From Treponema sp. (lineage in GTDB: Bacteria > Spirochaetota > Spirochaetia > Treponematales > Treponemataceae), in the NCBI GenBank assembly GCA_017549025.1, contig JAFYWB010000046.1, positions 1 through 64,000 on the forward strand: a stretch of 64,000 nucleotides of DNA. The letters are read 5' to 3'. Under the pieces are notes generated by a model that did not search any database, had not been told where the DNA came from, and saw only the letters and a program-made list of their open reading frames with translations. Below are positions 1 to 64,000 of the stretch, piece by piece (the stretch's first letter is position 1; each line of letters starts with the position of its first letter). The position numbers and the translations under genes are program-made.

Positions 1-1
1 A

Positions 2-406
2 GACGGTTCTCTCCGCATCTTTTTGAACACCAAAGCCACAAAGCTTTCAGCCCTTGACCAGAAACTTCAAGCATTTTATCATTATTTACAGGATGGTGTT
101 GCTGATTCCACCTTAACACAGGAGATTTTCAACAAAATTACAACACTGAAAAATAATTCTATTGAAAGGAGGTCATTCATGACGCTGGCACTAAAAATGG
201 CTGATATAGAATACGATGCTTACGAAAATGGTTTCGATAGAGGCCAAGAAGCCGGATTTCAAGCTGGCATCCAACAAGGACTGGAACAAGGAGCCCACAA
301 AACCAAACTAGAAACAGCAAAAAAACTCCTTTCCATGGGACTTTCTCCTGAGCAAGCAGCCCAAGGGACATTGCTTCCGCTAGATGTAGTACTGGAATTG
401 TTGTAA
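2..406 (+). CDS. Rpn-type PD-(D/E)XK nuclease/putative transposase, 3' part
   Basis: The frame is open to the left window edge, so only the C-terminal part is present. The residues DGSLRIFLNTK near the edge, and the tail with the Gly/Gln/Glu-rich stretch GFQAGIQQGLEQG followed by 'KLLSMGLSPEQAAQGT', are typical of the recombination-promoting nuclease (Rpn, PD-(D/E)XK transposase-like) family. The family N-terminus carries the nuclease fold and lies outside the window. These genes are often multicopy and linked to horizontal exchange in Treponema-like genomes; that is family knowledge, not seen here. A TTG at 23 could be taken as a start, but the upstream in-frame residues also fit the family, so the gene is best treated as truncated by the edge. 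Confidence 0.75.
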   Translation, partial: DGSLRIFLNTKATKLSALDQKLQAFYHYLQDGVADSTLTQEIFNKITTLKNNSIERRSFMTLALKMADIEYDAYENGFDRGQEAGFQAGIQQGLEQGAHKTKLETAKKLLSMGLSPEQAAQGTLLPLDVVLELL

Positions 407-428
407 CAAGAGGTCTTAAGAAGGACCA

Positions 429-456
429 GGGACAAGACACCATAGCCCCTTGTCCC
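429..456. terminator. Hairpin between converging genes
   Basis: An 8-bp inverted repeat GGGACAAG/CTTGTCCC with a 12-nt loop sits between the stop of the rightward Rpn gene and the stop of the leftward macroglobulin gene. No U-tract follows on either strand, so it is only a possible weak terminator or transcript-end hairpin. Confidence 0.35.
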
Positions 457-489
457 GCTTCTGAGTAGAGGGAGTGTCCCCTCCTAAAT

Positions 490-3400
490 TTACTGTATCA
501 CCACCACCGCTCCTTGTGTGCGACCAAAAATCTCTGGCTCGTACATACATTCTGCTGTGGCAGAAGGCACGGTGAAGGAGCCTGAACGAACAGGTCGGAA
601 CAAGAATTCCACCTGCTGGCGGCCACGTCGGAAGGCATCCCAGAAATATCGAACCTCGTTGTCGTAAATCTCTCGACTAGAAAGCCCAAAGTTGGAGCCT
701 AGTGTAAACCAGTTGCCCCATTCATCAAGGATGCCTTCTGTAGAAGTAGCTTCTTCCTTGGTGGCGGTTCCTGCCAGCTGGGGCATGGTGGCAAAATCTG
801 CATTCAGCACTTCGGCACCAGAGGGAATGGGAACACGGAGAGCCACAAAGGTTCTATTTTTTGTGGAAGAAAGGGTGACGTGAGCCTTGTAAATTGTTCC
901 CGCCTGCAAGACAGTATCCGTAACAACCTTGCCAGTATCCAGCTCAGAAATCTCCACGTAGACACTCAGCCCTTCGTCACGAGCAATCTGTTCTTCCACA
1001 GGCAGAGCATACTTCATGGAAAGACTGTAAAACAAGGTTCCCCTGCCCAGCTTGGAAATTTCCACTGGCAAGGTTTTCCCCGATTCCAGTCCTAACTCAG
1101 CAAGCTCACCAAAGGACAAGGACTTTTCCACAGGCTTTGCTCCAGCACCTTGGAAGGAGCCTGTTACAAGAGTTTTTCCTTCAACAGAGAATGAACCGTC
1201 AATATTCAAATTTTCCAGATCATTTGCTTCGATATAGCAAGCGATAGCTTCAAGCACACGGGCAGTGCTGGCAGTATTTTTCCAATACCCCTTTCCTGCA
1301 CGCTGAATTTCCAGCAAATTGAACAAGAGTCGTCCGTTCATGTCATCAGTAGCATCCAGCTGGGTAAAGAACTGGAGCAACAAGGCGTTTTCTTCAGACT
1401 CTCCGTTAAAATACATCCATCCAGTGGAGGCTCCATCGGTAATATCCACGCCCCGCACTGTAGGCCGACTATGACGCCGAACATCGGCAGCAATTTCCAA
1501 AGCCCTATCGCTAGCTCCATTGTTCAAGGATACAATGCCGCACATGGCCTTTTCTGCAAAGCCAAGGTTTTCCATAGACAGCACTTGGTCTACCTGAGTC
1601 TGGGACACGTTACCAGTCAATTTATCTAAAACAAAAAGACTATAGGCTTGCACATAGCCGTTGTGCTTGTACCAGCTGGAAGCAGCCTCCTTTGTGATAT
1701 AACTTGCAAGCTTTTCAAGATTGATTTCCTGAGGAATCGTGATTTTATGAGCTCGTGCTGCAGCCAGCAATTCTGCAATCCGCAGGGAAGCTGCCAGGGA
1801 TGAGGAAGTATTGCTCCGCCAGTAAGGGAAGCCACCGTCGGCCTTTTGCAAGGTAGCCCAATCAGCGATTTCCGCTTCCACCACCTTGAAAGGATTTTCC
1901 ACCTCACTTTCCAGTCCGAACACATCAATGTAATCACCAAAATACACTAAGGGCAGCATGGCAGCAGTTCTCTGCTCAAGACAGCCGTAGGGATAGCGGA
2001 ACACGTAGGTAATGGCCTCTGTCAACGTTCCCAAACGAGTGGGATCCAGCACCACCTGAAGGCCACCGCTTTTCTCATCCTCCATGCCCAAGGGCAAGAC
2101 AATAGCCTCTTGCACCGTAGCTGAATCTTCCGCCGTATCAGCAGAAACCTCTCCCACAGTGGTTACGGTTTCGTAAATGTAAGGACGGTCAATTTCCAAG
2201 GACTTTACAATTTTTTCCTGCACCACAGCAGAATCCACCGTAAATACCACGGACACAAAGCCTTCCTGCAGGGCTTCCATGTCAAAAAGAATGGGCAGCG
2301 TTCTTTCTGCTGGAACGGAAACAGTCTTTGTGGTAGAACCAATCACCTTGGCTGCACCTTCCTGACGGCGAATTCCCCCCACTTCAGCAGGAAGCCCTGC
2401 AGCCTCCAAGCCCGAAATCACTTCTAGCGTAACCGTAACCTCATGGGCTTGACCGTCCAAGTTAGACACCACCACGCCCAAGTCAGAAACATCCTGCTCC
2501 CGAAGCCGCCGTGGCAGAACATCTCGCACACTCACAGGATTATTGACCGAAAGAGAGCCTTCTTCCAAGGCAAAATGTGTAGTCCCCAGCATTCCCACGG
2601 CTGTAAGACGATATTCCGTGAGACTATCAGGCAAGGTAAAGCTATGAGTAACCGTTCCGTCAGCACCAGTAACCAGAGCTGGTGCAAAGACGGCAGTTGG
2701 GTCAAAGTTGCTGCGAATCTGAGGGCCAGAACCAGCGGCTGCGGAAGTATTCATGGCTCGCATCATGTCCATAGCAGCAGACTCTTGCACCAGCATAGCT
2801 TTTTCCAGAGCCTCATCACCGCCAAAAATATTTTCCGTTTCGTAGGTTACTGGATCAAGCAGCAGGGAACGAGAATCACCACCACGGACACCGCTGGGGA
2901 AAAGGCTTTCGTTGTAAAAATGAGCCAAGGGATCTGGTACCTGATAACCAATTAAATCGATAACGCCACGATCTACCGCCATCAAGGTCAGCTCAGCCCC
3001 AGCCAAGGGCTGTCCGTCTTGAGAAGTAGCTTTTAAGGTGACGGTGGCCTCCTGTCCAGGCTGATACAAGGTTTTATCTAGCTGAATCTCTACGTTAAAT
3101 TCCCGCACCTTTGGACTGACATGAAGAGCTGTTGCACCAAAATATCCCGTGGGCTTTTCAGTATCACGAGTGGTAAAATCATGGTCTGGCTCATTTTCCC
3201 GCACAGAATAGGATGACAGGGTAACATATACCACTGGCAAATACCGATCGGAAATGGGAATGTCCAGCACCGTGGTGGGCTCCTGCAAGGTAATTACTTC
3301 TTCAGAGAAAATTCCTTCTCGCTCAATGGTCACAAGATACTGACCTTTTGGCAAAGGACTTTGCACCATGATTTGGGCGGTGTCCTCCACCTGATACAGT

Positions 3401-6384
3401 TCCTTGTCTGGAATGAGATTTATCTGCTGTGAATCATCATGGTAAAAGCTCCAATCAGAGCCGCTAACGTAAAAGCTCCGCTCCGTTACAATTACACGAC
3501 CTTGGCTATCCTGACTGGTGAGCCGCAGCAGATACACACCGCCCTTTGGTGGCGTTACCGTGATGGAGCCTGTTGGCTGCAGCTTTACCGTTCCAGTGTA
3601 TTCACTCACCAGCTCCTTGGTGTAGCGGCTCACAACCTGTCCACGAGAGCCCATTTCCCGCACCTGCTTCCAGTTTTCACGAAGGAGCTCCACAGAAATC
3701 ACTGCATCCTTGGAGCTTTTTGGAAAGAGGCTTTCTTCTGCCAGCTGATTTTCTGGGGTAACAAGGGCAAAATCAAAGGTAAGGGGAAGGTCTTTTTTAG
3801 GAAAGCCCTTTACGTCTTTAGGCTGAGAAATACCGATATAAAAGCTTGCTGGGTGAACCACCACCTTTCCTGAAGAAGAAATTGACTGTCCACCAGCATC
3901 AGTTACTGTGGTTTCCACCTGATACAGGTAGGGCTTTCCTTGAATAGCTTCTTCTCCAGAAAATTGAGCTGTAGAACCAAGTCCAGAACCATCCAGCAGA
4001 CCCCTTTCTGATGACAGGTGACGTCGTCCCTCAAAGCCTTCTCTTGGGCCAAAGCTATAGTCCTGAAAATCCTTACCTTCTGCCATAAAATAGGTTGGCT
4101 CACGATACCAGTCACTTCTCCAGCTGGAACCAGCCAAGCTGCCACCCCCAAGGTAGGAGGCAGAAAGCTCAGCAGAAAGACGATCTCCACTGATAAAGGT
4201 TCCTTCTGTCATGGCCACGGAGGATTCAAAGCGAAGCCGCTCAAAGTAGGCCACCGTAAACTGCAAGGTTTCAGAAGCAGTACTTCCGCCAGGCAGCTTT
4301 CGCTCATACACCAGCTGATAAGAGCCAGGAGTTATATCTTCCTTTAACTGGAAGGTGGCCCAAAATCCACCAGAAGGAGAAATCTCCAGCTGCTGTGTTT
4401 CTATGGCTTCGGCACGCCAATGACCTTGCTTCAAAGTAATGGAAGCCTTGCCGGTGTAGGCATCGTATTCTCCCAAGGTCAAGTTGCGGTCAATACCCCG
4501 CACTGTCACCTTCTCCCCAGGCTTGTACAAACCACGGTCGCTAAACATAAAGGTAACCATCTTGGTATTCTGGACAGAAGCGGGAGAATAAGAACCATAT
4601 CGCCACAGTTCATTATCGTCTGGAGCAAATACCGCCTTGTCTGCACCCTTTTCCGCAGAAATGAAAACCTGAGCCACATCTTCGTTCAAAAGATTTTCGT
4701 CAAGATGCAACACTACCAAGCCGTCTTTGTCGGTTGTGCCAGAAACCTGACTTTTGCCCAGACTGGTAAGAATATCCTCATCATCCAAGTATTCGTCTTT
4801 TGCATACAGCGCCACGGTCGCACCCGCCACAGGTTTTCCCGAAGAAAGCTGACTCACCAGCACCACTGCACGATTAAATCCATAGCGAACCGTCAGCCCC
4901 AAGTCAGTAACTTGAATCACCTGCTGGTTCCTTGTGTGGGAAATCTCTGTTTTACCCTGCCAATTTGTCCACTGGTACTCCATGTTCGCCGTAAACTTGG
5001 CCGCACCAAAGCCCTCCTGCAAGGTGGGAGACAAATCCACCGCCTCCACCAGCTGCTGGTTCTTTGGCACATCCTTTGGCTCAAACTCCACCCGCTGGAT
5101 CTGCTTCCACTGGCCGCCAGCAAGGGCTTCTACCACATAGCTTGATTTTGGCAAAAGATTTTGATAGGCAAAGGCCAACTGAGGCGGAAAGCTCGCTTCC
5201 AGCATACTAAAGCCATAGTTTTTGAATCGAGCAAAGCTGGCGGCAGCTGGTACCGTAATTTTTTCTGGGCCAATGGCTTTTTCGTACACACGGCCATGCA
5301 CATCACGGATAACCCTTGGATTCACAGAAAGGCTGTAGCTTTCCTCGTAGGTTACCGGCAAACTGTGAACTCTCAGCTGATTTCCCACAATGCTGATATT
5401 TTCCGCTTCCACCGCCATGGGAAAAGCTGCTTCAGAGCCAGCTCCATCACCAAGCTTTGTAGCAGTAATCGCCTGTGCAATGGTAGCTATATCTTGATTT
5501 TCATCCAGCTGATGGGAAAACTGCAAGCTCACAGGATGAGACTGACTTCCAGAGCTAGACCTGTCGTAATACAAACTTTCTAGCTCCAAGGGACGCAAGG
5601 TGTGGTAGCTGTGACTTCTGTATTCTTCCACCGTGCCAATGGACTTGGAATCAGAGCGAGCACCAGCTTGAACCACCACCGTCATGGAAGTATTGTCAGG
5701 TGGCGTTTCCTTCAAAAAAAGCTCCACTAGCTTTTCATTTTTTTTGTCTGGACGACTGATATCGAATTTATAGGATTTTCCTGAGCCATCCACAATCTTC
5801 AGGTGCTTGGCAATTTCCTTGGGCTCCACTGGATAAGAAAAATACAGTGCCACAGAACGAGCAGCCTCCACGGGCAAATCGTTTCTGTTCAGATACAGCC
5901 CTTCCAAGGCAGCCTTGTAGCCTGGGGTAATGCTTTCTAATTTGAGGGGCTCCGTGCGAAAGGTAAAAGCTCGCTGGCCAGAAATACGGCTGCCATCCAC
6001 AGCGGTAATATCATCAGATAAAGTTACCTTGTATTCCCGCTGGGGAATAACCGCTTCCTCAGCATCAAAGCACAAAAGACTAGTGCCATACCAGCGGAAC
6101 ACACCCTTCAGCGGAGGCTCAATCTTCATCAAGTCAGACTTGTCGGAAGGCTCACCCAGCTTTGCCACAGGCACCACTGCCTTGGAAAACTGCACGTAAA
6201 TTGAAGGATACTTTACCGCAGTAGGCAACTCCCCCGCTGGCTGAAAATCCATTACAAACAAACCATCTTTATCCACAGGCTGCTCCACTACATTATCAGA
6301 TTTACAAGAAAGCACTGTCATAGCCAATGCAACAACAAAGCAACAAGTCCACAGAATATTCCATCTATTAAGGATTGATTTCAT
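490..6384 (-). CDS. Bacterial alpha-2-macroglobulin lipoprotein with thioester motif
   Basis: A 1964-residue protein with a lipoprotein signal (hydrophobic stretch ending VLSC at about residue 27), so it should be tethered to a membrane on the periplasmic side. The centre carries many beta-sandwich (MG-type) segments, for example 'VTVRGIDRNL' and 'PGQEATVTLKA'. The family's thioester signature CLEQ is intact, with Cys1468 in YPYGCLEQ, followed by the helical repeat region expected of a thioester domain. Bacterial A2Ms are thought to trap foreign proteases and protect the cell wall, often alongside penicillin-binding protein 1C. No such gene is adjacent here. The gene stands alone and diverges from the two-component pair that starts at 6556. 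Confidence 0.9.
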   Translation of the reverse strand: MKSILNRWNILWTCCFVVALAMTVLSCKSDNVVEQPVDKDGLFVMDFQPAGELPTAVKYPSIYVQFSKAVVPVAKLGEPSDKSDLMKIEPPLKGVFRWYGTSLLCFDAEEAVIPQREYKVTLSDDITAVDGSRISGQRAFTFRTEPLKLESITPGYKAALEGLYLNRNDLPVEAARSVALYFSYPVEPKEIAKHLKIVDGSGKSYKFDISRPDKKNEKLVELFLKETPPDNTSMTVVVQAGARSDSKSIGTVEEYRSHSYHTLRPLELESLYYDRSSSGSQSHPVSLQFSHQLDENQDIATIAQAITATKLGDGAGSEAAFPMAVEAENISIVGNQLRVHSLPVTYEESYSLSVNPRVIRDVHGRVYEKAIGPEKITVPAAASFARFKNYGFSMLEASFPPQLAFAYQNLLPKSSYVVEALAGGQWKQIQRVEFEPKDVPKNQQLVEAVDLSPTLQEGFGAAKFTANMEYQWTNWQGKTEISHTRNQQVIQVTDLGLTVRYGFNRAVVLVSQLSSGKPVAGATVALYAKDEYLDDEDILTSLGKSQVSGTTDKDGLVVLHLDENLLNEDVAQVFISAEKGADKAVFAPDDNELWRYGSYSPASVQNTKMVTFMFSDRGLYKPGEKVTVRGIDRNLTLGEYDAYTGKASITLKQGHWRAEAIETQQLEISPSGGFWATFQLKEDITPGSYQLVYERKLPGGSTASETLQFTVAYFERLRFESSVAMTEGTFISGDRLSAELSASYLGGGSLAGSSWRSDWYREPTYFMAEGKDFQDYSFGPREGFEGRRHLSSERGLLDGSGLGSTAQFSGEEAIQGKPYLYQVETTVTDAGGQSISSSGKVVVHPASFYIGISQPKDVKGFPKKDLPLTFDFALVTPENQLAEESLFPKSSKDAVISVELLRENWKQVREMGSRGQVVSRYTKELVSEYTGTVKLQPTGSITVTPPKGGVYLLRLTSQDSQGRVIVTERSFYVSGSDWSFYHDDSQQINLIPDKELYQVEDTAQIMVQSPLPKGQYLVTIEREGIFSEEVITLQEPTTVLDIPISDRYLPVVYVTLSSYSVRENEPDHDFTTRDTEKPTGYFGATALHVSPKVREFNVEIQLDKTLYQPGQEATVTLKATSQDGQPLAGAELTLMAVDRGVIDLIGYQVPDPLAHFYNESLFPSGVRGGDSRSLLLDPVTYETENIFGGDEALEKAMLVQESAAMDMMRAMNTSAAAGSGPQIRSNFDPTAVFAPALVTGADGTVTHSFTLPDSLTEYRLTAVGMLGTTHFALEEGSLSVNNPVSVRDVLPRRLREQDVSDLGVVVSNLDGQAHEVTVTLEVISGLEAAGLPAEVGGIRRQEGAAKVIGSTTKTVSVPAERTLPILFDMEALQEGFVSVVFTVDSAVVQEKIVKSLEIDRPYIYETVTTVGEVSADTAEDSATVQEAIVLPLGMEDEKSGGLQVVLDPTRLGTLTEAITYVFRYPYGCLEQRTAAMLPLVYFGDYIDVFGLESEVENPFKVVEAEIADWATLQKADGGFPYWRSNTSSSLAASLRIAELLAAARAHKITIPQEINLEKLASYITKEAASSWYKHNGYVQAYSLFVLDKLTGNVSQTQVDQVLSMENLGFAEKAMCGIVSLNNGASDRALEIAADVRRHSRPTVRGVDITDGASTGWMYFNGESEENALLLQFFTQLDATDDMNGRLLFNLLEIQRAGKGYWKNTASTARVLEAIACYIEANDLENLNIDGSFSVEGKTLVTGSFQGAGAKPVEKSLSFGELAELGLESGKTLPVEISKLGRGTLFYSLSMKYALPVEEQIARDEGLSVYVEISELDTGKVVTDTVLQAGTIYKAHVTLSSTKNRTFVALRVPIPSGAEVLNADFATMPQLAGTATKEEATSTEGILDEWGNWFTLGSNFGLSSREIYDNEVRYFWDAFRRGRQQVEFLFRPVRSGSFTVPSATAECMYEPEIFGRTQGAVVVIQ

Positions 6385-6555
6385 ACCATCAGCCTCCAGA
6401 TACTAGCCTACCAGCAAGCATTCTTTTCAAAATCGACTTTAATCGATACATGATAAACAGATTTAATAGAGAGAAGTTAAATTCTTTACAAAGAATTCAT
6501 ATTCAAAAAGATTTTGCGTCTACCCAAAAAAAAGATTTATAGATACAATCAAACC

Positions 6556-7290
6556 ATGACTATCCTTGTAGTTGACGATGAGCTTCCCATCATTGAATTG
6601 ATTCAGTATAACCTAAAAAAAGAAGGCTTTGACGTTCTCACCGCAGAAAATGGAGCTCAAGCATTGGAGCTGGCTCGCTCAGAAACGCCCGACCTCATTA
6701 TTCTTGACTTAATGCTGCCAGACATGGGCGGATTTGACATTTGCCGCATTCTCCGCAATGACACCAGCACTGCCCGCATTCCCATCATCATGGCCACAGC
6801 AAAAACCTCCGACTCTGATATCGTTTCTGGGCTGGAACTGGGAGCCGACGACTACATCACCAAGCCCTTTTCCCCAAAAGTACTGGTAGCCAGAGTAAAA
6901 AGTGTTCTCCGCCGCTTCCAGGAACCACAAGAGCCAGGAGCTTCTGCTGCGAGAAACGACGGTATAGTCTTTATTCATGGCCTACAAATTATTCCCCATA
7001 AATTTGAAGTGAGCCTCAATGGCTGTCCCATCATTTTTTCTGCCACAGAATTTTCTATCTTATATCATCTAGCTCGCCACCCTGGGCAGGTTTTTTCCCG
7101 CATTCAGATTATTAACGATATAAAAGGCTCTTCATATCCTGTTACAGAACGCTCCATCGATGTGCAGATTCTCAGCATCAGAAAAAAATTGGCAGAAGCA
7201 GCTAACGCTCCCGCCTTTGCCAATATGATTGAAACTGTTCGTGGTGTAGGTTATCGATTTGTGGAGACCTTTGAATACGGTGAAAAATAA
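6556..7290 (+). CDS. OmpR/PhoB-family response regulator
   Basis: A 244-residue regulator. The receiver domain (1-120) has the acidic pair D7/D8, phosphoacceptor Asp51 in LDLMLPD, T81 and Lys103 in TKPF. A C-terminal winged helix (about 140-240) ends in TVRGVGYRF. The ATG at 6556 is chosen because MTILVVDDE is the usual receiver start; an in-frame TTG at 6514 would add 14 residues without homology. No clear Shine-Dalgarno precedes the ATG, and a TACAAT hexamer ends 7 nt before it, so the message may have little or no leader. The kinase gene overlaps its 3' end. It is PhoB-like in arrangement, but no phosphate genes are nearby, so the stimulus is unknown. Confidence 0.9.
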   Translation: MTILVVDDELPIIELIQYNLKKEGFDVLTAENGAQALELARSETPDLIILDLMLPDMGGFDICRILRNDTSTARIPIIMATAKTSDSDIVSGLELGADDYITKPFSPKVLVARVKSVLRRFQEPQEPGASAARNDGIVFIHGLQIIPHKFEVSLNGCPIIFSATEFSILYHLARHPGQVFSRIQIINDIKGSSYPVTERSIDVQILSIRKKLAEAANAPAFANMIETVRGVGYRFVETFEYGEK

Positions 7291-8806
7291 AAAGAAACCT
7301 TTATCCACCCCTTTTTATCTCTTTCTCATCAACGGACTCACCCTCTGCGGTGGCTTTGTGTTCTTTATCATCATCAGCCTCCACACCTTGGAGCAAACGG
7401 CCATCACCCAGACAAAAGAAAATCTTCGGACCTTTGCCTACGCCATTAAGCAGGTGATTCAAAATGACCAGCTGATTCAGTCTCTCAATCAAGTAGATTT
7501 TTTTCAGGCTATAGACCAGCTGGTTCGAGAAACTGCATCTCACGATACAGGCTTTCGCATTACAGTAATTGACCAAAACGGAATTGTTGTGGGAGACTCC
7601 GACGCCCAGCTCCATTCCTTGGAAAACCATCTAGACCGCCACGAAATACAGGAAGCCTTAGCAGGACGAGAAGCTTCTGATATACGAACGAGTACTGTAT
7701 ACAAGGAATTGCAAATCTACTACGCCATCCCGTTACATCTACAGGGCAGAAATCTGGTGTTGCGACTTTCCATTCCCATGCAACGGAACGTGTTCTTTTC
7801 CTCCAACGTGCGCCAAGACAGCATTTTTTCCATGGTGCTGGTGCTTTCGGCCATTCTCATCGTTACCTTTATAATTGCCGCAAAGATTCTTCATCCCTTG
7901 AACGAGCTCAAAGAAACAGCACACCATTACGAGGAGGGCAACTTTGACTACAAGCCAGAAGTTCATTCTCCACGAGAGTTTATGGAGCTGGCCGAAAATC
8001 TTGAGTCCATGGGAAAAACCATCCAACAAAACATCCTGGATCTGTCCCAAAGCCGAGACGAGCTCAAGCGATTGGAGCGGGTACGCAAGGACTTTGTAGC
8101 AAATGTTTCCCACGAGCTCAAAACTCCCGTTACCGCCATTGCTGGCTTTATTGAAACACTGCAGGATGGAGCCATACAAGACAAGGAGACAGCCAGCTAC
8201 TTTTTGGAAATTATGGCTCAGCAATCCTATCGGCTCAACAACATTATAGACGATTTGCTGGCTCTTTCCCGACTGGAACAGGCTGGTGCAAAAATCGAAA
8301 CACAACCGGTGAATCTGGGAGACATTATTACCGACGTGCTGGCTGGACAAAGCTTTTTGGCTCAATCTAACTCCATTTCCATGACCTACGCCATTCTGCC
8401 CCCCAACGAAGTAATCTACCTCAAGGCAAATCCCGGCCTCATGAGCCAAGCCTTGGGCAACATCGTAAACAATTCCGTAAAATATTGTCCCCTTGGCTCC
8501 CAGCTCCACATCCAAGTGCAACGACTCCCCTCAGAGGATGGCCTTTCTTTGATACAAATTGCAATCGAAGATACGGGCAACGGAATCCCAGAACAATACC
8601 AACAGCGCATCTTTGAACGATTTTTCCGAGTAGACAAGGGCCGCAGCCGAGACACTGGTGGCACAGGACTTGGACTTTCCATCGTTCACCACATCATCCA
8701 GCTGCACGGCGGAAAAATCAAAGCCTGCAATCGCCTGGACGGCAAACCCGGTGCCCGCTTTGAAATAGAACTCCCTGGGATTGAACACAAAAATTACTCG
8801 TCGTAA
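7280..8806 (+). CDS. PhoR-like membrane sensor histidine kinase
   Basis: About 508 residues from the GTG at 7280, which overlaps the regulator's stop and has a GGAGA motif upstream. Transmembrane segments lie at about 12-32 (LFLINGLTLCGGFVFFIIIS) and 180-200, flanking a roughly 140-residue extracytoplasmic sensor region. HAMP and linker follow, then the dimerisation domain with phospho-acceptor His278 in NVSHELKTP, and an ATPase domain with N box (GNIVNNSVKY), DTGNGIP and GTGLGLSIV. It should phosphorylate the upstream regulator. The TTG at 7259 is a less likely start because it lies further inside the regulator gene. The sensed signal cannot be read from the sequence. Confidence 0.92.
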   Translation: MKNKKKPLSTPFYLFLINGLTLCGGFVFFIIISLHTLEQTAITQTKENLRTFAYAIKQVIQNDQLIQSLNQVDFFQAIDQLVRETASHDTGFRITVIDQNGIVVGDSDAQLHSLENHLDRHEIQEALAGREASDIRTSTVYKELQIYYAIPLHLQGRNLVLRLSIPMQRNVFFSSNVRQDSIFSMVLVLSAILIVTFIIAAKILHPLNELKETAHHYEEGNFDYKPEVHSPREFMELAENLESMGKTIQQNILDLSQSRDELKRLERVRKDFVANVSHELKTPVTAIAGFIETLQDGAIQDKETASYFLEIMAQQSYRLNNIIDDLLALSRLEQAGAKIETQPVNLGDIITDVLAGQSFLAQSNSISMTYAILPPNEVIYLKANPGLMSQALGNIVNNSVKYCPLGSQLHIQVQRLPSEDGLSLIQIAIEDTGNGIPEQYQQRIFERFFRVDKGRSRDTGGTGLGLSIVHHIIQLHGGKIKACNRLDGKPGARFEIELPGIEHKNYSS

Positions 8807-8871
8807 TGCCCACGACAAGCTTTCATCCTAAAACATGGAAAATTCCTTTCCAAAGCACTATCATTTAAAAC

Positions 8872-9342
8872 ATGAATAAGATTCTCGTTATCAACCCAGA
8901 TAAATACCAGGGAGATTCCTTGGCAGACAAATTACGGATAGCAGGCTATGAGGTTTCTGTTGTGGCAAACGAAGATGAGGCATTACAAATGCTACAGGTT
9001 CCAACAAAGGAAATAACAACGGATTTTGTCCATCATCCCGACTTTGACTTTGGACCTTTCAAGCTGGTGTTTGCAAAGGTACAACTCCTCAAAGACGGAA
9101 TCCCCATTCCCCTATCCTACATGGAATGCAAGCTGCTGATGTATCTGGTGCTTCATCGGGAACAAATCGTTTCTACGTATGATTTAATGCGGATGGTTTG
9201 GGGATACGGAGAAACAGTTTCTTCAGGAACCATCTATACCCATGTTTCTTGGCTTAGGAAAAAACTAAAAACGCCCCAGCACCCAGGAGGCTATATCAAT
9301 ACGGTGCGAAACATGGGCTACATCTTTTCTGAATCACCTTGA
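8872..9342 (+). CDS. Orphan winged-helix regulator with decayed receiver
   Basis: A 156-residue OmpR-like protein. The first 45 residues (MNKILVINPDKYQGDSLADK) look like the opening beta-alpha-beta of a receiver, but the rest of that domain, including the phosphoacceptor Asp region, is missing. The remainder (about 60-155) is a complete OmpR winged helix: LSYMECKLLMYLVLH, REQIVSTYDLMRMVWGY, THVSWLRKKL and TVRNMGYIF. It follows the PhoB/PhoR-like pair by about 65 bp on the same strand. It probably binds DNA without phosphorylation control, perhaps at overlapping sites. TATCAT sits 7 nt before the ATG and no Shine-Dalgarno is visible. Confidence 0.8.
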   Translation: MNKILVINPDKYQGDSLADKLRIAGYEVSVVANEDEALQMLQVPTKEITTDFVHHPDFDFGPFKLVFAKVQLLKDGIPIPLSYMECKLLMYLVLHREQIVSTYDLMRMVWGYGETVSSGTIYTHVSWLRKKLKTPQHPGGYINTVRNMGYIFSESP

Positions 9343-9370
9343 TGTACAATCCCACCCCTCAACACAAAGA

Positions 9371-9399
9371 AAAAGCCCTTCCACAGCGGGAGGGCTTTT
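9371..9399. terminator. Bidirectional rho-independent terminator
   Basis: Arms AAAAGCCCTTCC and GGGAGGGCTTTT, with A/T tracts on both sides, lie between the converging genes that end at 9342 and 9408. Confidence 0.8.
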
Positions 9400-9407
9400 C
9401 CTTTGTA

Positions 9408-9881
9408 CTACCAGTCGTCTGAAAAACGATCGTGCTCGTGGGGAGCCACCATCTTTTCCCCATCCTCGTTGTTATACGATACGGTCCAGGTAAAAGGCCC
9501 GTAGGTGGTGGTTACCGTCTCAATAATGCCGGGTGTCAGATAGGGCTTCAATGCCTCCACTGCCAACTCCCGCAGCTCCTTGGAGTATTTGTTGTCTGCA
9601 TAGAGCTTTCTCAGCTCATTGCGGTACCCCACTGGCATGGAAACAAGGCTCGTTCCCACCGTATCCACGGCCATACCGTGATCTTCAAACCAGTTCAAGA
9701 TTGATTCAGGAGTATCCACCGTAATAACCAATATCGGTGTTCCCAGCCCTTTTACCGAACTCGTTACATACACAGGAGCAGAAGTTGCAGCCTTTGGTGC
9801 CTTTGCACTTTCTGCAGTTACCGTTCCCAAAGACAGGGCCATTACCAAGCCCAGAACAAAATAGGTTTTTATGGATTTCAT
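9408..9881 (-). CDS. Small secreted protein of unknown function
   Basis: 157 residues beginning with a clear signal peptide (MKSIKTYFVLGLVMALSLGT, likely cut near TAES-A). The mature part has no motif I recognise. It contains 'ILVITVDTPESILNWFEDHG', a helical middle rich in Leu and Lys, and an aromatic C-terminal segment (YGPFTWTVSYNN) with a His/Glu/Asp-rich end (APHEHDRFSDDW). GGAGGG lies just upstream of the ATG. It is monocistronic: queH ends downstream of it on the same strand with a 108-bp gap, and a terminator follows its own stop. The predicted location is periplasm or outer surface. Confidence 0.7.
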   Translation of the reverse strand: MKSIKTYFVLGLVMALSLGTVTAESAKAPKAATSAPVYVTSSVKGLGTPILVITVDTPESILNWFEDHGMAVDTVGTSLVSMPVGYRNELRKLYADNKYSKELRELAVEALKPYLTPGIIETVTTTYGPFTWTVSYNNEDGEKMVAPHEHDRFSDDW

Positions 9882-9989
9882 AAACCCTCCTAGAAGATTT
9901 CTACAATCAAAACATAAGTCATTGACAAAGAAGAAAACTTTAAAAGGGTCTAAAATATGTAGCTGATTTTCTGGAGAAGCTTTCCTGAT

Positions 9990-10667
9990 TTATTCATCCT
10001 TCCCATGAGAAATACGATTCATAGAATACACGCAACCACAATAATCCTGACGATACAAATCAAATTCACGAGAAAGCTCCAAGGAACGCTTAAAGCCATT
10101 CTTTTTCTTAAAATCTGCTACTAAAAATCGTGGCCCATGACCTTCTATACGATATTTTTTCTGAAGCTGAATGCCAAAAACATTAATTGCATTAGAATCC
10201 TTGTGGGGACTAATAGACAAAGCGGTGGTAATGTAGTCAAAGTTATGGTCTGTAGCATATTGATAGGATTTTTCCATTCGTAGCAAATAACAGCGACGGC
10301 AGCGCTCCTGTTTTTCTGGCTGACTTTTCAATTCAGGAGAATGCTCCACGTCTATGGCCTTATAGTATTCAGCTGCATCGTAGGGAGGCACCACAAGGTC
10401 TATTTCCAGAGCGGCAGGAAAACTTGAAATAAAGACTTTTAACTCGTCTCTTCGCCGCTCATATTCAGCTTGGGGATAAATATTAGGATTATAATAGTAC
10501 AAGGTTATCTGAAACACCTCAGACAACTGCTCAATAACGGCAGAGCTACAAGGTCCACAGCAAACATGCAGCAACAGCGTGGGCTTTGGCCTTCCATCTG
10601 CAATCTCCTGACGAATATGCTGAATCTCTGCATCAAACTGTTGAATAACACTACGAATTGCTGACAT
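9990..10667 (-). CDS. queH: Epoxyqueuosine reductase QueH
   Basis: 225 residues of the QueH (formerly DUF208) family, which performs the last reduction of epoxyqueuosine to queuosine in tRNA anticodons. The signature cysteines are visible: LLLHVCCGPCSSAVIEQL near residue 35, CRRCYLLRM in the middle and DYCGCVYS near the C-terminus. These bind an iron-sulfur cluster and a second metal site. The family also has the 'SPHKDSNAIN' motif seen here. The start is supported by AAGGAA upstream. No other queuosine genes are adjacent, and no preQ1 riboswitch could be recognised in the 5' region. Confidence 0.93.
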   Translation of the reverse strand: MSAIRSVIQQFDAEIQHIRQEIADGRPKPTLLLHVCCGPCSSAVIEQLSEVFQITLYYYNPNIYPQAEYERRRDELKVFISSFPAALEIDLVVPPYDAAEYYKAIDVEHSPELKSQPEKQERCRRCYLLRMEKSYQYATDHNFDYITTALSISPHKDSNAINVFGIQLQKKYRIEGHGPRFLVADFKKKNGFKRSLELSREFDLYRQDYCGCVYSMNRISHGKDE

Positions 10668-10900
10668 AAAACCATTCCTTTATAATTGATTCTTCCTTGT
10701 TGAAGGATAATAAAAATTAAATCCCTAGTCAAACTAACAAAAAGAAATAGTTTTATCTTCTTTGTCTTATAGAAGCTTTTCCCCATTGTATTAACTGTAT
10801 TGATTTCAACTCTATTTGACGGTTTTTTGAAAAGTCACAAAAAAAAGATTATAGTTATATATATGACACACCACCTCATGCAGGGACAAATTTTTTTTGA

Positions 10901-10929
10901 TAGACACTGTCTCTTTCTCTTGGTATAAT
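10901..10929 (+). promoter_or_regulatory. Predicted sigma-70 promoter of pheT
   Basis: TAGACA (10901-10906), a 17-nt spacer and TATAAT (10924-10929) predict a start near 10936, 24 nt before the pheT ATG. A purine-rich AAGGGGAT ribosome-binding site lies between them. The remaining DNA between queH and pheT (10668-10900) is AT-rich and shows no other feature. Confidence 0.6.
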
Positions 10930-10959
10930 AGTAAGATGTCATTATAGAAGGGGATTAGG

Positions 10960-12672
10960 ATGCCTAAGATTGAAGTAAACGAGAAGCTATTTTTTAATTT
11001 GCTTGGAAAGAAATATGATTATGATATGCTGGAAGACCGGCTCACCTGTGGAAAAGCCGAATTGGACGAAAAGCCAGATGCCAGCCTACCAGAAGATCAG
11101 CGTGTCATCAAGATTGAATTGAACGACACAAACCGTCCCGACCTGTGGTCTACCGCTGGTGTTGCTCGCCAGCTTCGGGTTCACGGCGGAGGAAAAGCTT
11201 CCGATTACAGTACCTTTATGTCCTCCAAGGACAAGATTGTTGACTACGGAAACCGTGTTGTTACTGTAGACCCCCAGCTCAAGGACATTCGTCCCTACAT
11301 GATTGCTTTCGTCATTTCTGGAAAACCCATCGACGAGCCCATGCTGCTGGACATTATCCAGACTCAGGAAAAGCTGTGCTGGAACTTTGGTCGCAAGCGT
11401 CGCACTGTTTCCATGGGTGTATACCGCTCCTCTATGATTCAGTGGCCTGTTCACTACAAGGCTGTAGATCCAGACAACACAAGCTTTGTTCCCCTTCAGT
11501 TTGAACAGCCCATGACCTGTCGCCAAATCCTTACCGACCATCCCAAGGGAAAGGACTACGGCTGGATTCTTAAAGACGCTCCTCTGTTCCCCCTCCTTAC
11601 CGATGACAAGGGCGAGATTATGTCCATGGCTCCCATCATCAACAGTGCCACCTTGGGTGCAGTACAAGTGGGAGACTCAGACCTCTTAGTAGAAATGACT
11701 GGTTCCGACATGACTTCCTTGCTCCTTTCTGCCAACATCGTTGCCTGCGACTTTGCCGATGCTGGATACACCATTCTGCCCTGTAAGGTAGAGCATCCCT
11801 ACGACACAGGCTTTGGAAAGGATATTGTAGCCCCCTTCTACTTCCAGGAGCCAGCCGTTGCTTCCCTGTCAGAAATCAATCGGCTTTTGGGAAGTCAGCT
11901 TACACCAGAACAGGCTACAGCTGCCTTGGAAAAAATGGGCAATACCGTTACCGTAGCTGGAGATAAGGTCACCGTTCAGATTCCACCCTACCGCAACGAC
12001 TTCCTCCACGAGGTTGATATTATTGAAGACGTAATGATGGGTATGGAGCTTTCCTTCTTCCCACCAGAAAAGCCTAGAGACTTTACTATTGGTCGCCTTT
12101 CCCCTGTTACTCTGTTCAGCCGCAAGGCAAAATCCTTGATGGTGGGCTTGGGCTATCAGGAAATGATTTTCAACTACCTTGGTTCCAAGAAGGATTACAT
12201 CCAGAAGATGAATATCGAAGGAGAAAAGGTTATCGAGATTTCCAATCCCATGAGCGAAAACTATCAGTTTGTTCGCCCCTCCATCATTCCTTCTTTGCTG
12301 GGTGCAGAAACTGGTAGCGGAAATGCCGTATATCCCCACAAGATTTTCGAGATTGGAAAAATTGCCTTCCTGTGTGACGAAGAAGTAACAGGTACTCGCA
12401 CCCGCCAGAGCATTGGCTTTTTGACTGCTGCTGGAGATGCTAACTTCAACACTGCAGCTAGCGAGGTAGCTACCCTGCTTCACTTCTTGGACCATCAATA
12501 TACCGTAACTGAATCAAATGATCCTCGCTTTATTCTTGGACGCCAGGCAAACATCATGGTAAAGGATAAGGTAGTGGGAATTTTTGGTGAGGTGCATCCT
12601 GCTGTATTGGAGAACTGGGCCATTACCGTGCCCTGTGTTGCTGGCGAGTTGGACATCGAAGAATTAATGTAG
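10960..12672 (+). CDS. pheT: Phenylalanyl-tRNA synthetase beta subunit, archaeal type
   Basis: 570 residues, close to the short archaeal/eukaryotic form rather than the roughly 800-residue bacterial form; spirochaetes are known for this type. Visible segments are the N-terminal MPKIEVNEKLFF, the B3/B4-like region (NRPDLWSTAGVARQLR), the B5-like 'VQIPPYRNDFLHEVDIIEDV' and the C-terminal catalytic-like fold ending 'GIFGEVHPAVLENWAI'. With PheS (not in the window) it charges tRNA-Phe. The separate location of pheS is also usual for treponemes. The strong upstream promoter and ribosome site support the start. Confidence 0.93.
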   Translation: MPKIEVNEKLFFNLLGKKYDYDMLEDRLTCGKAELDEKPDASLPEDQRVIKIELNDTNRPDLWSTAGVARQLRVHGGGKASDYSTFMSSKDKIVDYGNRVVTVDPQLKDIRPYMIAFVISGKPIDEPMLLDIIQTQEKLCWNFGRKRRTVSMGVYRSSMIQWPVHYKAVDPDNTSFVPLQFEQPMTCRQILTDHPKGKDYGWILKDAPLFPLLTDDKGEIMSMAPIINSATLGAVQVGDSDLLVEMTGSDMTSLLLSANIVACDFADAGYTILPCKVEHPYDTGFGKDIVAPFYFQEPAVASLSEINRLLGSQLTPEQATAALEKMGNTVTVAGDKVTVQIPPYRNDFLHEVDIIEDVMMGMELSFFPPEKPRDFTIGRLSPVTLFSRKAKSLMVGLGYQEMIFNYLGSKKDYIQKMNIEGEKVIEISNPMSENYQFVRPSIIPSLLGAETGSGNAVYPHKIFEIGKIAFLCDEEVTGTRTRQSIGFLTAAGDANFNTAASEVATLLHFLDHQYTVTESNDPRFILGRQANIMVKDKVVGIFGEVHPAVLENWAITVPCVAGELDIEELM

Positions 12673-12728
12673 ACAAAACATTTTTTGTTCGATAAACTTA
12701 GTAGAAATAGAAATTTTTGGAGTTTTGT

Positions 12729-14585
12729 ATGATAGACATCAAGAAAGCTCAATCATTACCTAAGAAGGTAATTTTTCAGAATGTTCTGGTGTACGTTCTG
12801 CCAGTAATTGTTTTCATCACCCAGATTCTGATAACAGGAACTGTAGCTCCAGAGAAAAGACTTGCTTATTTCTTTTCTCCATTTTTTACTCTGTACACAG
12901 TGTTATCTATTGTAACACCCTTGGTAATTATTGCCTTTTGTGGGTATAAGATTAAGAAAAACATCGAAAAAGACGATGCAGTAGAAGTAATTAACAAGAT
13001 TTCTATACTCTTCTTGCGACTCACTATTATTGCACCAGCCATTCTCAGTTTTACCTTGCCCGTTCTTGCTTACGACCATCAGGGAGAAAGTGCCTCCCAT
13101 GCAATTGCAGGTTTTATGCAGGTTTTTGGTTCTGTTGGATTAGGCGGACTTCTCGGTTATGTATTTTTTCAGCCTGCCTTTGAAAAATTCATAAGCTTTG
13201 TGCCCTTCCAGAAGAAGTATATGGTAATGCCCCTGAGAGTAAACATGTTCCTGTTGGGACTACTTACCATTCTTGGAACTGTTTGTATGATTCTTGGTCC
13301 AATCCTTTTGGCAGCAGAAACTATCGGTGATTTGAATCTCACCACCTATACCCTCACAAGGATTTTTCCTGTCGTTATTTTAGCTATTATTATGGCATCT
13401 ATTTCCTATAATACCCTTATGGGACAGGTAACTGCTCATATCAAGGAAATTACCGAAACAACCTATGTGCTTTCACAGGGTGACTACAGCATAGAAAAGC
13501 TGAAGGTTACCAACCGTAACGAGCTGGGACTTTTGGTAAACGACATGAACCTGCTGATAGACGGAATGCGGGATATCATCAAGAATATTGATATTAGTGT
13601 TAAAGAAACACAAAACACAGCTTCTGTCATGATTACCAATATCGAAGCATCAGAAAGTCACGTGCAGTCCGTTGTTGACAACGTATCCGATGTTAAGAAT
13701 GAGATGATTAATCAGGCTGCCGGTGTAGAAGAAACCCAGGCCACCATCAATACTATTGCACGCACCATGGATCAGCTGAACAGAAATATTGAAAATCAGG
13801 CTGCCAGCGTGGTGGAATCCTCCGCCGCCATTGAGCAGATGGTTGCAAATATCCGTTCAGTAACTTCAATTCTGGAAAAGAATAAGGACGCTGTAAACAA
13901 GCTATTTAAGGCAGCCATGGATGGACAGCAGAGTATTGAAAGTGCCGTTTCCACTTCACGACAGATTTATCAGGAATCCGAGGGACTTTTGGAGACAAAC
14001 GATGTTATCAAGCACATCGCCGAGCAGACCAATATGTTAGCTATGAACGCTGCTATTGAAGCTGCCCACGCTGGTGATGCTGGACGTGGATTTGCCGTTG
14101 TTGCAGACGAAATCCGAAAGCTAGCAGAGGATTCCAGTGCCCAGAGCCTTCTTATCAGCACTCGATTGCAGGAGTTGGGAGAATCAATCAACAATGTTTC
14201 TAACAATACCTTGGAAATCGAAAAGATTTTTACCTCCATCTACGAGCTGGCAGAATCTGTTCAGAATCAGGAAACAGTTATTCTTCAGGCTATGGAGGAG
14301 CAGTCTGCTGGTAGTGACCAGATTTTGATTGCTATGCATGCCATCAACGAAGTAACTTCATCTGTAAAGAATGGCTCAAGCTCCATGATGCAGGGAACAA
14401 AGGAAATTTCCATCGAAATGAACAAGCTTTCCGACATCACACAACAAATTACAGACTCAATGAACAGGGTTTACGACAGTACCACAAATATTGCACAATC
14501 CCTGCGTGTTGTAGATGATTCTACAGCACAAAATGAGACTGTTCTTGAAAACCTTTCCGACAAGGTGGCTGTATTTAAGATATAG
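12729..14585 (+). CDS. Methyl-accepting chemotaxis protein with six-helix membrane domain
   Basis: 618 residues from the ATG at 12729 (GGAG 6 nt upstream). The first 230 residues hold about six hydrophobic segments ([18 protein letters not shown]-like at 15-40, then about 55, 100, 140, 175 and 215) instead of the usual two helices around a periplasmic sensor. A HAMP-like linker follows, then a full methyl-accepting signalling domain with its hairpin tip ([20 protein letters not shown], then [18 protein letters not shown]). It should signal to CheA/CheW. The multi-helix input domain suggests sensing within or near the membrane, for example of energy state or lipid-soluble ligands; this is inference. 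A terminator follows. Confidence 0.9.
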
Positions 14586-14611
14586 TCACATATATTATTG
14601 TTGCTACTCTG

Positions 14612-14648
14612 GCTTGGAGTTAGGAAACTGACTCCAAGTCTTTTTTTG
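14612..14648 (+). terminator. Rho-independent terminator after the MCP gene
   Basis: Stem GCTTGGAGT/ACTCCAAGTC with a 10-nt loop is followed by seven to eight T residues, 27 bp after the stop codon. Confidence 0.85.
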
Positions 14649-14744
14649 TCCTTAAATCTATTTAATAAAACACCTTCACCGTCTAAATTCTACCAATTTA
14701 ATTTGAAGATAAAACAGCCCTCTCCTATGCTTTAAGTAAACTAG

Positions 14745-14762
14745 GTGGAAAATCTTTTCCAC
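14745..14762. promoter_or_regulatory. 18-bp palindrome upstream of gadB
   Basis: GTGGAAAATCTTTTCCAC has perfect 8-bp arms and a 2-bp centre. It lies about 30 bp before gadB, just upstream of the strong TAGGAGGT ribosome site. It could be an operator for a dimeric regulator or a leader hairpin. No promoter could be placed with certainty. Confidence 0.45.
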
Positions 14763-14791
14763 TAAATCTACATGTATCCCTAGGAGGTACT

Positions 14792-16180
14792 ATGGCTTTA
14801 CATATTTTACAAAGCAAGTCCGTAAATGATGACTTGTTCGACAAGACTGCTGCAGGAAGTCCCCTCAGCAAGTTCAAGATTCCTGACCACGAGGCAGATC
14901 CCAATACAATGTATCGCCTCATCAAGGACGAGCTGATGCTGGATGGAAACTCCCGCCAGAATCTTGCCACCTTCTGCCAAACCTATGCCGAGGACCAAGT
15001 ACACCGCCTCATGGATGACTGCTTGGACAAAAACATGATTGACAAGGATGAGTATCCACAAACAGCAGAAATTGAATCACGCTGTGTGAACATTATCGCC
15101 AGTTTGTGGAATGCAAATCCCAAGGATGCCATTGGAACTTCGACTACAGGTTCTTCTGAAGCTTGTATGCTGGGCGGTATGGCCATGAAGTGGCGTTGGC
15201 GAGCTGCCATGAAAGCAAAAGGCAAAAGCTGCGACAAACCCAACCTGATTTGTGGCCCTGTTCAGGTTTGCTGGCACAAGTTTGCTCGCTACTGGGACGT
15301 GGAGCTACGTGAAATTCCCATGGAAGGAACACGCTACGTCTCCAACGCCAAGGAAGTTATCAAGCTCTGCGACGAAAACACCATCGGTGTGGTACAGACC
15401 TTGGGAATTACTTTTACTGGTCAGTTTGAGCCTGTCCGAGAGGTAGCAGACGCCCTAGATGAATTGCAGCGAACTAAGGGCTGGGATATTCCCATCCACG
15501 TGGACGGTGCTTCTGGTGGCTTCTTGGCTCCCTTCTGTGCCCCCGACTTGGTGTGGGACTTCCGCATTCCTCGAGTCCGCTCCATCAGCACCTCTGGCCA
15601 TAAATTCGGTCTTGCACCTTTGGGATGTGGCTGGGTTGTTTGGGGCAACAAAAAGGATTTGCCAGAAGATTTGATTTTCAAGGTAAATTATCTTGGTGGC
15701 GACATGCCTACCTTTGCCATCAACTTTTCTCGACCCGGTGGCCAGATTGTGTGCCAGTACTACAATCTCCTTCGCCTTGGAAAAGAAGGCTACTTTAAGG
15801 TACAGCAGGGTTGCTACGATGTGGGAAAATTCCTTGCCAAGGGCTTGGAACGATTCGGTATCTTTGAGTTTGTCTACAACAGCGATCCCCACAAGGGAAT
15901 TCCCGCCGTTACCTGGAAGCTGAAGGATGGTGTAAAGGTGCCCTTTACTCTGTACCAGCTTTCCGACGTGCTACGAGAACGAGGCTGGCTTGTTCCCGCC
16001 TACACCCTGCCAGCTCATTGCGAAAACATTGCCGTTCAGCGTGTATTGATTCGCCATGGCTGCAGCTACGACTTGATGGAGCTCTTGCTGGAAGACATGG
16101 ACAGAGCCATTAAGCGGCTTTCTGCTCAGTCCACCAACATAACAGCAAGTCCCAGAGGAAGCTTTAACCACGGTCGCTAA
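14792..16180 (+). CDS. gadB: Glutamate decarboxylase
   Basis: 462 residues of the PLP-dependent group II decarboxylase family, GadA/GadB type. The cofactor lysine is Lys271 in STSGHKFGLAPLGCG. Other family marks are GTSTTGSSEACMLGGMAMKW, 'VDGASGGFLAPF' and the N-terminal MYRLIKDELMLDGNSRQNLA. It converts glutamate to GABA and consumes one proton. A TAGGAGGT site precedes the ATG. gadC follows after 12 bp, forming the classic acid-resistance pair. In the chemistry of this family the reaction raises internal pH and, with the antiporter, can yield proton motive force. Not a common gene in spirochaetes as far as I know. Confidence 0.95.
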   Translation: MALHILQSKSVNDDLFDKTAAGSPLSKFKIPDHEADPNTMYRLIKDELMLDGNSRQNLATFCQTYAEDQVHRLMDDCLDKNMIDKDEYPQTAEIESRCVNIIASLWNANPKDAIGTSTTGSSEACMLGGMAMKWRWRAAMKAKGKSCDKPNLICGPVQVCWHKFARYWDVELREIPMEGTRYVSNAKEVIKLCDENTIGVVQTLGITFTGQFEPVREVADALDELQRTKGWDIPIHVDGASGGFLAPFCAPDLVWDFRIPRVRSISTSGHKFGLAPLGCGWVVWGNKKDLPEDLIFKVNYLGGDMPTFAINFSRPGGQIVCQYYNLLRLGKEGYFKVQQGCYDVGKFLAKGLERFGIFEFVYNSDPHKGIPAVTWKLKDGVKVPFTLYQLSDVLRERGWLVPAYTLPAHCENIAVQRVLIRHGCSYDLMELLLEDMDRAIKRLSAQSTNITASPRGSFNHGR

Positions 16181-16192
16181 ACAGGAGGTTAT

Positions 16193-17674
16193 ATGTCAGA
16201 TCAAAGTGCTACAAAAAAATCATCCATTTCCACCTGGGGCATGGCCTTCATGACCGCAGCTGCCATCATCAGTCTGCGAGGATTGCCATTGATGGCCGCC
16301 GAGGAAATGACCATGTTCTTTTACATTGCCTTTGCAACGATTCTCTTCTTGATTCCCGCCGCCTTGGTGTCTGCTGAATTAGGAAGCGCTTTTGCTGGAC
16401 AAGAAGGTGGTGTGTACCGCTGGGTAGGTGCCGCCTTTGGCAAGAAGTGGGGCTTTACCGCCATCTGGCTCCAGTGGATTCAGAATGTAGTGTGGTATCC
16501 CACCGTCTTGGCCTTTGCCGCCGCCGCCATCGCCTACGGAATCGGAAAGCCAGAGCTGGCCAACAACGGCAAGTTCACCGGCTTTTTCATCATCGTGTTC
16601 TACTGGATTGCCACCATCATTGCCTTTGGCGGAACAAAGCTTTTGTCCAAGGTAACAAGCTGGGGCTTTATTGTGGGAACCGTGCTTCCCGGCCTTGTGG
16701 TAATTGCCTTGGGCTTGGTATGGTTCTTGATGAAAAAGCCCTTGGGATTTGAGGAATTAACAGCCGCAGAAACTACCGTAGCCACCGTAGTGGACGGAAA
16801 GGTAGATCCCCGCTGGTTCCCCAACCTAGCAAACCCCAGCAACTTGGCCTATCTTTCTGGAATCATCCTGCTGTTTGCTGGTGTAGAGGTTCAGGCCGTT
16901 CACGCTGCAGAAATGGATAACCCCAAGAAGCAGTATCCTGCTGCAATCTTTATTTCATCCATCATCGTGTTCGTGCTGTTTACCTTTGGTTCACTGGCTA
17001 TTGCAGCTGTAGTGCCAAACTCCAAGCTTCAGATTGAGTCTGGATTGATGCAGGCTCTCACCATCATGCTGGAATCTGTAAACATGAAATGGGCCTTGTA
17101 CGTACTGGCCTTCTGCGTGGCATTTGGTTCCTTGGGTGGCGTTTTGTCTTGGGTTTCTGGCCCCAGCAAGGGACTTTTGACCACCGCAAAGGACGGACTT
17201 TTGCCTGAATCCCTGGCCAAGACCACCAAGGCTGGAGCCCCAAAAAACATGATGCTGATTCAGGGTATCATCGTAACGGTTTTAGCAAGCCTGTACTTTG
17301 TGATGAAGGACGTAAGCGTGGCCTTCTTCCTGCTTTCAGCCTTGACTGTAGCAGTGTACATTATCATGTACTTGCTGATGTACATGGCCGCCATCAAGCT
17401 CCGCAAAAGCCAGCCCGACATGGAGCGCCCCTACAAGGTGCCTGGAGGTACAGCTGGAATGTGGATTGTGGCAGGAGTTGGAATCATCGCTGCAATTTTG
17501 GGATTGATTCTCGCCTTCTTCCCACCAGCCCAGTTGCCCATCGGTAGCCCAAAATCCTACGTGGCAGTTGTTGCAGTGGGAACCATCGGCTTCTTTATCA
17601 TCCCCCTGATTATTGCAGGACGCCACAAAACAACCCCCAAAACAGGCAAACCCCTGCAACCCGCAGTAAAGTAA
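16193..17674 (+). CDS. gadC: Glutamate/GABA antiporter
   Basis: 493 residues with about 12 hydrophobic helices, an APC-superfamily amino-acid antiporter of the GadC type. The first helix contains AAAIISLRGLPLMAAEEM, with the family's 'RGLP' stretch, and the C-terminal tail is short and basic. It sits 12 bp after gadB behind CAGGAGGTTAT, so the two are co-transcribed. It is expected to exchange external glutamate for internal GABA in the cytoplasmic membrane. A terminator-like palindrome follows 40 bp after the stop. The GadC C-plug of E. coli is not obviously conserved in this short tail. Confidence 0.92.
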   Translation: MSDQSATKKSSISTWGMAFMTAAAIISLRGLPLMAAEEMTMFFYIAFATILFLIPAALVSAELGSAFAGQEGGVYRWVGAAFGKKWGFTAIWLQWIQNVVWYPTVLAFAAAAIAYGIGKPELANNGKFTGFFIIVFYWIATIIAFGGTKLLSKVTSWGFIVGTVLPGLVVIALGLVWFLMKKPLGFEELTAAETTVATVVDGKVDPRWFPNLANPSNLAYLSGIILLFAGVEVQAVHAAEMDNPKKQYPAAIFISSIIVFVLFTFGSLAIAAVVPNSKLQIESGLMQALTIMLESVNMKWALYVLAFCVAFGSLGGVLSWVSGPSKGLLTTAKDGLLPESLAKTTKAGAPKNMMLIQGIIVTVLASLYFVMKDVSVAFFLLSALTVAVYIIMYLLMYMAAIKLRKSQPDMERPYKVPGGTAGMWIVAGVGIIAAILGLILAFFPPAQLPIGSPKSYVAVVAVGTIGFFIIPLIIAGRHKTTPKTGKPLQPAVK

Positions 17675-17714
17675 GCTTGTATAACAAGATTCCCTCCATG
17701 GAATCCTAAAAAAT

Positions 17715-17762
17715 AAGCCTGAGTAGCAGTCGTTCCCAAGACCACTACTCAGGCTTTTTTTG
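17715..17762 (+). terminator. Conserved-loop palindrome, copy 1, after gadC
   Basis: Arms AAGCCTGAGTAG (17715-17726) and CTACTCAGGCTT (17745-17756) pair perfectly and are followed by a T tract, so this works as a terminator. The loop CAGTCGTTCCCAAGACCA is shared with the copies at 18700, 19321 and 19981. Confidence 0.85.
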
Positions 17763-17773
17763 TTACTTTAAAA

Positions 17774-17802
17774 TTGATAAGGAAGCATTGCCGTGCTATA
17801 AT
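17774..17802 (+). promoter_or_regulatory. Promoter of the 63-bp-repeat gene
   Basis: TTGATA (17774-17779), a 17-nt spacer and TATAAT (17797-17802). The ATG follows the -10 by 7 nt, so the transcript is predicted to start at or next to the start codon. Confidence 0.7.
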
Positions 17803-17809
17803 ACTTAGC

Positions 17810-18697
17810 ATGAAACGATTTACATTTTTAGCAGTATTTTTCATTTTAGGCACCCTTGCATTTTCAGCAGAACTCGGAGAAAAAACCTACAAAGAAGTAA
17901 CTGTAAACGGCAAAACCCTTTCAAAATGGGTGGAAGTTTTTTTTATTGAGGAATACGACAGCAATGGGAACTTGATTCATTCCAAAACCAGTAACGGCTG
18001 GGAAGAATGGTATGAATACGACAGCAATGGGAACTTGATTCATTACAAAAACAGTTACGCCGATGAATACTGGAATGAATACAACAGCAACGGGAACTTG
18101 ATTCATTCCAAAGACAGTGACGGCGATGAATCCTGGAAAGAATACGACAGCAATGAGAACTTGATTCATTACAAAGACAGCCACGGTAAGGAAGAATGGT
18201 ATGAATACGACAGCAACAGGAACTCGATTCATTACAAAAATAGTTACGGCTATGAATCCTGGGAAGAATACGACAGCAACGGGAACTTGATTCATTCCAA
18301 ATCCAGTGACGGCTATGAATACTGGTATGAATACGACAGCAACGGGAACTGGATTCATTACAAAGACAGTAACGGCGTTGAATACTGGAATGAATACGAC
18401 AGCAACGGGAACTTGATTCATTACAAAGAAGGCGTTGAAAGATGGAATGAATTCGACAACAATGGGAACATAATTCATTCCAAATCCAGTGACGGCTGGG
18501 AAGAATGGAATGAATATGACAGCAATGGGAACTTGATTCATTACAAAACCAGTAACGGCTGGGAAAAATGGTATGAATACGACAGCAATGGGAACTTGAT
18601 TCATTACAAAGACCATGACGGTTGGGAAGAATGGTATGAATATACCTATTGGAAAAATGGAAAGGTAAAAATTAAAACAGTATACCGTACATTCTAA
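17810..18697 (+). CDS. Secreted YD-like repeat protein
   Basis: 295 residues from the ATG at 17810. A signal peptide (MKRFTFLAVFFILGTLAFSA) is followed by 11 tandem repeats of about 21 residues of the form EYDSNGNLIHYKxSxGxExW, then a short basic tail. The repeat is reminiscent of Rhs/YD and YwqK-like beta-hairpin repeats but is shorter and lacks an Rhs core or toxin tip. The product is probably exported and forms an elongated beta structure. An earlier in-frame start at 17774 would put the promoter inside the gene. The same 'YDSxGN' theme reappears in two zinc-ribbon proteins at 23.3-25.6 kb. Function unknown. Confidence 0.75.
   Translation: MKRFTFLAVFFILGTLAFSAELGEKTYKEVTVNGKTLSKWVEVFFIEEYDSNGNLIHSKTSNGWEEWYEYDSNGNLIHYKNSYADEYWNEYNSNGNLIHSKDSDGDESWKEYDSNENLIHYKDSHGKEEWYEYDSNRNSIHYKNSYGYESWEEYDSNGNLIHSKSSDGYEYWYEYDSNGNWIHYKDSNGVEYWNEYDSNGNLIHYKEGVERWNEFDNNGNIIHSKSSDGWEEWNEYDSNGNLIHYKTSNGWEKWYEYDSNGNLIHYKDHDGWEEWYEYTYWKNGKVKIKTVYRTF
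17951..18637 (+). repeat. 63-bp tandem repeat array
   Basis: Ten units of 63 bp and one of 57 bp (eighth unit, lacking two codons) in register with the reading frame, each beginning GAATACGACAGCAA. High unit identity implies recent expansion or homogenisation, and repeat number could vary between strains. Confidence 0.85.
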
Positions 18698-18699
18698 AA

Positions 18700-18742
18700 T
18701 AAGCCTGGGTAGCAAGTCTTTTCCAAGACCACTACTCAGGCT
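18700..18742 (+). terminator. Conserved-loop palindrome, copy 2
   Basis: Arms AAGCCTGGGTAG and CTACTCAGGCTT pair with one G-U. The loop contains GTCTTTTCCAAGAC, related to copy 1. It lies directly after the repeat-protein stop and has a weaker T tract (TTCTTATT). Confidence 0.75.
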
Positions 18743-18842
18743 TCTTATTATTTCTAACCTTTTTGGAATAATTTTCCTAATTTTGACAAATTTCTTCTCC
18801 ACGAAACCTATAATAATTATAGACGTAGAGCTTTATATGTTA

Positions 18843-18869
18843 TTGACATACGTATAATACACGTATAAA
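18843..18869 (+). promoter_or_regulatory. Promoter and inverted-repeat operator of hicB
   Basis: TTGACA (18843-18848) and TATAAA (18864-18869) flank an inverted repeat ATACGT-7 nt-ACGTAT (18848-18866). A perfect TATAAT also lies inside it. The layout suits autorepression by the ribbon-helix-helix HicB protein. The 15-nt spacer is short, so the exact hexamers are uncertain. Confidence 0.45.
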
Positions 18870-18907
18870 GTAAAAGCGGCAGGGCTTTTGTAAAACAAGG
18901 AGGAAAC

Positions 18908-19300
18908 ATGAAGTATTTATATCCAGCGATTTTTGAAAATGCGGAGGAAGGTGGGTATATTGTTAATTTTCCAGACATTCCCAATTGCTTTACCTGTGGA
19001 GACACTATGATAGAGGCTATAGAAATGGCTCAGGACGTGCTTGCCATGATGTTGGCAGATTATGAGGATTGCGGAAAAGAAGTGCCAATCCCCTCTGATA
19101 CAAAAAAAATAGAAACAAAAGGCATTGTCAATCTTGTTTTTACAGATACAGAAACCTGGAGAAGAACAATAGACAATAAGGCGGTAAAGAAAACGCTGAC
19201 ACTCCCATCCTGGTTAAATAAAAAAGCAGAAAAATTGGGTATTAATTTCAGTCAAACGCTGCAAGAAGCACTTTGCAACAAAATGGGGATTACACTGTAA
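18908..19300 (+). CDS. hicB: Orphan HicB-family antitoxin
   Basis: 130 residues. The N-terminal half is a HicB partial RNase-H fold (YPAIFENAEEGGYIVNFPDI, then 'CGDTMIEAIEMAQDVLAMML'). The C-terminus (LTLPSWLNKKAEKLGINFSQ) is a ribbon-helix-helix/Arc-type DNA-binding segment. HicB normally neutralises the HicA ribonuclease, encoded next to it. No HicA-like reading frame with the conserved His was found within about 200 bp on either side, so this appears to be an orphan or solitary regulator. An excellent AAGGAGGAAAC site precedes the ATG. It lies between two copies of the island palindrome. Confidence 0.85.
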   Translation: MKYLYPAIFENAEEGGYIVNFPDIPNCFTCGDTMIEAIEMAQDVLAMMLADYEDCGKEVPIPSDTKKIETKGIVNLVFTDTETWRRTIDNKAVKKTLTLPSWLNKKAEKLGINFSQTLQEALCNKMGITL

Positions 19301-19320
19301 ACGAGAGCAATGGACTGATA

Positions 19321-19367
19321 AAAAGCCTAAAGTAGCAGTCGTTTCCGAACCACTACTTTAGGCTTTT
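19321..19367. terminator. Conserved-loop palindrome, copy 3
   Basis: Arms AAAAGCCTAAAGTAG (19321-19335) and CTACTTTAGGCTTTT (19353-19367) lie between converging hicB and the yafQ-like gene. Compared with copy 1 the stem bases change on both sides (compensatory), while the loop CAGTCGTTTCCGAACCA is kept. Confidence 0.85.
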
Positions 19368-19371
19368 GTCG

Positions 19372-19644
19372 TTAGAATAAATCTGAATGAGTTCCAGCTC
19401 TATATAAAATAAGTTCCAATCTATTTTCTACAATCTTGTAGACGAGGAGAAAATCTGGCCTCACATGGCACTCTCGGTATCCTGAATATTTTCCAGAAAG
19501 TGCGTGGTCCTTCTTTTCATGTGGAAGCGGTATTCGCTGACAAAGCATATCAATGACTCGAAATAATTCTTCCACATCTTCCTTCCGCTTTACAGCTAAC
19601 TTATAATCTTTTTTAAACTGATTTGTATAAACAATCTCAAGTAT
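19372..19644 (-). CDS. yafQ: YafQ/RelE-family toxin with ATA start codon
   Basis: 90 residues if translation starts at ATA (19642-19644), giving (M)LEIVYTNQFKKDYKLAVKR and so on. All residues expected of an active YafQ-type mRNA endonuclease are present: His in DHALSG, His and Asp in ECHVRPDF, and a C-terminal His in AGTHSDLF. No ATG, GTG or TTG exists in frame between the upstream TAG and codon 24 (GTG at 19575), which would remove the first beta strand. A strong TTGAGGAAA ribosome site lies 9 nt before the ATA. The codon overlaps the antitoxin's last codons. Either ATA is used at low efficiency or the toxin is silenced by one base change. Confidence 0.75.
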   Translation of the reverse strand: MLEIVYTNQFKKDYKLAVKRKEDVEELFRVIDMLCQRIPLPHEKKDHALSGKYSGYRECHVRPDFLLVYKIVENRLELILYRAGTHSDLF

Positions 19645-19903
19645 CTAGAGATTTCCTCAAGTCTGCAACAGATGAAAATGGGCCGTTTAGCTCCTTGCCA
19701 GCTTCTGCCAACTCAATAACTCGTTGTGTTTCAGAATTAGGAACATCAGCTCGAATTTCAAAAGGAATACGATGTTCCCGAACAACAGCCTTTGCAAATA
19801 GATTTATAGCCGTTGAAACTGGCATTCCAAAGGCTTCACACATGGCAGAAAATTCTTCTTTTAAACCTGCATCCATCCGTACACTAAAAGCAATTTGAGA
19901 CAT
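19637..19903 (-). CDS. dinJ: DinJ/RelB-family antitoxin
   Basis: 88 residues. The ribbon-helix-helix start MSQIAFSVRMDAGLKEEFSA and 'FGMPVSTAINLFAKAVVREH' are hallmark DinJ sequence, followed by IPFEI and a C-terminal toxin-binding tail. It precedes and overlaps the yafQ-like toxin, the usual order for this type II pair, and should repress the operon alone or with toxin. AAGAGGTGG lies upstream of the ATG, and TATAAA-containing DNA with a repeated AGTATA lies upstream of that. The pair sits on the opposite strand to its neighbours and ends at the copy 3 palindrome. Confidence 0.92.
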   Translation of the reverse strand: MSQIAFSVRMDAGLKEEFSAMCEAFGMPVSTAINLFAKAVVREHRIPFEIRADVPNSETQRVIELAEAGKELNGPFSSVADLRKSLDT

Positions 19904-19980
19904 AAAACCACCTCTTATATACTCATTTTATACTAATTTGGTTCAAAATACAACTCAAGCAACTTTCACACATCCACAGA

Positions 19981-20018
19981 GACAGCAGTCTTTTCCAATA
20001 CCACTACTCAGGCTTTTT
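19981..20018 (+). repeat. Half palindrome, copy 4, decayed
   Basis: The loop (CAGTCTTTTCCAATACCA) and right arm (CTACTCAGGCTTTTTT) match the other three copies, but the left arm is replaced by unrelated sequence. It no longer marks the end of any gene: the dinJ operon points away and the next intact block has been deleted. Confidence 0.7.
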
Positions 20019-20082
20019 TATGAATTAGTACGTTTCAACCGTACAAGTTGCATTATTTTCAATATTAATCCATTATAACAGT

Positions 20083-20608
20083 ATGATTATCAGAAAAACA
20101 TGGCTAAAAAAAATAAGACCCTTTTATGAAAATGAGTTGATTAAGGTACTCCAAAGAATCACTTTATAATTACCTTACTTTTATCACAAACTCTTGTATT
20201 GTGAATAAAATTTCTCGATACGACATTCAAGGCAAGAGGATTTTATCCACTCTTGAAAAATATTATCTGACAGACGTGGGGCTGGCAAGAATCCATTCCA
20301 CAAAAATTCATCTTGGGGCTAGTTTGGAAAATATCATTTACAATGAATTAATAAGCCGAGGTTATGAGGTACATATTGGTATTTTACGAAATGCGGAAAT
20401 TGACTTTATTGCCCAACGAGGGAACCAAAAGGAGTATTTTCAAGTTTGTTATATGCTTGCCAGTGAAGAAACGATAAAACGTGAATTTGGAGCTTTTAAT
20501 TCAGTAAAAGACAACTATCCAAAATATGTTTTATCCTTAGACAAGTTTGATTTTTCCCAAGACGGAATCATTCACAAGAATATTATTGATTGGCTTTTAG
20601 AAACATAA
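20083..20608 (+). pseudogene. AAA-ATPase/DUF4143 gene with large internal deletion
   Basis: Two pieces of one gene remain. At 20083-20169 a 28-residue frame (MIIRKTWLKKIRPFYENELI, then KVLQ) matches the N-terminus of the AAA_14/DUF4143 ATPase family, ending just before where the Walker A loop should be. From about 20171 in another frame the family's C-terminal part follows (ISRYDIQGKRIL, KYYLTDVGLAR, LENIIYNELISRGYEVHIG, EIDFIAQRG). About 200-250 residues including all ATPase motifs are missing. A GTG at 20201 could start a 135-residue fragment, but it would lack the ATPase. Such genes are common, often multicopy, and of unsettled function. Confidence 0.8.
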
Positions 20609-20819
20609 AATGGGATTCCCATCCATCTCACACATCAGGATGGTCCGAGATAAATTTTTCTGTGGAAATGCAGTGAATTCCCACAGGAAATTCCCCAAGA
20701 ATTCAGTGGCTTTTGAAGGAATTTCCACTGGAAATTGGGGGAAAATCCAGTGGAAAATTTTAAGATGAAATGGATTATCAGAAAGGAAAACCCTCCTCAC
20801 TCCAATTTTATCTATAACA
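20609..20819. other. Non-coding spacer with short inverted repeats
   Basis: No credible gene. The stretch contains several GGAAATT/AATTTCC words, including the perfect palindrome AATTTCC-ACT-GGAAATT at 20720-20736 and two CAGTGGAAA copies. It lies between converging genes and may be a decayed element or transcript ends; no T-tract terminator is evident. Confidence 0.4.
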
Positions 20820-21281
20820 TTACTGCTGAAACAAATCTATCGACAAACGGCAATTTTCTTTGTCCCAAAGCTCCACAATATATTCACCCTGCTTGATGGA
20901 AGAAGCTGGAACTTCAAAAGAAAATACTCCACTTGGCGTGGTGACTTTCACCTGACAAATACTCTGAAGTAAGGAAGAATCTCTATCATTAGTAACTTCT
21001 GTTATAGCCTTTTCTGTATCACTTGCAGATTCTTGGATTAAATCTTCCTCGGGGGAAGGCACTACAACGGAAGATACAGCAGGAGCCACTACAGGCTGAT
21101 CAACTGAAGATACAGTAACAGGTACGGCAACAGCTGTACCACAGCCACCACAAAACTTAGTATTTGGCTTCAGTACCTTACCACAAGATGTACACAGCAT
21201 AACTGGTTCCACCTTTGTCCCACAACTTGTACAGAACTTAAGTCCATCTGCCAAGCTAATTCCACAAGTAGTACAATTCAT
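20820..21281 (-). CDS. Double zinc-ribbon protein of the island cluster
   Basis: 153 residues. Two zinc ribbons open the protein: CTTCGISLADGLKFCTSCG and CTSCGKVLKPNTKFCGGCG, each with two CxxC knuckles. A low-complexity Val/Ser/Pro linker (55-100) leads to a C-terminal beta-rich piece (VKVTTPSGVFSFEVPASSIK). No membrane segment is present, unlike several neighbours, so it is probably cytoplasmic. It is the last gene of a leftward run of seven. The ATG follows AGGAGG. The zinc ribbons probably serve protein-protein or nucleic-acid contacts; function unknown. Confidence 0.75.
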   Translation of the reverse strand: MNCTTCGISLADGLKFCTSCGTKVEPVMLCTSCGKVLKPNTKFCGGCGTAVAVPVTVSSVDQPVVAPAVSSVVVPSPEEDLIQESASDTEKAITEVTNDRDSSLLQSICQVKVTTPSGVFSFEVPASSIKQGEYIVELWDKENCRLSIDLFQQ

Positions 21282-21353
21282 TTATAAAACCTCCTAAAAA
21301 ATGCATTGAGTTATACCCATCAAATTAAGATACAGCCTCAACAACAAAACTAA

Positions 21354-21782
21354 TTATTCTGCAAAAAAATAGAACAAATAATGCAACCATCCTGCAGACT
21401 GAGAATAATGCGAGAATACTATCCATCCGTCAGCGTAGGAATAGCTATATCCTCTCACAACAAAATGGAGAAAGGTATCCTGATTTCTGACATAGCAGTT
21501 TCCATTAATATGAGCAACAACATCATTGAGAAGAGCTACATCCTCCTCATCTACACTGTCTTCATCTATCTGAAAGAACCTAGTAATCTCAAGTCCAGAA
21601 TTTGCCTCAAATTCTGAGATGAATTCGTCAAAACCACCAGAAGCTACAACTGCTTGTGCCTCCCGGATGAACTCATACCGAGATAAAGATCCTATGTAGT
21701 ACCACTCGCTTGTACCATCATAGGCACACAGGGGAAATAATGCTAGCACCATCATTCCAAACACAAGTAACAATCTTTTCAT
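21354..21782 (-). CDS. Secreted protein without zinc ribbon inside the cluster
   Basis: 142 residues with a clear signal peptide (MKRLLLVFGMMVLALFPLCA). The mature part is acidic in the middle and rich in Tyr/Ser/Phe at the end (GYSYSYADGWIVFSHYSQS). No known domain recognised. It is the only member of the leftward run that lacks the N-terminal zinc ribbon and carries a signal peptide, so it may be the exported partner of the membrane-bound zinc-ribbon proteins. AAGGAGGT precedes the start and the gap to the upstream gene is only 22 bp. Confidence 0.65.
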   Translation of the reverse strand: MKRLLLVFGMMVLALFPLCAYDGTSEWYYIGSLSRYEFIREAQAVVASGGFDEFISEFEANSGLEITRFFQIDEDSVDEEDVALLNDVVAHINGNCYVRNQDTFLHFVVRGYSYSYADGWIVFSHYSQSAGWLHYLFYFFAE

Positions 21783-21804
21783 TATACCTCCTTATAAATC
21801 ATCA

Positions 21805-22512
21805 TTACATAAGATTAAACAATACCTTAATAATGAGATACAATATGGGTTCTTCATTGATAAGGTATACCTCCACAGTCCAAATTAAATACATTACATA
21901 TATAATTATTGCTATAACGAATAAAACCCAAAAGCCCACTATAAAGCCAGGAACAGAACGATTCACTCCTCCTTTATTGGATAAGTAGGAAATCTGATTG
22001 TTAGAGTTTCTAGGGAAAAGCTTGATAGCCTCCTGTTCCTCTTTTAAGAACCTGCCATATATTAACCTGTCCACTAGCCCTGCAAGGACTATATGAGCTA
22101 CAAAAACCATCACCAAGGTAATACCAAGTTGTCGAGACAGGATTCCTAGCCACAAAGCTAAAGCAAATCCTACCGTAAATAGGAAGGCTGTACCATAGTT
22201 CTTACGGTAGGCAAGATATACACCTATACCAGTCCAGAAAGCAGCGTTGTTCCACAAGAACACCCCACCTCCAGCCATAAAGTGACGGAATGCTGCCTGT
22301 AAATGGGCAAAGGAAGAAGAAAAAGTGTCTACCATACCACCACCGCTGATATATGAGTAAATCAACTGCTCCCTGCAAAACGTAGTTTGACTACTTCCAG
22401 AAACAGAATCTGTCAGTGGAGCGGGAGAAATAAATCCTTCTATCTCCCACCCACACTGGGGACAAAACCTGTTCTGGGCCTGTACGACATGACCACAGGC
22501 CCCACAGAACAT
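21805..22512 (-). CDS. Zinc-ribbon membrane protein, DUF2628-like
   Basis: 235 residues. The N-terminal ribbon MFCGACGHVVQAQNRFCPQC is followed by a linker, a conserved soluble stretch and three to four hydrophobic helices (WTGIGVYLAYRKNYGTAFLF, LGITLVMVFVAHIVLAGLVD, and a C-terminal FIVGFWVLFVIAIIIYVMY). The 'W..aaF......YRKNY...' layout resembles small membrane proteins of the DUF2628 type, in which a ribbon faces the cytoplasm. Its close paralogue lies 9 bp upstream (22522-23202), sharing the AYRKN and YL-N-GGV motifs. The start is supported by AGGAGGT. Function unknown. Confidence 0.72.
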   Translation of the reverse strand: MFCGACGHVVQAQNRFCPQCGWEIEGFISPAPLTDSVSGSSQTTFCREQLIYSYISGGGMVDTFSSSFAHLQAAFRHFMAGGGVFLWNNAAFWTGIGVYLAYRKNYGTAFLFTVGFALALWLGILSRQLGITLVMVFVAHIVLAGLVDRLIYGRFLKEEQEAIKLFPRNSNNQISYLSNKGGVNRSVPGFIVGFWVLFVIAIIIYVMYLIWTVEVYLINEEPILYLIIKVLFNLM

Positions 22513-22521
22513 AACAACCTC

Positions 22522-23202
22522 CTAGTAGTAGTAGTACCCCATCATTGATGTTCCTACAATGGCGGCCACACCTATAACGGCAAGGAGAGTCATTATAACT
22601 AAGAAAACAACCACACCCTTGCTAACTCCACCAGCATTCGCCATAAATTGTTCCTGTTGAACTAGATTATTCGGGAAGGATTGCTGGGCAGCAGCTAATT
22701 TTTCACGATAACGCCGATAACATAAATAGTCAGAAAACATTCCGAATACTAATGCATAAAGTAAAAACACAAAGAACTGAAATGCCTGACCTCCAACCAA
22801 GGTAAAAATTACATACACAATATAACCAACAAAGGCAATAAGGAAATTTTTGCGGTAAGCTACCGTATACACACTCAAGAAAAAAGCAGCCCAGTGCCAG
22901 TTGACTTTGCTCCCAGCAGAAGTAAATTTACGGAAAGCACCCAGATAATGCTGGCAAGCCTTTGAGTACCGGTTCATACCTCCAACCTTACCAGTAATAT
23001 AAGCCACCTGCAATGTTTCCTCGTCAACAGAAGTAGCTGTATTTGTCCCTGATGCAGCTGACGGAGACTGCTGGGTGAAATTCGTACTTCCACTAGAACC
23101 TCCAGCTGTAGTTGCATTGGTTGATGCTGTTACTGCTGCCCCACAATTCCCACAGAAGGCAGCTCCATCTGCAACCTGTGATCCACATTTTCCACAAAAC
23201 AT
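22522..23202 (-). CDS. Zinc-ribbon membrane protein, paralogue of the next gene
   Basis: 226 residues from the ATG at 23202, chosen because MFCGKCG is the shared cluster start and TAGGAGGAAT precedes it; an upstream in-frame start at 23232 would add 10 residues. The ribbon (CGKCGSQVADGAAFCGNCG) is followed by a Ser/Thr/Ala linker, then helices WAAFFLSVYTVAYRKNFLIA, YIVYVIFTLVGGQAFQFFVF and a C-terminal VVVFLVIMTLLAVIGVAAIV. The end YYYY is unusual. It shares organisation and the 'ANAGGVSKG'/'SNKGGVNRS' region with the downstream gene, showing an old tandem duplication. Topology suggests a cytoplasmic ribbon on a membrane anchor. Confidence 0.72.
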   Translation of the reverse strand: MFCGKCGSQVADGAAFCGNCGAAVTASTNATTAGGSSGSTNFTQQSPSAASGTNTATSVDEETLQVAYITGKVGGMNRYSKACQHYLGAFRKFTSAGSKVNWHWAAFFLSVYTVAYRKNFLIAFVGYIVYVIFTLVGGQAFQFFVFLLYALVFGMFSDYLCYRRYREKLAAAQQSFPNNLVQQEQFMANAGGVSKGVVVFLVIMTLLAVIGVAAIVGTSMMGYYYY

Positions 23203-23284
23203 TTGTATTCCTCCTAAAATTATTTCATGCAACTTGCATGGTTTTACCTAATAAACAAGACTCCCTATTCAAAAGAGAATCTAA

Positions 23285-24283
23285 CTACCAAACCTTCCTG
23301 TTACGCAAGGCTCTTTTTAACTTTATGAGCTTGTCGAATCCAGCACCAAGAACATCGACCAGTATTCGGTGTTTAATGGTCTGGCCAATATTCAACGCAC
23401 CGCTCTTTTTATAACACGTTATCCGACGTTTATAGCGCAAACCCCCGGACGGACAAATATAGGTCCACTCATAAATGGCAACACCTAATAGATCCTCTGT
23501 TAAATTTCCGTTTCCATCATAATATTTTATCCGTGCCGTGTTACGATCTGATTCACATTCCAGTTGTGGAGTCAAGCCTTCCGTAGAATAATCCTTGAAT
23601 GAAAGTATAGGGGGGGTGATCGAGAATTTTTTTTGGGTGCATCCCTTATGTACAGACTCGTATTCACTGTAATCCTTTTCCTGTGCATGTCTAAGAGCAC
23701 GGGAATAATCTCTGAGTCCCACCTCTGTTTGTACCAGATGACCCTTTTTATCATAGGCTTTTTCCTGTACCAAATTTCCCTTGTGGTCATACTTGTACTC
23801 GGAGAAACCAATTCCACATATACTCTTATTCTCTGTTGCCTCATAACGTCTTTCTAACACTACATTGCCAGCACTGTCATATTGCCACTCAAGAACTGCT
23901 GTCCCACCATAGTTTTGTGGAAATCTTCTTTTGTTAAAATACCTAGCCTGCACCAGATTTCCACTACCATCATATCCCCACTCATAGATGGCAATTCCGA
24001 TAGAATCCTCCATTAAGCGACCGTCACCCCCATAGAACGATTCCCGAGTCTTCTTACCAGCACTGTCATATTCCCACTTTACAATGGCAATTCCTTTACT
24101 ATCACTGGCCGATCCCAAGCGACCGTCCCAAAGGTCATAATACAAAATTTGTGTCACGTTTCCTGCACGGTCAACCTCCACACGCTTCTGTAGGCTCCCC
24201 ATGGGAGCCTGTATAGAGGAACCACAATAAGTACAAAATGACTTTCCCTCCAATGCCTGCTGCAAACACATCTCGCAAAACAT
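23285..24283 (-). CDS. Zinc-ribbon protein with degenerate YD repeats
   Basis: 332 residues. It opens MFCEMCLQQALEGKSFCTYC, a ribbon whose first knuckle is CxxC. From residue 30 to about 250 it carries degenerate repeats around 'EYDSAGKKTRESFYGGDGRL', 'WGYDGSGNLVQARYF' and 'YKYDHKGNLVQEKAYDKKGH', clearly related to those of the upstream gene but far more diverged. No signal peptide or membrane helix is evident, so the repeats would be cytoplasmic, which is odd for YD-like sequences. The leader (AGGAGGAAAAG then ATG) is identical to that of the two genes upstream, implying copying of 5' ends. Confidence 0.7.
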   Translation of the reverse strand: MFCEMCLQQALEGKSFCTYCGSSIQAPMGSLQKRVEVDRAGNVTQILYYDLWDGRLGSASDSKGIAIVKWEYDSAGKKTRESFYGGDGRLMEDSIGIAIYEWGYDGSGNLVQARYFNKRRFPQNYGGTAVLEWQYDSAGNVVLERRYEATENKSICGIGFSEYKYDHKGNLVQEKAYDKKGHLVQTEVGLRDYSRALRHAQEKDYSEYESVHKGCTQKKFSITPPILSFKDYSTEGLTPQLECESDRNTARIKYYDGNGNLTEDLLGVAIYEWTYICPSGGLRYKRRITCYKKSGALNIGQTIKHRILVDVLGAGFDKLIKLKRALRNRKVW

Positions 24284-24334
24284 CTTTTCCTCCTAAAATC
24301 TCTCCCTTAACAACAGTGACAAAGCTCCTTAGTC

Positions 24335-25591
24335 TCAAAAAATATACAAAATTTTATAGTCAGCATCATAACAACGTGTAACAACCACGTTACCAGCACT
24401 GTCATATTCTCTCTCATAAATAGCAACTCCTAAGTTATCTCCTTTTAGGCGGCCGTCAGCCCCGTAGTTCGCCTTTCTGGTTCTGTTGCCAGCACTATCA
24501 TATTCATACTCATAGATAGCAAAACCATCGCTGTCTTCTTTCAAGTGGCCGTCAGCCCCGTAGGTCGCCCATCGGGTTCTGTTACCAGCACTGTCATATT
24601 CACTCTCAATAATAGCAAAACCATTACTGTCTTCTTTCAAGCGGCCGTCAGCCCCGTAGGTCGCCTTTCTGGTTTTATTGCCAGCACTATCATGTTCCCA
24701 CTCAAAAATAGCAAAACCATCACTGTTTTCTTTCAAGCGGCCGTCAGCCCCGTAGCCCGCCTCTCGGGTCATGTTGCCAGCACTGTCATATTCTCCCTCA
24801 TAGATAGCAAAACCATCACTGTCTTCTTTCAAGCGGCCATCAGCCCCGTAGGTCGCCCTTCTGGTTACATTGCCAGCACTATCATGTTCCCACTCAAAAA
24901 TAGCAAAACCATCACTGTCTTCTTTCAAGCGGCCATCAGCCCCGTAGGTCGCTACTCGGGTTCTGTTACCAGCACTGTCATATTCATACTCATAAATAGC
25001 AAAACCAACACTGTCTTCTTTCAAGCGGCCATCAGCTTCATAACACTCCACTCGGGTCAGGTTACAGTTACTATCATATTTCCGCTTAATAGCATGAACA
25101 CCCTCTTTACGACATAATTCAGTATTCTCTCCGTAATCTCCTATGATATTTCCTTCACTGCCAATCTCCCAGTTGATTTTCTCACTCCCCTGTTGCCAGT
25201 GGATACGGCTAAGTTTAAACAGCTTGTACTCTGCCTCGTAGGTACCTACAGACTTTACTTTTTGTGCCAGTACAGGGATATTCTCATGTACTCCTCCCCA
25301 AGTTAGCTCATTGTAGTATTCCGTCCTGTTACCGTACATCAGGACAACAATACCTGCCACCACTAGCAGTACAACTGCCACTATCCAACCTACCGGGCTC
25401 TTCCTTGCTACAGCTGAACGAGCCCCTAGTGTGGTGCTTGTATCTTGGCTCACCGTTGTGCTTCCACTCACTGGCAGTACTGGTGTAGCAGGGCTTTCCT
25501 GGGTGGACTGTACTAGCTCCTGTCTCGCTCCACAGTGCACACAGAACATATCCCTTGACTCCAGTTCCTTTCCGCAATTATTGCAAAACAT
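24335..25591 (-). CDS. Zinc-ribbon protein with membrane anchor and 32-residue YD repeats
   Basis: 418 residues: zinc ribbon (CNNCGKELESRDMFCVHCG), Pro/Ser/Thr linker, one transmembrane helix at about 67-86 (VGWIVAVVLLVVAGIVVLMY), a short domain, then seven full and one partial 32-residue repeats (171-418) of the form EYDSAGNRTRxATYGADGRL followed by KEDSDGFAIYEW. With the ribbon inside, the single helix would place the repeats outside the membrane. Repeat units are nearly identical in DNA, so copy number may vary. It shares its first 50 residues and its leader DNA with the gene at 25692, while the rest differs completely. Confidence 0.75.
   Translation of the reverse strand: MFCNNCGKELESRDMFCVHCGARQELVQSTQESPATPVLPVSGSTTVSQDTSTTLGARSAVARKSPVGWIVAVVLLVVAGIVVLMYGNRTEYYNELTWGGVHENIPVLAQKVKSVGTYEAEYKLFKLSRIHWQQGSEKINWEIGSEGNIIGDYGENTELCRKEGVHAIKRKYDSNCNLTRVECYEADGRLKEDSVGFAIYEYEYDSAGNRTRVATYGADGRLKEDSDGFAIFEWEHDSAGNVTRRATYGADGRLKEDSDGFAIYEGEYDSAGNMTREAGYGADGRLKENSDGFAIFEWEHDSAGNKTRKATYGADGRLKEDSNGFAIIESEYDSAGNRTRWATYGADGHLKEDSDGFAIYEYEYDSAGNRTRKANYGADGRLKGDNLGVAIYEREYDSAGNVVVTRCYDADYKILYIF
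24410..25081 (-). repeat. 96-bp tandem repeat array
   Basis: Seven in-frame 96-bp units, highly similar (each reads YGADGRLK or a close variant), inside the zinc-ribbon membrane gene. Likely to expand or contract by slippage or recombination. Confidence 0.85.
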
Positions 25592-25691
25592 CTTTTCCTC
25601 CTAAAATTACATGAATAATAAACAGGTTCCTAATACAATCCTTAGGATTATAGAATAAACTTTTGATTCTTGCCCCTATGGCAACCTTTCA

Positions 25692-26306
25692 CTACAACTC
25701 TTCCCTGGACATCGCGGCCAAAAACGGGAAGAATACTAGTAGTATAAAGGTATTTAATGGACCCATGATATTGGGAATAAAATCAGCATGAATTACAAGA
25801 ATAGAAATAGGATAAAAAAAATCCGTCAGCTGACATATAGAAGTAACCCGGGAAAAAATACGAGGCGAAAGCAAAGGACGAAACGGAAATGATAAAATTA
25901 AAGCACCCAAAAGAATGACCATAATAAACAAATTTCCACCAACATCAATGGCAGCTGTCAATAACATACTCAGACCCACCATCGGAGAAGGTTCACTTGG
26001 CAGATCTTCAAGCCCCCCAACAAAGTTCACAAGGGGTTGAAAAACACCCAAAAGCCATAGTATGAAAATTCCCATCACAATCAAATTACGAATTCCTTTA
26101 TTATGCTTCCAGTTGTCTGCCCATGTAGGAGCAGTCACCACCATAGAAGTACTAAATCCCTCTCCAGCCGTTGAGTTTCCTCTTACTGGTGGGACTAGTG
26201 TAACAGGCCTTTCCTGTGTGGGCTGTACTGGTTCTAGCCTAGCCCCGCAGTGTACACAGAACACATCTCCAGTCTCTAGCTCTTTTCCGCAATTTGTACA
26301 AAACAT
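25692..26306 (-). CDS. Zinc-ribbon polytopic membrane protein, first gene of the cluster
   Basis: 204 residues: ribbon CTNCGKELETGDVFCVHCG, a Pro/Thr linker, then about four hydrophobic helices (GIRNLIVMGIFILWLLGVF, a stretch near 115-140 with LFIMVILLGALILSF, a segment near 165 with FFYPISILVIHADF, and a C-terminal TFILLVFFPFLAAM). The N-terminal third is a paralogue of the gene at 24335, and the rest is unrelated, so the cluster mixes one ribbon module with different outputs. AGGAGGAAAAG precedes the ATG. It is the promoter-proximal gene, 51 bp from the repeat at 26357 that contains a leftward TATAAT. Confidence 0.72.
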   Translation of the reverse strand: MFCTNCGKELETGDVFCVHCGARLEPVQPTQERPVTLVPPVRGNSTAGEGFSTSMVVTAPTWADNWKHNKGIRNLIVMGIFILWLLGVFQPLVNFVGGLEDLPSEPSPMVGLSMLLTAAIDVGGNLFIMVILLGALILSFPFRPLLSPRIFSRVTSICQLTDFFYPISILVIHADFIPNIMGPLNTFILLVFFPFLAAMSREEL

Positions 26307-26356
26307 CTTTTCCTCCTAAAATATATCTCTTGGGCCGTGCCTAAAATTTAATTGCC

Positions 26357-26391
26357 CATTATACACTACAAGTGGTATCAACTAATGATAG
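26357..26391 (-). promoter_or_regulatory. 35-bp promoter/operator-like repeat, copy A
   Basis: On the minus strand it holds TATAAT (26358-26363) with an inverted repeat CACTTGTAGTG immediately upstream and ATCATTAGTTGAT further out. It sits between the divergent zinc-ribbon cluster and the XRE gene, so it probably drives the cluster and offers a repressor site. Copy B at 26945 matches in 34 of 35 bases. A/T-rich DNA follows both copies. Confidence 0.6.
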
Positions 26392-26592
26392 GATAAGAAA
26401 ATAAATTGATTTTTTTTTCTGCTTCTTGCTGAGTAAGGGATGCTTTGTACGATAAAATCCCTGCCATAAAACGTATTTTCCTATCCATTTCTAGGATTTT
26501 ATAGAAATATAAGATACAGTTCAATAACTATTTATAGGAAAAGATAAAAAATAGACGGTTATATGTCCTGCAAGATTTATTAAAATTAAGGT

Positions 26593-26934
26593 ATGACATC
26601 TATAGAAGAAACTATCAGAATCTGTGCCAGAAATGTAAAGAGACTACGCACCAGTCGTCATGTAACCCAAGCCCACGTTGCAGAAAAAGTGGGAATCACA
26701 GAGAAATATCTCAGTGACATTGAAACGGGTCGCAAATTCTGTTCCCTAGACACACTGGTAGCAATCGCAAACTGCCTTGAGGTAGAACCTTACGAACTTC
26801 TCCTACCAGAAAACCGTGGCATTAGTTACGATAGCCACCGTACCCAAGTAATGATGGAGCAACTCAAGTCCGACTTTACCCGAATGGTAGACACCATCGG
26901 CACCTTCCTAGAAGAAGGCAAGCCTAGAAATTAA
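26593..26934 (+). CDS. XRE-family transcriptional regulator
   Basis: 113 residues. The N-terminal helix-turn-helix is canonical: 'RLRTSRHVTQAHVAEKVGIT', EKYLSDIETGRK, then SLDTLVAIANCLEVEPYELL. The C-terminal 40 residues form a helical tail that could dimerise. It is divergent from the zinc-ribbon cluster and flanked on both sides by the same 35-bp repeat, so it is the obvious candidate to control the cluster. A TAAAAT hexamer ends 6 nt before the ATG and there is no good ribosome site, so its own message may be leaderless. The 202 bp upstream (26392-26592) show nothing else. Confidence 0.85.
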   Translation: MTSIEETIRICARNVKRLRTSRHVTQAHVAEKVGITEKYLSDIETGRKFCSLDTLVAIANCLEVEPYELLLPENRGISYDSHRTQVMMEQLKSDFTRMVDTIGTFLEEGKPRN

Positions 26935-26944
26935 ATTCTGAAGT

Positions 26945-26979
26945 CATTATACACTATAAGTGGTATCAACTAATGATAG
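26945..26979 (-). promoter_or_regulatory. 35-bp promoter/operator-like repeat, copy B
   Basis: Matches copy A in 34 of 35 bases, with further similarity into the flanking A/T-rich DNA to about 27004. The leftward TATAAT lies at 26946-26951, 11 bp after the XRE stop, so a transcript from it would run antisense through the XRE gene toward the cluster. Confidence 0.6.
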
Positions 26980-27033
26980 TCTGAGAAAAAAATGATTTTT
27001 TTACTTGAATATTTCTTAGAATCGTTATGGATT

Positions 27034-27399
27034 TTAATTAACTTTCCAGCCAGCCCACACCTCAGGGCAATAGCCCACAGTGGCAGCTGTTTTTCCGTTG
27101 CGAACGATGGGCTGCTTCAACAGCATGGGATTGTCCAAAAGCTTTTGAGCCTTGGCGCTATCTTCAAGATACGCAATGGAAGCATAATCCCTGGCGTTTT
27201 TGTCTATCAGCTCCTCGATGGCATCCATTCGTGAGCCACAGGCTTTTGCAAGACAGCTGATAACACTGTCCAGTTCCCCGTTGCTTATGCCCTTTTCCTT
27301 CAGATTCACCATTTGCACAGGAATTCGCCGCTCGGCAAACCACCGTTCAGCCTTCTTTGTGTCAAAGCTCTTTGAATTACCAAATATCTGTATTGCCAT
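27034..27399 (-). CDS. ArsC/YffB-like protein lacking the usual cysteine
   Basis: 121 residues of the ArsC/Spx thioredoxin-fold family: 'IQIFGNSKSFDTKKAERWFA' at the N-terminus, LKEKGISNGEL and 'NPMLLKQPIVRNGKTATVG'-like C-terminal residues with the cis-Pro region. In the family members I know, the position after 'K' in the first loop is Cys (KxCFDTKKAER); here the codon is AGC, serine. The active thiol is therefore missing and reductase activity is unlikely. ATG follows AAGGAGAAGTT. It lies 15 bp downstream of tcdA and may be co-transcribed with it. Not an Spx regulator, as it also lacks CxxC. Confidence 0.8.
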   Translation of the reverse strand: MAIQIFGNSKSFDTKKAERWFAERRIPVQMVNLKEKGISNGELDSVISCLAKACGSRMDAIEELIDKNARDYASIAYLEDSAKAQKLLDNPMLLKQPIVRNGKTAATVGYCPEVWAGWKVN

Positions 27400-27414
27400 A
27401 ACTTCTCCTTAATT

Positions 27415-28137
27415 TTACAAGCCAGCCAGCTGCTTTACAATGTGGGATGCAATCAAAAGGCCTGCAGCAGAAGGCACAAATGAAATGCTGGCTGGAGTTT
27501 GACTAGGAATTTCTGCGTGAGGCAACTCCTCAGAATACACCACCGTGTAGCCCGAGGTAATGCCCCGCTGCCGCAATTCCCGCCGCATAACACGGGCAAG
27601 GGGACACACGGAGGTTTTAGAAATATCTGCAATCCGAAAGCCTGTGGGATCAAGCTTGTTCCCCGTCCCCATAGAACTGATAATGGGAATGTTCTTTTCA
27701 AAGGCAGCTTCTGCCAGCAAAAGCTTTCCCGTCACATTATCTATAGCGTCCGCAATAAAATCACAGCCAGAAAAATCCACCTGAGCCGCCGTTTCCTTAC
27801 CATAAAACAGGGGAAGACAGGTAACCTGAGCCTGAGGATTGATAGAACGAATTCGTTCTGCAGCTACATCTGTTTTCAGCTGGCCCAAGGTGTGGTAGCT
27901 TGCCACCAGCTGACGATTGATGTTGCTTTCCATCACTCGATCCTTATCCAGCAGCACAAAGCTTCCCACACCAGAGCGAGCTAGAGCTTCCACCACGTAA
28001 GAACCAACGCCCCCAAGGCCAGCCACAAAAATCTTGCTTTTCCACAATCTTTCCACAGCTTCTTCCCCCACCAACCGAATGGTGCGAGAATGACGGCCAT
28101 CAAGAAAGTTTTCCTCCGCAGTTTTAGCTTCTTCCAC
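27415..28137 (-). CDS. tcdA: tRNA threonylcarbamoyladenosine dehydratase
   Basis: 240 residues of the E1/ThiF/MoeB fold, TcdA (YgdL/CsdL) subgroup. The ATP site is VAGLGGVGSYVVEALARSG; other marks are NINRQLVASYHTLGQLK, CDFIADAIDNVTGK and SMGTGNKLDPTGFRIADISK. It forms cyclic t6A at tRNA position 37 in an ATP-dependent step. It overlaps the start region of its upstream neighbour pepF by 14 bp, with stop and start shared on the same strand, implying coupled translation. A C-terminal hydrophobic segment (SAAGLLIASHIVKQLAGL) is usual. No catalytic residue seems missing. Confidence 0.92.
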   Translation of the reverse strand: MEEAKTAEENFLDGRHSRTIRLVGEEAVERLWKSKIFVAGLGGVGSYVVEALARSGVGSFVLLDKDRVMESNINRQLVASYHTLGQLKTDVAAERIRSINPQAQVTCLPLFYGKETAAQVDFSGCDFIADAIDNVTGKLLLAEAAFEKNIPIISSMGTGNKLDPTGFRIADISKTSVCPLARVMRRELRQRGITSGYTVVYSEELPHAEIPSQTPASISFVPSAAGLLIASHIVKQLAGL

Positions 28138-30010
28138 CAGCTACCGCCTTTTCATAAGCCTTTAGTTCTTCCAGCTCTGGCAAAAAGGTCTTGATTCCTG
28201 CAGCCCAGAATTCCTTAGATTCAATATCAAAGCCTGCACGTCGGCACACTTCCTCGCAGGAATAACTTCCCGTATCACGCAGCAATTTTTGATACACTTC
28301 AGCAAATTCTGCCCCCTGCTGCTGGTACTGAGCGTGCAAGCCCAAGGCAAAGAGCAAACCGAAGGCATAGGGGAAATTGTAAAAGTCCAAGTCGGGGCTG
28401 TAATAATGTGTCTTTACGGCCCACATATATTCGTGGCGTTCTGCAGAAAGGCCATTACCATAGGATTTTTCCTGAGCCTGTGCCATCAAGCGACAAAAAT
28501 CTGCTGCAGAAAGCTCACCGTCCTTCCGCTCCGCAAAAACGGACTGTTCAAAATAGAAGCGACTCAAAATATCCACCAGCACCTGGCAGCTATCCTGAAG
28601 ATGGAGCTCCAACAGCTGCAATTTATCAAAGCCCTGGCACCGAGAAATCGCATCCTTCATGATGATGTTTTCTGCAAAGATACTGGCGGTTTCTGCCAGA
28701 GTCATGGGATAGTGAATCAGCTCGTAGTCCAAGCCAGCAATACAGTGATGATGATACGCATGTCCCAGCTCGTGAGCCAAGGTTGTTACGTCGGAAAAGC
28801 TTCCCGTAAAGTTGGAAAGTACTCGAGAAACTCCCTTAGAAGGAAAATCGATGCAATAGGCTCCACCAACCTTTCCCTTGCGAACCTCTGCGTCAATCCA
28901 GTTATTTGCAAAAGCATTGGCTACAAAGTCTCCCAAATCCTTGGAAAAACCATAAAACTTTTCTGTGATATAAGAACGAGCCTCATCAAAGGTCCAGCCC
29001 TCCATCTTAACGCCGCTTTCACCCTCTGTAGACTGAGCTTGGGATGCACTAGAAAGCTGGGGCAATGGAGCAAACAAATCGTAAAAGGCACAGCCCCCAG
29101 AAGCAGCCTCAGATGTAGCTCTAGAATCAGCTTTTCCAGCTTCAGTGGCACCGGCTGCCTGTAGCAATCGCCCCTTCAGCTGCAAGTACTCCCGCCAAAA
29201 TGGAAGTGAATCTTCTATGGCACCAATCAAGGCAGCCAAGGTTTTTTCTCCCATGTTGGCAGAAGACAAGGCTCTATCAATGGCCTCATTCCAGCCACGG
29301 CGACGATTCAGCGTAACGGTAGCTCCCTTTAGGTTATTCAAGGCAGCAGCAATAGGAATCTCAGCAGACTTTAGCAAGGAAATCTCTGTTTCCCACGCCT
29401 TTTTCCGCACCGCTGGGTCTGGACTATAAGCCTCATTACGAATCTCGTTAAAGGTTTTTCCCGTGGTTGTATCCGTCAAGTTAGAAATCACCTGCTCATG
29501 AAGACGGCTCCAGGCTGCCCCACCTGTTCGGCACAAATCAGCGGCAAGTTTTTCCTCATCTGAGCTCATTCGATGTTTTCCATCTTCAATCACCTGTTCT
29601 AGTACATATTTGTACTGGCCAAATTGTGGAAAACTTGTGTAAAACGTGGATAACTCCTGTGCATATTCAGTTAAAATCCCTTGGAAAACAAGCACCTGAG
29701 CCTTTGACTGCAAAGCCATTTCTTCCAGCTTAGAAAGATTGTTCAAATAATCGGTGTTGGTGGTGTCTGTAGAATAGGATGAATAGGCATAAGCATTCAA
29801 GCTTTCTTCCAAAGCCCCAACTCTATTGCTAGCAACAAGATAGTTTGCCAACCACTGACCAAAATCAGCCTTACGAGCAGCCTCATCAGCCAATTTCTTG
29901 TCAAGGTCATTCATTCCGTCAGCATATTCAACAAGAGCCTGCTTGTAATCAGCTCCATTAAAATCAGAAAAAATGCTAGTTAAATCCCAACGTGGTACCA
30001 TTCCGCTCAT
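28124..30010 (-). CDS. pepF: M3-family oligoendopeptidase (PepF-like)
   Basis: About 628 residues from ATG 30010, preceded by AAGGAGATTTTT; an upstream start at 30064 lacks a ribosome site. The metal-binding signature is HELGHAYHHH in 'TTLAHELGHAYHHHCIAG', with the third ligand expected in AETASIFAENI. It cleaves short peptides in the cytoplasm. A Gly/Ala/Ser-rich insertion (about 300-355, 'ATEAGKADSRATSEAASGG') is not typical. It heads the leftward unit with tcdA and the ArsC-like gene. Two TTTTCCACA words (30035-30043, 30057-30065) lie in its 5' region. Confidence 0.92.
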   Translation of the reverse strand: MSGMVPRWDLTSIFSDFNGADYKQALVEYADGMNDLDKKLADEAARKADFGQWLANYLVASNRVGALEESLNAYAYSSYSTDTTNTDYLNNLSKLEEMALQSKAQVLVFQGILTEYAQELSTFYTSFPQFGQYKYVLEQVIEDGKHRMSSDEEKLAADLCRTGGAAWSRLHEQVISNLTDTTTGKTFNEIRNEAYSPDPAVRKKAWETEISLLKSAEIPIAAALNNLKGATVTLNRRRGWNEAIDRALSSANMGEKTLAALIGAIEDSLPFWREYLQLKGRLLQAAGATEAGKADSRATSEAASGGCAFYDLFAPLPQLSSASQAQSTEGESGVKMEGWTFDEARSYITEKFYGFSKDLGDFVANAFANNWIDAEVRKGKVGGAYCIDFPSKGVSRVLSNFTGSFSDVTTLAHELGHAYHHHCIAGLDYELIHYPMTLAETASIFAENIIMKDAISRCQGFDKLQLLELHLQDSCQVLVDILSRFYFEQSVFAERKDGELSAADFCRLMAQAQEKSYGNGLSAERHEYMWAVKTHYYSPDLDFYNFPYAFGLLFALGLHAQYQQQGAEFAEVYQKLLRDTGSYSCEEVCRRAGFDIESKEFWAAGIKTFLPELEELKAYEKAVAGGRS

Positions 30011-30034
30011 AAAAAAATCTCCTTTATACCCTAT

Positions 30035-30065
30035 TTTTCCACAAAGTTTTCCTTGCTTTTCCACA
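30035..30065 (+). promoter_or_regulatory. Two DnaA-box-like words upstream of pepF
   Basis: TTTTCCACA occurs twice in the same direction, 22 bp apart, matching the DnaA-box core TGTGGAAAA found in the dnaA-dnaN spacer. They may be control or titration sites; chance is possible in AT-rich DNA. Confidence 0.35.
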
Positions 30066-30154
30066 ACTTTTCAACAAGAAATATACCGCAAGACTGCAAC
30101 TGGGGCAACAACCCAAAATAAGAGAAGCTCGTTATGAATACAAAATCTACTGAT

Positions 30155-32221
30155 TTACAGCTGGATGTTGGAGATGGAATCTTTAATAGCAGTAGAGGTA
30201 TTTCGCAGCTGCTCCACCGCCATCACCACATTGTCTGTGTTATCCTTCATTACCTTCAAGGAATTCAAAAGAATTTTTCCACTGTCCGTTTGCTCAGATA
30301 TGGCATTTTTCACCACATCCTCTTGTTTTTTCACATCATCAGAAAGGGAAACAATCTTTTGCATTTCATTCTTAACAAGATCCATCTTGGAGAAGGTTGA
30401 GTCAATCAATTTCTTAATATTCAACAGAACAACAGAAATCATCTTTGCTTCTTTTCCAGAGCTTTCTGCCAACTTACGGATTTCATCGGCTACAACGGCA
30501 AAGCCCATTCCTGATTCTCCAGCATGAGCAGCTTCTATGGCAGCGTTCATGGCCAACAAGTTTGTCTGATTTGCTACCTGCTGAATCACCTTGCTCATTT
30601 CCGTCAAGCCCTTTGATTCCATTTCAATGTTATTCACCAATGCAGAAATTTCAGCAATCTCGCTATAACCAAGATTTGTCTCCTGCACCAAGGAATTCAT
30701 GGCTTGCTGCTTATCATGAAGAATACTATTGATGGATTCAATATTTTCAATCATCTGCTCTACGGCTGCGGCAGAAGTGCTTACACAAGAAGCCATCTTA
30801 TCAGAAACCTGCTTTACACTATCAATCTCGTTATTATTTTCCACGATATGTTTAATAGTGGTGCTTTTTACGCTATCAACCGCAGTATGAATTTGAGAAA
30901 CATGCTCTTTCTGCATATATTCAATCTGCTTTGTCTTGTAGGTATGACAATTTTCCAATTTATTCAAGTTATTATAAATCGCCATTGCCATTAATTCACA
31001 TTTTTCATACCCACAGGCACCGCAGTCTAGAATGTCAGCGGGAGAAGTTTTGTGCATCTTTTCAAAGATTTTCTGAATTTCGGCCTTACTAGGAGTTTTT
31101 ATCCTTGAAGTAAGGAGATTGCTTTTATTGGTGTACTTTCTTGTGTATAAATCCGGTGTCCAATATTTACTAATCACCTTATCAAGCTTTTTCAGCGAGC
31201 TCTTTTTATTGCCAGTAGTTTTATAAAAGGATTTTTGCAAAGCCTTTCGCTGTTCTACATAGCCTTCCATTTCATCAAGGCCCATGTGCTTTGTATCAGT
31301 TCCAGCTCCACCGTTACAGCCAGCCTTACAATTCAAGCAGTCAATAAGCATGTACAGCGGCTTTTTCTGCTGCTTCATGTTTTCTGACAATTCATCAAAA
31401 TACTCGTACACCTCAGGAGAGCCTTCTATCTTTCTGATTGACGATGAAATTGAAGGAACAAAGCGTTCGGCAGTCTGCATAAGTCCACCAGGAGAAGAAT
31501 ACATAACTGCTCGCTCAGCTTCGGGATTATCATAGGGTACCTTTGGATATCGTGAAAGGTTAATATTATTTTCCCGCAGATAATCTGCAATAGATTTCAT
31601 GGAAATATTGTAGTCACCTAATTTAATATCATCATATTCCCGCTGTTTAGCATAACAGGGAGAAATAACAGCGATTTTATGGTTCTTGTATTTGGGATAA
31701 AACTTTTTAATCATCTTCATGGTGTGAGCCATAGGACTATCGCAAGGTGCAAGGTATTTTAATAAATCTGGCTTATAAATCTCACAATAAGAAACAATAG
31801 CAGGACAAGGCTGAGCAATCATCAGCTGGGGCTTATTTGATTTGATATGCTCCACGTAGGATTTTGTGGTTAATTCTGCTCCAAAGCTTACATCAAAAAC
31901 AGCCTCCACTCCAAGAGACTTCAAAAAGCCGTTAAATTCTTTATCCATGCCTCTAAAAGAAACAATTACCGCAGGAGCAACAATGGCAATCATCTTTTCT
32001 TTCTTTACATCATTCATGAATCGGGCAAAACTATCCACACCTGTTCTGGCTCCATGCTCACAGGATTCAATGCATTTTCCACAACCAAGACACAAATCAT
32101 GGTTAATGGAAACATAAGATCCAGACCCATCATTACAGATTTTTACTGGGCAAACAGCAATACAGCGATGGCAATTTACACATTTTTCTTGGTCAACATA
32201 AATGACGGGAGTTAAAGACAT
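30155..32221 (-). CDS. [FeFe]-hydrogenase-like sensor fused to chemoreceptor signalling domain
   Basis: 688 residues, no membrane helix. Two ferredoxin [4Fe-4S] motifs (C14-C17-C20-C24 and C44-C47-C50-C54) are followed by an [FeFe]-hydrogenase large-subunit-like domain. The H-cluster loops appear as Cys139 in QPCPA, Cys189 in ISPCYAK and Cys298/Cys302 in [12 protein letters not shown] further Fe-S motif, CGACGYEKC plus Cys425 (C400-C425), leads to an MCP domain (about 440-688) with the conserved tip [18 protein letters not shown]. The loops differ from those of catalytic HydA and resemble sensory (group C) enzymes. Likely role: soluble detection of H2 or redox state, signalling to CheA/CheW. 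Confidence 0.88.
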
Positions 32222-32434
32222 AGAGTACCTACAGAAAATATTTGGTTGGAATATATAAATTTATTGTAAGATTGCCCACCAGCTTTTGTCAAGGAAAATA
32301 TAATATTGAAGGAAATGAGCTTTTAATCACGCTTATTTGATGAAAATATTGTAAAAATAAAATAAGGAAAATGAGTTGAAGTGTACTAAAAATCTAAAAG
32401 CAATTTTTAGTACACTTCCGATTTTTTAACCAGT

Positions 32435-33118
32435 CTAGTTACGACGATTTCGGGAAATCAGCAACAAACGAACAAAGTTTCCAATAGCAGACAAGGCAGA
32501 TGCAACATAGGTCATAGCAGCAGCACTTAAAACCTTTTTTACACCCTTTAGTTCATTCTGATTCATAGCACCAGACTTACCCAAAATAGCAATGGCACGA
32601 CGAGAAGCATTGAATTCCACAGGAAGTGTAACTACATAAAAGAGCACTGATCCAGCAAACAGCAGCAATCCCAAATTTACCAAAAAGCCAAAGCTTAATA
32701 CAAGACCAAGAATTGCCAAGGTAGGCCCAATAGCAGAACCAATATTTGCCACAGGCACCAATGTACTTCTCAGTACCAATGGTCCATATTTTGTCGCATG
32801 CTGAATTGCATGGCCTGTTTCGTGGGCAGCAACACCAACTGCAGCAATAGAAGCCTTTCCGTACACTGGCTCAGACAGACGTAGCACCTTATGAGAAGGA
32901 TCATAATGATCAGTAAGATTTCCCGCAACCTTTTCAATCTTCACATCAGTAATGTTATTTGCCTTCAGCAAATATGCTGCAGCCTGTGCTCCAGTTATTC
33001 CACGGGCAACAGCTTCTTTGGAAAATTCTTCAAAGGTAGTTTTTACCTTTACCTGAGCCCACATAGATAGCAACAGGGCAGGTACCACTAAAAAAAGATA
33101 ATACGAATCAAAAAACAT
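32435..33118 (-). CDS. Membrane zinc metallopeptidase, YugP type
   Basis: 227 residues from ATG 33118 (GAGGTG upstream; a GTG three codons earlier is less likely). An N-terminal helix (YYLFLVVPALLLSM) and further helices around 115-165 surround the zinc motif HETGHAIQHA. Other family marks are 'LTDHYDPSHKVLRLSEPVY' and a C-terminal 'SAAAMTYVASALSAIGNFVR'. YugP-like proteases are found in many bacteria, and their substrates are unknown. The gene stands alone, leftward, with no obvious operon partner. The 211 bp between its stop and the hydrogenase-MCP start (32222-32434) contain only AT-rich DNA. Confidence 0.88.
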   Translation of the reverse strand: MFFDSYYLFLVVPALLLSMWAQVKVKTTFEEFSKEAVARGITGAQAAAYLLKANNITDVKIEKVAGNLTDHYDPSHKVLRLSEPVYGKASIAAVGVAAHETGHAIQHATKYGPLVLRSTLVPVANIGSAIGPTLAILGLVLSFGFLVNLGLLLFAGSVLFYVVTLPVEFNASRRAIAILGKSGAMNQNELKGVKKVLSAAAMTYVASALSAIGNFVRLLLISRNRRN

Positions 33119-33265
33119 ATTCAGCACCTCAATAAGATTTACTATAAATAAAATACTATTTTTTTACTAGCAGGGAAAATTTTATTCAAAAAGGAATACT
33201 TAATGCAAATCAGAGGGATTTAAATCACTAGAAACTTATATAAGTTACCGATTATAATAGAAGTT

Positions 33266-33352
33266 ATGGGAAAACCATTTAAACGTAAAAAAACCGCACC
33301 GCTAAAGGAGGAAGAAAACGCGGTACGGCTTTTATTATTGCTACTTGATTAG
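33266..33352 (+). CDS. Possible 28-residue leader peptide with Leu run
   Basis: A short frame MGKPFKRKKTAPLKEEENAV followed by Arg, six Leu and Asp-stop. TATAAT (33253-33258) lies 7 nt before its ATG. Inside it is an inverted repeat CCGCACCGC/GCGGTACGG (33295-33336 region, one mismatch) followed by CTTTTATTATT, so an attenuator or small RNA ending there is equally possible. It lies about 100 bp upstream of mtnN. The rest of the 333-bp gap between 33118 and 33451 shows only a second TATAAT at 33355. The peptide is very basic at its start; no homologue is known to me. Confidence 0.35.
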   Translation: MGKPFKRKKTAPLKEEENAVRLLLLLLD

Positions 33353-33450
33353 AGTATAATTTATCGGTAAAAAAATGTCAATAGATTCTTTCGCATTCCT
33401 TGCTTTTTTTTACGGTATTTTGCAGAATATAAGGTAAGAGGAGAAAAAAA

Positions 33451-34155
33451 ATGATACGTGTAGGAATTATTGGTGCCATGGACGTGGAGGTAGAACGGAT
33501 TTGCCAGAATATTTCTGGGCCCATACTCCACCAGCTTTGTGGCTTGGACTTTTTAGAGGGATTTTTAGCTGAAACTCCCGTAATCGTCGTGAGATCTGGT
33601 GTGGGAAAGGTAAATGCAGCCCTCTGTGCTCAGCTGTTGATTACAAAATTCAAGATTACTCACCTAATAAATACAGGTGTAGCAGGAGCCTTGGCTTCTG
33701 GCTTAAATGTACTTGATTTGGTCATCTCCACAGAAGTCATGTATCACGATGTGGACGCAACAAACTGGGGCTACGAAAGCTGCACCGTTCCTGGCATGAC
33801 AAGAACCTTTACTGCTAATCAAGAGCTGGTAAACATTGCATCCCTTGCTTGCAAAAAATTATTCCCAGAAAAAACCATCATTCAAGGAACCATTGCTTCT
33901 GGAGATCAGTTTATTGGCTCCAATGAAATGAAAAACAAGATAAAAGAGCTGTGCAATCCAGCCTGTGTAGAAATGGAAGGTGCAGCCATTGGTCATGTGG
34001 CAACTATAAATAAGATTCCCTTTGTGGTGATTCGTTGTATGTCAGATATGGCAGATGACAATGGAGAAGCCACCGCTCGATTCAACGAAAAAGAAGGTGG
34101 AGACATTAGCGCTCAAGTTGTTTGTACCATCGTTCAAGCTTTAGGAACTCTTTAA
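33451..34155 (+). CDS. mtnN: 5'-methylthioadenosine/S-adenosylhomocysteine nucleosidase
   Basis: 234 residues of the Pfs/MtnN family: MIRVGIIGAMDVEVERICQN at the start, 'HLINTGVAGALASGLNVLDL', 'GTIASGDQFIG' and the active-site region EMEGAAIGHVA, with 'IRCMSDMADDNG' containing the catalytic Asp. It removes adenine from MTA and S-adenosylhomocysteine in the methyl cycle and supplies the route to AI-2 precursors; no luxS is in view. AGAGGAG precedes the ATG. The birA gene begins 3 bp after its stop, so the two form an operon. Confidence 0.93.
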   Translation: MIRVGIIGAMDVEVERICQNISGPILHQLCGLDFLEGFLAETPVIVVRSGVGKVNAALCAQLLITKFKITHLINTGVAGALASGLNVLDLVISTEVMYHDVDATNWGYESCTVPGMTRTFTANQELVNIASLACKKLFPEKTIIQGTIASGDQFIGSNEMKNKIKELCNPACVEMEGAAIGHVATINKIPFVVIRCMSDMADDNGEATARFNEKEGGDISAQVVCTIVQALGTL

Positions 34156-34158
34156 TCT

Positions 34159-35148
34159 ATGGAAAAGCTTTCCTCTGTAATGGATATTGCCTCTTTGGCA
34201 GATGAGTTTGCCTCAAAAATACAAAATTCTGCTATTCTGGAAAAATGTTTTCCTAACAACAAGTGCAATCTCTTACATTCAGCCTTTGCTTGGAAGGATA
34301 AAATTCATTTGTATCAGGAGGTGGAATCCACCAATATCCTTGCACGGGAAGCTTTAGAAAAAGCCATACAAGCAGCACCCCTTCACCATCACAACGGAAG
34401 CCTTACCAAACAAGGCAAGCTAATTCACAGCTCCATTTATTTGGCTGAACAGCAAACTGGTGGAAAAGGGCGCCAAGGAAGAAGCTTTTTCTCTCCCCAA
34501 GCTACAGGTTTATACCTAAGCTTGATTATTGTTCCACCAGAGGGAGTTTCCGATCCTTCCAGCCTTACGGCAACCACAGCAGTGGCTGTTTCCAAGGCAC
34601 TGGAACAGGTGTATAAAATTCAACCTGCCATTAAATGGGTTAACGACATATTTTACCAAGGAAAAAAAATTGGTGGTATTCTTGCAGAAGGTGTCATTGA
34701 TTCAGAACGGAGAATAATTCCCGGAGCTGTAATTGGCATTGGGCTGAACATTATGCCACCAGAACAAGGCTTTCCCCCAGAAATTGATTCCATTGCGGGA
34801 GCTGTATTTCCCACCTACGAACCAGAAAAACAACTGAACAAAAAGGATTTAGTAGTAGCTATTGTCAGCAATCTTTTGCACGCACTGGAAATTCTTTGGA
34901 GCCAAGACTCAAAGCCCCACACAAATAAACACATCATGGAAGAATACCGAAAACGATGCCTCATTAAACCAGGCTCCAAGATAAAGGTTTTTCCCGTGGC
35001 TGGATCCACAGAACAATTCTACATGGCGACCTGCTTGGGAATCGATCATCAAGCACGATTACAAGTACAAACAGAAGATGGTCAGCAAAAGCTCTTAGGC
35101 TCAGGAGAAGTGAGTTTGCAAAGCTTGAACTTCACAAACTCACTGTAA
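34159..35148 (+). CDS. birA: Biotin--protein ligase without HTH
   Basis: 329 residues. The catalytic core is clear: EVESTNILAREA, the biotin/ATP loop GGKGRQGRSFFSPQ, KWVNDIFYQGKKIGGILAEG and 'GIGLNIMPPE'. A C-terminal SH3-like segment ends LGSGEVSLQSL. The first 50 residues do not form a recognisable helix-turn-helix, so this is probably a plain ligase, not a repressor. It attaches biotin to acyl carrier-type domains. A small insertion (about 75-90, 'LHHHNGSLTKQGKLIHS') separates the first motif from the loop region. It sits 3 bp behind mtnN. Confidence 0.9.
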   Translation: MEKLSSVMDIASLADEFASKIQNSAILEKCFPNNKCNLLHSAFAWKDKIHLYQEVESTNILAREALEKAIQAAPLHHHNGSLTKQGKLIHSSIYLAEQQTGGKGRQGRSFFSPQATGLYLSLIIVPPEGVSDPSSLTATTAVAVSKALEQVYKIQPAIKWVNDIFYQGKKIGGILAEGVIDSERRIIPGAVIGIGLNIMPPEQGFPPEIDSIAGAVFPTYEPEKQLNKKDLVVAIVSNLLHALEILWSQDSKPHTNKHIMEEYRKRCLIKPGSKIKVFPVAGSTEQFYMATCLGIDHQARLQVQTEDGQQKLLGSGEVSLQSLNFTNSL

Positions 35149-35161
35149 CGCTATTTTACAA

Positions 35162-36283
35162 TTAAATTGTCACCAATTCATAGGAGCCTGAACCAAGCCC
35201 AATCTTTTCTGCATGGGTAATTTGGCCTCTCCAGTCGGTGGATGGATGGGTATCGCAGAAGTGATCTCCGTGAGTATGTTCCTTTTCATCCAAACAAGAA
35301 CCAGCACTCACAGGCTGCTTATTCACTGCATCTGCACAGGCAATATCAATGGCCACAGGGTCAAAGGAAGCAAACATTCCCACATCAGGAACAATGGGAG
35401 CATCATTTTCTGCATGGCAATCACAGTAGGGAGAAATATCCATAGCTAGACTCACATGGAAATGAGGCCTTCCGTGAAGGACTGCAGCTGCATATTCTAC
35501 CATCTTATAATTGAGCACATCGTTGGAGTTATCTGCACCAGGTCGGATAGCATCTGTAGGACATACACCAATACAACGACCACAGCCAGTACAAGCAGAC
35601 TCATCAATAAAGGCTTTTTTATCAGTAATGGTGATACAATTATGGGCACAGTTGTTTTTGCACTGAGAACAACCAATACATTTCTTTGTATACACATAGG
35701 GCTTTCCTGCAGCATGCATTTCCATCTTTCCAGCTCTGGAACCACAACCCATTCCTAGGTTCTTAATGGCACCACCAAAACCAGTTGCTTCGTGAGCCTT
35801 AAAATGATTCAAAGAAATAACAATGTCTGCATCCATTACTGCACGACCAATCTTTGCTTCCTTTACATACTCTCCATTAGGAACAGGAACATAGGCTTCA
35901 TCAGTACCCTTTAATCCGTCTCCAATCAGCACGTGACACCCAGTAGACAAGGGGGAAAATCCATTCAAATAGGCTGCATCAAGATGATCCAGAGCATTCT
36001 TTCTGCTTCCTACATACAGGGTATTACAGTCCACCAAAAATGGCTTACCTCCCAGCTCCTTCACCAAATCCACCACTACCTTGGCATAATTAGGCCGCAA
36101 AAAAGCCAAATTGCCCAGTTCACCAAAATGCATTTTAATAGCTACATATTTTCCAGCAAAATCAATGTTTTCAATGCCAGCAGTCACCAAGAGACGGCGC
36201 ATTTTAGGCAACAAACCTTCTCGAAAGGTTGTACGGAAATTGGTAAAATACACTTTTGAAATTGTAGATTCTGAGCTACCCAT
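35162..36283 (-). CDS. DUF362 protein with two [4Fe-4S] motifs
   Basis: About 373 residues from ATG 36283, chosen because GGAGG lies 5 nt upstream. The N-terminal half is DUF362-like (IKMHFGELGNLAFLRPNY, VDCNTLYVGSR, GGAIKNLGMGCGSRAG). The middle carries two ferredoxin motifs, CIGCSQCKNNCAHNC and CTGCGRCIGVCP. DUF362 Fe-S proteins occur in many anaerobes as electron-transfer factors, and their exact partner is unknown. It is a single-gene unit converging on birA with 13 bp between the stops. No signal peptide, so cytoplasmic. Confidence 0.88.
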   Translation of the reverse strand: MGSSESTISKVYFTNFRTTFREGLLPKMRRLLVTAGIENIDFAGKYVAIKMHFGELGNLAFLRPNYAKVVVDLVKELGGKPFLVDCNTLYVGSRKNALDHLDAAYLNGFSPLSTGCHVLIGDGLKGTDEAYVPVPNGEYVKEAKIGRAVMDADIVISLNHFKAHEATGFGGAIKNLGMGCGSRAGKMEMHAAGKPYVYTKKCIGCSQCKNNCAHNCITITDKKAFIDESACTGCGRCIGVCPTDAIRPGADNSNDVLNYKMVEYAAAVLHGRPHFHVSLAMDISPYCDCHAENDAPIVPDVGMFASFDPVAIDIACADAVNKQPVSAGSCLDEKEHTHGDHFCDTHPSTDWRGQITHAEKIGLGSGSYELVTI

Positions 36284-36483
36284 AAAATCCTCCATATATT
36301 AAGGCAGATATTTTCTGAATGGCATATACATACCTTTCTATATTCTATCCCTTTTAATAAGATTTGAATATTACTTTGACTGTCATTTACATGCTTTTTA
36401 TTCTTTTCCCGCTGAAAATAACTCCTTGTCCTAGCGAAATCAATTTGATATACTAAAAATATCTACCACCAAAGGGGCAATAC

Positions 36484-37566
36484 ATGGAAAAATCCAAGGT
36501 CAAGCGTTTCGGAATCCTGACTTCAGGCGGAGATGCTCCTGGACTAAACACAGCCATCAGAGGAGTTGCCCGGGCGGCAATTGAACAGTATGGAATGGAA
36601 GTTGTTGGCATTCAAAACGGTTACCGAGGATTAATTCAAGGCAATGCACGGCAAATGTTTTCCGCCGATTTTTCTGGAATCCTTACACGAGGTGGAACCA
36701 TCCTAGGAACTTCTCGAGAAAAACCCTTTAAACATCCCCTGCCAGATAGAGACGGTAAGCTTCCAATCGACCACATCAAGGAAAATTATGAAAAATGGGG
36801 CTTGGATGCCCTTGTAGTGCTGGGTGGAAATGGAACCAATACCACAGGAAGTCTCCTTGCACAAGAAGGATTGAATGTGATTGGCCTGCCTAAAACCATC
36901 GACAATGACCTACTTCACACAGACATTACCTTTGGATTTCACAGTGCAGTTTCCATCGCCACAGAAGCAATAGACCGCATTCATACCACCGCCCACAGTC
37001 ACAATCGCATTATGGTCATTGAGGTTATGGGACATAAAGCTGGTTGGTTGGGACTTTATTCAGGAGTTGCTGGTGGTGGAGACGTTATTCTCTTACCAGA
37101 AATTCCCTATAACATTGACTCCATTGCCCATCACCTAAAAAAAAGATGTGATGCTGGCAAGGAATTTTCCATCGTGGTGGTAGCCGAAGGAGCCCTTTCA
37201 GAAACAGAAGCCCTCATGGACAAGAAAACCTTCAAAAAAAGCCGCCAAGCCATGCAATATTCCATCGGGTACCGTGTTGCCCATGAATTGGAGTCTGCTA
37301 CAGGAATTGAATCACGAGTAACCGTTTTAGGCTACGTTCAGCGTGGTGGAACCCCCGTTCCCTACGACAGAGCCTTGGCTACAATGTTAGGCACAGAAGC
37401 CGTTCACATGATGGCTCGTGGTGAATTTGGCAAGATGGTTGCACTGCAAAATGGACAGGCTGTGGGAGTTCCTTTGGAGGATATAGCCGGAAAAATAAAG
37501 AAGGTACCACTGGATAGCCAAATGATTCAAGCGGGACGGGAGGTTGGAACATGCTTCGGAGACTAG
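36484..37566 (+). CDS. pfkA: 6-phosphofructokinase with mixed active-site residues
   Basis: 360 residues: GGDAPGLNTAIRG at the start, GGNGTNTTG at 114-122 and PKTIDND at 136-142. The catalytic base Asp140 is present. The residues that decide the phosphate donor are Gly117 (ATP-type) and Lys137 (found in PPi-type and in some atypical ATP enzymes), and the usual Asp before Gly117 is Asn116. I infer an atypical ATP-dependent enzyme, but PPi use cannot be excluded. GGGGCAAT precedes the ATG. The next gene starts 16 bp before its stop, so translation is likely coupled. Confidence 0.88.
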   Translation: MEKSKVKRFGILTSGGDAPGLNTAIRGVARAAIEQYGMEVVGIQNGYRGLIQGNARQMFSADFSGILTRGGTILGTSREKPFKHPLPDRDGKLPIDHIKENYEKWGLDALVVLGGNGTNTTGSLLAQEGLNVIGLPKTIDNDLLHTDITFGFHSAVSIATEAIDRIHTTAHSHNRIMVIEVMGHKAGWLGLYSGVAGGGDVILLPEIPYNIDSIAHHLKKRCDAGKEFSIVVVAEGALSETEALMDKKTFKKSRQAMQYSIGYRVAHELESATGIESRVTVLGYVQRGGTPVPYDRALATMLGTEAVHMMARGEFGKMVALQNGQAVGVPLEDIAGKIKKVPLDSQMIQAGREVGTCFGD

Positions 37567-38501
37567 ATTATAAATGCCACTTTTGTGCCTCTTGTGAAGG
37601 AATGGGTTGTGTAGGAGAAATGCCTGGCATGGGTGGAGCCTTCAACAGTGCCAACTTTATAGAAAATGTTGCTGGCTGGAAAAAGCTGGCAGCACAGCTC
37701 CTTCAGGATAAAGCATCCCTTCCAGCCCAAGAACAGGCTCTTTTGCAGCAGCTCCAAGAAGAAGGTTTTACCCTTCCCACCATTCGATTGGCTCCAATGA
37801 CTGGTGCTGTGGAAAACGTTGGTTATCAGGATGAACGAAGCTTCTATTTTGACTTGATTATTGCCTCTTGTGCCGCAGGCATTGAACTAGCCCTTGGAGA
37901 TGGATGCCCCGACGAAAAGCTCCTTTTCGGCATAGAAGCAGTTAAGGCTGCCAGTCAATTTTTTCCTCAGGCAAAGTCAGCCGTTTTTATCAAGCCCTAC
38001 GAAAACAAACGGATTCTAGAGCGGATGGAATGGAGCAAGGACGTGGCAGAAATCTACGGTGTGGATATTGACTCCTACAACATCATCACCATGCGGAACA
38101 AGGTAAACCTAGAAAAAAAGACTGCCACCACCTTAAAAGAGCTGCAATCTGCCTCTCACCTTCCCTTTGCCATAAAAGGTGTGTTTACTAAGGAAGATGT
38201 AGAAATGGTCACTGAGTTAAAGCCAGACATTGTAGTTGTGTCAAACCATGGTGGCCGCATTGAAACACGGAAAGGAAGCACTGCAGAATTTTTACAGGAA
38301 TATGGTAGCATACTAAAATCTAACTGCAAAGAATTGTGGGTAGATAGTGGAATCAGAAACTTTATGGACTTAGTAGTGGCAGCAAAGCTTGGTGCTACCC
38401 AGGTAATGATTGGTCGGCCCATTGTCACCGCCCTGTGCCGAGATGGCGTAAAAGGCGTTATTCATGCAATGGACCGACTCAGAACTTCACCAGTAAATTA
38501 A
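37551..38501 (+). CDS. FMN-dependent alpha-hydroxy-acid dehydrogenase-like protein
   Basis: 316 residues. The C-terminal barrel has the FMN/phosphate features of the lactate/glycolate oxidase family: VVSNHGGRIETRKGST, WVDSGIRNFMDLVVAAKLGA and QVMIGRPIV. The N-terminus is unusual: a Cys/Gly-rich piece CHFCASCEGMGCVGEMPGMGG, which may bind metal or an Fe-S cluster. The ATG at 37551 follows CGGGAGGTTGG and overlaps pfkA by 16 bp, suggesting a link to glycolytic hydroxy acids such as lactate. It converges on pyrE with a 4-bp overlap. The exact substrate cannot be told. Confidence 0.78.
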   Translation: MLRRLDYKCHFCASCEGMGCVGEMPGMGGAFNSANFIENVAGWKKLAAQLLQDKASLPAQEQALLQQLQEEGFTLPTIRLAPMTGAVENVGYQDERSFYFDLIIASCAAGIELALGDGCPDEKLLFGIEAVKAASQFFPQAKSAVFIKPYENKRILERMEWSKDVAEIYGVDIDSYNIITMRNKVNLEKKTATTLKELQSASHLPFAIKGVFTKEDVEMVTELKPDIVVVSNHGGRIETRKGSTAEFLQEYGSILKSNCKELWVDSGIRNFMDLVVAAKLGATQVMIGRPIVTALCRDGVKGVIHAMDRLRTSPVN

Positions 38502-39154
38502 TTTACTCCATACTGGGAACGATATGCCTTCATGGCATCAAGGTGTTCCTTGCCTTCAATTACGCCATCCTCAATAGCCTTGATAATGTCGTTGATAGTT
38601 ACAATGGAGTGAACGGTAATTCCAAAATCCTTGTATGCCTGCTGAACTGCAGAAAGCTCACTATCCAAGGCTTTTTCCATTCTATCCACGGTAATAATCA
38701 TGGCAGTAACTTTTATGTCTCCTGCTGCCTGCAGCTTAGGTAACACTTCTCTTAAAGCCTTTCCACTAGTCATTACATCTTCAATAATAATGACACGGCT
38801 TCCAGATTGAGGCTGCTGACCTACAAAGAGTCCGCCTTCTCCGTGGTCCTTTGCTTCCTTGCGGTCAAAGCAGTAGCCCATGTCTATTCCGTACTTATTG
38901 TACAATGCTACTGCAGCACTTACCGCCAAAGGAACACCCTTGTAGGCTGGTCCAAAAAGAATATCAGATTCAAGATTGTGCTCCTTTATGCAGTCTGCAT
39001 AAAAACCACCCAACCGTGCCAGATGAGCACCAGTCTTATAGTTACCAGTATTGATAAAATAAGGTGCCTTTCTACCACTCTTCAAAGTGAAGTCTCCAAA
39101 GGTTAAAACTCCACTGTCACTCATAAATTTGATGAATTCTTCCTTGTACGTCAT
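38498..39154 (-). CDS. pyrE: Orotate phosphoribosyltransferase
   Basis: 218 residues. Marks of PyrE: FTLKSGRKAPYFINTG, 'LFGPAYKGVPLAVSAAVAL' and the PRPP loop VIIIEDVMTSGKALRE, with the catalytic loop KEAKDHGEGG between. It joins orotate with PRPP to make OMP in pyrimidine synthesis. It is monocistronic and leftward, with GGAACT upstream of the ATG. Other pyr genes are not in the window. The C-terminal region (IVTINDIIKAIEDG) is a usual helical tail. Confidence 0.94.
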   Translation of the reverse strand: MTYKEEFIKFMSDSGVLTFGDFTLKSGRKAPYFINTGNYKTGAHLARLGGFYADCIKEHNLESDILFGPAYKGVPLAVSAAVALYNKYGIDMGYCFDRKEAKDHGEGGLFVGQQPQSGSRVIIIEDVMTSGKALREVLPKLQAAGDIKVTAMIITVDRMEKALDSELSAVQQAYKDFGITVHSIVTINDIIKAIEDGVIEGKEHLDAMKAYRSQYGVN

Positions 39155-39255
39155 AGTTCCATTCTATCAGATTTGACATAAATCTTGAATAGTGATGTAA
39201 TGGAATATAACCTTATTTATCTAAATAATCTATCTTATTAAGACAGGATACAGAC

Positions 39256-40164
39256 ATGAAAATCAGAATCATAGAAATGCCACTAGATTTTGGGGGAAAC
39301 AGACATGGCTCCGACATGGGACCTTCTGCCATCCGTTTAGCAGGACTAAAGCAACGACTAGCTACCTTGGAGCATGAAATCATCACCTCATTTTCTCCCA
39401 TCGATATTCATCCTCAGGAATATGAATCTCCCGGAAGAAGCGATGCAAAATATTTGAACCAGATTGTAGAAGCCTGCCAAGTGCTGGCAACCCAAGCAGA
39501 ATGCTCCATTAATCAAGGAGAATTCCCACTGGTACTGGGTGGTGACCATTCAATTGCGCTGGGAACCATTGCTGGAGTTTCCACTGCTTGTAAAAAGCAA
39601 AACAAGGAGTTGGGTATTTTGTACGTAGATGCCCACGGAGATTTTAACACCCACGAAACCTCCCCTTCTGGCAACATCCACGGTATGTGTTTGGCAGCTT
39701 CCTGCGGCTATGGTTTACCTCAGCTTACTCAGCTGTACACCACCAACAGAAAAATTGATCCAAAGAATATTTGCTACGTGGGATTGCGAGACATAGACCC
39801 AAAGGAAAAGCTTTTGATGAAGGAAGCTGGAGTTACCGCATTTACCATGAGCGACATTGATCGCCAAGGTTTTGCTTCAGTACTGCAACAGGTAACCTCC
39901 TTCTTTAAATCAAAGGTAGATGCTGTTCACGTGAGCTTTGACATGGATGTTATTGATCCCATGTTTGCTCCTGGTGTTGGAATTCCCCTTCCTGGTGGAC
40001 TAAACTATAGAGAGGCACTGCTACTTATGGAAGAAATGGCCGCTACCCAAATGGTGGTTTCTGCCGAATTTGTGGAAGTGAACCCAGTTCTTGATGTACG
40101 TAGTCAAACAGCACGTATGGCAGTAGAGCTTATGGCACGACTTTTAGGAGATACCATTTTTTAA
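39256..40164 (+). CDS. rocF: Arginase
   Basis: 302 residues of the ureohydrolase family, arginase type. Metal ligands are in LVLGGDHSIALG, VDAHGDFNTHETSPSGNIHG and SFDMDVIDPMFAPGVG. It starts MKIRIIEMPLDFGGNRHGSD, as in bacterial arginases. It cleaves arginine to ornithine and urea. The next gene begins in its stop codon (TAATG). No urease is in view. With argA 1 kb downstream the locus touches both synthesis and breakdown of arginine. An agmatinase function is less likely given the N-terminus. Confidence 0.92.
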   Translation: MKIRIIEMPLDFGGNRHGSDMGPSAIRLAGLKQRLATLEHEIITSFSPIDIHPQEYESPGRSDAKYLNQIVEACQVLATQAECSINQGEFPLVLGGDHSIALGTIAGVSTACKKQNKELGILYVDAHGDFNTHETSPSGNIHGMCLAASCGYGLPQLTQLYTTNRKIDPKNICYVGLRDIDPKEKLLMKEAGVTAFTMSDIDRQGFASVLQQVTSFFKSKVDAVHVSFDMDVIDPMFAPGVGIPLPGGLNYREALLLMEEMAATQMVVSAEFVEVNPVLDVRSQTARMAVELMARLLGDTIF

Positions 40165-40988
40165 TGAGAAAAATTTTTTTTCTTATTTTATTCCTTTCTT
40201 TCTCTCTGGAAATTTATGGTGAGCAACCAGAACCAGTTCCTTTGCCCACTTTCCCAGAAAGAAAGGAAGCGATTCTCCTCCAAAAACAAAAAACAGAAAA
40301 TCAAAAAAAAATTGATTCCGTTATTTGGAGTTTAAACTGGCATACAGGAATCCAACAAATAAACATTAAAAAACTTTCTCCTGCAGAAGATGTAGAAATG
40401 AATATGTCAGAAATTATGCTGACATCTAACAAATATAAAAGTGTTGTTATCACTGTAGATATGGCATCACTATTTACCATTTATTCAGATGTTTTCGTCG
40501 GTTTTACAAAGGAAGCCTTTCCAAAAGATTTTTTTATAAATACCATTCCCTATCGCTATCCTCATCTGAGTTCCATAGAATCAGATTCGTATATAGCAAA
40601 GAAATTCCATCTCGAAACAGGCTTATCCACAGCTCCATATATTGGCTATTCCTTTGCTAAATATAGACTTATACCACTTCAGAAAACTATAGAAATAAGC
40701 AATAAAATTTATCACTCTATCGTTCTGGGTAATAAATTCATATTTCAACCACATCGGACATTTTTCATTGAGACAAGTATTTCCATTTCTCCCTTAACAT
40801 CTATAGATAAAAATTTATTGTCTATGTTTCAAATCAATTATGACAGTAAATTTACCTTTAAAACAAATTTCTTTACTTTTTCTTTACTTTTAGCAAACAA
40901 AAATAATATCGAATATAAAACTGTTCACCAAGAATCAAGTACAATTTCTATTTCTAAAATTGGATTCCGAATCAAATTCACCCTCTAA
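40164..40988 (+). CDS. Secreted protein, possible beta-barrel, unknown function
   Basis: 274 residues, starting in the arginase stop (overlap of 1 bp). Signal peptide MRKIFFLILFLSFSLEIYG, then a charged stretch and long alternating hydrophobic/aromatic segments such as FIFQPHRTFFIETSISIS and 'YDSKFTFKTNFFTFSLLLA', which suggest beta strands of an outer-membrane barrel. The last residues are IRIKFTL-like, ending in an aromatic/hydrophobic pattern. The DNA is markedly AT-rich compared with arginase. No recognised family. The gap that follows (40989-41045) is AT-rich. Confidence 0.6.
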   Translation: MRKIFFLILFLSFSLEIYGEQPEPVPLPTFPERKEAILLQKQKTENQKKIDSVIWSLNWHTGIQQINIKKLSPAEDVEMNMSEIMLTSNKYKSVVITVDMASLFTIYSDVFVGFTKEAFPKDFFINTIPYRYPHLSSIESDSYIAKKFHLETGLSTAPYIGYSFAKYRLIPLQKTIEISNKIYHSIVLGNKFIFQPHRTFFIETSISISPLTSIDKNLLSMFQINYDSKFTFKTNFFTFSLLLANKNNIEYKTVHQESSTISISKIGFRIKFTL

Positions 40989-41045
40989 TTATTTTTAATT
41001 ATATTTAATTTATTAAGTATTTATTAAAATTATCATTCCAACTCA

Positions 41046-41074
41046 TTGCATTTACTCAAGTGATTATATACAAT
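41046..41074 (+). promoter_or_regulatory. Promoter of argA, leaderless layout
   Basis: TTGCAT (41046-41051), a 17-nt spacer and TACAAT (41069-41074). The ATG at 41081 is 6 nt after the -10, so the transcript should begin at the start codon; there is no Shine-Dalgarno. Confidence 0.6.
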
Positions 41075-41080
41075 AGTTTC

Positions 41081-42442
41081 ATGAGCATTCAGTCAATTTC
41101 TTCAAAGGCAGAAGACATTCGGGACGTACTTCGGTACATCAAAAAATTCAAGGCAGCTTCCGTAGTCATTTATATTGATGATAGGCTTATTGATCAGCCT
41201 CTTTTTACCAGCCACATTCGAGACATTGCCATGATTCACGAAGCAGGAATCCAAGTGGTGATTGTTCCTGGAGCCCGTAAACGAATTGATGAGGTTCTCG
41301 AAACAAACAACATCCAGTGGAGGATGAAAAACGGAGTTCGTCTCACAAAAGAAGACGCCCTCCCACTGATAAAAATGGCTGCATTTGATGTGGCAAACCG
41401 TATTATGACAAGTCTTGCTGGTGAAGGAAAAACTGCCGTTATAGGAAACTGGGTTCGAGCCAGAAGCATGGGAATCCTTGATGGTATTGATTTTTCTGCA
41501 GCAGGAGATATAGATAAAATACAGGTTGATGCTGTCAAAACAATTTTGGAAGATAGATTTATTCCCATTTTCCCCTGTATTGGATGGAGTTTAGCTGGAA
41601 AACCCTACAATATTTCTTCTGTGGAATTAGCAGCAGAAATTGCTCAACGTCTCCAGGCCGACAAGCTTTTCTTTCTGCTTCCCAACGGAAATATTAGTGA
41701 AGAAAACTTTTTCATTCCCCAGCATATTTCCCGTTCACCAGAAAATAAAATTCCTGCTTTGAATATTTCAGAAGCACAAGAATTGCTTGAAAAAAACAGT
41801 TTCCATCACGAAAATAATGTTCCTCTGGATGAAAATCTATCACAGAAAGAAAAGATTCTTAAGTTAATTCGTATTGGTATCAAAGCCTGTACAAATGGTG
41901 TTTCTCGTGTCCACATCCTAGATGGTCTCATTGATGGAACAATTCCCTGCGAAATTTTCTCCAACCTGGGCTGTGGCACCATGATTTACGAAAGCGATTA
42001 TGGTCGTATTCGAGAAATGACTACCGAAGATATTCCCGCCATACTGAACCTTATTCGCCCCTTTGTAGAAGAAGGAATCCTTTTACCACGAACAGAACAA
42101 AGTCTTGCGGCCACCTTTACTGATTATATTGTGTACGAACTGGATAATGGAATTAAAGGTTGCGCTGCACTCCATCTCTATAATGATTTTCAAGCCGAAA
42201 TTGCTGCTGTGGCGGTGGATCCCGTTTGTTCGCACCTAGGAATTGGTCCAAAAATGATGGAATATCTGTTGAATAAAGCCCAATCACAGCAAGCTACAAG
42301 TGTATTTATTCTTACCACACGAACTGCTGACTGGTTTGAAATGCAAGGATTTATTCCCGATGATATTTCTACCCTTCCTACCAAGCGAAAGGAAAAATGG
42401 TCTCCTTCCCGTGGCTCAAAACTTTTTAGAAAAAAATTGTAG
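41081..42442 (+). CDS. argA: Amino-acid N-acetyltransferase (N-acetylglutamate synthase)
   Basis: 453 residues. The N-terminal two thirds is an amino-acid-kinase fold (VVIYIDDRLIDQPLFTSHIR, GIQVVIVPGARKRIDEVL, 'HILDGLIDGTIPCEIFSNLG'). The C-terminal 140 residues are a GNAT acetyltransferase (IREMTTEDIPAILNLIRPF, AAVAVDPVCSHLGIGPKMME). This is the classical ArgA layout: first step of arginine synthesis, acetyl-CoA plus glutamate. The ATG at 41081 is chosen over the GTG at 41060 because a promoter -10 lies between them. No other arg genes follow. Confidence 0.9.
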   Translation: MSIQSISSKAEDIRDVLRYIKKFKAASVVIYIDDRLIDQPLFTSHIRDIAMIHEAGIQVVIVPGARKRIDEVLETNNIQWRMKNGVRLTKEDALPLIKMAAFDVANRIMTSLAGEGKTAVIGNWVRARSMGILDGIDFSAAGDIDKIQVDAVKTILEDRFIPIFPCIGWSLAGKPYNISSVELAAEIAQRLQADKLFFLLPNGNISEENFFIPQHISRSPENKIPALNISEAQELLEKNSFHHENNVPLDENLSQKEKILKLIRIGIKACTNGVSRVHILDGLIDGTIPCEIFSNLGCGTMIYESDYGRIREMTTEDIPAILNLIRPFVEEGILLPRTEQSLAATFTDYIVYELDNGIKGCAALHLYNDFQAEIAAVAVDPVCSHLGIGPKMMEYLLNKAQSQQATSVFILTTRTADWFEMQGFIPDDISTLPTKRKEKWSPSRGSKLFRKKL

Positions 42443-42481
42443 CAGTATTTTTTTAGTTTGAAAATTAATTCTTTTTTGGAA

Positions 42482-42497
42482 TGTTTCACGTGAAACA
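42482..42497. promoter_or_regulatory. parS site 1
   Basis: Perfect 16-bp palindrome TGTTTCACGTGAAACA, the ParB-binding consensus used for chromosome segregation. Confidence 0.92.
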
Positions 42498-42526
42498 GTT
42501 TTTATAGGATTTCTAACCTAATAAAT

Positions 42527-42542
42527 TGTTTCACGTGAAACT
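42527..42542. promoter_or_regulatory. parS site 2 (15/16)
   Basis: TGTTTCACGTGAAACT differs from the parS consensus only at the last base; it lies 29 bp from site 1. Confidence 0.88.
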
Positions 42543-42587
42543 TTTTTTTTAAAAAAAAGAATAGGTCAATTATTTTATAAACTTGAA

Positions 42588-42603
42588 TGTTTCACGTGAA
42601 ACA
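42588..42603. promoter_or_regulatory. parS site 3
   Basis: Perfect TGTTTCACGTGAAACA, 45 bp from site 2. The three sites fill the 255-bp gap between converging argA and gyrA. Confidence 0.92.
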
Positions 42604-42697
42604 AAAAAATAGGGGCAAGTTCCAATGACACCTATGGAACCTGCCCCAGCCTGATGTAAAAGAATGAAGTCTATCCCCTCATAGACTGCACTCTTAC

Positions 42698-45148
42698 TTA
42701 ATCTTCACTATCGTCACTAGCCACTCTATCAAGGCCAATAACAATATCTGGCGGATCGATATTAAATACCTTTACACCAGAAGCTGCTCTTCCCTGCTTT
42801 GCAACAGAATTTGCTGTAACACGAAGAGACTTTCCTTGACTAGTGATACAAACAATTTCATCAGAATCAGCCACATTAATGGCACCAATAATTTCACCAG
42901 TCTTTTCTGAAATACCATAAACTCTCTGGCCTCCAGTAGCTCTACCGTGGATGGAGAATTCCTCAAAGGCAACTCGCTTTCCAGAACCTTTTTCTGTCAA
43001 AAGCATCATATTCTCATTTTCCACAACACGGAGAGCAGCAGCAAGCTCATCACCTTGAGACAACTTCAAGCCAGTTACGCCACGACCAGCACGACCCATA
43101 GGCCGCACAGAAGTTTCATTCATACGCAAAGCCTGTCCCTGACGAGAAATCAAAACAAGCTCATCATTACCAGTGGAAAGCAAGGCTGTTACCAGCTTAT
43201 CACCTTCATCAAGCTTGATGGCAATAATTCCTCTCGTTTTTGCATTGCTGAACTGGCTAGTTTGTACCTTCTTTACAACACCTGCAGCAGTGGCCATAAA
43301 TACATATTGATCGTCACTAAATTCTTTCAAGCCTACAACAGCCGTAATTTCCTCGTTGGGAGAAACTGTTAGTAAACCCTTAATATGGGCACCACGAGAA
43401 GCTCGGCCAGATTCTGGAATCTCGTGAACCTTGAGCCAGTAGCCCTTTCCCTCGTTAGTAATGAACATAATATAATCATGGGTAGAAGCAATAAAAATCT
43501 GATTGATAAAATCATCTTCCACCAGTTTGGCACTGTTACTTCCCTTTCCACCCTTACCCTGAGTTTTGTAGGCTGTAACAGGAAGCCGCTTGATATAACC
43601 AAGATTTGAGATGAGAATTACCATCTCTTCTTCTTTTATCAAGTCTTCAATATTGATTTGCTCAACTTCGTCTGCCACAATGTCGGTACGTCGTTCATCG
43701 CCATACTTTTCTGCAAGCTCACGAGTTTCATCCTTGATGAGAGCCAAAATCTTTTCAGGATGAGCCAACAAGTCCTTAAGATGAAGGATAAGAGATTCTA
43801 TTTCCTCCAATTCCTTCCGTAAGTCTTGAATCTCCAAATTTGTAAGACGCTTAAGCTGCATGTCTACAATAGCCTGAGCTTGTACATCATCAAATTCAAA
43901 TCGTGCCATCAAGGCATTTTTTGCAGACTGAGTATCCCGTGAACCACGAATAATCTGAATTACTTCATCAATATTATCAATGGCTACAATCAAGGCACGC
44001 AGAATATGAGCTCGTTCTTCAGCCTTTCTCAAATCAAAGCGAGTACGTCGCGTAACTACATCCTGACGATGCTCCACAAAATACTGAATTAAGCTTTTGA
44101 GAGTAAGAACTTCGGGACGACCCTTTACCAAAGCAAGATTTATTACACCAAAGGAAGACTGCAATGCTGTCTTGGAAAAAAGCTGGTTCAAAACAACCTT
44201 TGCAATGGCCCCTCGTTTTAAGCCAATTACAATTCGGACATCATCACCAGCAGAACCATCGTTTACAGAATCGATTCCTTCGATAACTTTATCACGAGCA
44301 AGCTCACCAATGCGCTTACACAAATCATCGGTACGAACCTGATAAGGAATCTCCGTAAACACGATAGTTTCCTTACCCTTCTTGTCCACCTCAATAGTAA
44401 AGCGACCACGGATAAGAACCTTTCCCCTACCCGTTTTGTAAGCCTGACGAATTCCTTTTTTACCAAAGATAATTCCACCAGTGGGAAAGTCAGGGCCTTT
44501 TACAATGCCACAAAGTTCATCTATGGAAATGTCAGTGTTATCAATGTAAGCACAGATTGCAGAACAAACTTCCCGCAAATTGTGAGGAGGCATATTTGTT
44601 GCCATACCAACGGCAATACCACTAGATCCATTTGTCAAAAGGAAGGGAAACTTTCCTGGAAGAACAGTGGGTTCTTGACGAGTGTCATCAAAGTTGGGAA
44701 CAAAGTCTACAGTATCTTTCTTGATGTCGGCAACCATTTCTTCTGCAATGGTAGACATCTTAGACTCAGTATATCGGTAGGCAGCAGCGGGACTTCCGTC
44801 TATGCCACCAAAGTTTCCCTGCTTGTGAATGGGCATATATCGAATGGAAAAATACTGTCCCAAACGAACCAAGGCATCATACACAGAAGCATCTCCGTGA
44901 GGATGATACCGTCCCAACACATCACCAACAACAGTGGCACATTTACGAGTTTTTCCATTGTAGTGCAAGCCTTCCTCATTCATAGCGTAGAGAATACGCC
45001 GGTGAACAGGCTTAAGACCATCCCGAACATCAGGCAAGGCTCGGCTTACAATTACGGACATGGAATAGTCAATGTATGACTTTTTCATCTCCGATTCTAT
45101 GGAAACTGGAATCAGGGTTCCACCTTCTGGTGTCTGTATTTCTTCCAT
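42698..45148 (-). CDS. gyrA: DNA gyrase subunit A
   Basis: 816 residues. The winged-helix catalytic region has Tyr126 in AAAYRYTESKM, and six C-terminal blades include the gyrase-specific box QGKGGKG near 560. The quinolone-sensitive position is Ala87 in HPHGDASVYD, where E. coli has Ser83, so natural fluoroquinolone insensitivity is expected; the same feature is known from other treponemes. It works with GyrB to introduce negative supercoils. Encoded 29 bp after gyrB behind TAAGGAATAAGT, so the pair is one operon transcribed away from dnaA. The unordered acidic tail (DSED) is short. Confidence 0.96.
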   Translation of the reverse strand: MEEIQTPEGGTLIPVSIESEMKKSYIDYSMSVIVSRALPDVRDGLKPVHRRILYAMNEEGLHYNGKTRKCATVVGDVLGRYHPHGDASVYDALVRLGQYFSIRYMPIHKQGNFGGIDGSPAAAYRYTESKMSTIAEEMVADIKKDTVDFVPNFDDTRQEPTVLPGKFPFLLTNGSSGIAVGMATNMPPHNLREVCSAICAYIDNTDISIDELCGIVKGPDFPTGGIIFGKKGIRQAYKTGRGKVLIRGRFTIEVDKKGKETIVFTEIPYQVRTDDLCKRIGELARDKVIEGIDSVNDGSAGDDVRIVIGLKRGAIAKVVLNQLFSKTALQSSFGVINLALVKGRPEVLTLKSLIQYFVEHRQDVVTRRTRFDLRKAEERAHILRALIVAIDNIDEVIQIIRGSRDTQSAKNALMARFEFDDVQAQAIVDMQLKRLTNLEIQDLRKELEEIESLILHLKDLLAHPEKILALIKDETRELAEKYGDERRTDIVADEVEQINIEDLIKEEEMVILISNLGYIKRLPVTAYKTQGKGGKGSNSAKLVEDDFINQIFIASTHDYIMFITNEGKGYWLKVHEIPESGRASRGAHIKGLLTVSPNEEITAVVGLKEFSDDQYVFMATAAGVVKKVQTSQFSNAKTRGIIAIKLDEGDKLVTALLSTGNDELVLISRQGQALRMNETSVRPMGRAGRGVTGLKLSQGDELAAALRVVENENMMLLTEKGSGKRVAFEEFSIHGRATGGQRVYGISEKTGEIIGAINVADSDEIVCITSQGKSLRVTANSVAKQGRAASGVKVFNIDPPDIVIGLDRVASDDSED

Positions 45149-45177
45149 ACTTATTCCTTACAACAACTTACTTGGAC

Positions 45178-47094
<1,917 letters not shown>

Positions 47095-47172
47095 TTAAAA
47101 GCAAATAGCCATGAAATAATTAAAGATTTCTATAGAGAAGTGTCGTTTTCTATGAATAGTATTATATCTATA

Positions 47173-47202
47173 TTGCAGAAAAAAGTAAAGGTAGGTTATA
47201 AT
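47173..47202 (+). promoter_or_regulatory. Promoter of dnaA, leaderless layout
   Basis: TTGCAG (47173-47178), an 18-nt spacer and TATAAT (47197-47202). The dnaA ATG lies 6 nt after the -10, so the message likely begins at the start codon. No Shine-Dalgarno is present. Confidence 0.65.
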
Positions 47203-47208
47203 ATCGGC

Positions 47209-48711
47209 ATGAATTCACCAGACTATACACCTTTTTGGGAAGAAACTTTACGACAAATCAAACAAAATTTAACAGAAAATGGAAGAGCAAACGATTTCGT
47301 CCTTTGGTTCAATATTAACTATGTTGATTCTCAAGAAGGTAAAATTATAGCTTCTGTGGCTTCTAATTATATTCGCAATGAGATGAAAAACAGAGGCTAT
47401 CTGGCCATGATTCAAGACACCTTCTATGAAATTTCTGGTCTAGATATGCAATTGGAAGTAACCATAAGAGACCGCAATGCAGAAAAACCACGTGATTCAA
47501 TCACTTCCCACGATGCTGCCCAAGATGTTCCTCTGAAAAGATTATTTCAGCAGAATACCCAAACTATGCCTCAACAGCATGATTTTAAACCTAAAGCTTC
47601 ATTTACAGAGACAAGTTCTCAATATGAATATGGTGAAAAAATATTACAGGAAGAAATAGTACCTGCAAAGAAAATTCATCCAGAATTGTCAGAGCAATAT
47701 TCATTTGAAAACTTTATTTCTAGCGATGAAAATGCTTATGTCTATAACGCAGCTCTTGCTGTTTCAAAAAATCCTGGAACAGCCTACAATCCCCTGTTGA
47801 TTTATGGTGGAGTTGGACTTGGTAAAACCCACTTGATGAAGGCTATTGGTTACTCAATTTTTCAGTCTACAAACTTCAAGAACATAATCTACATCAGTGC
47901 AGAAAATTTCACCAATGAATTTACCCAGTCTATTCGTGACCGTTCCGAGAAAAAATTCAAAGATAAATATCGTAACGCAGATGTTCTTCTTATTGACGAC
48001 ATCCACTTTTTTGAAGACAAGGATAAAACTCAAGAGGAACTTTTTCATACCTTTAATGCACTCTACGACAAGCAAAAGCAAATGGTCTTTACCTGTGACC
48101 GTCCCGTTTCTGAGTTAAAGCAAATTACAGAGCGACTAAAATCTCGCTTTACCCGTGGAGTTAGTGCAGACATCCACATGCCCAAATATGAGGTTCGTTC
48201 TGCCATTATTCAGCACAAGCTTGAAAAACAAGATAAAAAGCTTTCTCCAGAAGTAATCGATTTGATTGCAAAAAGCATTCAATCAAATGTTCGTGACTTG
48301 GAAGCATGTTTGAACAGTATCATTCTTTACTCCGACATCACTGGTGGAAATCTTTCCCTTTCCCAAGCAAAAGATATTATTTCAAAGATGTTTGCCCAAG
48401 ATACAACACAAATTACTGCTGAAATAATCCAGCGTGTTGTAGCAGATTACTTTAACGTTTCTTACACTGATATAAAAGGAAAGAAACGTCACAAAAATAT
48501 AGCTTTTGCCCGTCACATTGCAGTGTATCTTATTCACGAACTAACGGAGCTTTCTTCTACAGAAATTGGACACGAATTTAGCGGACGAGATCACACCACT
48601 ATAATGCATTCCTGTGAAGTCATTACCAAGCAGCTTCAGATTGATGAGAGTCTTAACGATACCCTTTCAATAATTAAAAAAGACATAAGGGAATATAAAA
48701 AGAATAGTTAG
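47209..48711 (+). CDS. dnaA: Chromosomal replication initiator DnaA
   Basis: 500 residues from ATG 47209. Domain I is TPFWEETLRQIKQNL and following, domain II is a Gln/Glu/Pro-rich linker (about 100-165). Domain III has Walker A GGVGLGKTHL, Walker B VLLIDDIHFF and sensor residues in RLKSRFTRG. Domain IV ends in the DNA-binding signature GRDHTTIMHSCE. The start is well fixed because a TATAAT lies at 47197, which excludes the in-frame start at 47140. It opens the origin at the boxes downstream (48741-48868). dnaN, recF and the DUF721 gene follow in the ancestral order. Confidence 0.96.
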   Translation: MNSPDYTPFWEETLRQIKQNLTENGRANDFVLWFNINYVDSQEGKIIASVASNYIRNEMKNRGYLAMIQDTFYEISGLDMQLEVTIRDRNAEKPRDSITSHDAAQDVPLKRLFQQNTQTMPQQHDFKPKASFTETSSQYEYGEKILQEEIVPAKKIHPELSEQYSFENFISSDENAYVYNAALAVSKNPGTAYNPLLIYGGVGLGKTHLMKAIGYSIFQSTNFKNIIYISAENFTNEFTQSIRDRSEKKFKDKYRNADVLLIDDIHFFEDKDKTQEELFHTFNALYDKQKQMVFTCDRPVSELKQITERLKSRFTRGVSADIHMPKYEVRSAIIQHKLEKQDKKLSPEVIDLIAKSIQSNVRDLEACLNSIILYSDITGGNLSLSQAKDIISKMFAQDTTQITAEIIQRVVADYFNVSYTDIKGKKRHKNIAFARHIAVYLIHELTELSSTEIGHEFSGRDHTTIMHSCEVITKQLQIDESLNDTLSIIKKDIREYKKNS

Positions 48712-48930
48712 ACAAACTTGTTAATAATATGCTAGTATACTGTGGAAAACTTGAGAGCCTTCTTTTATTTGTGGAAACTGTGGAAAATAAATAAAAAGAA
48801 GCGCTCAGTTATTATAATTCTATCTTGTTATATTATTATGACTTAGATAGTTTATTCTGTTTTCCACAAGCCTTATTATTACTATTATGAATTTATATAA
48901 ATTTATAATAATACAAAAGAGGAGAACTAT
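48712..48930. other. Putative origin of replication (oriC)
   Basis: The dnaA-dnaN spacer holds four DnaA-box-like words: TGTGGAAAA (48741-48749), TGTGGAAAC (48770-48778), TGTGGAAAA (48779-48787) and, inverted, TTTTCCACA (48860-48868). Between the third and fourth is a strongly AT-rich stretch (about 48800-48858) suited to unwinding. Position and content match known dnaA-linked origins; GC-skew inversion could not be calculated by eye. Confidence 0.7.
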
Positions 48931-50037
48931 ATGAGATTTACCTTTGATAGAGATGCAATGATTAAGGAAATTGCCATTGCACAAGAAATCATCTCCACAA
49001 AGAATGCCATGTCCATTCTTTCAAATATCCTTTTGATTGCAGAAAATAATACCTTGTACATCAAGGCAACTGACATAAAAGTAAATTTTGAAACAAAGCT
49101 TCCAGTTGTGATTGATGAAGAAGGAAGCACTACAATCTTTTGTGATAAATTCATGAGTATTTTGTCCAGCCTTCCTTCTGGTGAAATTGAATTCATCCAG
49201 AACGATATCAAGGTTACAATTAAGCCCATGACAAAGAAGGTTAAGTTTGAGCTTAAAAGCATGGCCAGCGATAAATTCCCAGAATTTACTTCCACAGAAA
49301 ATGTGCCCTTCTTTGAAGTACCTGCAGATCAGCTGAAGCAGATGATTGAACAGACAATTTTTGCTATTTCTGATGATGAAACACGCTATTTCTTGACTGG
49401 TGTTCTCTTTGAAAAGAAAGGTGATAATTTAAACATGGTTGCTACTGATGGCCCACGTTTGGCCTTTGTTTCAAAGCCTATTTGTCAGGGAGTTGCAGAC
49501 TTTGATTCAGTAATTGTTCCACCAAAAATTCTTACTATGATTTTGAAACGAGCTCCATCCGAAGGTATGATTTCCATGGCCATTGTAGAACGAACAATCT
49601 ACGTTAAGTTTGGAAACTATAACTTCTCCTCGGTTTTGATTGACGGACAGTATCCAAACTACAGCCGTGTAATTCCAGAAAATCAGAAGTTCAACTTTGA
49701 ACTGGAAAAATCAGACTTCATGGAAGCAATTAAACGTGTTACCTTGCTGGTTGACCAAAAGATTCGTCGTATTTATCTTGAAATTTCACCTGGTATGCTG
49801 GTGATTACTTCACAAGAATCTAATATTGGTGTGGCTCGTGAAGAAGTTCCTTGTCGCTATGATGGTGATACCGTAACTATTGCCATGGATTATACTCGTA
49901 TTGAGGAACCATTGAAGGTAATGGACGCAGATAGAGTTCGGTTTGAGTTTACTGAGGTAATGAGACCTGTAACAGTAAAGCCTGCTACAGAAGCGGATTA
50001 CTTCCACGTTATCATGCCCATGCAGATGATGGGGTAA
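48931..50037 (+). CDS. dnaN: DNA polymerase III beta sliding clamp
   Basis: 368 residues, the usual length. It starts MRFTFDRDAMIKEIAIAQEI and ends with 'YFHVIMPMQMMG', matching the clamp's conserved P-M-x end. Segments such as 'ISDDETRYFLTGVLFEKKGD' and 'MVATDGPRLAFVSK' are standard. It encircles DNA and tethers polymerase III. AGAGGAGAACTAT precedes the ATG. It lies 219 bp after dnaA across the putative origin and 6 bp before recF. Confidence 0.95.
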   Translation: MRFTFDRDAMIKEIAIAQEIISTKNAMSILSNILLIAENNTLYIKATDIKVNFETKLPVVIDEEGSTTIFCDKFMSILSSLPSGEIEFIQNDIKVTIKPMTKKVKFELKSMASDKFPEFTSTENVPFFEVPADQLKQMIEQTIFAISDDETRYFLTGVLFEKKGDNLNMVATDGPRLAFVSKPICQGVADFDSVIVPPKILTMILKRAPSEGMISMAIVERTIYVKFGNYNFSSVLIDGQYPNYSRVIPENQKFNFELEKSDFMEAIKRVTLLVDQKIRRIYLEISPGMLVITSQESNIGVAREEVPCRYDGDTVTIAMDYTRIEEPLKVMDADRVRFEFTEVMRPVTVKPATEADYFHVIMPMQMMG

Positions 50038-50043
50038 GGATAG

Positions 50044-51132
50044 GTGCCTTTCCTAAACCTGTCTTGCACTAATTTTAGAAATCTTCAGAATACAACAATA
50101 GACCTTCTGGCAAAGGAGGTCTATTTTGTTGGTGAAAATGGTCAAGGCAAGACAAATCTTTTAGAATCATTATATTATTCAGCCTATGGTTCCTCCTTTA
50201 GAACACATACAGAGCAAGAAATTGTAAAAGAAGGTGAAACAGCTTTTAGTGTTCGAACCATGTTCAAGGATGATAATGATTCCGTCACTTCAATTCACTC
50301 AGAATTTCAAAAAGGACGAAAAAAAATCCTCAAAAACCATAAAAAGATTGCAGATAGAAAAGAACTGGTAAATACTATTCCCTGCGTGTTATTTTGTCAT
50401 GATGACTTGGATTTTGCCGTGGGAGAGCCTGAACGACGAAGATTTTTTATAGACCAGTCTCTTTCTATGTATGATGTTCTTTACATTGATGAAATGCGAG
50501 CCTATAAAAAAATTCTCAAGAACAGAAATTTGGTCATAAAAAATAAGGATTATCAAATGCTGGATATGTATGACCAACAGCTGGCACAAAGAGGAATTTT
50601 CATTCAGGACAAACGAAAAAAAATGATTTTTAAGTTCAACACTATTTTTACTCGTTTGTATCAACAGGTTTCTGGTATTGAAAATGTTTCCATTTTGTAT
50701 GAACCCTCTTGGAAGGAAGTTGATAACATGACTCCATCTTATGAGCAGGTTATGGAAATTCTTCTTTCAAAGAGAAACGTAGATTTTGTTATGGAAACTA
50801 CCATGTCTGGTCCCCATCGTGATAGAATTCGTTTTATGAAGGATGGAAAACCTTTTATACCAACTGCATCTACAGGTCAACGGCGACTTATTTCTTTGTT
50901 GCTGCGGGCGGCTCAAGCAGTTCATTATTCAGAAGTTACGGGAAGAAAACCAGTTTTACTTATGGACGATGTGCTTTTGGAACTGGATCCAGACAAACGA
51001 CAGAAATTTACCTCCGTCTTGCCGCCCTATAATCAACTTTTTTGTACCTTTCTCCCAGGAGAACCCTATGAACGATACAAAACTCCCAACACAAAGGTGT
51101 ATTTTGTAGAGGCAGGTTCTGTCCATGGATAA
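50044..51132 (+). CDS. recF: DNA repair/replication protein RecF
   Basis: 362 residues. Start GTG at 50044, preceded by GGTAAGGATAG. Walker A is GENGQGKTNLLESLYYSAYG; the signature region TSTGQRRLISLLLRAAQA and Walker B VLLMDDVLLELD are in the C-terminal third. RecF loads RecA at gaps with RecO and RecR and is tied to fork restart. The DUF721 gene starts 8 bp before its stop, implying coupled expression. The order dnaN-recF-DUF721 is kept from other treponemes. Confidence 0.94.
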   Translation: MPFLNLSCTNFRNLQNTTIDLLAKEVYFVGENGQGKTNLLESLYYSAYGSSFRTHTEQEIVKEGETAFSVRTMFKDDNDSVTSIHSEFQKGRKKILKNHKKIADRKELVNTIPCVLFCHDDLDFAVGEPERRRFFIDQSLSMYDVLYIDEMRAYKKILKNRNLVIKNKDYQMLDMYDQQLAQRGIFIQDKRKKMIFKFNTIFTRLYQQVSGIENVSILYEPSWKEVDNMTPSYEQVMEILLSKRNVDFVMETTMSGPHRDRIRFMKDGKPFIPTASTGQRRLISLLLRAAQAVHYSEVTGRKPVLLMDDVLLELDPDKRQKFTSVLPPYNQLFCTFLPGEPYERYKTPNTKVYFVEAGSVHG

Positions 51133-51661
51133 GATTTATTCCAATTCAGATATTATAACGTCAGTGTTGGAAGGAATTCTTTCTGATGCTAATAAAAAAA
51201 AGATGGAAGAAAGTTCACTTTTCATTTCCAAGTGGAAAAAAGTTGTTACTTCGGTAAAAAGTGTTGTAAATCCTGATTGTGGAAATACCATGTATGCTCA
51301 CAGTCAGATTATAGACGTTAAGGACGGAACTATTCTTCTGCAGGTGGATCATCCAGGGTTTATCCAGCTTTTTGAAACCCACAAAAAATATATTTTGCGG
51401 GGACTTGAAATGCATGTTCCTCAGATAAAAATCAAAAATATGTCCTACGTTTTGAATAAGAAAAACGACTACAATACCCAGCGGGAAATGACAAAGGAAG
51501 AAGTAAGAAAAAAACTTGAAGAACAGTATCCAGAAGAAAAAATGTCAGAAATCAATAGTGAACAGCAAAATTTTAGTCAGCACAGGAATTTTCCTCCAGA
51601 ATTGGAAGCTATCTTTTCCAGAATGAGAGAATCAATATTGACTAATGATAAAAAAATATGA
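51125..51661 (+). CDS. DUF721 (DciA-like) protein
   Basis: 178 residues. The first 110 residues match DUF721: ISKWKKVVTSVKSVV, 'KDGTILLQVDHPGFIQLFET' and HVPQIKIKNMSYVL. DUF721/DciA proteins load the replicative helicase in many bacteria lacking DnaC; the position after recF agrees with that role. The C-terminal 60 residues are Lys/Glu-rich and helical (MTKEEVRKKLEEQYPEEK) and not conserved in my memory. It overlaps recF by 8 bp. rpmH follows after 76 bp with a separate leader. Confidence 0.82.
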   Translation: MDKIYSNSDIITSVLEGILSDANKKKMEESSLFISKWKKVVTSVKSVVNPDCGNTMYAHSQIIDVKDGTILLQVDHPGFIQLFETHKKYILRGLEMHVPQIKIKNMSYVLNKKNDYNTQREMTKEEVRKKLEEQYPEEKMSEINSEQQNFSQHRNFPPELEAIFSRMRESILTNDKKI

Positions 51662-51737
51662 TATTGTTCTTAAACTTATCGTGTATATCCAAGGGTTTAT
51701 TATATTTTAGCCCTTACCAATAAAGGAGACGTGTTCA

Positions 51738-51893
51738 ATGAAACGGACATACCAGCCCAGTAGAGTAAAGAGAAACAGAAAATTCGGTTTCCGTGCCCGC
51801 ATGAAGACCCGTGGTGGTCGTTTGGTTCTCAAGCGCCGCCGAGCAAAGGGACGCTACAAGCTTACTGTTTCTGATGAGAAGAAGCCTTACTAA
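51738..51893 (+). CDS. rpmH: 50S ribosomal protein L34
   Basis: 51 residues, starting [20 protein letters not shown] and continuing with the RMKTRGGR and LKRRRAKGR motifs that define L34. AAAGGAGACGTG precedes the ATG. A short hairpin AAGGG/CCCTT around 51695-51719 lies in the leader. It is followed 14 bp later by rnpA, as in most bacteria. The C-terminal extension ([11 protein letters not shown]) adds a few residues to the common 44-46. Confidence 0.97.
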
Positions 51894-51907
51894 GAATTAG
51901 TTAGGTT

Positions 51908-52270
51908 ATGGGAACAGACTTGATGAGGACGGGAACTTTTACCCGCCATGAGCGTGTTAAAAAGTACTCAGACATTCAAAATCTGTTTAAAAAGGGGAAA
52001 CGGGTAAGTGTTCATGGGGCAAAGCTATTTTATTTGCCCAATGATGCAAATATAAATCGTATTGCATTTACCCTACCCCGTGGTTATGGTAACGCTGTGG
52101 AAAGAAACCGTTCCAAGCGCCTTAGCCGCGAAGCCTATCGTTATTTCAAAGCATTCCTGAACACTGGATATGATATGGTTCTCTTAGTATATCCAGGAAA
52201 TGATACGTTCCCTACACGGTGTGCACAAATCCGCAATTTATGCCTCAAAGCTGGAATAATTTCGGTATGA
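51908..52270 (+). CDS. rnpA: Ribonuclease P protein component
   Basis: 120 residues. RnpA marks: [20 protein letters not shown], '[20 protein letters not shown]' (the RNR-like motif) and KRLSREAYR. It binds the RNase P RNA and helps process tRNA 5' ends. The start at 51908 is taken; a second ATG at 51923 is equally possible because the ribosome site is weak. yidD begins inside its stop codon (ATGA overlap), so the two are coupled. Confidence 0.93.
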
Positions 52271-52488
52271 AAAAACTTCTGGTTCGATTTTTGTGTGTAC
52301 TCATTCGTTTTTATCAAATCTGTATTTCACCACTTTTTCCTCCAAGCTGTAGATTCTATCCTACCTGTTCGTCTTATGCCTTGGAGGCAATTCAAAGACA
52401 TGGCCCTTTTAAAGGGTTTTATCTGGCAGTTAAACGTATATTAAGGTGTAACCCTTTCTGCAAGGGAGGATACGATCCTGTTCCATAG
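52267..52488 (+). CDS. yidD: Membrane protein insertion efficiency factor YidD
   Basis: 73 residues from ATG 52267, overlapping the rnpA stop. Family marks: [33 protein letters not shown] and [15 protein letters not shown], ending GGYDPVP. It sits on the membrane and aids YidC-dependent insertion. The longer frame from 52219 lies inside rnpA and is not used. yidC follows 29 bp later. Confidence 0.95.
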
Positions 52489-52517
52489 GTTTATACTGCC
52501 CTAGGAGTTTTATCTTT

Positions 52518-54284
52518 ATGGAAAAAAACACATTGATTGCAATAGTTCTTTCCACTATTGTACTAATTACCTTTACCGTATTGCAAACGGTAGTGTTCCC
52601 TCCTCCAGCTGCTGAAGAAGTTGTAATTGAACAAGAAATTCCTCTGATTGCAGAGCCTGTTGAAAAGCAGGAGGTTTCTTCTAGTAGTTTGGCCGTTGCC
52701 TATCCTGATGAAGAAGAATCACTGAAAGAAGAAGAGATTGTAATTCTTACCAGCAAGGCAAAGATTACACTTTCCAATCGTGGTGGAGACGTAATTGGCT
52801 ATGAATTGCTAGAGCATCGTGATGGAGACTCTGGCGTAGAAATGGCTGACAATATTTCTGCCAACAATAGAGCCTTTTCTATTGCCTTGGGTGGAGCTGA
52901 AAATGGCATTATTCAGGACTTATTCCACGTAAAAAAGATTGATGATTACACTGTAGGTTTTTACAAAACATTCCAGGATTCAAGAAGTGGCGGAAAATAT
53001 ATTCTTGCAAAGCAGTATACCTTTAAGCCAGATGATTATTTGTTCCGTTTGGACGTATCTGTAGAAGGCTCCGATGGAATGAACAGACTTTCCTTTGGAG
53101 ATGCAGCTTATACCATTAGAACAGCACCACAGATTGGTCCTTACTACAATGCTAAGTCCAACAGATATGAAAACAGAACCTTCATGTCTTTTGATGGAAA
53201 CAAGAAGAAGACCCAGATTATTGGTGAAGGAAAAACAGAGGTTTACGAAAAGGATTTTACTTGGACAGGTGTTGGTGGTAAATACTTTGAGATTCTTGGT
53301 GTTCCTGTACAGCCTAATACAATGCTGGATGTAGTATTTTCTACCGAGGTTGAGGTGAACGACTACGCCAATGCTCAGGTAATGCTTACAAGAAAGGCCA
53401 TCATGGAGTCTTCTACCAAGGATTCCTATTACTTCTATGTTGGTCCTCGTACAGAAAAGGATTTGAAGATTTACAATAACTCTCAGGACAATCCTTGGGG
53501 CTTGTCCAATATGAAGCTAAACGAAAGCCTTCAATCCACTGGAATTCTGTCTTGGCTTGAAACAATCCTGAAATTCTGTATGGAGCTGATTTATAAGATT
53601 ATTCCTAACTGGGGTGTATCTATCATCATCCTTACTATCATTATCAAGTTCCTTTTGTTCCCCCTGACAAAGAAGAGTTCTATGGGAACTTTGAAGATGC
53701 AAGAGCTTCAGCCTCAGATTAAGGAAATTCAGGATAAGTATAAGGATCAGCCAGACAAGCTGAATATGGAAATGTCTAAGCTATACAAGGAATCTGGCTA
53801 TAATCCTCTTTCTGGATGCTTGCCCTTGTTGCTGCAGTTCCCCTTGATTTTTGCAATGTACAACTTGTTCAACAACTACTTTGAGTTCCGTGGAGCAATG
53901 TTTATTCCTGGCTGGATTCCTGACCTGTCTATTGGAGATATTGTTCCTCTTCCAGGTAATATTCCTGTTCTTGGTAGCCAAATCCATCTTTTGCCTGTTA
54001 TCTATTTGGCTTCACAGTTAATCTTTGGAAAGGTTACTCAGTCAAGTGCTGCTGCTGGCGGAAATAATACTCAGATGAAGATTATGATGTACGGTATGCC
54101 TATTATGTTCTTCTTTATCTTCTACAATGCTCCAGCAGGACTTCTTTTGTACTGGACCGTAAGTAACGTTTTGCAGCTTTTCCAGCAGATGTTTATTAAC
54201 AAAATGATGCAGGCAAAGCGTGCAGAAATGGCACTGAACAAAGCCGCTGAAAAGAAGGTTTTTGTTCCCAGAAAGAAGAAGTAA
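52518..54284 (+). CDS. yidC: Membrane protein insertase YidC
   Basis: 588 residues, Gram-negative type: one N-terminal helix (LIAIVLSTIVLITFTVLQTV), a roughly 300-residue periplasmic beta domain, then the conserved five-helix core (NWGVSIIILTIIIKFLLFPL, SGCLPLLLQFPLIFAMYNLF, 'MIMFFFIFYNAPAGLLLYWT'-like) and a basic tail. It inserts membrane proteins with or without Sec. The long outer domain supports a two-membrane cell. jag/khpB follows 31 bp later. No unusual residue seen in the substrate groove by eye. Confidence 0.95.
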   Translation: MEKNTLIAIVLSTIVLITFTVLQTVVFPPPAAEEVVIEQEIPLIAEPVEKQEVSSSSLAVAYPDEEESLKEEEIVILTSKAKITLSNRGGDVIGYELLEHRDGDSGVEMADNISANNRAFSIALGGAENGIIQDLFHVKKIDDYTVGFYKTFQDSRSGGKYILAKQYTFKPDDYLFRLDVSVEGSDGMNRLSFGDAAYTIRTAPQIGPYYNAKSNRYENRTFMSFDGNKKKTQIIGEGKTEVYEKDFTWTGVGGKYFEILGVPVQPNTMLDVVFSTEVEVNDYANAQVMLTRKAIMESSTKDSYYFYVGPRTEKDLKIYNNSQDNPWGLSNMKLNESLQSTGILSWLETILKFCMELIYKIIPNWGVSIIILTIIIKFLLFPLTKKSSMGTLKMQELQPQIKEIQDKYKDQPDKLNMEMSKLYKESGYNPLSGCLPLLLQFPLIFAMYNLFNNYFEFRGAMFIPGWIPDLSIGDIVPLPGNIPVLGSQIHLLPVIYLASQLIFGKVTQSSAAAGGNNTQMKIMMYGMPIMFFFIFYNAPAGLLLYWTVSNVLQLFQQMFINKMMQAKRAEMALNKAAEKKVFVPRKKK

Positions 54285-54315
54285 TTTGACTGTACTAGAA
54301 TAAAGGAGATATACA

Positions 54316-55017
54316 ATGGTATACGAATATGAAGGAAAAACTGAAAAAGAAGCCATTGAACTGGCTGCAAATGAACTGGGCTTGGAAAGAGACCAGTTTG
54401 ACGTAGAAATTATTGAGTCTCAGAAAACTGGATTTTTTAAGAAGGGATATGTAAAGATTCGAGTTCATACAGTAGATGCAGTTGAAAACGAGAATCCAGA
54501 ATTTGATGGTGGAATGCCTAAGGCTTCCAGAACAATCTTTGCAGATCCCCTTCCCCAGGATGATTTTGAGAAGAAGCTTATTGATTTTACTGCTTCCATG
54601 ATTCGCAAGATGGGTTATGACGTTACTGTAGAAATTATGTTCCGGGAGGATCATAAGCTGGGAATTCGGTTGAATTCTTCTAAGTCTTCCATCTTGATTG
54701 GTCGTAAGGGAAAAAATCTTGATGCCTTGCAGCTGCTGGTAAATGTATATGCTGGTCGTCTTGGTCGGGAAGATATTCGGGTAATTCTTGATACAGAAAA
54801 TTATCGTATTCGCCGGGAAGAGTCCTTGGTACGGTTGGCATACAACACTGCAGATAAGGTTCGCATGAGTCGCAAGTCTGTTTTGCTGGAGCCTATGAAT
54901 CCCTTTGAGCGAAGACTCATTCACACTACTTTGAATGATATCAGTGATGTGGAAACAAAAAGTGAGGGAGACGGACTGTACAAGCAGGTACGTATCATCT
55001 ACAAAGGATTAAGATAA
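54316..55017 (+). CDS. jag: Jag/KhpB-type RNA-binding protein
   Basis: 233 residues: Jag N-terminal domain (VYEYEGKTEKEAIELAANEL, then GFFKKGYVKIRV), a KH domain with the RNA loop LIGRKGKNLDALQLLVNVYA, and an R3H domain near the end (NPFERRLIHTTLNDI). It binds RNA and is usually linked to YidC and cell-wall control. AAAGGAGAT precedes the ATG. It ends the rpmH-to-jag cluster. Confidence 0.93.
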   Translation: MVYEYEGKTEKEAIELAANELGLERDQFDVEIIESQKTGFFKKGYVKIRVHTVDAVENENPEFDGGMPKASRTIFADPLPQDDFEKKLIDFTASMIRKMGYDVTVEIMFREDHKLGIRLNSSKSSILIGRKGKNLDALQLLVNVYAGRLGREDIRVILDTENYRIRREESLVRLAYNTADKVRMSRKSVLLEPMNPFERRLIHTTLNDISDVETKSEGDGLYKQVRIIYKGLR

Positions 55018-55039
55018 TTTTCTACATGACTGTAACAAT

Positions 55040-55079
55040 ATCTACTTTAGGTTTTTTAATGATAAAACTTAAAGTAGAT
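55040..55079. promoter_or_regulatory. 16-bp hairpin before the next ribosome site
   Basis: ATCTACTTTAGGTTTT and AAAACTTAAAGTAGAT pair throughout (one G-U) with an 8-nt loop. The AAGGTGG site of the following gene begins 2 nt after it, and there is no U tract, so it is a leader structure (possibly a processing site or thermosensor) more than a terminator. Confidence 0.5.
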
Positions 55080-55093
55080 AAGGTGGTTATTTT

Positions 55094-55924
55094 ATGAAAA
55101 TTAAGATGATAAACTTGTTGGGCCATAGAACCTTTATATTCTGTCTTTGTCTGGTAGTATTGTTGAGTGAAGGGCTTTTTGCTCAAGCTGCTGAAAATAT
55201 TCCTTCTGAAATTGATGGAGCAATTTTTCAGCAGCTGTTGGAAAAGGGTGAATACCGTGTTCAGTATTTTAAGGAAAGCGGTAGAGAGTTTACCCTGTAT
55301 CCACAAACTGAGTTAGGTTCCCTTTTAACAAAAACCTGGACAGAGACAAAAGATCCTGTTTTTGTAGCTGAATCCCTTTTTTTGATTGAAAAACCAGAAG
55401 GTTCAAATCAATTGGATACAGCACTTATTTCTCGGATTATGAGGTCAGTTTCTTCCATGGAAGGAATTGAATATTATTCTAATAGTGAAAAAAAGATGAA
55501 GACCTTATATTCCCAGTCCTACACTATAGACAATCTTGAGGATAAAAATAGGATTCCTGATAACGTAGATGGTTCAGCTGAAAATCTTTCAGTCTATGCA
55601 TTCCAGGAAGATGGTTCCTTTGGGGATAATTATTATCAAATTGATTATCGTCAGCGGGAAAACGAAGTTTCCATGGTGATTAGATTGATGGAGCCTTTGA
55701 AATATGGCTTGGTTACTGCAGTAAAGGCAAATAATCTTGTGTTTAACATTGATGTTCTGGATAAGGGTTCTTATCTTGTGATGTATGTTGGTGCAAAGGT
55801 TAAATTCCCAGCCATAAGCTTGTTAGAGAACAAATTGAACAAGTCTTTTGGTTCACGAATAACGGCTTTACATGACTGGTTTAAAAGCAGTTATATTTCA
55901 GCAAAAGAAGCTGAATTGAGATAG
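55094..55924 (+). CDS. Secreted protein of unknown function
   Basis: 276 residues with a signal peptide (hydrophobic [17 protein letters not shown], likely cut after FAQA). The mature part contains '[20 protein letters not shown]', '[20 protein letters not shown]', and a C-terminal beta-rich half ([40 protein letters not shown]). It looks like a conserved treponemal periplasmic protein but I cannot name a family with confidence. It lies behind the hairpin at 55040 and is followed, 14 bp later, by the PPIase lipoprotein, so it may share its transcript. Confidence 0.65.
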
Positions 55925-55938
55925 CAGAGAGGTATAAA

Positions 55939-56964
55939 ATGACGAAAAATTTTGTGGCATTGATAAGTGCTTGTATGATTTTAATAGGAGGATGTTCATC
56001 CATGGAAAAAAAATCAAAGGTGATTGAAGGAAAGGATGGGGTTTTTGCAATTATGGAAACCTCAAAGGGTGAGATTGTTTTGGAGCTGCACTACAAGGAA
56101 ACTCCCCTTACTGTAACCAACTTTGTTGGTTTGGCAGAGGGAACCTTGGATGCTACCAAGGGAAAGCCCTTTTATGATGGACTGAAATTCCATCGTGTTA
56201 TCAGTGACTTTATGATTCAGGGTGGTGATCCCAAGGGTAACGGAACAGGTGGCCCTGGATATCGTTTTGAAGATGAGATTGTAGAAAGCTTAAAGCACGA
56301 TGGACCTGGTGTTCTTTCTATGGCAAATGCAGGTGCAGGAACAAACGGAAGCCAGTTCTTCATTACTCACGTGGAAACTCCTTGGTTGGATGGAAAGCAC
56401 ACTGTATTTGGTCGTGTTCTTGAAGGACAGGATGTTGTAAACAAGATTGTTCAAGGCGACAAAATCAACAAGGTGACTATTGTTCGCCAGGGTGATGAGG
56501 CAAGTAAATTTACTGCAACTCAGGCTGATTTTGATGGACTGAGAGCAAAGGTTGCCAAGGAAAATGCCGAAAAGAAGGCTAAGGAGCAGGAAGCAATTAT
56601 TGCATCAATCGAGGCTTCTTTCCCTGATGCAACAAAGACAGCTGACGGCATCTACTACAAGGTAACAAAAGAAGGTAGCGGAATCACCTGTGGAACAGGT
56701 AAGAACGTTGCTGTTCACTATACTGGTTATTTCTTGGATGGACAGGTTTTTGATTCTTCTCAGGGGCGTGGAACCTTGGACTTCAAGACTGGTGCTCATC
56801 AGATGATTCCTGGATTTGATGTAATGGTTCAGGAGATGAAGGTTGGAGAAAAGAGAACTGTTGTTCTGCCTCCTTCCATGGCTTACGGTGATGCAGGTGC
56901 TGGCGGAGTTATTCCCGGCGGTGCATATATTGCCTTTGACATTGAACTTGTAAAGATTAAATAA
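55939..56964 (+). CDS. Cyclophilin-FKBP fusion peptidyl-prolyl isomerase, lipoprotein
   Basis: 341 residues. Lipobox LIGGCSS near residue 19 predicts a membrane-tethered, periplasmic protein. A cyclophilin domain (about 35-185) has [25 protein letters not shown] and [11 protein letters not shown] Lys/Glu-rich helix (190-230) links it to an FKBP domain (235-341) with [18 protein letters not shown], '[20 protein letters not shown]' and AYGDAGAGG. Fusions of both isomerase classes (dual-family immunophilins) have been described in a few microbes including treponemes. It probably folds envelope proteins. An OmpA-type gene follows 18 bp later. Confidence 0.93.
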
Positions 56965-56982
56965 ATTTAATTTGGAGGCTCT

Positions 56983-58449
56983 ATGAGAAGGAGCAAGGGA
57001 TTTGTATTTAAACGTATTGCGTTTGTGCTCTTAGTTTCTTCTCTTGGAGCCTCAATTATTTATGCGCAGAATTCCAGTGGTAATTCTGTAGTAACAACTC
57101 CCTCTATGGGAGGAAGCATTCAGCTGGCTCATAGCTTTTCTGGAACCTATACCTTGGTGGAACGTTCTAACTGGAGCCAGTACATAAATGGTCGTTATAT
57201 TGGTTTGACTAGCCGTGAAGTTCATGGATTTATGAATCCCATGGGAACTGGCTTTTGGCGAGGACAATCTGGTACCGAATACACTGGCGACTTTTACATT
57301 TTTCAGCAAACAAAGCGAAACGCTAGTACTGCAGCAGCAGGAATAGATGATATTGTTCCTTCTACCTTTGTGATGCTGCAGGATGGAAGTATTCAATTTA
57401 CAGAAATGTGCTTTTATCCGCAGCTACGGAACTTTCCTGTTTTTCCACAGGATAAGGTAAAGAAAGGCAGCCGTTGGCAGGGAACGGCGGAGCGAGTTAT
57501 TGATCCTCGAAACAACAATCAATACACGGTTTTAGAAGTTCCTGTTGAATATGAATTTATCGGGGAAGAGCTTTACGAAGGTGCCCCAGTTTATAGAATT
57601 AAGGCAAAATTTGCCACTCGATTTAATCGGTATAATCCACCTAGAATAATCGATAGTGAGCTGACTCAAGCTACTGGTACCCACGATGTGGATATTCTTG
57701 TAGACAAGGAAACTTGTGCGGTACTGATGATTCTTGACCGCTTGGACGAGACCTTTACCTATCGCAATGGAGAAACAATTCGATACAAGGGAACAACTTC
57801 ACTTTTTACAAAAATTCCTGTTCAAGTGGACAAACGAGAATTGTACGAGCGGGCAGTTTATATTGCTCGTGGAGAGGAAGTGCCAGCCAGTTCTAGTCTT
57901 GCAAAAATAGATAATGCTGGTAAAAGTTCTGGTTCTGAAAAAACTAGTTCCTCTGAAATCGCTTCTAATGAGACAGGTTCTAGCGGTGGAAAAACTTCCG
58001 CTTCAACTGTTACTTCCAAGGAAGCTGGTGTGGTAGAGAAAAATCCTACTACAGGTAGCGTTATAGATGATGGCACAGGACTTTTCCAAGTGGAAGATAC
58101 AGACAAGGGCGTGCGACTTTCCGTGCGAGACTTAAAGTTTGTGGCAGATAGTTCTCAGCTTTTGCCTCAGGAAAAGGAGCGACTTGACGCTGTAGCTGAA
58201 GTACTGAAATCTGTTCCAGGTGGAACCTTCTTGATAGAGGGACATACTGCAGCAGTAGGACTTGCAGCTGGTGAGCAGCAGCTTTCTGAGGAACGAGCTC
58301 AGTCGGTAATCAAGGAAATGGTAAAACGTGGTCTTAAAGAGGAACAATTTATGTTCAAGGGCTATGGTGGAACACGTTCAGTAGGAGACAATAATACAGA
58401 TGCAGGGCGGGCTGCAAACCGCCGTGTAGAAATTACAATCTTGCAGTAA
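56983..58449 (+). CDS. OmpA-family peptidoglycan-binding protein
   Basis: 488 residues. Signal peptide ending SIIYAQ, a roughly 290-residue N-terminal domain of unknown type ('HSFSGTYTLVERSNWSQYIN', 'RNFPVFPQDKVKKGSRWQGT'), a Ser/Gly/Thr-rich linker (about 310-360), and a C-terminal OmpA domain: 'LKFVADSSQLLPQEKERLDA', EGHTAAVG, 'RAQSVIKEMVKRGLKEEQF' and NRRVEITI. It should bind peptidoglycan in the periplasm. No barrel is evident, so the anchor to the outer membrane, if any, is through the N-terminal domain. Preceded by TTGGAGGCTCT. Confidence 0.87.
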   Translation: MRRSKGFVFKRIAFVLLVSSLGASIIYAQNSSGNSVVTTPSMGGSIQLAHSFSGTYTLVERSNWSQYINGRYIGLTSREVHGFMNPMGTGFWRGQSGTEYTGDFYIFQQTKRNASTAAAGIDDIVPSTFVMLQDGSIQFTEMCFYPQLRNFPVFPQDKVKKGSRWQGTAERVIDPRNNNQYTVLEVPVEYEFIGEELYEGAPVYRIKAKFATRFNRYNPPRIIDSELTQATGTHDVDILVDKETCAVLMILDRLDETFTYRNGETIRYKGTTSLFTKIPVQVDKRELYERAVYIARGEEVPASSSLAKIDNAGKSSGSEKTSSSEIASNETGSSGGKTSASTVTSKEAGVVEKNPTTGSVIDDGTGLFQVEDTDKGVRLSVRDLKFVADSSQLLPQEKERLDAVAEVLKSVPGGTFLIEGHTAAVGLAAGEQQLSEERAQSVIKEMVKRGLKEEQFMFKGYGGTRSVGDNNTDAGRAANRRVEITILQ

Positions 58450-58462
58450 TAGGTGATGAGGT

Positions 58463-59260
58463 ATGAAGAACAAGAAGAACAATGAATTGGCAGTGTGTGG
58501 TTTTGCAGCAGTAAAGGCTTTGGGAAAAGAGCATCCCGAAAGTATTCGTCGTTTTTATTATTCAGAGGAAAATTCGAAGAAATTTGGTGATTTATGCCGC
58601 TTCCTTGCCCAAAATAAGATTCCTTACAACATGGTGGAATCCAAGGACTTGGAAAAATTGTGCGGTAGCGTTCATCATCAGGGTGTAGTGGCCATGATCG
58701 AAGAAAAAACTCCTGTTCCCCTTACTGCTTCCATTACAACGAGCTGGATTGAGTCTGGAGAATCTGCTTTGCTGCTGGATAGAGTTGGTAATGCAAACAA
58801 TCTGGGAGCAATAGCCCGTAGTGCAGCTTTCTTTGGCATAAAGAATATTATTCTGCCCATAAATGAATCCCAAAGCCTTATTACAACTAGCACCTACCGT
58901 GTGGCTCAAGGTGGTATGGAATATGTGAATATGTATTCCGTTCGTTCCGTTGTGCGACTTTTGCAGGATATGAAGGATAAAATGTATCGAATTGGTACAG
59001 ATGTTCGAGCCTCCACTCCCCTTTCCAAGGTGAACAAGGGACGGAACAACAAGCCTGTTTTGGTGGTGCTGGGAAATGAGGAGCATGGAATTTCTCAGGT
59101 AGTAAAGGATAACTGCGATTGCTTGGTGGTCATTCCCTCTGCTTTCAGCATGAGTCAGGCTCAAGGAAAGGGTGCTTCCAATCCAGATTCATGGCCAGTG
59201 GAAAGTCTGAATGTTGCTCAGGCTTCAGCTATTATTCTGTACGAAATTACAAAGGACTAA
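58463..59260 (+). CDS. TrmH/SpoU-family RNA 2'-O-methyltransferase
   Basis: 265 residues. SpoU motifs: NANNLGAIARSAAFFGIKNI, LVVLGNEEHGIS and a C-terminal ESLNVAQASAIILYEI. The N-terminal 85 residues (VCGFAAVKALGKEHP, 'GSVHHQGVVAMIEEKTP') are the substrate-binding extension found in RlmB/TsnR-like members. It methylates a ribose in rRNA or tRNA; the exact nucleotide cannot be read. A glycine-rich insertion (SQAQGKGASNPDSWPVES) breaks the third motif region. Located 13 bp after the OmpA gene, behind TAGGTGATGAGGT. Confidence 0.87.
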   Translation: MKNKKNNELAVCGFAAVKALGKEHPESIRRFYYSEENSKKFGDLCRFLAQNKIPYNMVESKDLEKLCGSVHHQGVVAMIEEKTPVPLTASITTSWIESGESALLLDRVGNANNLGAIARSAAFFGIKNIILPINESQSLITTSTYRVAQGGMEYVNMYSVRSVVRLLQDMKDKMYRIGTDVRASTPLSKVNKGRNNKPVLVVLGNEEHGISQVVKDNCDCLVVIPSAFSMSQAQGKGASNPDSWPVESLNVAQASAIILYEITKD

Positions 59261-59269
59261 GAGGATTAT

Positions 59270-60091
59270 ATGAGCTGCTCGGGTAAAATCAAAGTTAAGG
59301 CTGTAATTTTTTTGATGCTCCTTTGTGGTGCCAATGCTACTTTTGCGGGAATCGGTGATTTTTTTGAGGGAAAATCTGGTATATTCACACTTGACCCTGT
59401 GTACGATGGAATTATTGGCGGTGGTGGTCTTGCTTTAACTGGAGGTTTATTTGTCTACGATTTTTTTGCACCAGTTCCTGAGTTTGATGGAGCTGTGCTG
59501 AATAAGGATGATGTCAATTCCTTTGACCGCTGGGCAATGCAGCCTTATTCAAAGTCTCTGCATATGACAGGAACCGTAACGGAAATGTTATCCATGGCAG
59601 CTCCTCTTGCCTTGATTGCTACGGACAAAAGTGAGTGGGGAATTTGGGCGGTAATGTATGCTGAATCTGTTTTATGGGCCAATGGATTGAAGGAAGCCTT
59701 AAAATTCAGTGTAAGCCGAGCACGTCCTTATATGTATTTTGATGGAGCTCCCGAAGATAAAATTAAAGATGGGGACTACATGAAATCCTTTCCTTCTGGT
59801 CACACCACCATGGCCTTTAACGGTGCAGTATTTGCAAGCTACACTTTTTCCAAATATTTTCCCGAATCTAAGTGGAAGATTCCCGTTATTGCAGGAAGTC
59901 TTACCTTAGCCACCGCAACTGCCGTGCAGCGAGTTCTTAGTGGAAATCACTTTGTAACAGATGTACTTGCAGGAGCAGCTATCGGTAGCTTTACTGGCTT
60001 TATAGTTCCCTTCCTTCACACATTACCTAAACGAGAAAATCTGGAAGTTGCTGTTGCTCCAACGGGCTTTTATCTTCAATATCGATACTAA
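59270..60091 (+). CDS. PAP2-family phosphatase
   Basis: 273 residues. A signal or first helix (VIFLMLLCGANATFAG), then membrane segments and the three PAP2 motifs: KFSVSRARPYMYFDG, SFPSGHTTMAF and RVLSGNHFVTDVLAGAAIG. It probably removes phosphate from lipids or undecaprenyl pyrophosphate on the outer face of a membrane. GAGGATTAT precedes the ATG. It ends a rightward run that begins at the hairpin of 55040. Confidence 0.88.
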   Translation: MSCSGKIKVKAVIFLMLLCGANATFAGIGDFFEGKSGIFTLDPVYDGIIGGGGLALTGGLFVYDFFAPVPEFDGAVLNKDDVNSFDRWAMQPYSKSLHMTGTVTEMLSMAAPLALIATDKSEWGIWAVMYAESVLWANGLKEALKFSVSRARPYMYFDGAPEDKIKDGDYMKSFPSGHTTMAFNGAVFASYTFSKYFPESKWKIPVIAGSLTLATATAVQRVLSGNHFVTDVLAGAAIGSFTGFIVPFLHTLPKRENLEVAVAPTGFYLQYRY

Positions 60092-60148
60092 AAAATTGTG
60101 GGGAGGCATCAATACGGAGGAGTTCTTGTAAAATACTCCTCCCCTCCC

Positions 60149-60568
60149 CTACTCCACTACGGGTTCTTGATTTACCAAGTCCTCCAAGGTGTAGTTGTCT
60201 ACATATTCTTCAATTACTTTGTACAATCCTCTCCAAAATGGCAAGGTTTTACAAACGGCTAATCGTTCACAGGGCATGTCGGGATTTTCTAAACAGGCAA
60301 CGGGAGCAAGAGGCCCTTCAGTAAGACGTAGTATTTCTCCCACAGAATATTTTGCTGGTGAACGTGAAAGCTTGTATCCACCTTGCTGCCCACGAATGCT
60401 CATAAGCAAACCGTGTTTACTCAAAAGTGAAGCGATTTGTTCCAAGTATTTTACAGAGATTTCCTGACGTGCAGAAATATCCTTTAGTGCTATATATTGA
60501 TTTTCGCTGTGCATTGCCAAATCTATCATAAATCGAAGGGCATAACGGCCTCTTGTTGATATTTTCAT
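60149..60568 (-). CDS. Rrf2-family Fe-S transcriptional regulator (IscR-like)
   Basis: 139 residues. N-terminal winged helix MKISTRGRYALRFMIDLAMH, then ISARQEISVKYLEQIASLLS and SIRGQQGGYKLSR. The cluster-binding cysteines are present: CLENPDMPCERLAVC near residue 95-110, spaced as in IscR. It should sense Fe-S or redox status and control gene expression as a dimer. No isc or suf operon is adjacent, so its targets are unknown. AGAGGAATACT precedes the ATG. Confidence 0.9.
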   Translation of the reverse strand: MKISTRGRYALRFMIDLAMHSENQYIALKDISARQEISVKYLEQIASLLSKHGLLMSIRGQQGGYKLSRSPAKYSVGEILRLTEGPLAPVACLENPDMPCERLAVCKTLPFWRGLYKVIEEYVDNYTLEDLVNQEPVVE

Positions 60569-60646
60569 AGTATTCCTCTAGGAAAATATACCAAAGAAGA
60601 ATCTTCTCGTCAATCTTTTAGAAACAAAGAATAAAGTGGAAAAAAT

Positions 60647-60688
60647 AAAAAAGCTGTGGAAAACTAGTAGTTTTTCCACAGCTTTTTT
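60647..60688 (-). terminator. Perfect 17-bp palindrome containing two DnaA-box words
   Basis: AAAAAAGCTGTGGAAAA and TTTTCCACAGCTTTTTT flank an 8-nt loop, with A/T tracts on both strands. It lies about 90 nt after the ddc stop, so it can terminate that leftward operon. Each arm contains TGTGGAAAA; another TTTTCCACA lies at 60725-60733. Confidence 0.75.
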
Positions 60689-60776
60689 CGTGTTATGTAC
60701 AAGTTTTACCTATTTATCAACAAGTTTTCCACAAGAAAAACTTGAAAACAGGAAAAACTTTGCATTAAACTAAAAG

Positions 60777-62273
60777 TTATACCCTGTCAGCCAAGGATTG
60801 AATCAAATCAAGCATTCCGTCAAGCTTTTCGTAGGTGATGCGGGGATTTAAAAGTGTGAACTTAAGGTAAACCTTTCCGTCAAACACAGTCTGTCCAATA
60901 ACAACCCCTTCCTGATGAATCAATGCACGACGAACCTTTTTGTTCAACTCGTCAATTTCTTCGTTGGAAGCAGCTTTTCCTTCTGCAGGAAGCACTCGGA
61001 ACACCACAGAGCTGATTTCTGGCTCTGTTACGGCTTCAAACCGCTGAGAGCTGGAAATAGCATTGTACAAGTGGGTTGCATTCTGAATGCAGGTGGAAAT
61101 AATCTGAGACCAACCATCCTGTCCACGAGTCTGGAAAGAAAGCCATACCTTCAAAGCATCAAATCTGCGGGTTGTCTGCATAGACTTACCCACAAGGTTT
61201 GTATATCCGTCTTCCTCATCCTCTTCTCGGTTCAAGTAGTCAGCATGGAGGGTCAGAGTTTCAAAATTCTTTCCGTCTTTTACCAGATATGCACCGCAGC
61301 TTATAGGCATCAGGAACATCTTGTGGAAATCCACGGTAATGGAGTCGCACAAGTGCAGTGGTCCAATTCTATCCTTATAGCCTAAGGACATGATAACACC
61401 ACTACCATAAGCAGCATCTGCGTGGAGCCACATTCCGTGTTCCTGACAGATTTTATGCATTTCTACTACATCATCGATGCTTCCGTAGTCAGTAGTACCG
61501 ATGGTAGCAACTGCACAGAAGGGAATATTTCCCTGAGCCACATCCTGTTCCACCAGCTTGCGGAAGGCGTCCATATCCATCTTCTGGCGTCTATCTACAG
61601 GCACCTTTACCACGGCATCGTAGCCTAAGCCCAAAAGATGGGAGCCTTTTTCCATGGAAAAGTGAGAGATAGCAGAAGTATAAATTCGGAACTTGCGGTA
61701 ATTTTCTGGCAATCCCAGCTTTTTCACGTCGTAGTTCAACTTGGTGTTGCAGAACCAGTCACGAGCAAGCATAAGCCCCATCAAATTAGACTGAGAACCA
61801 CCAGAAGTGAAAACTCCATCAGAACCAGCACCGTAGCCATACAGCTGGCACAAGGTATTGATAACTTCCACCTCAATTTCTGTGGCTACGGGAGACTGGT
61901 CCCAAGAATCCATAGACTGATTGAAGGTGGAAAGCACCAATTCTCCTGCCAAGGTTTCCAGCAAGGAGGGACCATGAAGATGTGCCATATAATCGGTGGA
62001 AGGTGTCCGCAAGAAGTAAGGCAATATCTTCTCTGAAAGAAGACCTGAAACTGACTCTAAGCCCTTTCCTCTTTCGGGAAGAATTTGCCCTACCTGAATC
62101 TTTTCCTTCAGCTCCTGGGGAGAAAGCCCCACGTAGGCCTTTGTAGAATCAATAGAAGCAGCAATATCTGCAGCTGTCTTACTGATAAGGTCTACGTAGG
62201 TCTTCTTTGCGTCATCTTCTTCTGTTAAAAAAAGATATTCTCCACAAACCTGATTATTTTGCACTGGCGTCAA
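60777..62273 (-). CDS. ddc: L-2,4-diaminobutyrate decarboxylase
   Basis: 498 residues, PLP-dependent group II decarboxylase. The cofactor lysine lies in ITVDFHKMFLMPISCGAYLV; 'DAAYGSGVIMSL' and 'FTSGGSQSNLMGLMLARDWF' are standard. The neighbouring aminotransferase makes its substrate, so I call it Ddc (product 1,3-diaminopropane) and not glutamate or aromatic decarboxylase. It overlaps the end of dat by 20 bp, indicating coupled expression. It has the same fold as GadB at 14.8 kb but is only distantly similar. Confidence 0.88.
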   Translation of the reverse strand: MTPVQNNQVCGEYLFLTEEDDAKKTYVDLISKTAADIAASIDSTKAYVGLSPQELKEKIQVGQILPERGKGLESVSGLLSEKILPYFLRTPSTDYMAHLHGPSLLETLAGELVLSTFNQSMDSWDQSPVATEIEVEVINTLCQLYGYGAGSDGVFTSGGSQSNLMGLMLARDWFCNTKLNYDVKKLGLPENYRKFRIYTSAISHFSMEKGSHLLGLGYDAVVKVPVDRRQKMDMDAFRKLVEQDVAQGNIPFCAVATIGTTDYGSIDDVVEMHKICQEHGMWLHADAAYGSGVIMSLGYKDRIGPLHLCDSITVDFHKMFLMPISCGAYLVKDGKNFETLTLHADYLNREEDEEDGYTNLVGKSMQTTRRFDALKVWLSFQTRGQDGWSQIISTCIQNATHLYNAISSSQRFEAVTEPEISSVVFRVLPAEGKAASNEEIDELNKKVRRALIHQEGVVIGQTVFDGKVYLKFTLLNPRITYEKLDGMLDLIQSLADRV

Positions 62274-63612
62274 TCTCCATTACAACCTTTTCAAAGATGG
62301 AAAGGAATGTATTGATTTCTTCCTTTGTAATGGAAAGGGCACAAAGACAGCGCATTACAGAACCAAAACGTCCACCCTTCTCCATTACCAGCTTGTTTTC
62401 AAAGCATTTCTGCTGTACCTTCAGCGCAATGTCTCCAGAAGCGGGCAATGAACCGATTGCGTCAGGTTTTCCCTTGGGGTCTACAAATTCGCAACCAATC
62501 ATCAAGCCTACACCACGAACATCACCGATGATAGAAACCTTTTCCTTCAGCTTCAAAAGTCCAGCCTTAAGGATTTCACCCTTCTCCTGAACGTCCTTCA
62601 AGAACTGAGGATTAGAAACTCTGTTAATAACGATGGTGCCAGCCTTCATTGCCAGCTGATTTCCACGGAAGGTTCCAGCGTGGGCACCTGCTGTCCATGC
62701 GTCCAGCTTCTTGTTGTAGATTACTACGGAAAGGGGCTGTGAACCACCAATTCCCTTGGAGCAAAGGATTACATCAGGAACGATTCCAGCCTGCTCAAAA
62801 GCAAAGAAGGTACCAGAGCGACCAACTCCGCACTGAATCTCATCCACAATCATGGGGATATCCAGTTCCTGGGTAACTCTGCGAATAGTCTGAAGGAACT
62901 CAACTGGAGCAGGAATTACTCCACCTTCACCCTGAATTGGCTCAAGGATAACGGCTGCAGGCTTGGTGATTCCGCTTTCAGGATCCTTCATCAAGCGCTC
63001 GAAATAGGCACAAGCAGCCTTTACACCAGCTTCACCACCCAGCCCAAAGGGACAGCGGTAGGAATAGGGATAAGGCATAAAATGTACATCGGGAATAAGT
63101 CCAGTAATTTTATTTTTTGCGTTCAAATTTCCTGTAAGAGCCAAAGGTCCCTGTCCCATTCCGTGGTAGCCACCACTGAATGCGATAATAGCATTACGAC
63201 CTGTAGCTGTCTTACAGAGCTTTAATGCAGCATCAACAGCATCTGTTCCAGAAGGACTGCAGAACTGAATCTTTGCATTATTCTTCAACTCTTCTGGTAA
63301 GACATTGAAAAGCGTGTGAACGAATTCATCTTTTACGGGGGTTGTTAAGTCGAGAGTGTGCAAGGGGGCATTTTCAGAAATCATATCAATCATAGCCTGA
63401 TTGATTTCTGGATCGTTATGGCCCAAAACCAAGGTTCCTGCACCACAGAGACAGTCGAGGTATTTATTTCCTTCGACATCCTCCATCCAAACTCCCTGTG
63501 CCTTCTTTAGGGCAAAGGGGAATTTTCGAGGGTAACTTCTCGCATTGGACTCAGTTGTTTCCTGGCGAGACACATAAAATTGGTTGGTAGCTTTTGACTC
63601 GTTTTGTACCAT
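62254..63612 (-). CDS. dat: Diaminobutyrate--2-oxoglutarate transaminase
   Basis: 452 residues of class III aminotransferases: FCSPSGTDAVDAALKLCKTA, 'SGGYHGMGQGPLALTGN', 'IVDEIQCGVGRSGTFFAFEQ' and the lysine in ILCSKGIGGSQPLSVV. With ddc it converts aspartate-semialdehyde via 2,4-diaminobutyrate to 1,3-diaminopropane. This order is known from the Acinetobacter dat-ddc locus. ATGGAGATTGTAGT precedes the ATG. The leader is about 80 nt, with the promoter at 63701-63730. Confidence 0.9.
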   Translation of the reverse strand: MVQNESKATNQFYVSRQETTESNARSYPRKFPFALKKAQGVWMEDVEGNKYLDCLCGAGTLVLGHNDPEINQAMIDMISENAPLHTLDLTTPVKDEFVHTLFNVLPEELKNNAKIQFCSPSGTDAVDAALKLCKTATGRNAIIAFSGGYHGMGQGPLALTGNLNAKNKITGLIPDVHFMPYPYSYRCPFGLGGEAGVKAACAYFERLMKDPESGITKPAAVILEPIQGEGGVIPAPVEFLQTIRRVTQELDIPMIVDEIQCGVGRSGTFFAFEQAGIVPDVILCSKGIGGSQPLSVVIYNKKLDAWTAGAHAGTFRGNQLAMKAGTIVINRVSNPQFLKDVQEKGEILKAGLLKLKEKVSIIGDVRGVGLMIGCEFVDPKGKPDAIGSLPASGDIALKVQQKCFENKLVMEKGGRFGSVMRCLCALSITKEEINTFLSIFEKVVMEIDASAK

Positions 63613-63730
63613 ACTACAATCTCCATTACCGGTGGGGTTTACCGCTAAGCGGCAGTTTATCCTTTAACCTCTCTTGCTTTCCAAGCAGAATAAGTAATGC
63701 AGTATAGGCATTTTTACCATATAAAGTCCA
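63613..63730 (-). promoter_or_regulatory. Promoter and 5' leader of dat-ddc
   Basis: On the minus strand TGGACT (63725-63730), an 18-nt spacer and TATACT (63701-63706) predict a start near 63694 and an 80-nt leader. The leader holds two small hairpins: ACCGCTTAGCGGT-like sequence near 63640 and CTTGGAAAGCAAG near 63675. They could respond to polyamine or stall ribosomes; this is only a possibility. Confidence 0.45.
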
Positions 63731-63833
63731 GTACTTTTAGGTAAAATATGGCAATAAACTGCAATTTGTGAACCGTTTTAGTGTACAAATATACATACAA
63801 TTTATCAAAAAACACTAATTTTAAAAATGAAAA

Positions 63834-63850
63834 CCCCGGCCGTACCGGGG
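63834..63850 (-). terminator. Terminator of the cheW-like gene
   Basis: CCCCGG/CCGGGG stem with a 5-nt loop, followed on the minus strand by TTTTCATTTTT. It is 7 bp after the stop at 63857. The interval 63731-63833 shows nothing else. Confidence 0.88.
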
Positions 63851-63856
63851 CCTTGA

Positions 63857-64000
63857 TTATTTTACTACGGCAGCTTTCAGGGCTACAATTTCTTCAGTAG
63901 AGAACACCTTATCGATGTCCAAAATGATGATAAACTTGTTGTCCTTCTTGCCAATTCCTCTGATATATTCTCCAGAAATATTGTTTCCGAACTTTGGAGC
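63857..64000 (-). CDS. cheW: CheW-like chemotaxis protein, 3' end
   Basis: The last 47 residues, cut by the window edge (APKFGNNISGEYIRGIGKKD, then NKFIIILDIDKVFS). The 'YIRGIGK' and 'ILDIDKVFS' motifs are characteristic of CheW, the coupling protein between receptors and CheA. It lies 244 bp from dat with its own terminator. It could serve the receptors described at 12.7 and 30.2 kb. A CheV with receiver is unlikely because the gene ends right after the CheW domain. Confidence 0.8.
   Translation of the reverse strand, partial: APKFGNNISGEYIRGIGKKDNKFIIILDIDKVFSTEEIVALKAAVVK

Follow-up and report, generated by a model that had tools for sequence, protein, structure and literature searches.

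Sensory [FeFe]-hydrogenases and their putatively chemotactic relatives

In the HydDB classification of 2016, [FeFe]-hydrogenases of group C2 were listed as "chemotactic (putative)", the subtypes being described by their co-transcribed regulatory elements (PMC5037454). Group C2 links a sensory-type H-domain to a methyl-accepting chemotaxis protein (MCP), and the same association is found in a gene of Treponema sp. described here, although in this gene the MCP part is fused in one chain. The gene lies within a stretch of 64,000 nucleotides that was analysed as a whole and is called the window below. Judged by description and MCP association, the fusion is of the group C2 kind; this kind of protein was predicted earlier and is common in these bacteria. 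An earlier note on the same DNA had called the coupling between sensory hydrogenases and chemotaxis little characterised. As regards function this stands, as the literature search found no functional study of any MCP-fused hydrogenase and no H2 chemotaxis via a hydrogenase-receptor, but the kind itself had by then been named in HydDB.

In sensory enzymes the residues C299, M353 and M497 are replaced (PMC10055695, PMC8163306), about 10% of the sequences of this type having Pro at the C299 position (PMC10055695), and a four-cysteine motif of the spacing Cx2Cx4Cx16C is known from HydS proteins of groups C and D (PMC8163306). TmHydS from Thermotoga maritima (group C, M2f) shares with the fusion the H-cluster ligands, the replacement of all three residues and the C-terminal four-cysteine motif; however, it carries Ala, Gly and Ser at C299, M353 and M497 together with a PAS domain, whereas the fusion has Pro, Ser and Leu at these sites, lacks a PAS match and carries an MCP domain. 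Tam HydS from Thermoanaerobacter mathranii (group D, M2e) shares the lack of a PAS domain, the two N-terminal clusters, the Cx2Cx4Cx16C motif, and Ser and Leu at M353 and M497, and with these two residues it holds an H-cluster (PMC8163306). This protein is without an output domain, while the fusion ends in a chemoreceptor hairpin. In a study of Clostridium acetogens, group C2 candidates were dropped at the steps that confirm a hydrogenase, a caution that is inapplicable to the fusion because its ligands are present.

A close homologue of the fusion (L147/L151) is encoded by a genome from the same order that consists of one contig of 4,059,867 bases. "Hydrogen sensors", which like the fusion are spirochaete H-domain sensor proteins, were reportedly described in termite-gut treponemes by Ballor, Paulsen and Leadbetter in 2012 (doi 10.1007/s00248-011-9922-8), and possible chemotaxis is said to be mentioned in the abstract of that work.

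Architecture and ligand residues of the fusion

The gene occupies positions 30155-32221 of the window on the minus strand, which also carries the parts of the gene listed below, and its ORF, with an ATG start and no internal stops, encodes a soluble [FeFe]-hydrogenase-MCP fusion of 688 aa according to the ORF list and the Pfam architecture. The earlier note had read the gene as encoding a soluble protein in which a sensory [FeFe]-hydrogenase-like part is joined to an MCP signalling domain. Pfam and the alignments agree with this, and its ORF, domain order and every residue number proved correct against the ORF list, Pfam and the sequence. It had also claimed that a membrane helix is absent, which is confirmed by a mean hydropathy that peaks at just 1.09 over 19 residues in the 688-aa protein.

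At the N-terminus, two [4Fe-4S] ferredoxin motifs (C14/17/20/24 and C44/47/50/54; 32060-32182) lie in the Pfam Fer4 repeats of residues 6-59 and are kept in 46 homologues. They are followed by the H-domain (Fe_hyd_lg_C, residues 76-306; 31304-31996), with a Pfam E-value of 7.9e-36 and HDCR HydA2 (7qv7) as its best PDB sequence match. Between the H-domain and the output domain sits the Cx2Cx4Cx16C [4Fe-4S] motif (C400/C403/C408/C425; 30947-31030), matched by the Pfam FeS family PF04060 at residues 398-425 with E 2.4e-5. The C-terminal part, residues 430-688 (30158-30934), is an MCP signalling domain forming an antiparallel coiled coil, identified by Pfam MCPsignal (residues 515-671, E 6.2e-28) and by chemoreceptor chains in the PDB search. 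Its CheA/CheW-binding hairpin tip (30512-30571) is canonical in sequence, and the tip residues are conserved in the alignment.

The three H-cluster loops were placed by profile alignment (hhalign) with the genome's own catalytic HydA (C71), in which AQPCP of the fusion pairs with TSCCP, SPCYAK with MPCTAK (within MPCTAKKYE) and CLNCKAGC with VMACRGGC. Loop L1 (31802-31816) carries C139, equivalent to CpI C300, and Pro138 at the proton-relay position of CpI C299; loop L2 (31637-31663) carries C189 and, as K192 and E195, the Lys and Glu of the MPCxxKxxE motif, with Ser187 in place of CpI M353; and loop L3 (31316-31339) carries C298 and C302, with Leu296 in place of CpI M497. This pairing identifies C139, C189, C298 and C302 as true H-cluster positions, so that the assignment of these cysteines to the H-cluster, made in the earlier note, is upheld by alignment with a catalytic hydrogenase. 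In an alignment of 46 sequences, C139, C189, E195, C298, C302 and C400/C403/C408/C425 are invariant, while K192 is conserved in at least 90%. Judged from these alignments, the active-site substitutions of the fusion are of the sensory type, and the pattern of domains and ligands is far beyond chance.

The fusion was not filed as a PAS-type HydS, since no PAS domain was matched by Pfam up to E 1. No strict consensus motif for methylation sites was found in the protein, which has a single loose match, AAAVEQ, at residue 484. An AlphaFold model built from three sequences reached a pLDDT of 45 and a pTM of 0.34, too poor for active-site geometry.

The gene stands alone between functionally unrelated genes and looks like a single transcription unit; its neighbours, as read from the sequence, are a peptidase of the oligopeptidase F type downstream and a zinc metallopeptidase upstream. 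A promoter-like site, TTGACA-18-TACAAT (32263-32292; 11/12 in a consensus scan), ends about 40 bp 5' of the ATG and is preceded by a strong terminator-like hairpin, both being consensus matches only. Elsewhere in the window, at 23285-26306 on the minus strand, three adjacent proteins carry an N-terminal zinc-ribbon-like FCxxCG motif, two of them with tandem YEYDSAGN...YGADGRLKED repeats.

Maturases, chemosensory partners and other H-domain sensors of the genome

The source genome (G000) has 2.48 Mb and is 99.99% complete. The search for maturase genes had been set beforehand in the earlier note as the main point on which its reading could fail, and hydG, hydF and hydE were found consecutively at C3:27935-31683, with all three products above the cut-off (HydG 874, HydF 466 and HydE 346 bits). 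The genome also holds two chemosensory gene sets, with CheA/CheW plus CheB and CheR. The set on C39 encodes CheA and a CheW-CheR protein, while the second (C30:63893-70320), which starts just before the window ends, encodes CheW, CheW, CheY, CheB and a CheW-domain protein that, with 727 aa, has the length of a CheA. With the maturases and both chemosensory sets encoded, the parts needed by the pathway proposed below exist in the cell; these genes, like the domain order and the ligand sets, are read directly from the DNA.

Three kinds of H-domain sensor output are found in this genome, namely the fusion, a long GGDEF/EAL protein and a region with a SpoIIE-type phosphatase. The second sensor (L007:1-2442, on C8, minus strand) combines two ferredoxin motifs, Fe_hyd, FeS, GGDEF and EAL, the last two domains indicating output via cyclic di-GMP; in this protein an Asp replaces the L2 lysine (SPCIAD), and similar long proteins are found in many relatives. 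The third (L004 and L005, on C49) brings together a group B hydrogenase, a HydS-like PAS protein and the SpoIIE-type phosphatase in one region, and resembles the arrangement of HydDB group C3.

Relatives of the fusion and their linkage to maturase genes

A scan of public genomes for close relatives returned three Treponema MAG loci of the same architecture, one of them frameshifted, and the nearest named relatives that it found are Treponema MAGs. Within the family, the fusion is present in 75 of 195 genomes (strong partial matches counted), and all 46 of the diverse full-length members that were aligned contain Fe_hyd_lg_C as well as MCPsignal. In 33 genomes of the family the fusion occurs together with HydG, and in six of these (G090, G101, G163, G176, G181 and G191) hydG, hydF and hydE are all found at most 6 kb from the fusion gene. 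Under random placement, six such linkages have a chance of about 4e-8, the six being not fully independent because G176 and G191 are close relatives, with near-copies in the tree.

The H-domain family of the fusion extends to many other families of Spirochaetota. Outside the family, HydG was detected in 32 of the 39 genomes with this H-domain family, and in 50 of the 86 genomes whose strong H-domain match was of another kind (P = 0.014), a comparison in which the presence of the MCP domain was read in only three of the outside-family copies. The closest protein among those compared with the fusion is L149 (G251:C75), from a different family of the phylum, at 60% identity, versus at most 57% for copies from the family of the fusion itself. 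That a copy in another family is nearer to the fusion than those of its own genus suggests possible horizontal transfer or old paralogy.

Several genomes also encode paralogues of about 650 aa whose hairpin tip has diverged to TKIIAFNAELEA (L058, L066, L079, L080:5955-7910 and L085), and which may depart from the usual mode of CheA binding. A paralogue of this kind stands immediately before the canonical copy in G118 and before a contig-truncated copy in G194.

Treponemes that carry the receptor without maturases

Of the 75 genomes of the family that carry the fusion, 42 have no HydG; 21 of these reach a completeness of at least 95% and are also devoid of HydF. A re-search with lax settings covered 33 genomes, namely two positive controls and 31 HydG-negative genomes, of which 29 are at least 90% complete. 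Both controls gave HydG and HydE; among the 31, no HydG exceeded the cut-off, ThiH-strength matches were seen in a few and HydE was found in one (G179). In the tree, genomes with and without HydG are interspersed, and the well-supported branches require at least 14 switches between the two states. Taken together, the 42 HydG-negative genomes and the results of the re-search make the link between the receptor and standard maturation a loose one in this family.

A difference in motifs between HydG-positive and HydG-negative genomes was looked for and not seen, as the fusion has identical H-cluster motifs in both. The idea that maturase absence marks the receptor as something other than an H-cluster protein was also considered and set aside, since catalytic hydrogenases of the same genomes are intact and yet maturase-free too: the catalytic group A hydrogenases sampled in HydG-negative genomes, and most of the sampled group B enzymes, have full motifs. 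The lack of HydEFG is then no sign of cofactor loss in the receptor and, being common to many treponemes, does not by itself count against it. Near-complete genomes with an intact group A/B hydrogenase and/or receptor and no HydG, HydF or HydE include G015, G032, G049, G078, G089, G099 and others, the loci behind this observation being L127-L146. That treponemes bear the receptor without maturases is a new observation. We suggest, very tentatively, that these bacteria use an unknown route of H-cluster assembly, or that their conserved H-domains, including that of the receptor, work in vivo with a different or partial cofactor.

Proposed mechanism and alternative explanations

We propose that the fusion acts in the cytoplasm as an H2/redox receptor with CheA as its signalling partner, and give this reading a probability of about 0.65. 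It draws on the presence of both domains in all the aligned relatives; on H-cluster ligands, K192 and E195 that are kept while C299, M353 and M497 are replaced; on the genome's own hydG-hydF-hydE, the six close linkages and the excess of HydG outside the family; and on the canonical MCP tip together with two chemosensory systems. Counted against it are the HydG-negative majority, the near-copies among the linked genomes and the missing strict methylation motif. In the pathway that we infer, which takes in the occupancy of the H-cluster, H2 as the ligand, the electron route and the sign of the response, the [2Fe] part of the H-cluster would be put in place by HydG, HydE and HydF, whose genes lie elsewhere in the genome. 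H2 would bind to the H-cluster or be slowly oxidised there, altering the charge of the cluster chain, whose two N-terminal [4Fe-4S] clusters would swap electrons with the ferredoxin pool. The Cx2Cx4Cx16C cluster, situated where the MCP coiled coil begins, would receive the redox change and pass it on through coiled-coil packing to the activity of CheA at the hairpin tip, and the output of CheA would bias flagellar motion by H2 or by an H2-coupled redox state.

Redox taxis without H2 specificity is the main rival to this proposal. The protein would then be a general cytoplasmic redox or energy-taxis receptor, its H-domain reading the reduction of the ferredoxin pool, via the H+/H2 equilibrium or with the cubane alone, and H2 gas would not be the relevant ligand. 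A soluble, cytoplasmic receptor in which three [4Fe-4S] clusters flank the H-cluster fits such a role, and so do the loss of the catalytic proton-relay Cys (P138) and the many maturase-free relatives that retain the receptor. It is harder to reconcile with the retention, in almost every member, of K192 and the bridging-type C302, the residues by which catalytic enzymes hold the [2Fe] part, and with the clustering of hydEFG in six genomes, and we regard it as possible but unlikely.

A different use of the H-domain, with its [4Fe-4S] half only, would make the protein an Fe-S sensor that responds to oxygen, to nitric oxide or to redox stress in HydEFG-negative treponemes, and possibly here. The 42 of 75 genomes without HydG speak for it, as does the re-search of 31 of them with its single HydE and no HydG over the cut-off; the window's genome, however, has all three maturases, and the group A/B hydrogenases sampled in maturase-negative genomes keep intact motifs, so that this explanation appears improbable. 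Least probable by far is that a sensory hydrogenase has here become a relic, degenerate or unable to signal: although the literature found gives no ligand or output for any member, the ORF is intact, the ligand and tip residues are invariant across 46 diverse homologues and the protein is present in many spirochaete families. The H2/redox receptor signalling through CheA is the reading preferred here, and the interpretation given in the earlier note is, overall, partly supported.

Significance for treponemes and other spirochaetes

The fusion is best seen as a further member of a known putative kind, for which the gene content of this genome offers good local support as to a predicted function. 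Taxis by a receptor based on a [FeFe]-hydrogenase is a database prediction, and the literature search found no test of it. A separate question, accessible to biochemistry, is raised by the absence of maturases from over half of the family genomes that bear the receptor. The receptor gene family is widespread in spirochaetes and stands beside maturase genes in several genomes. If the proposal is true, the receptor would couple the steering of the cell directly, at the molecular level, to H2, which is a central gas of anaerobic guts.
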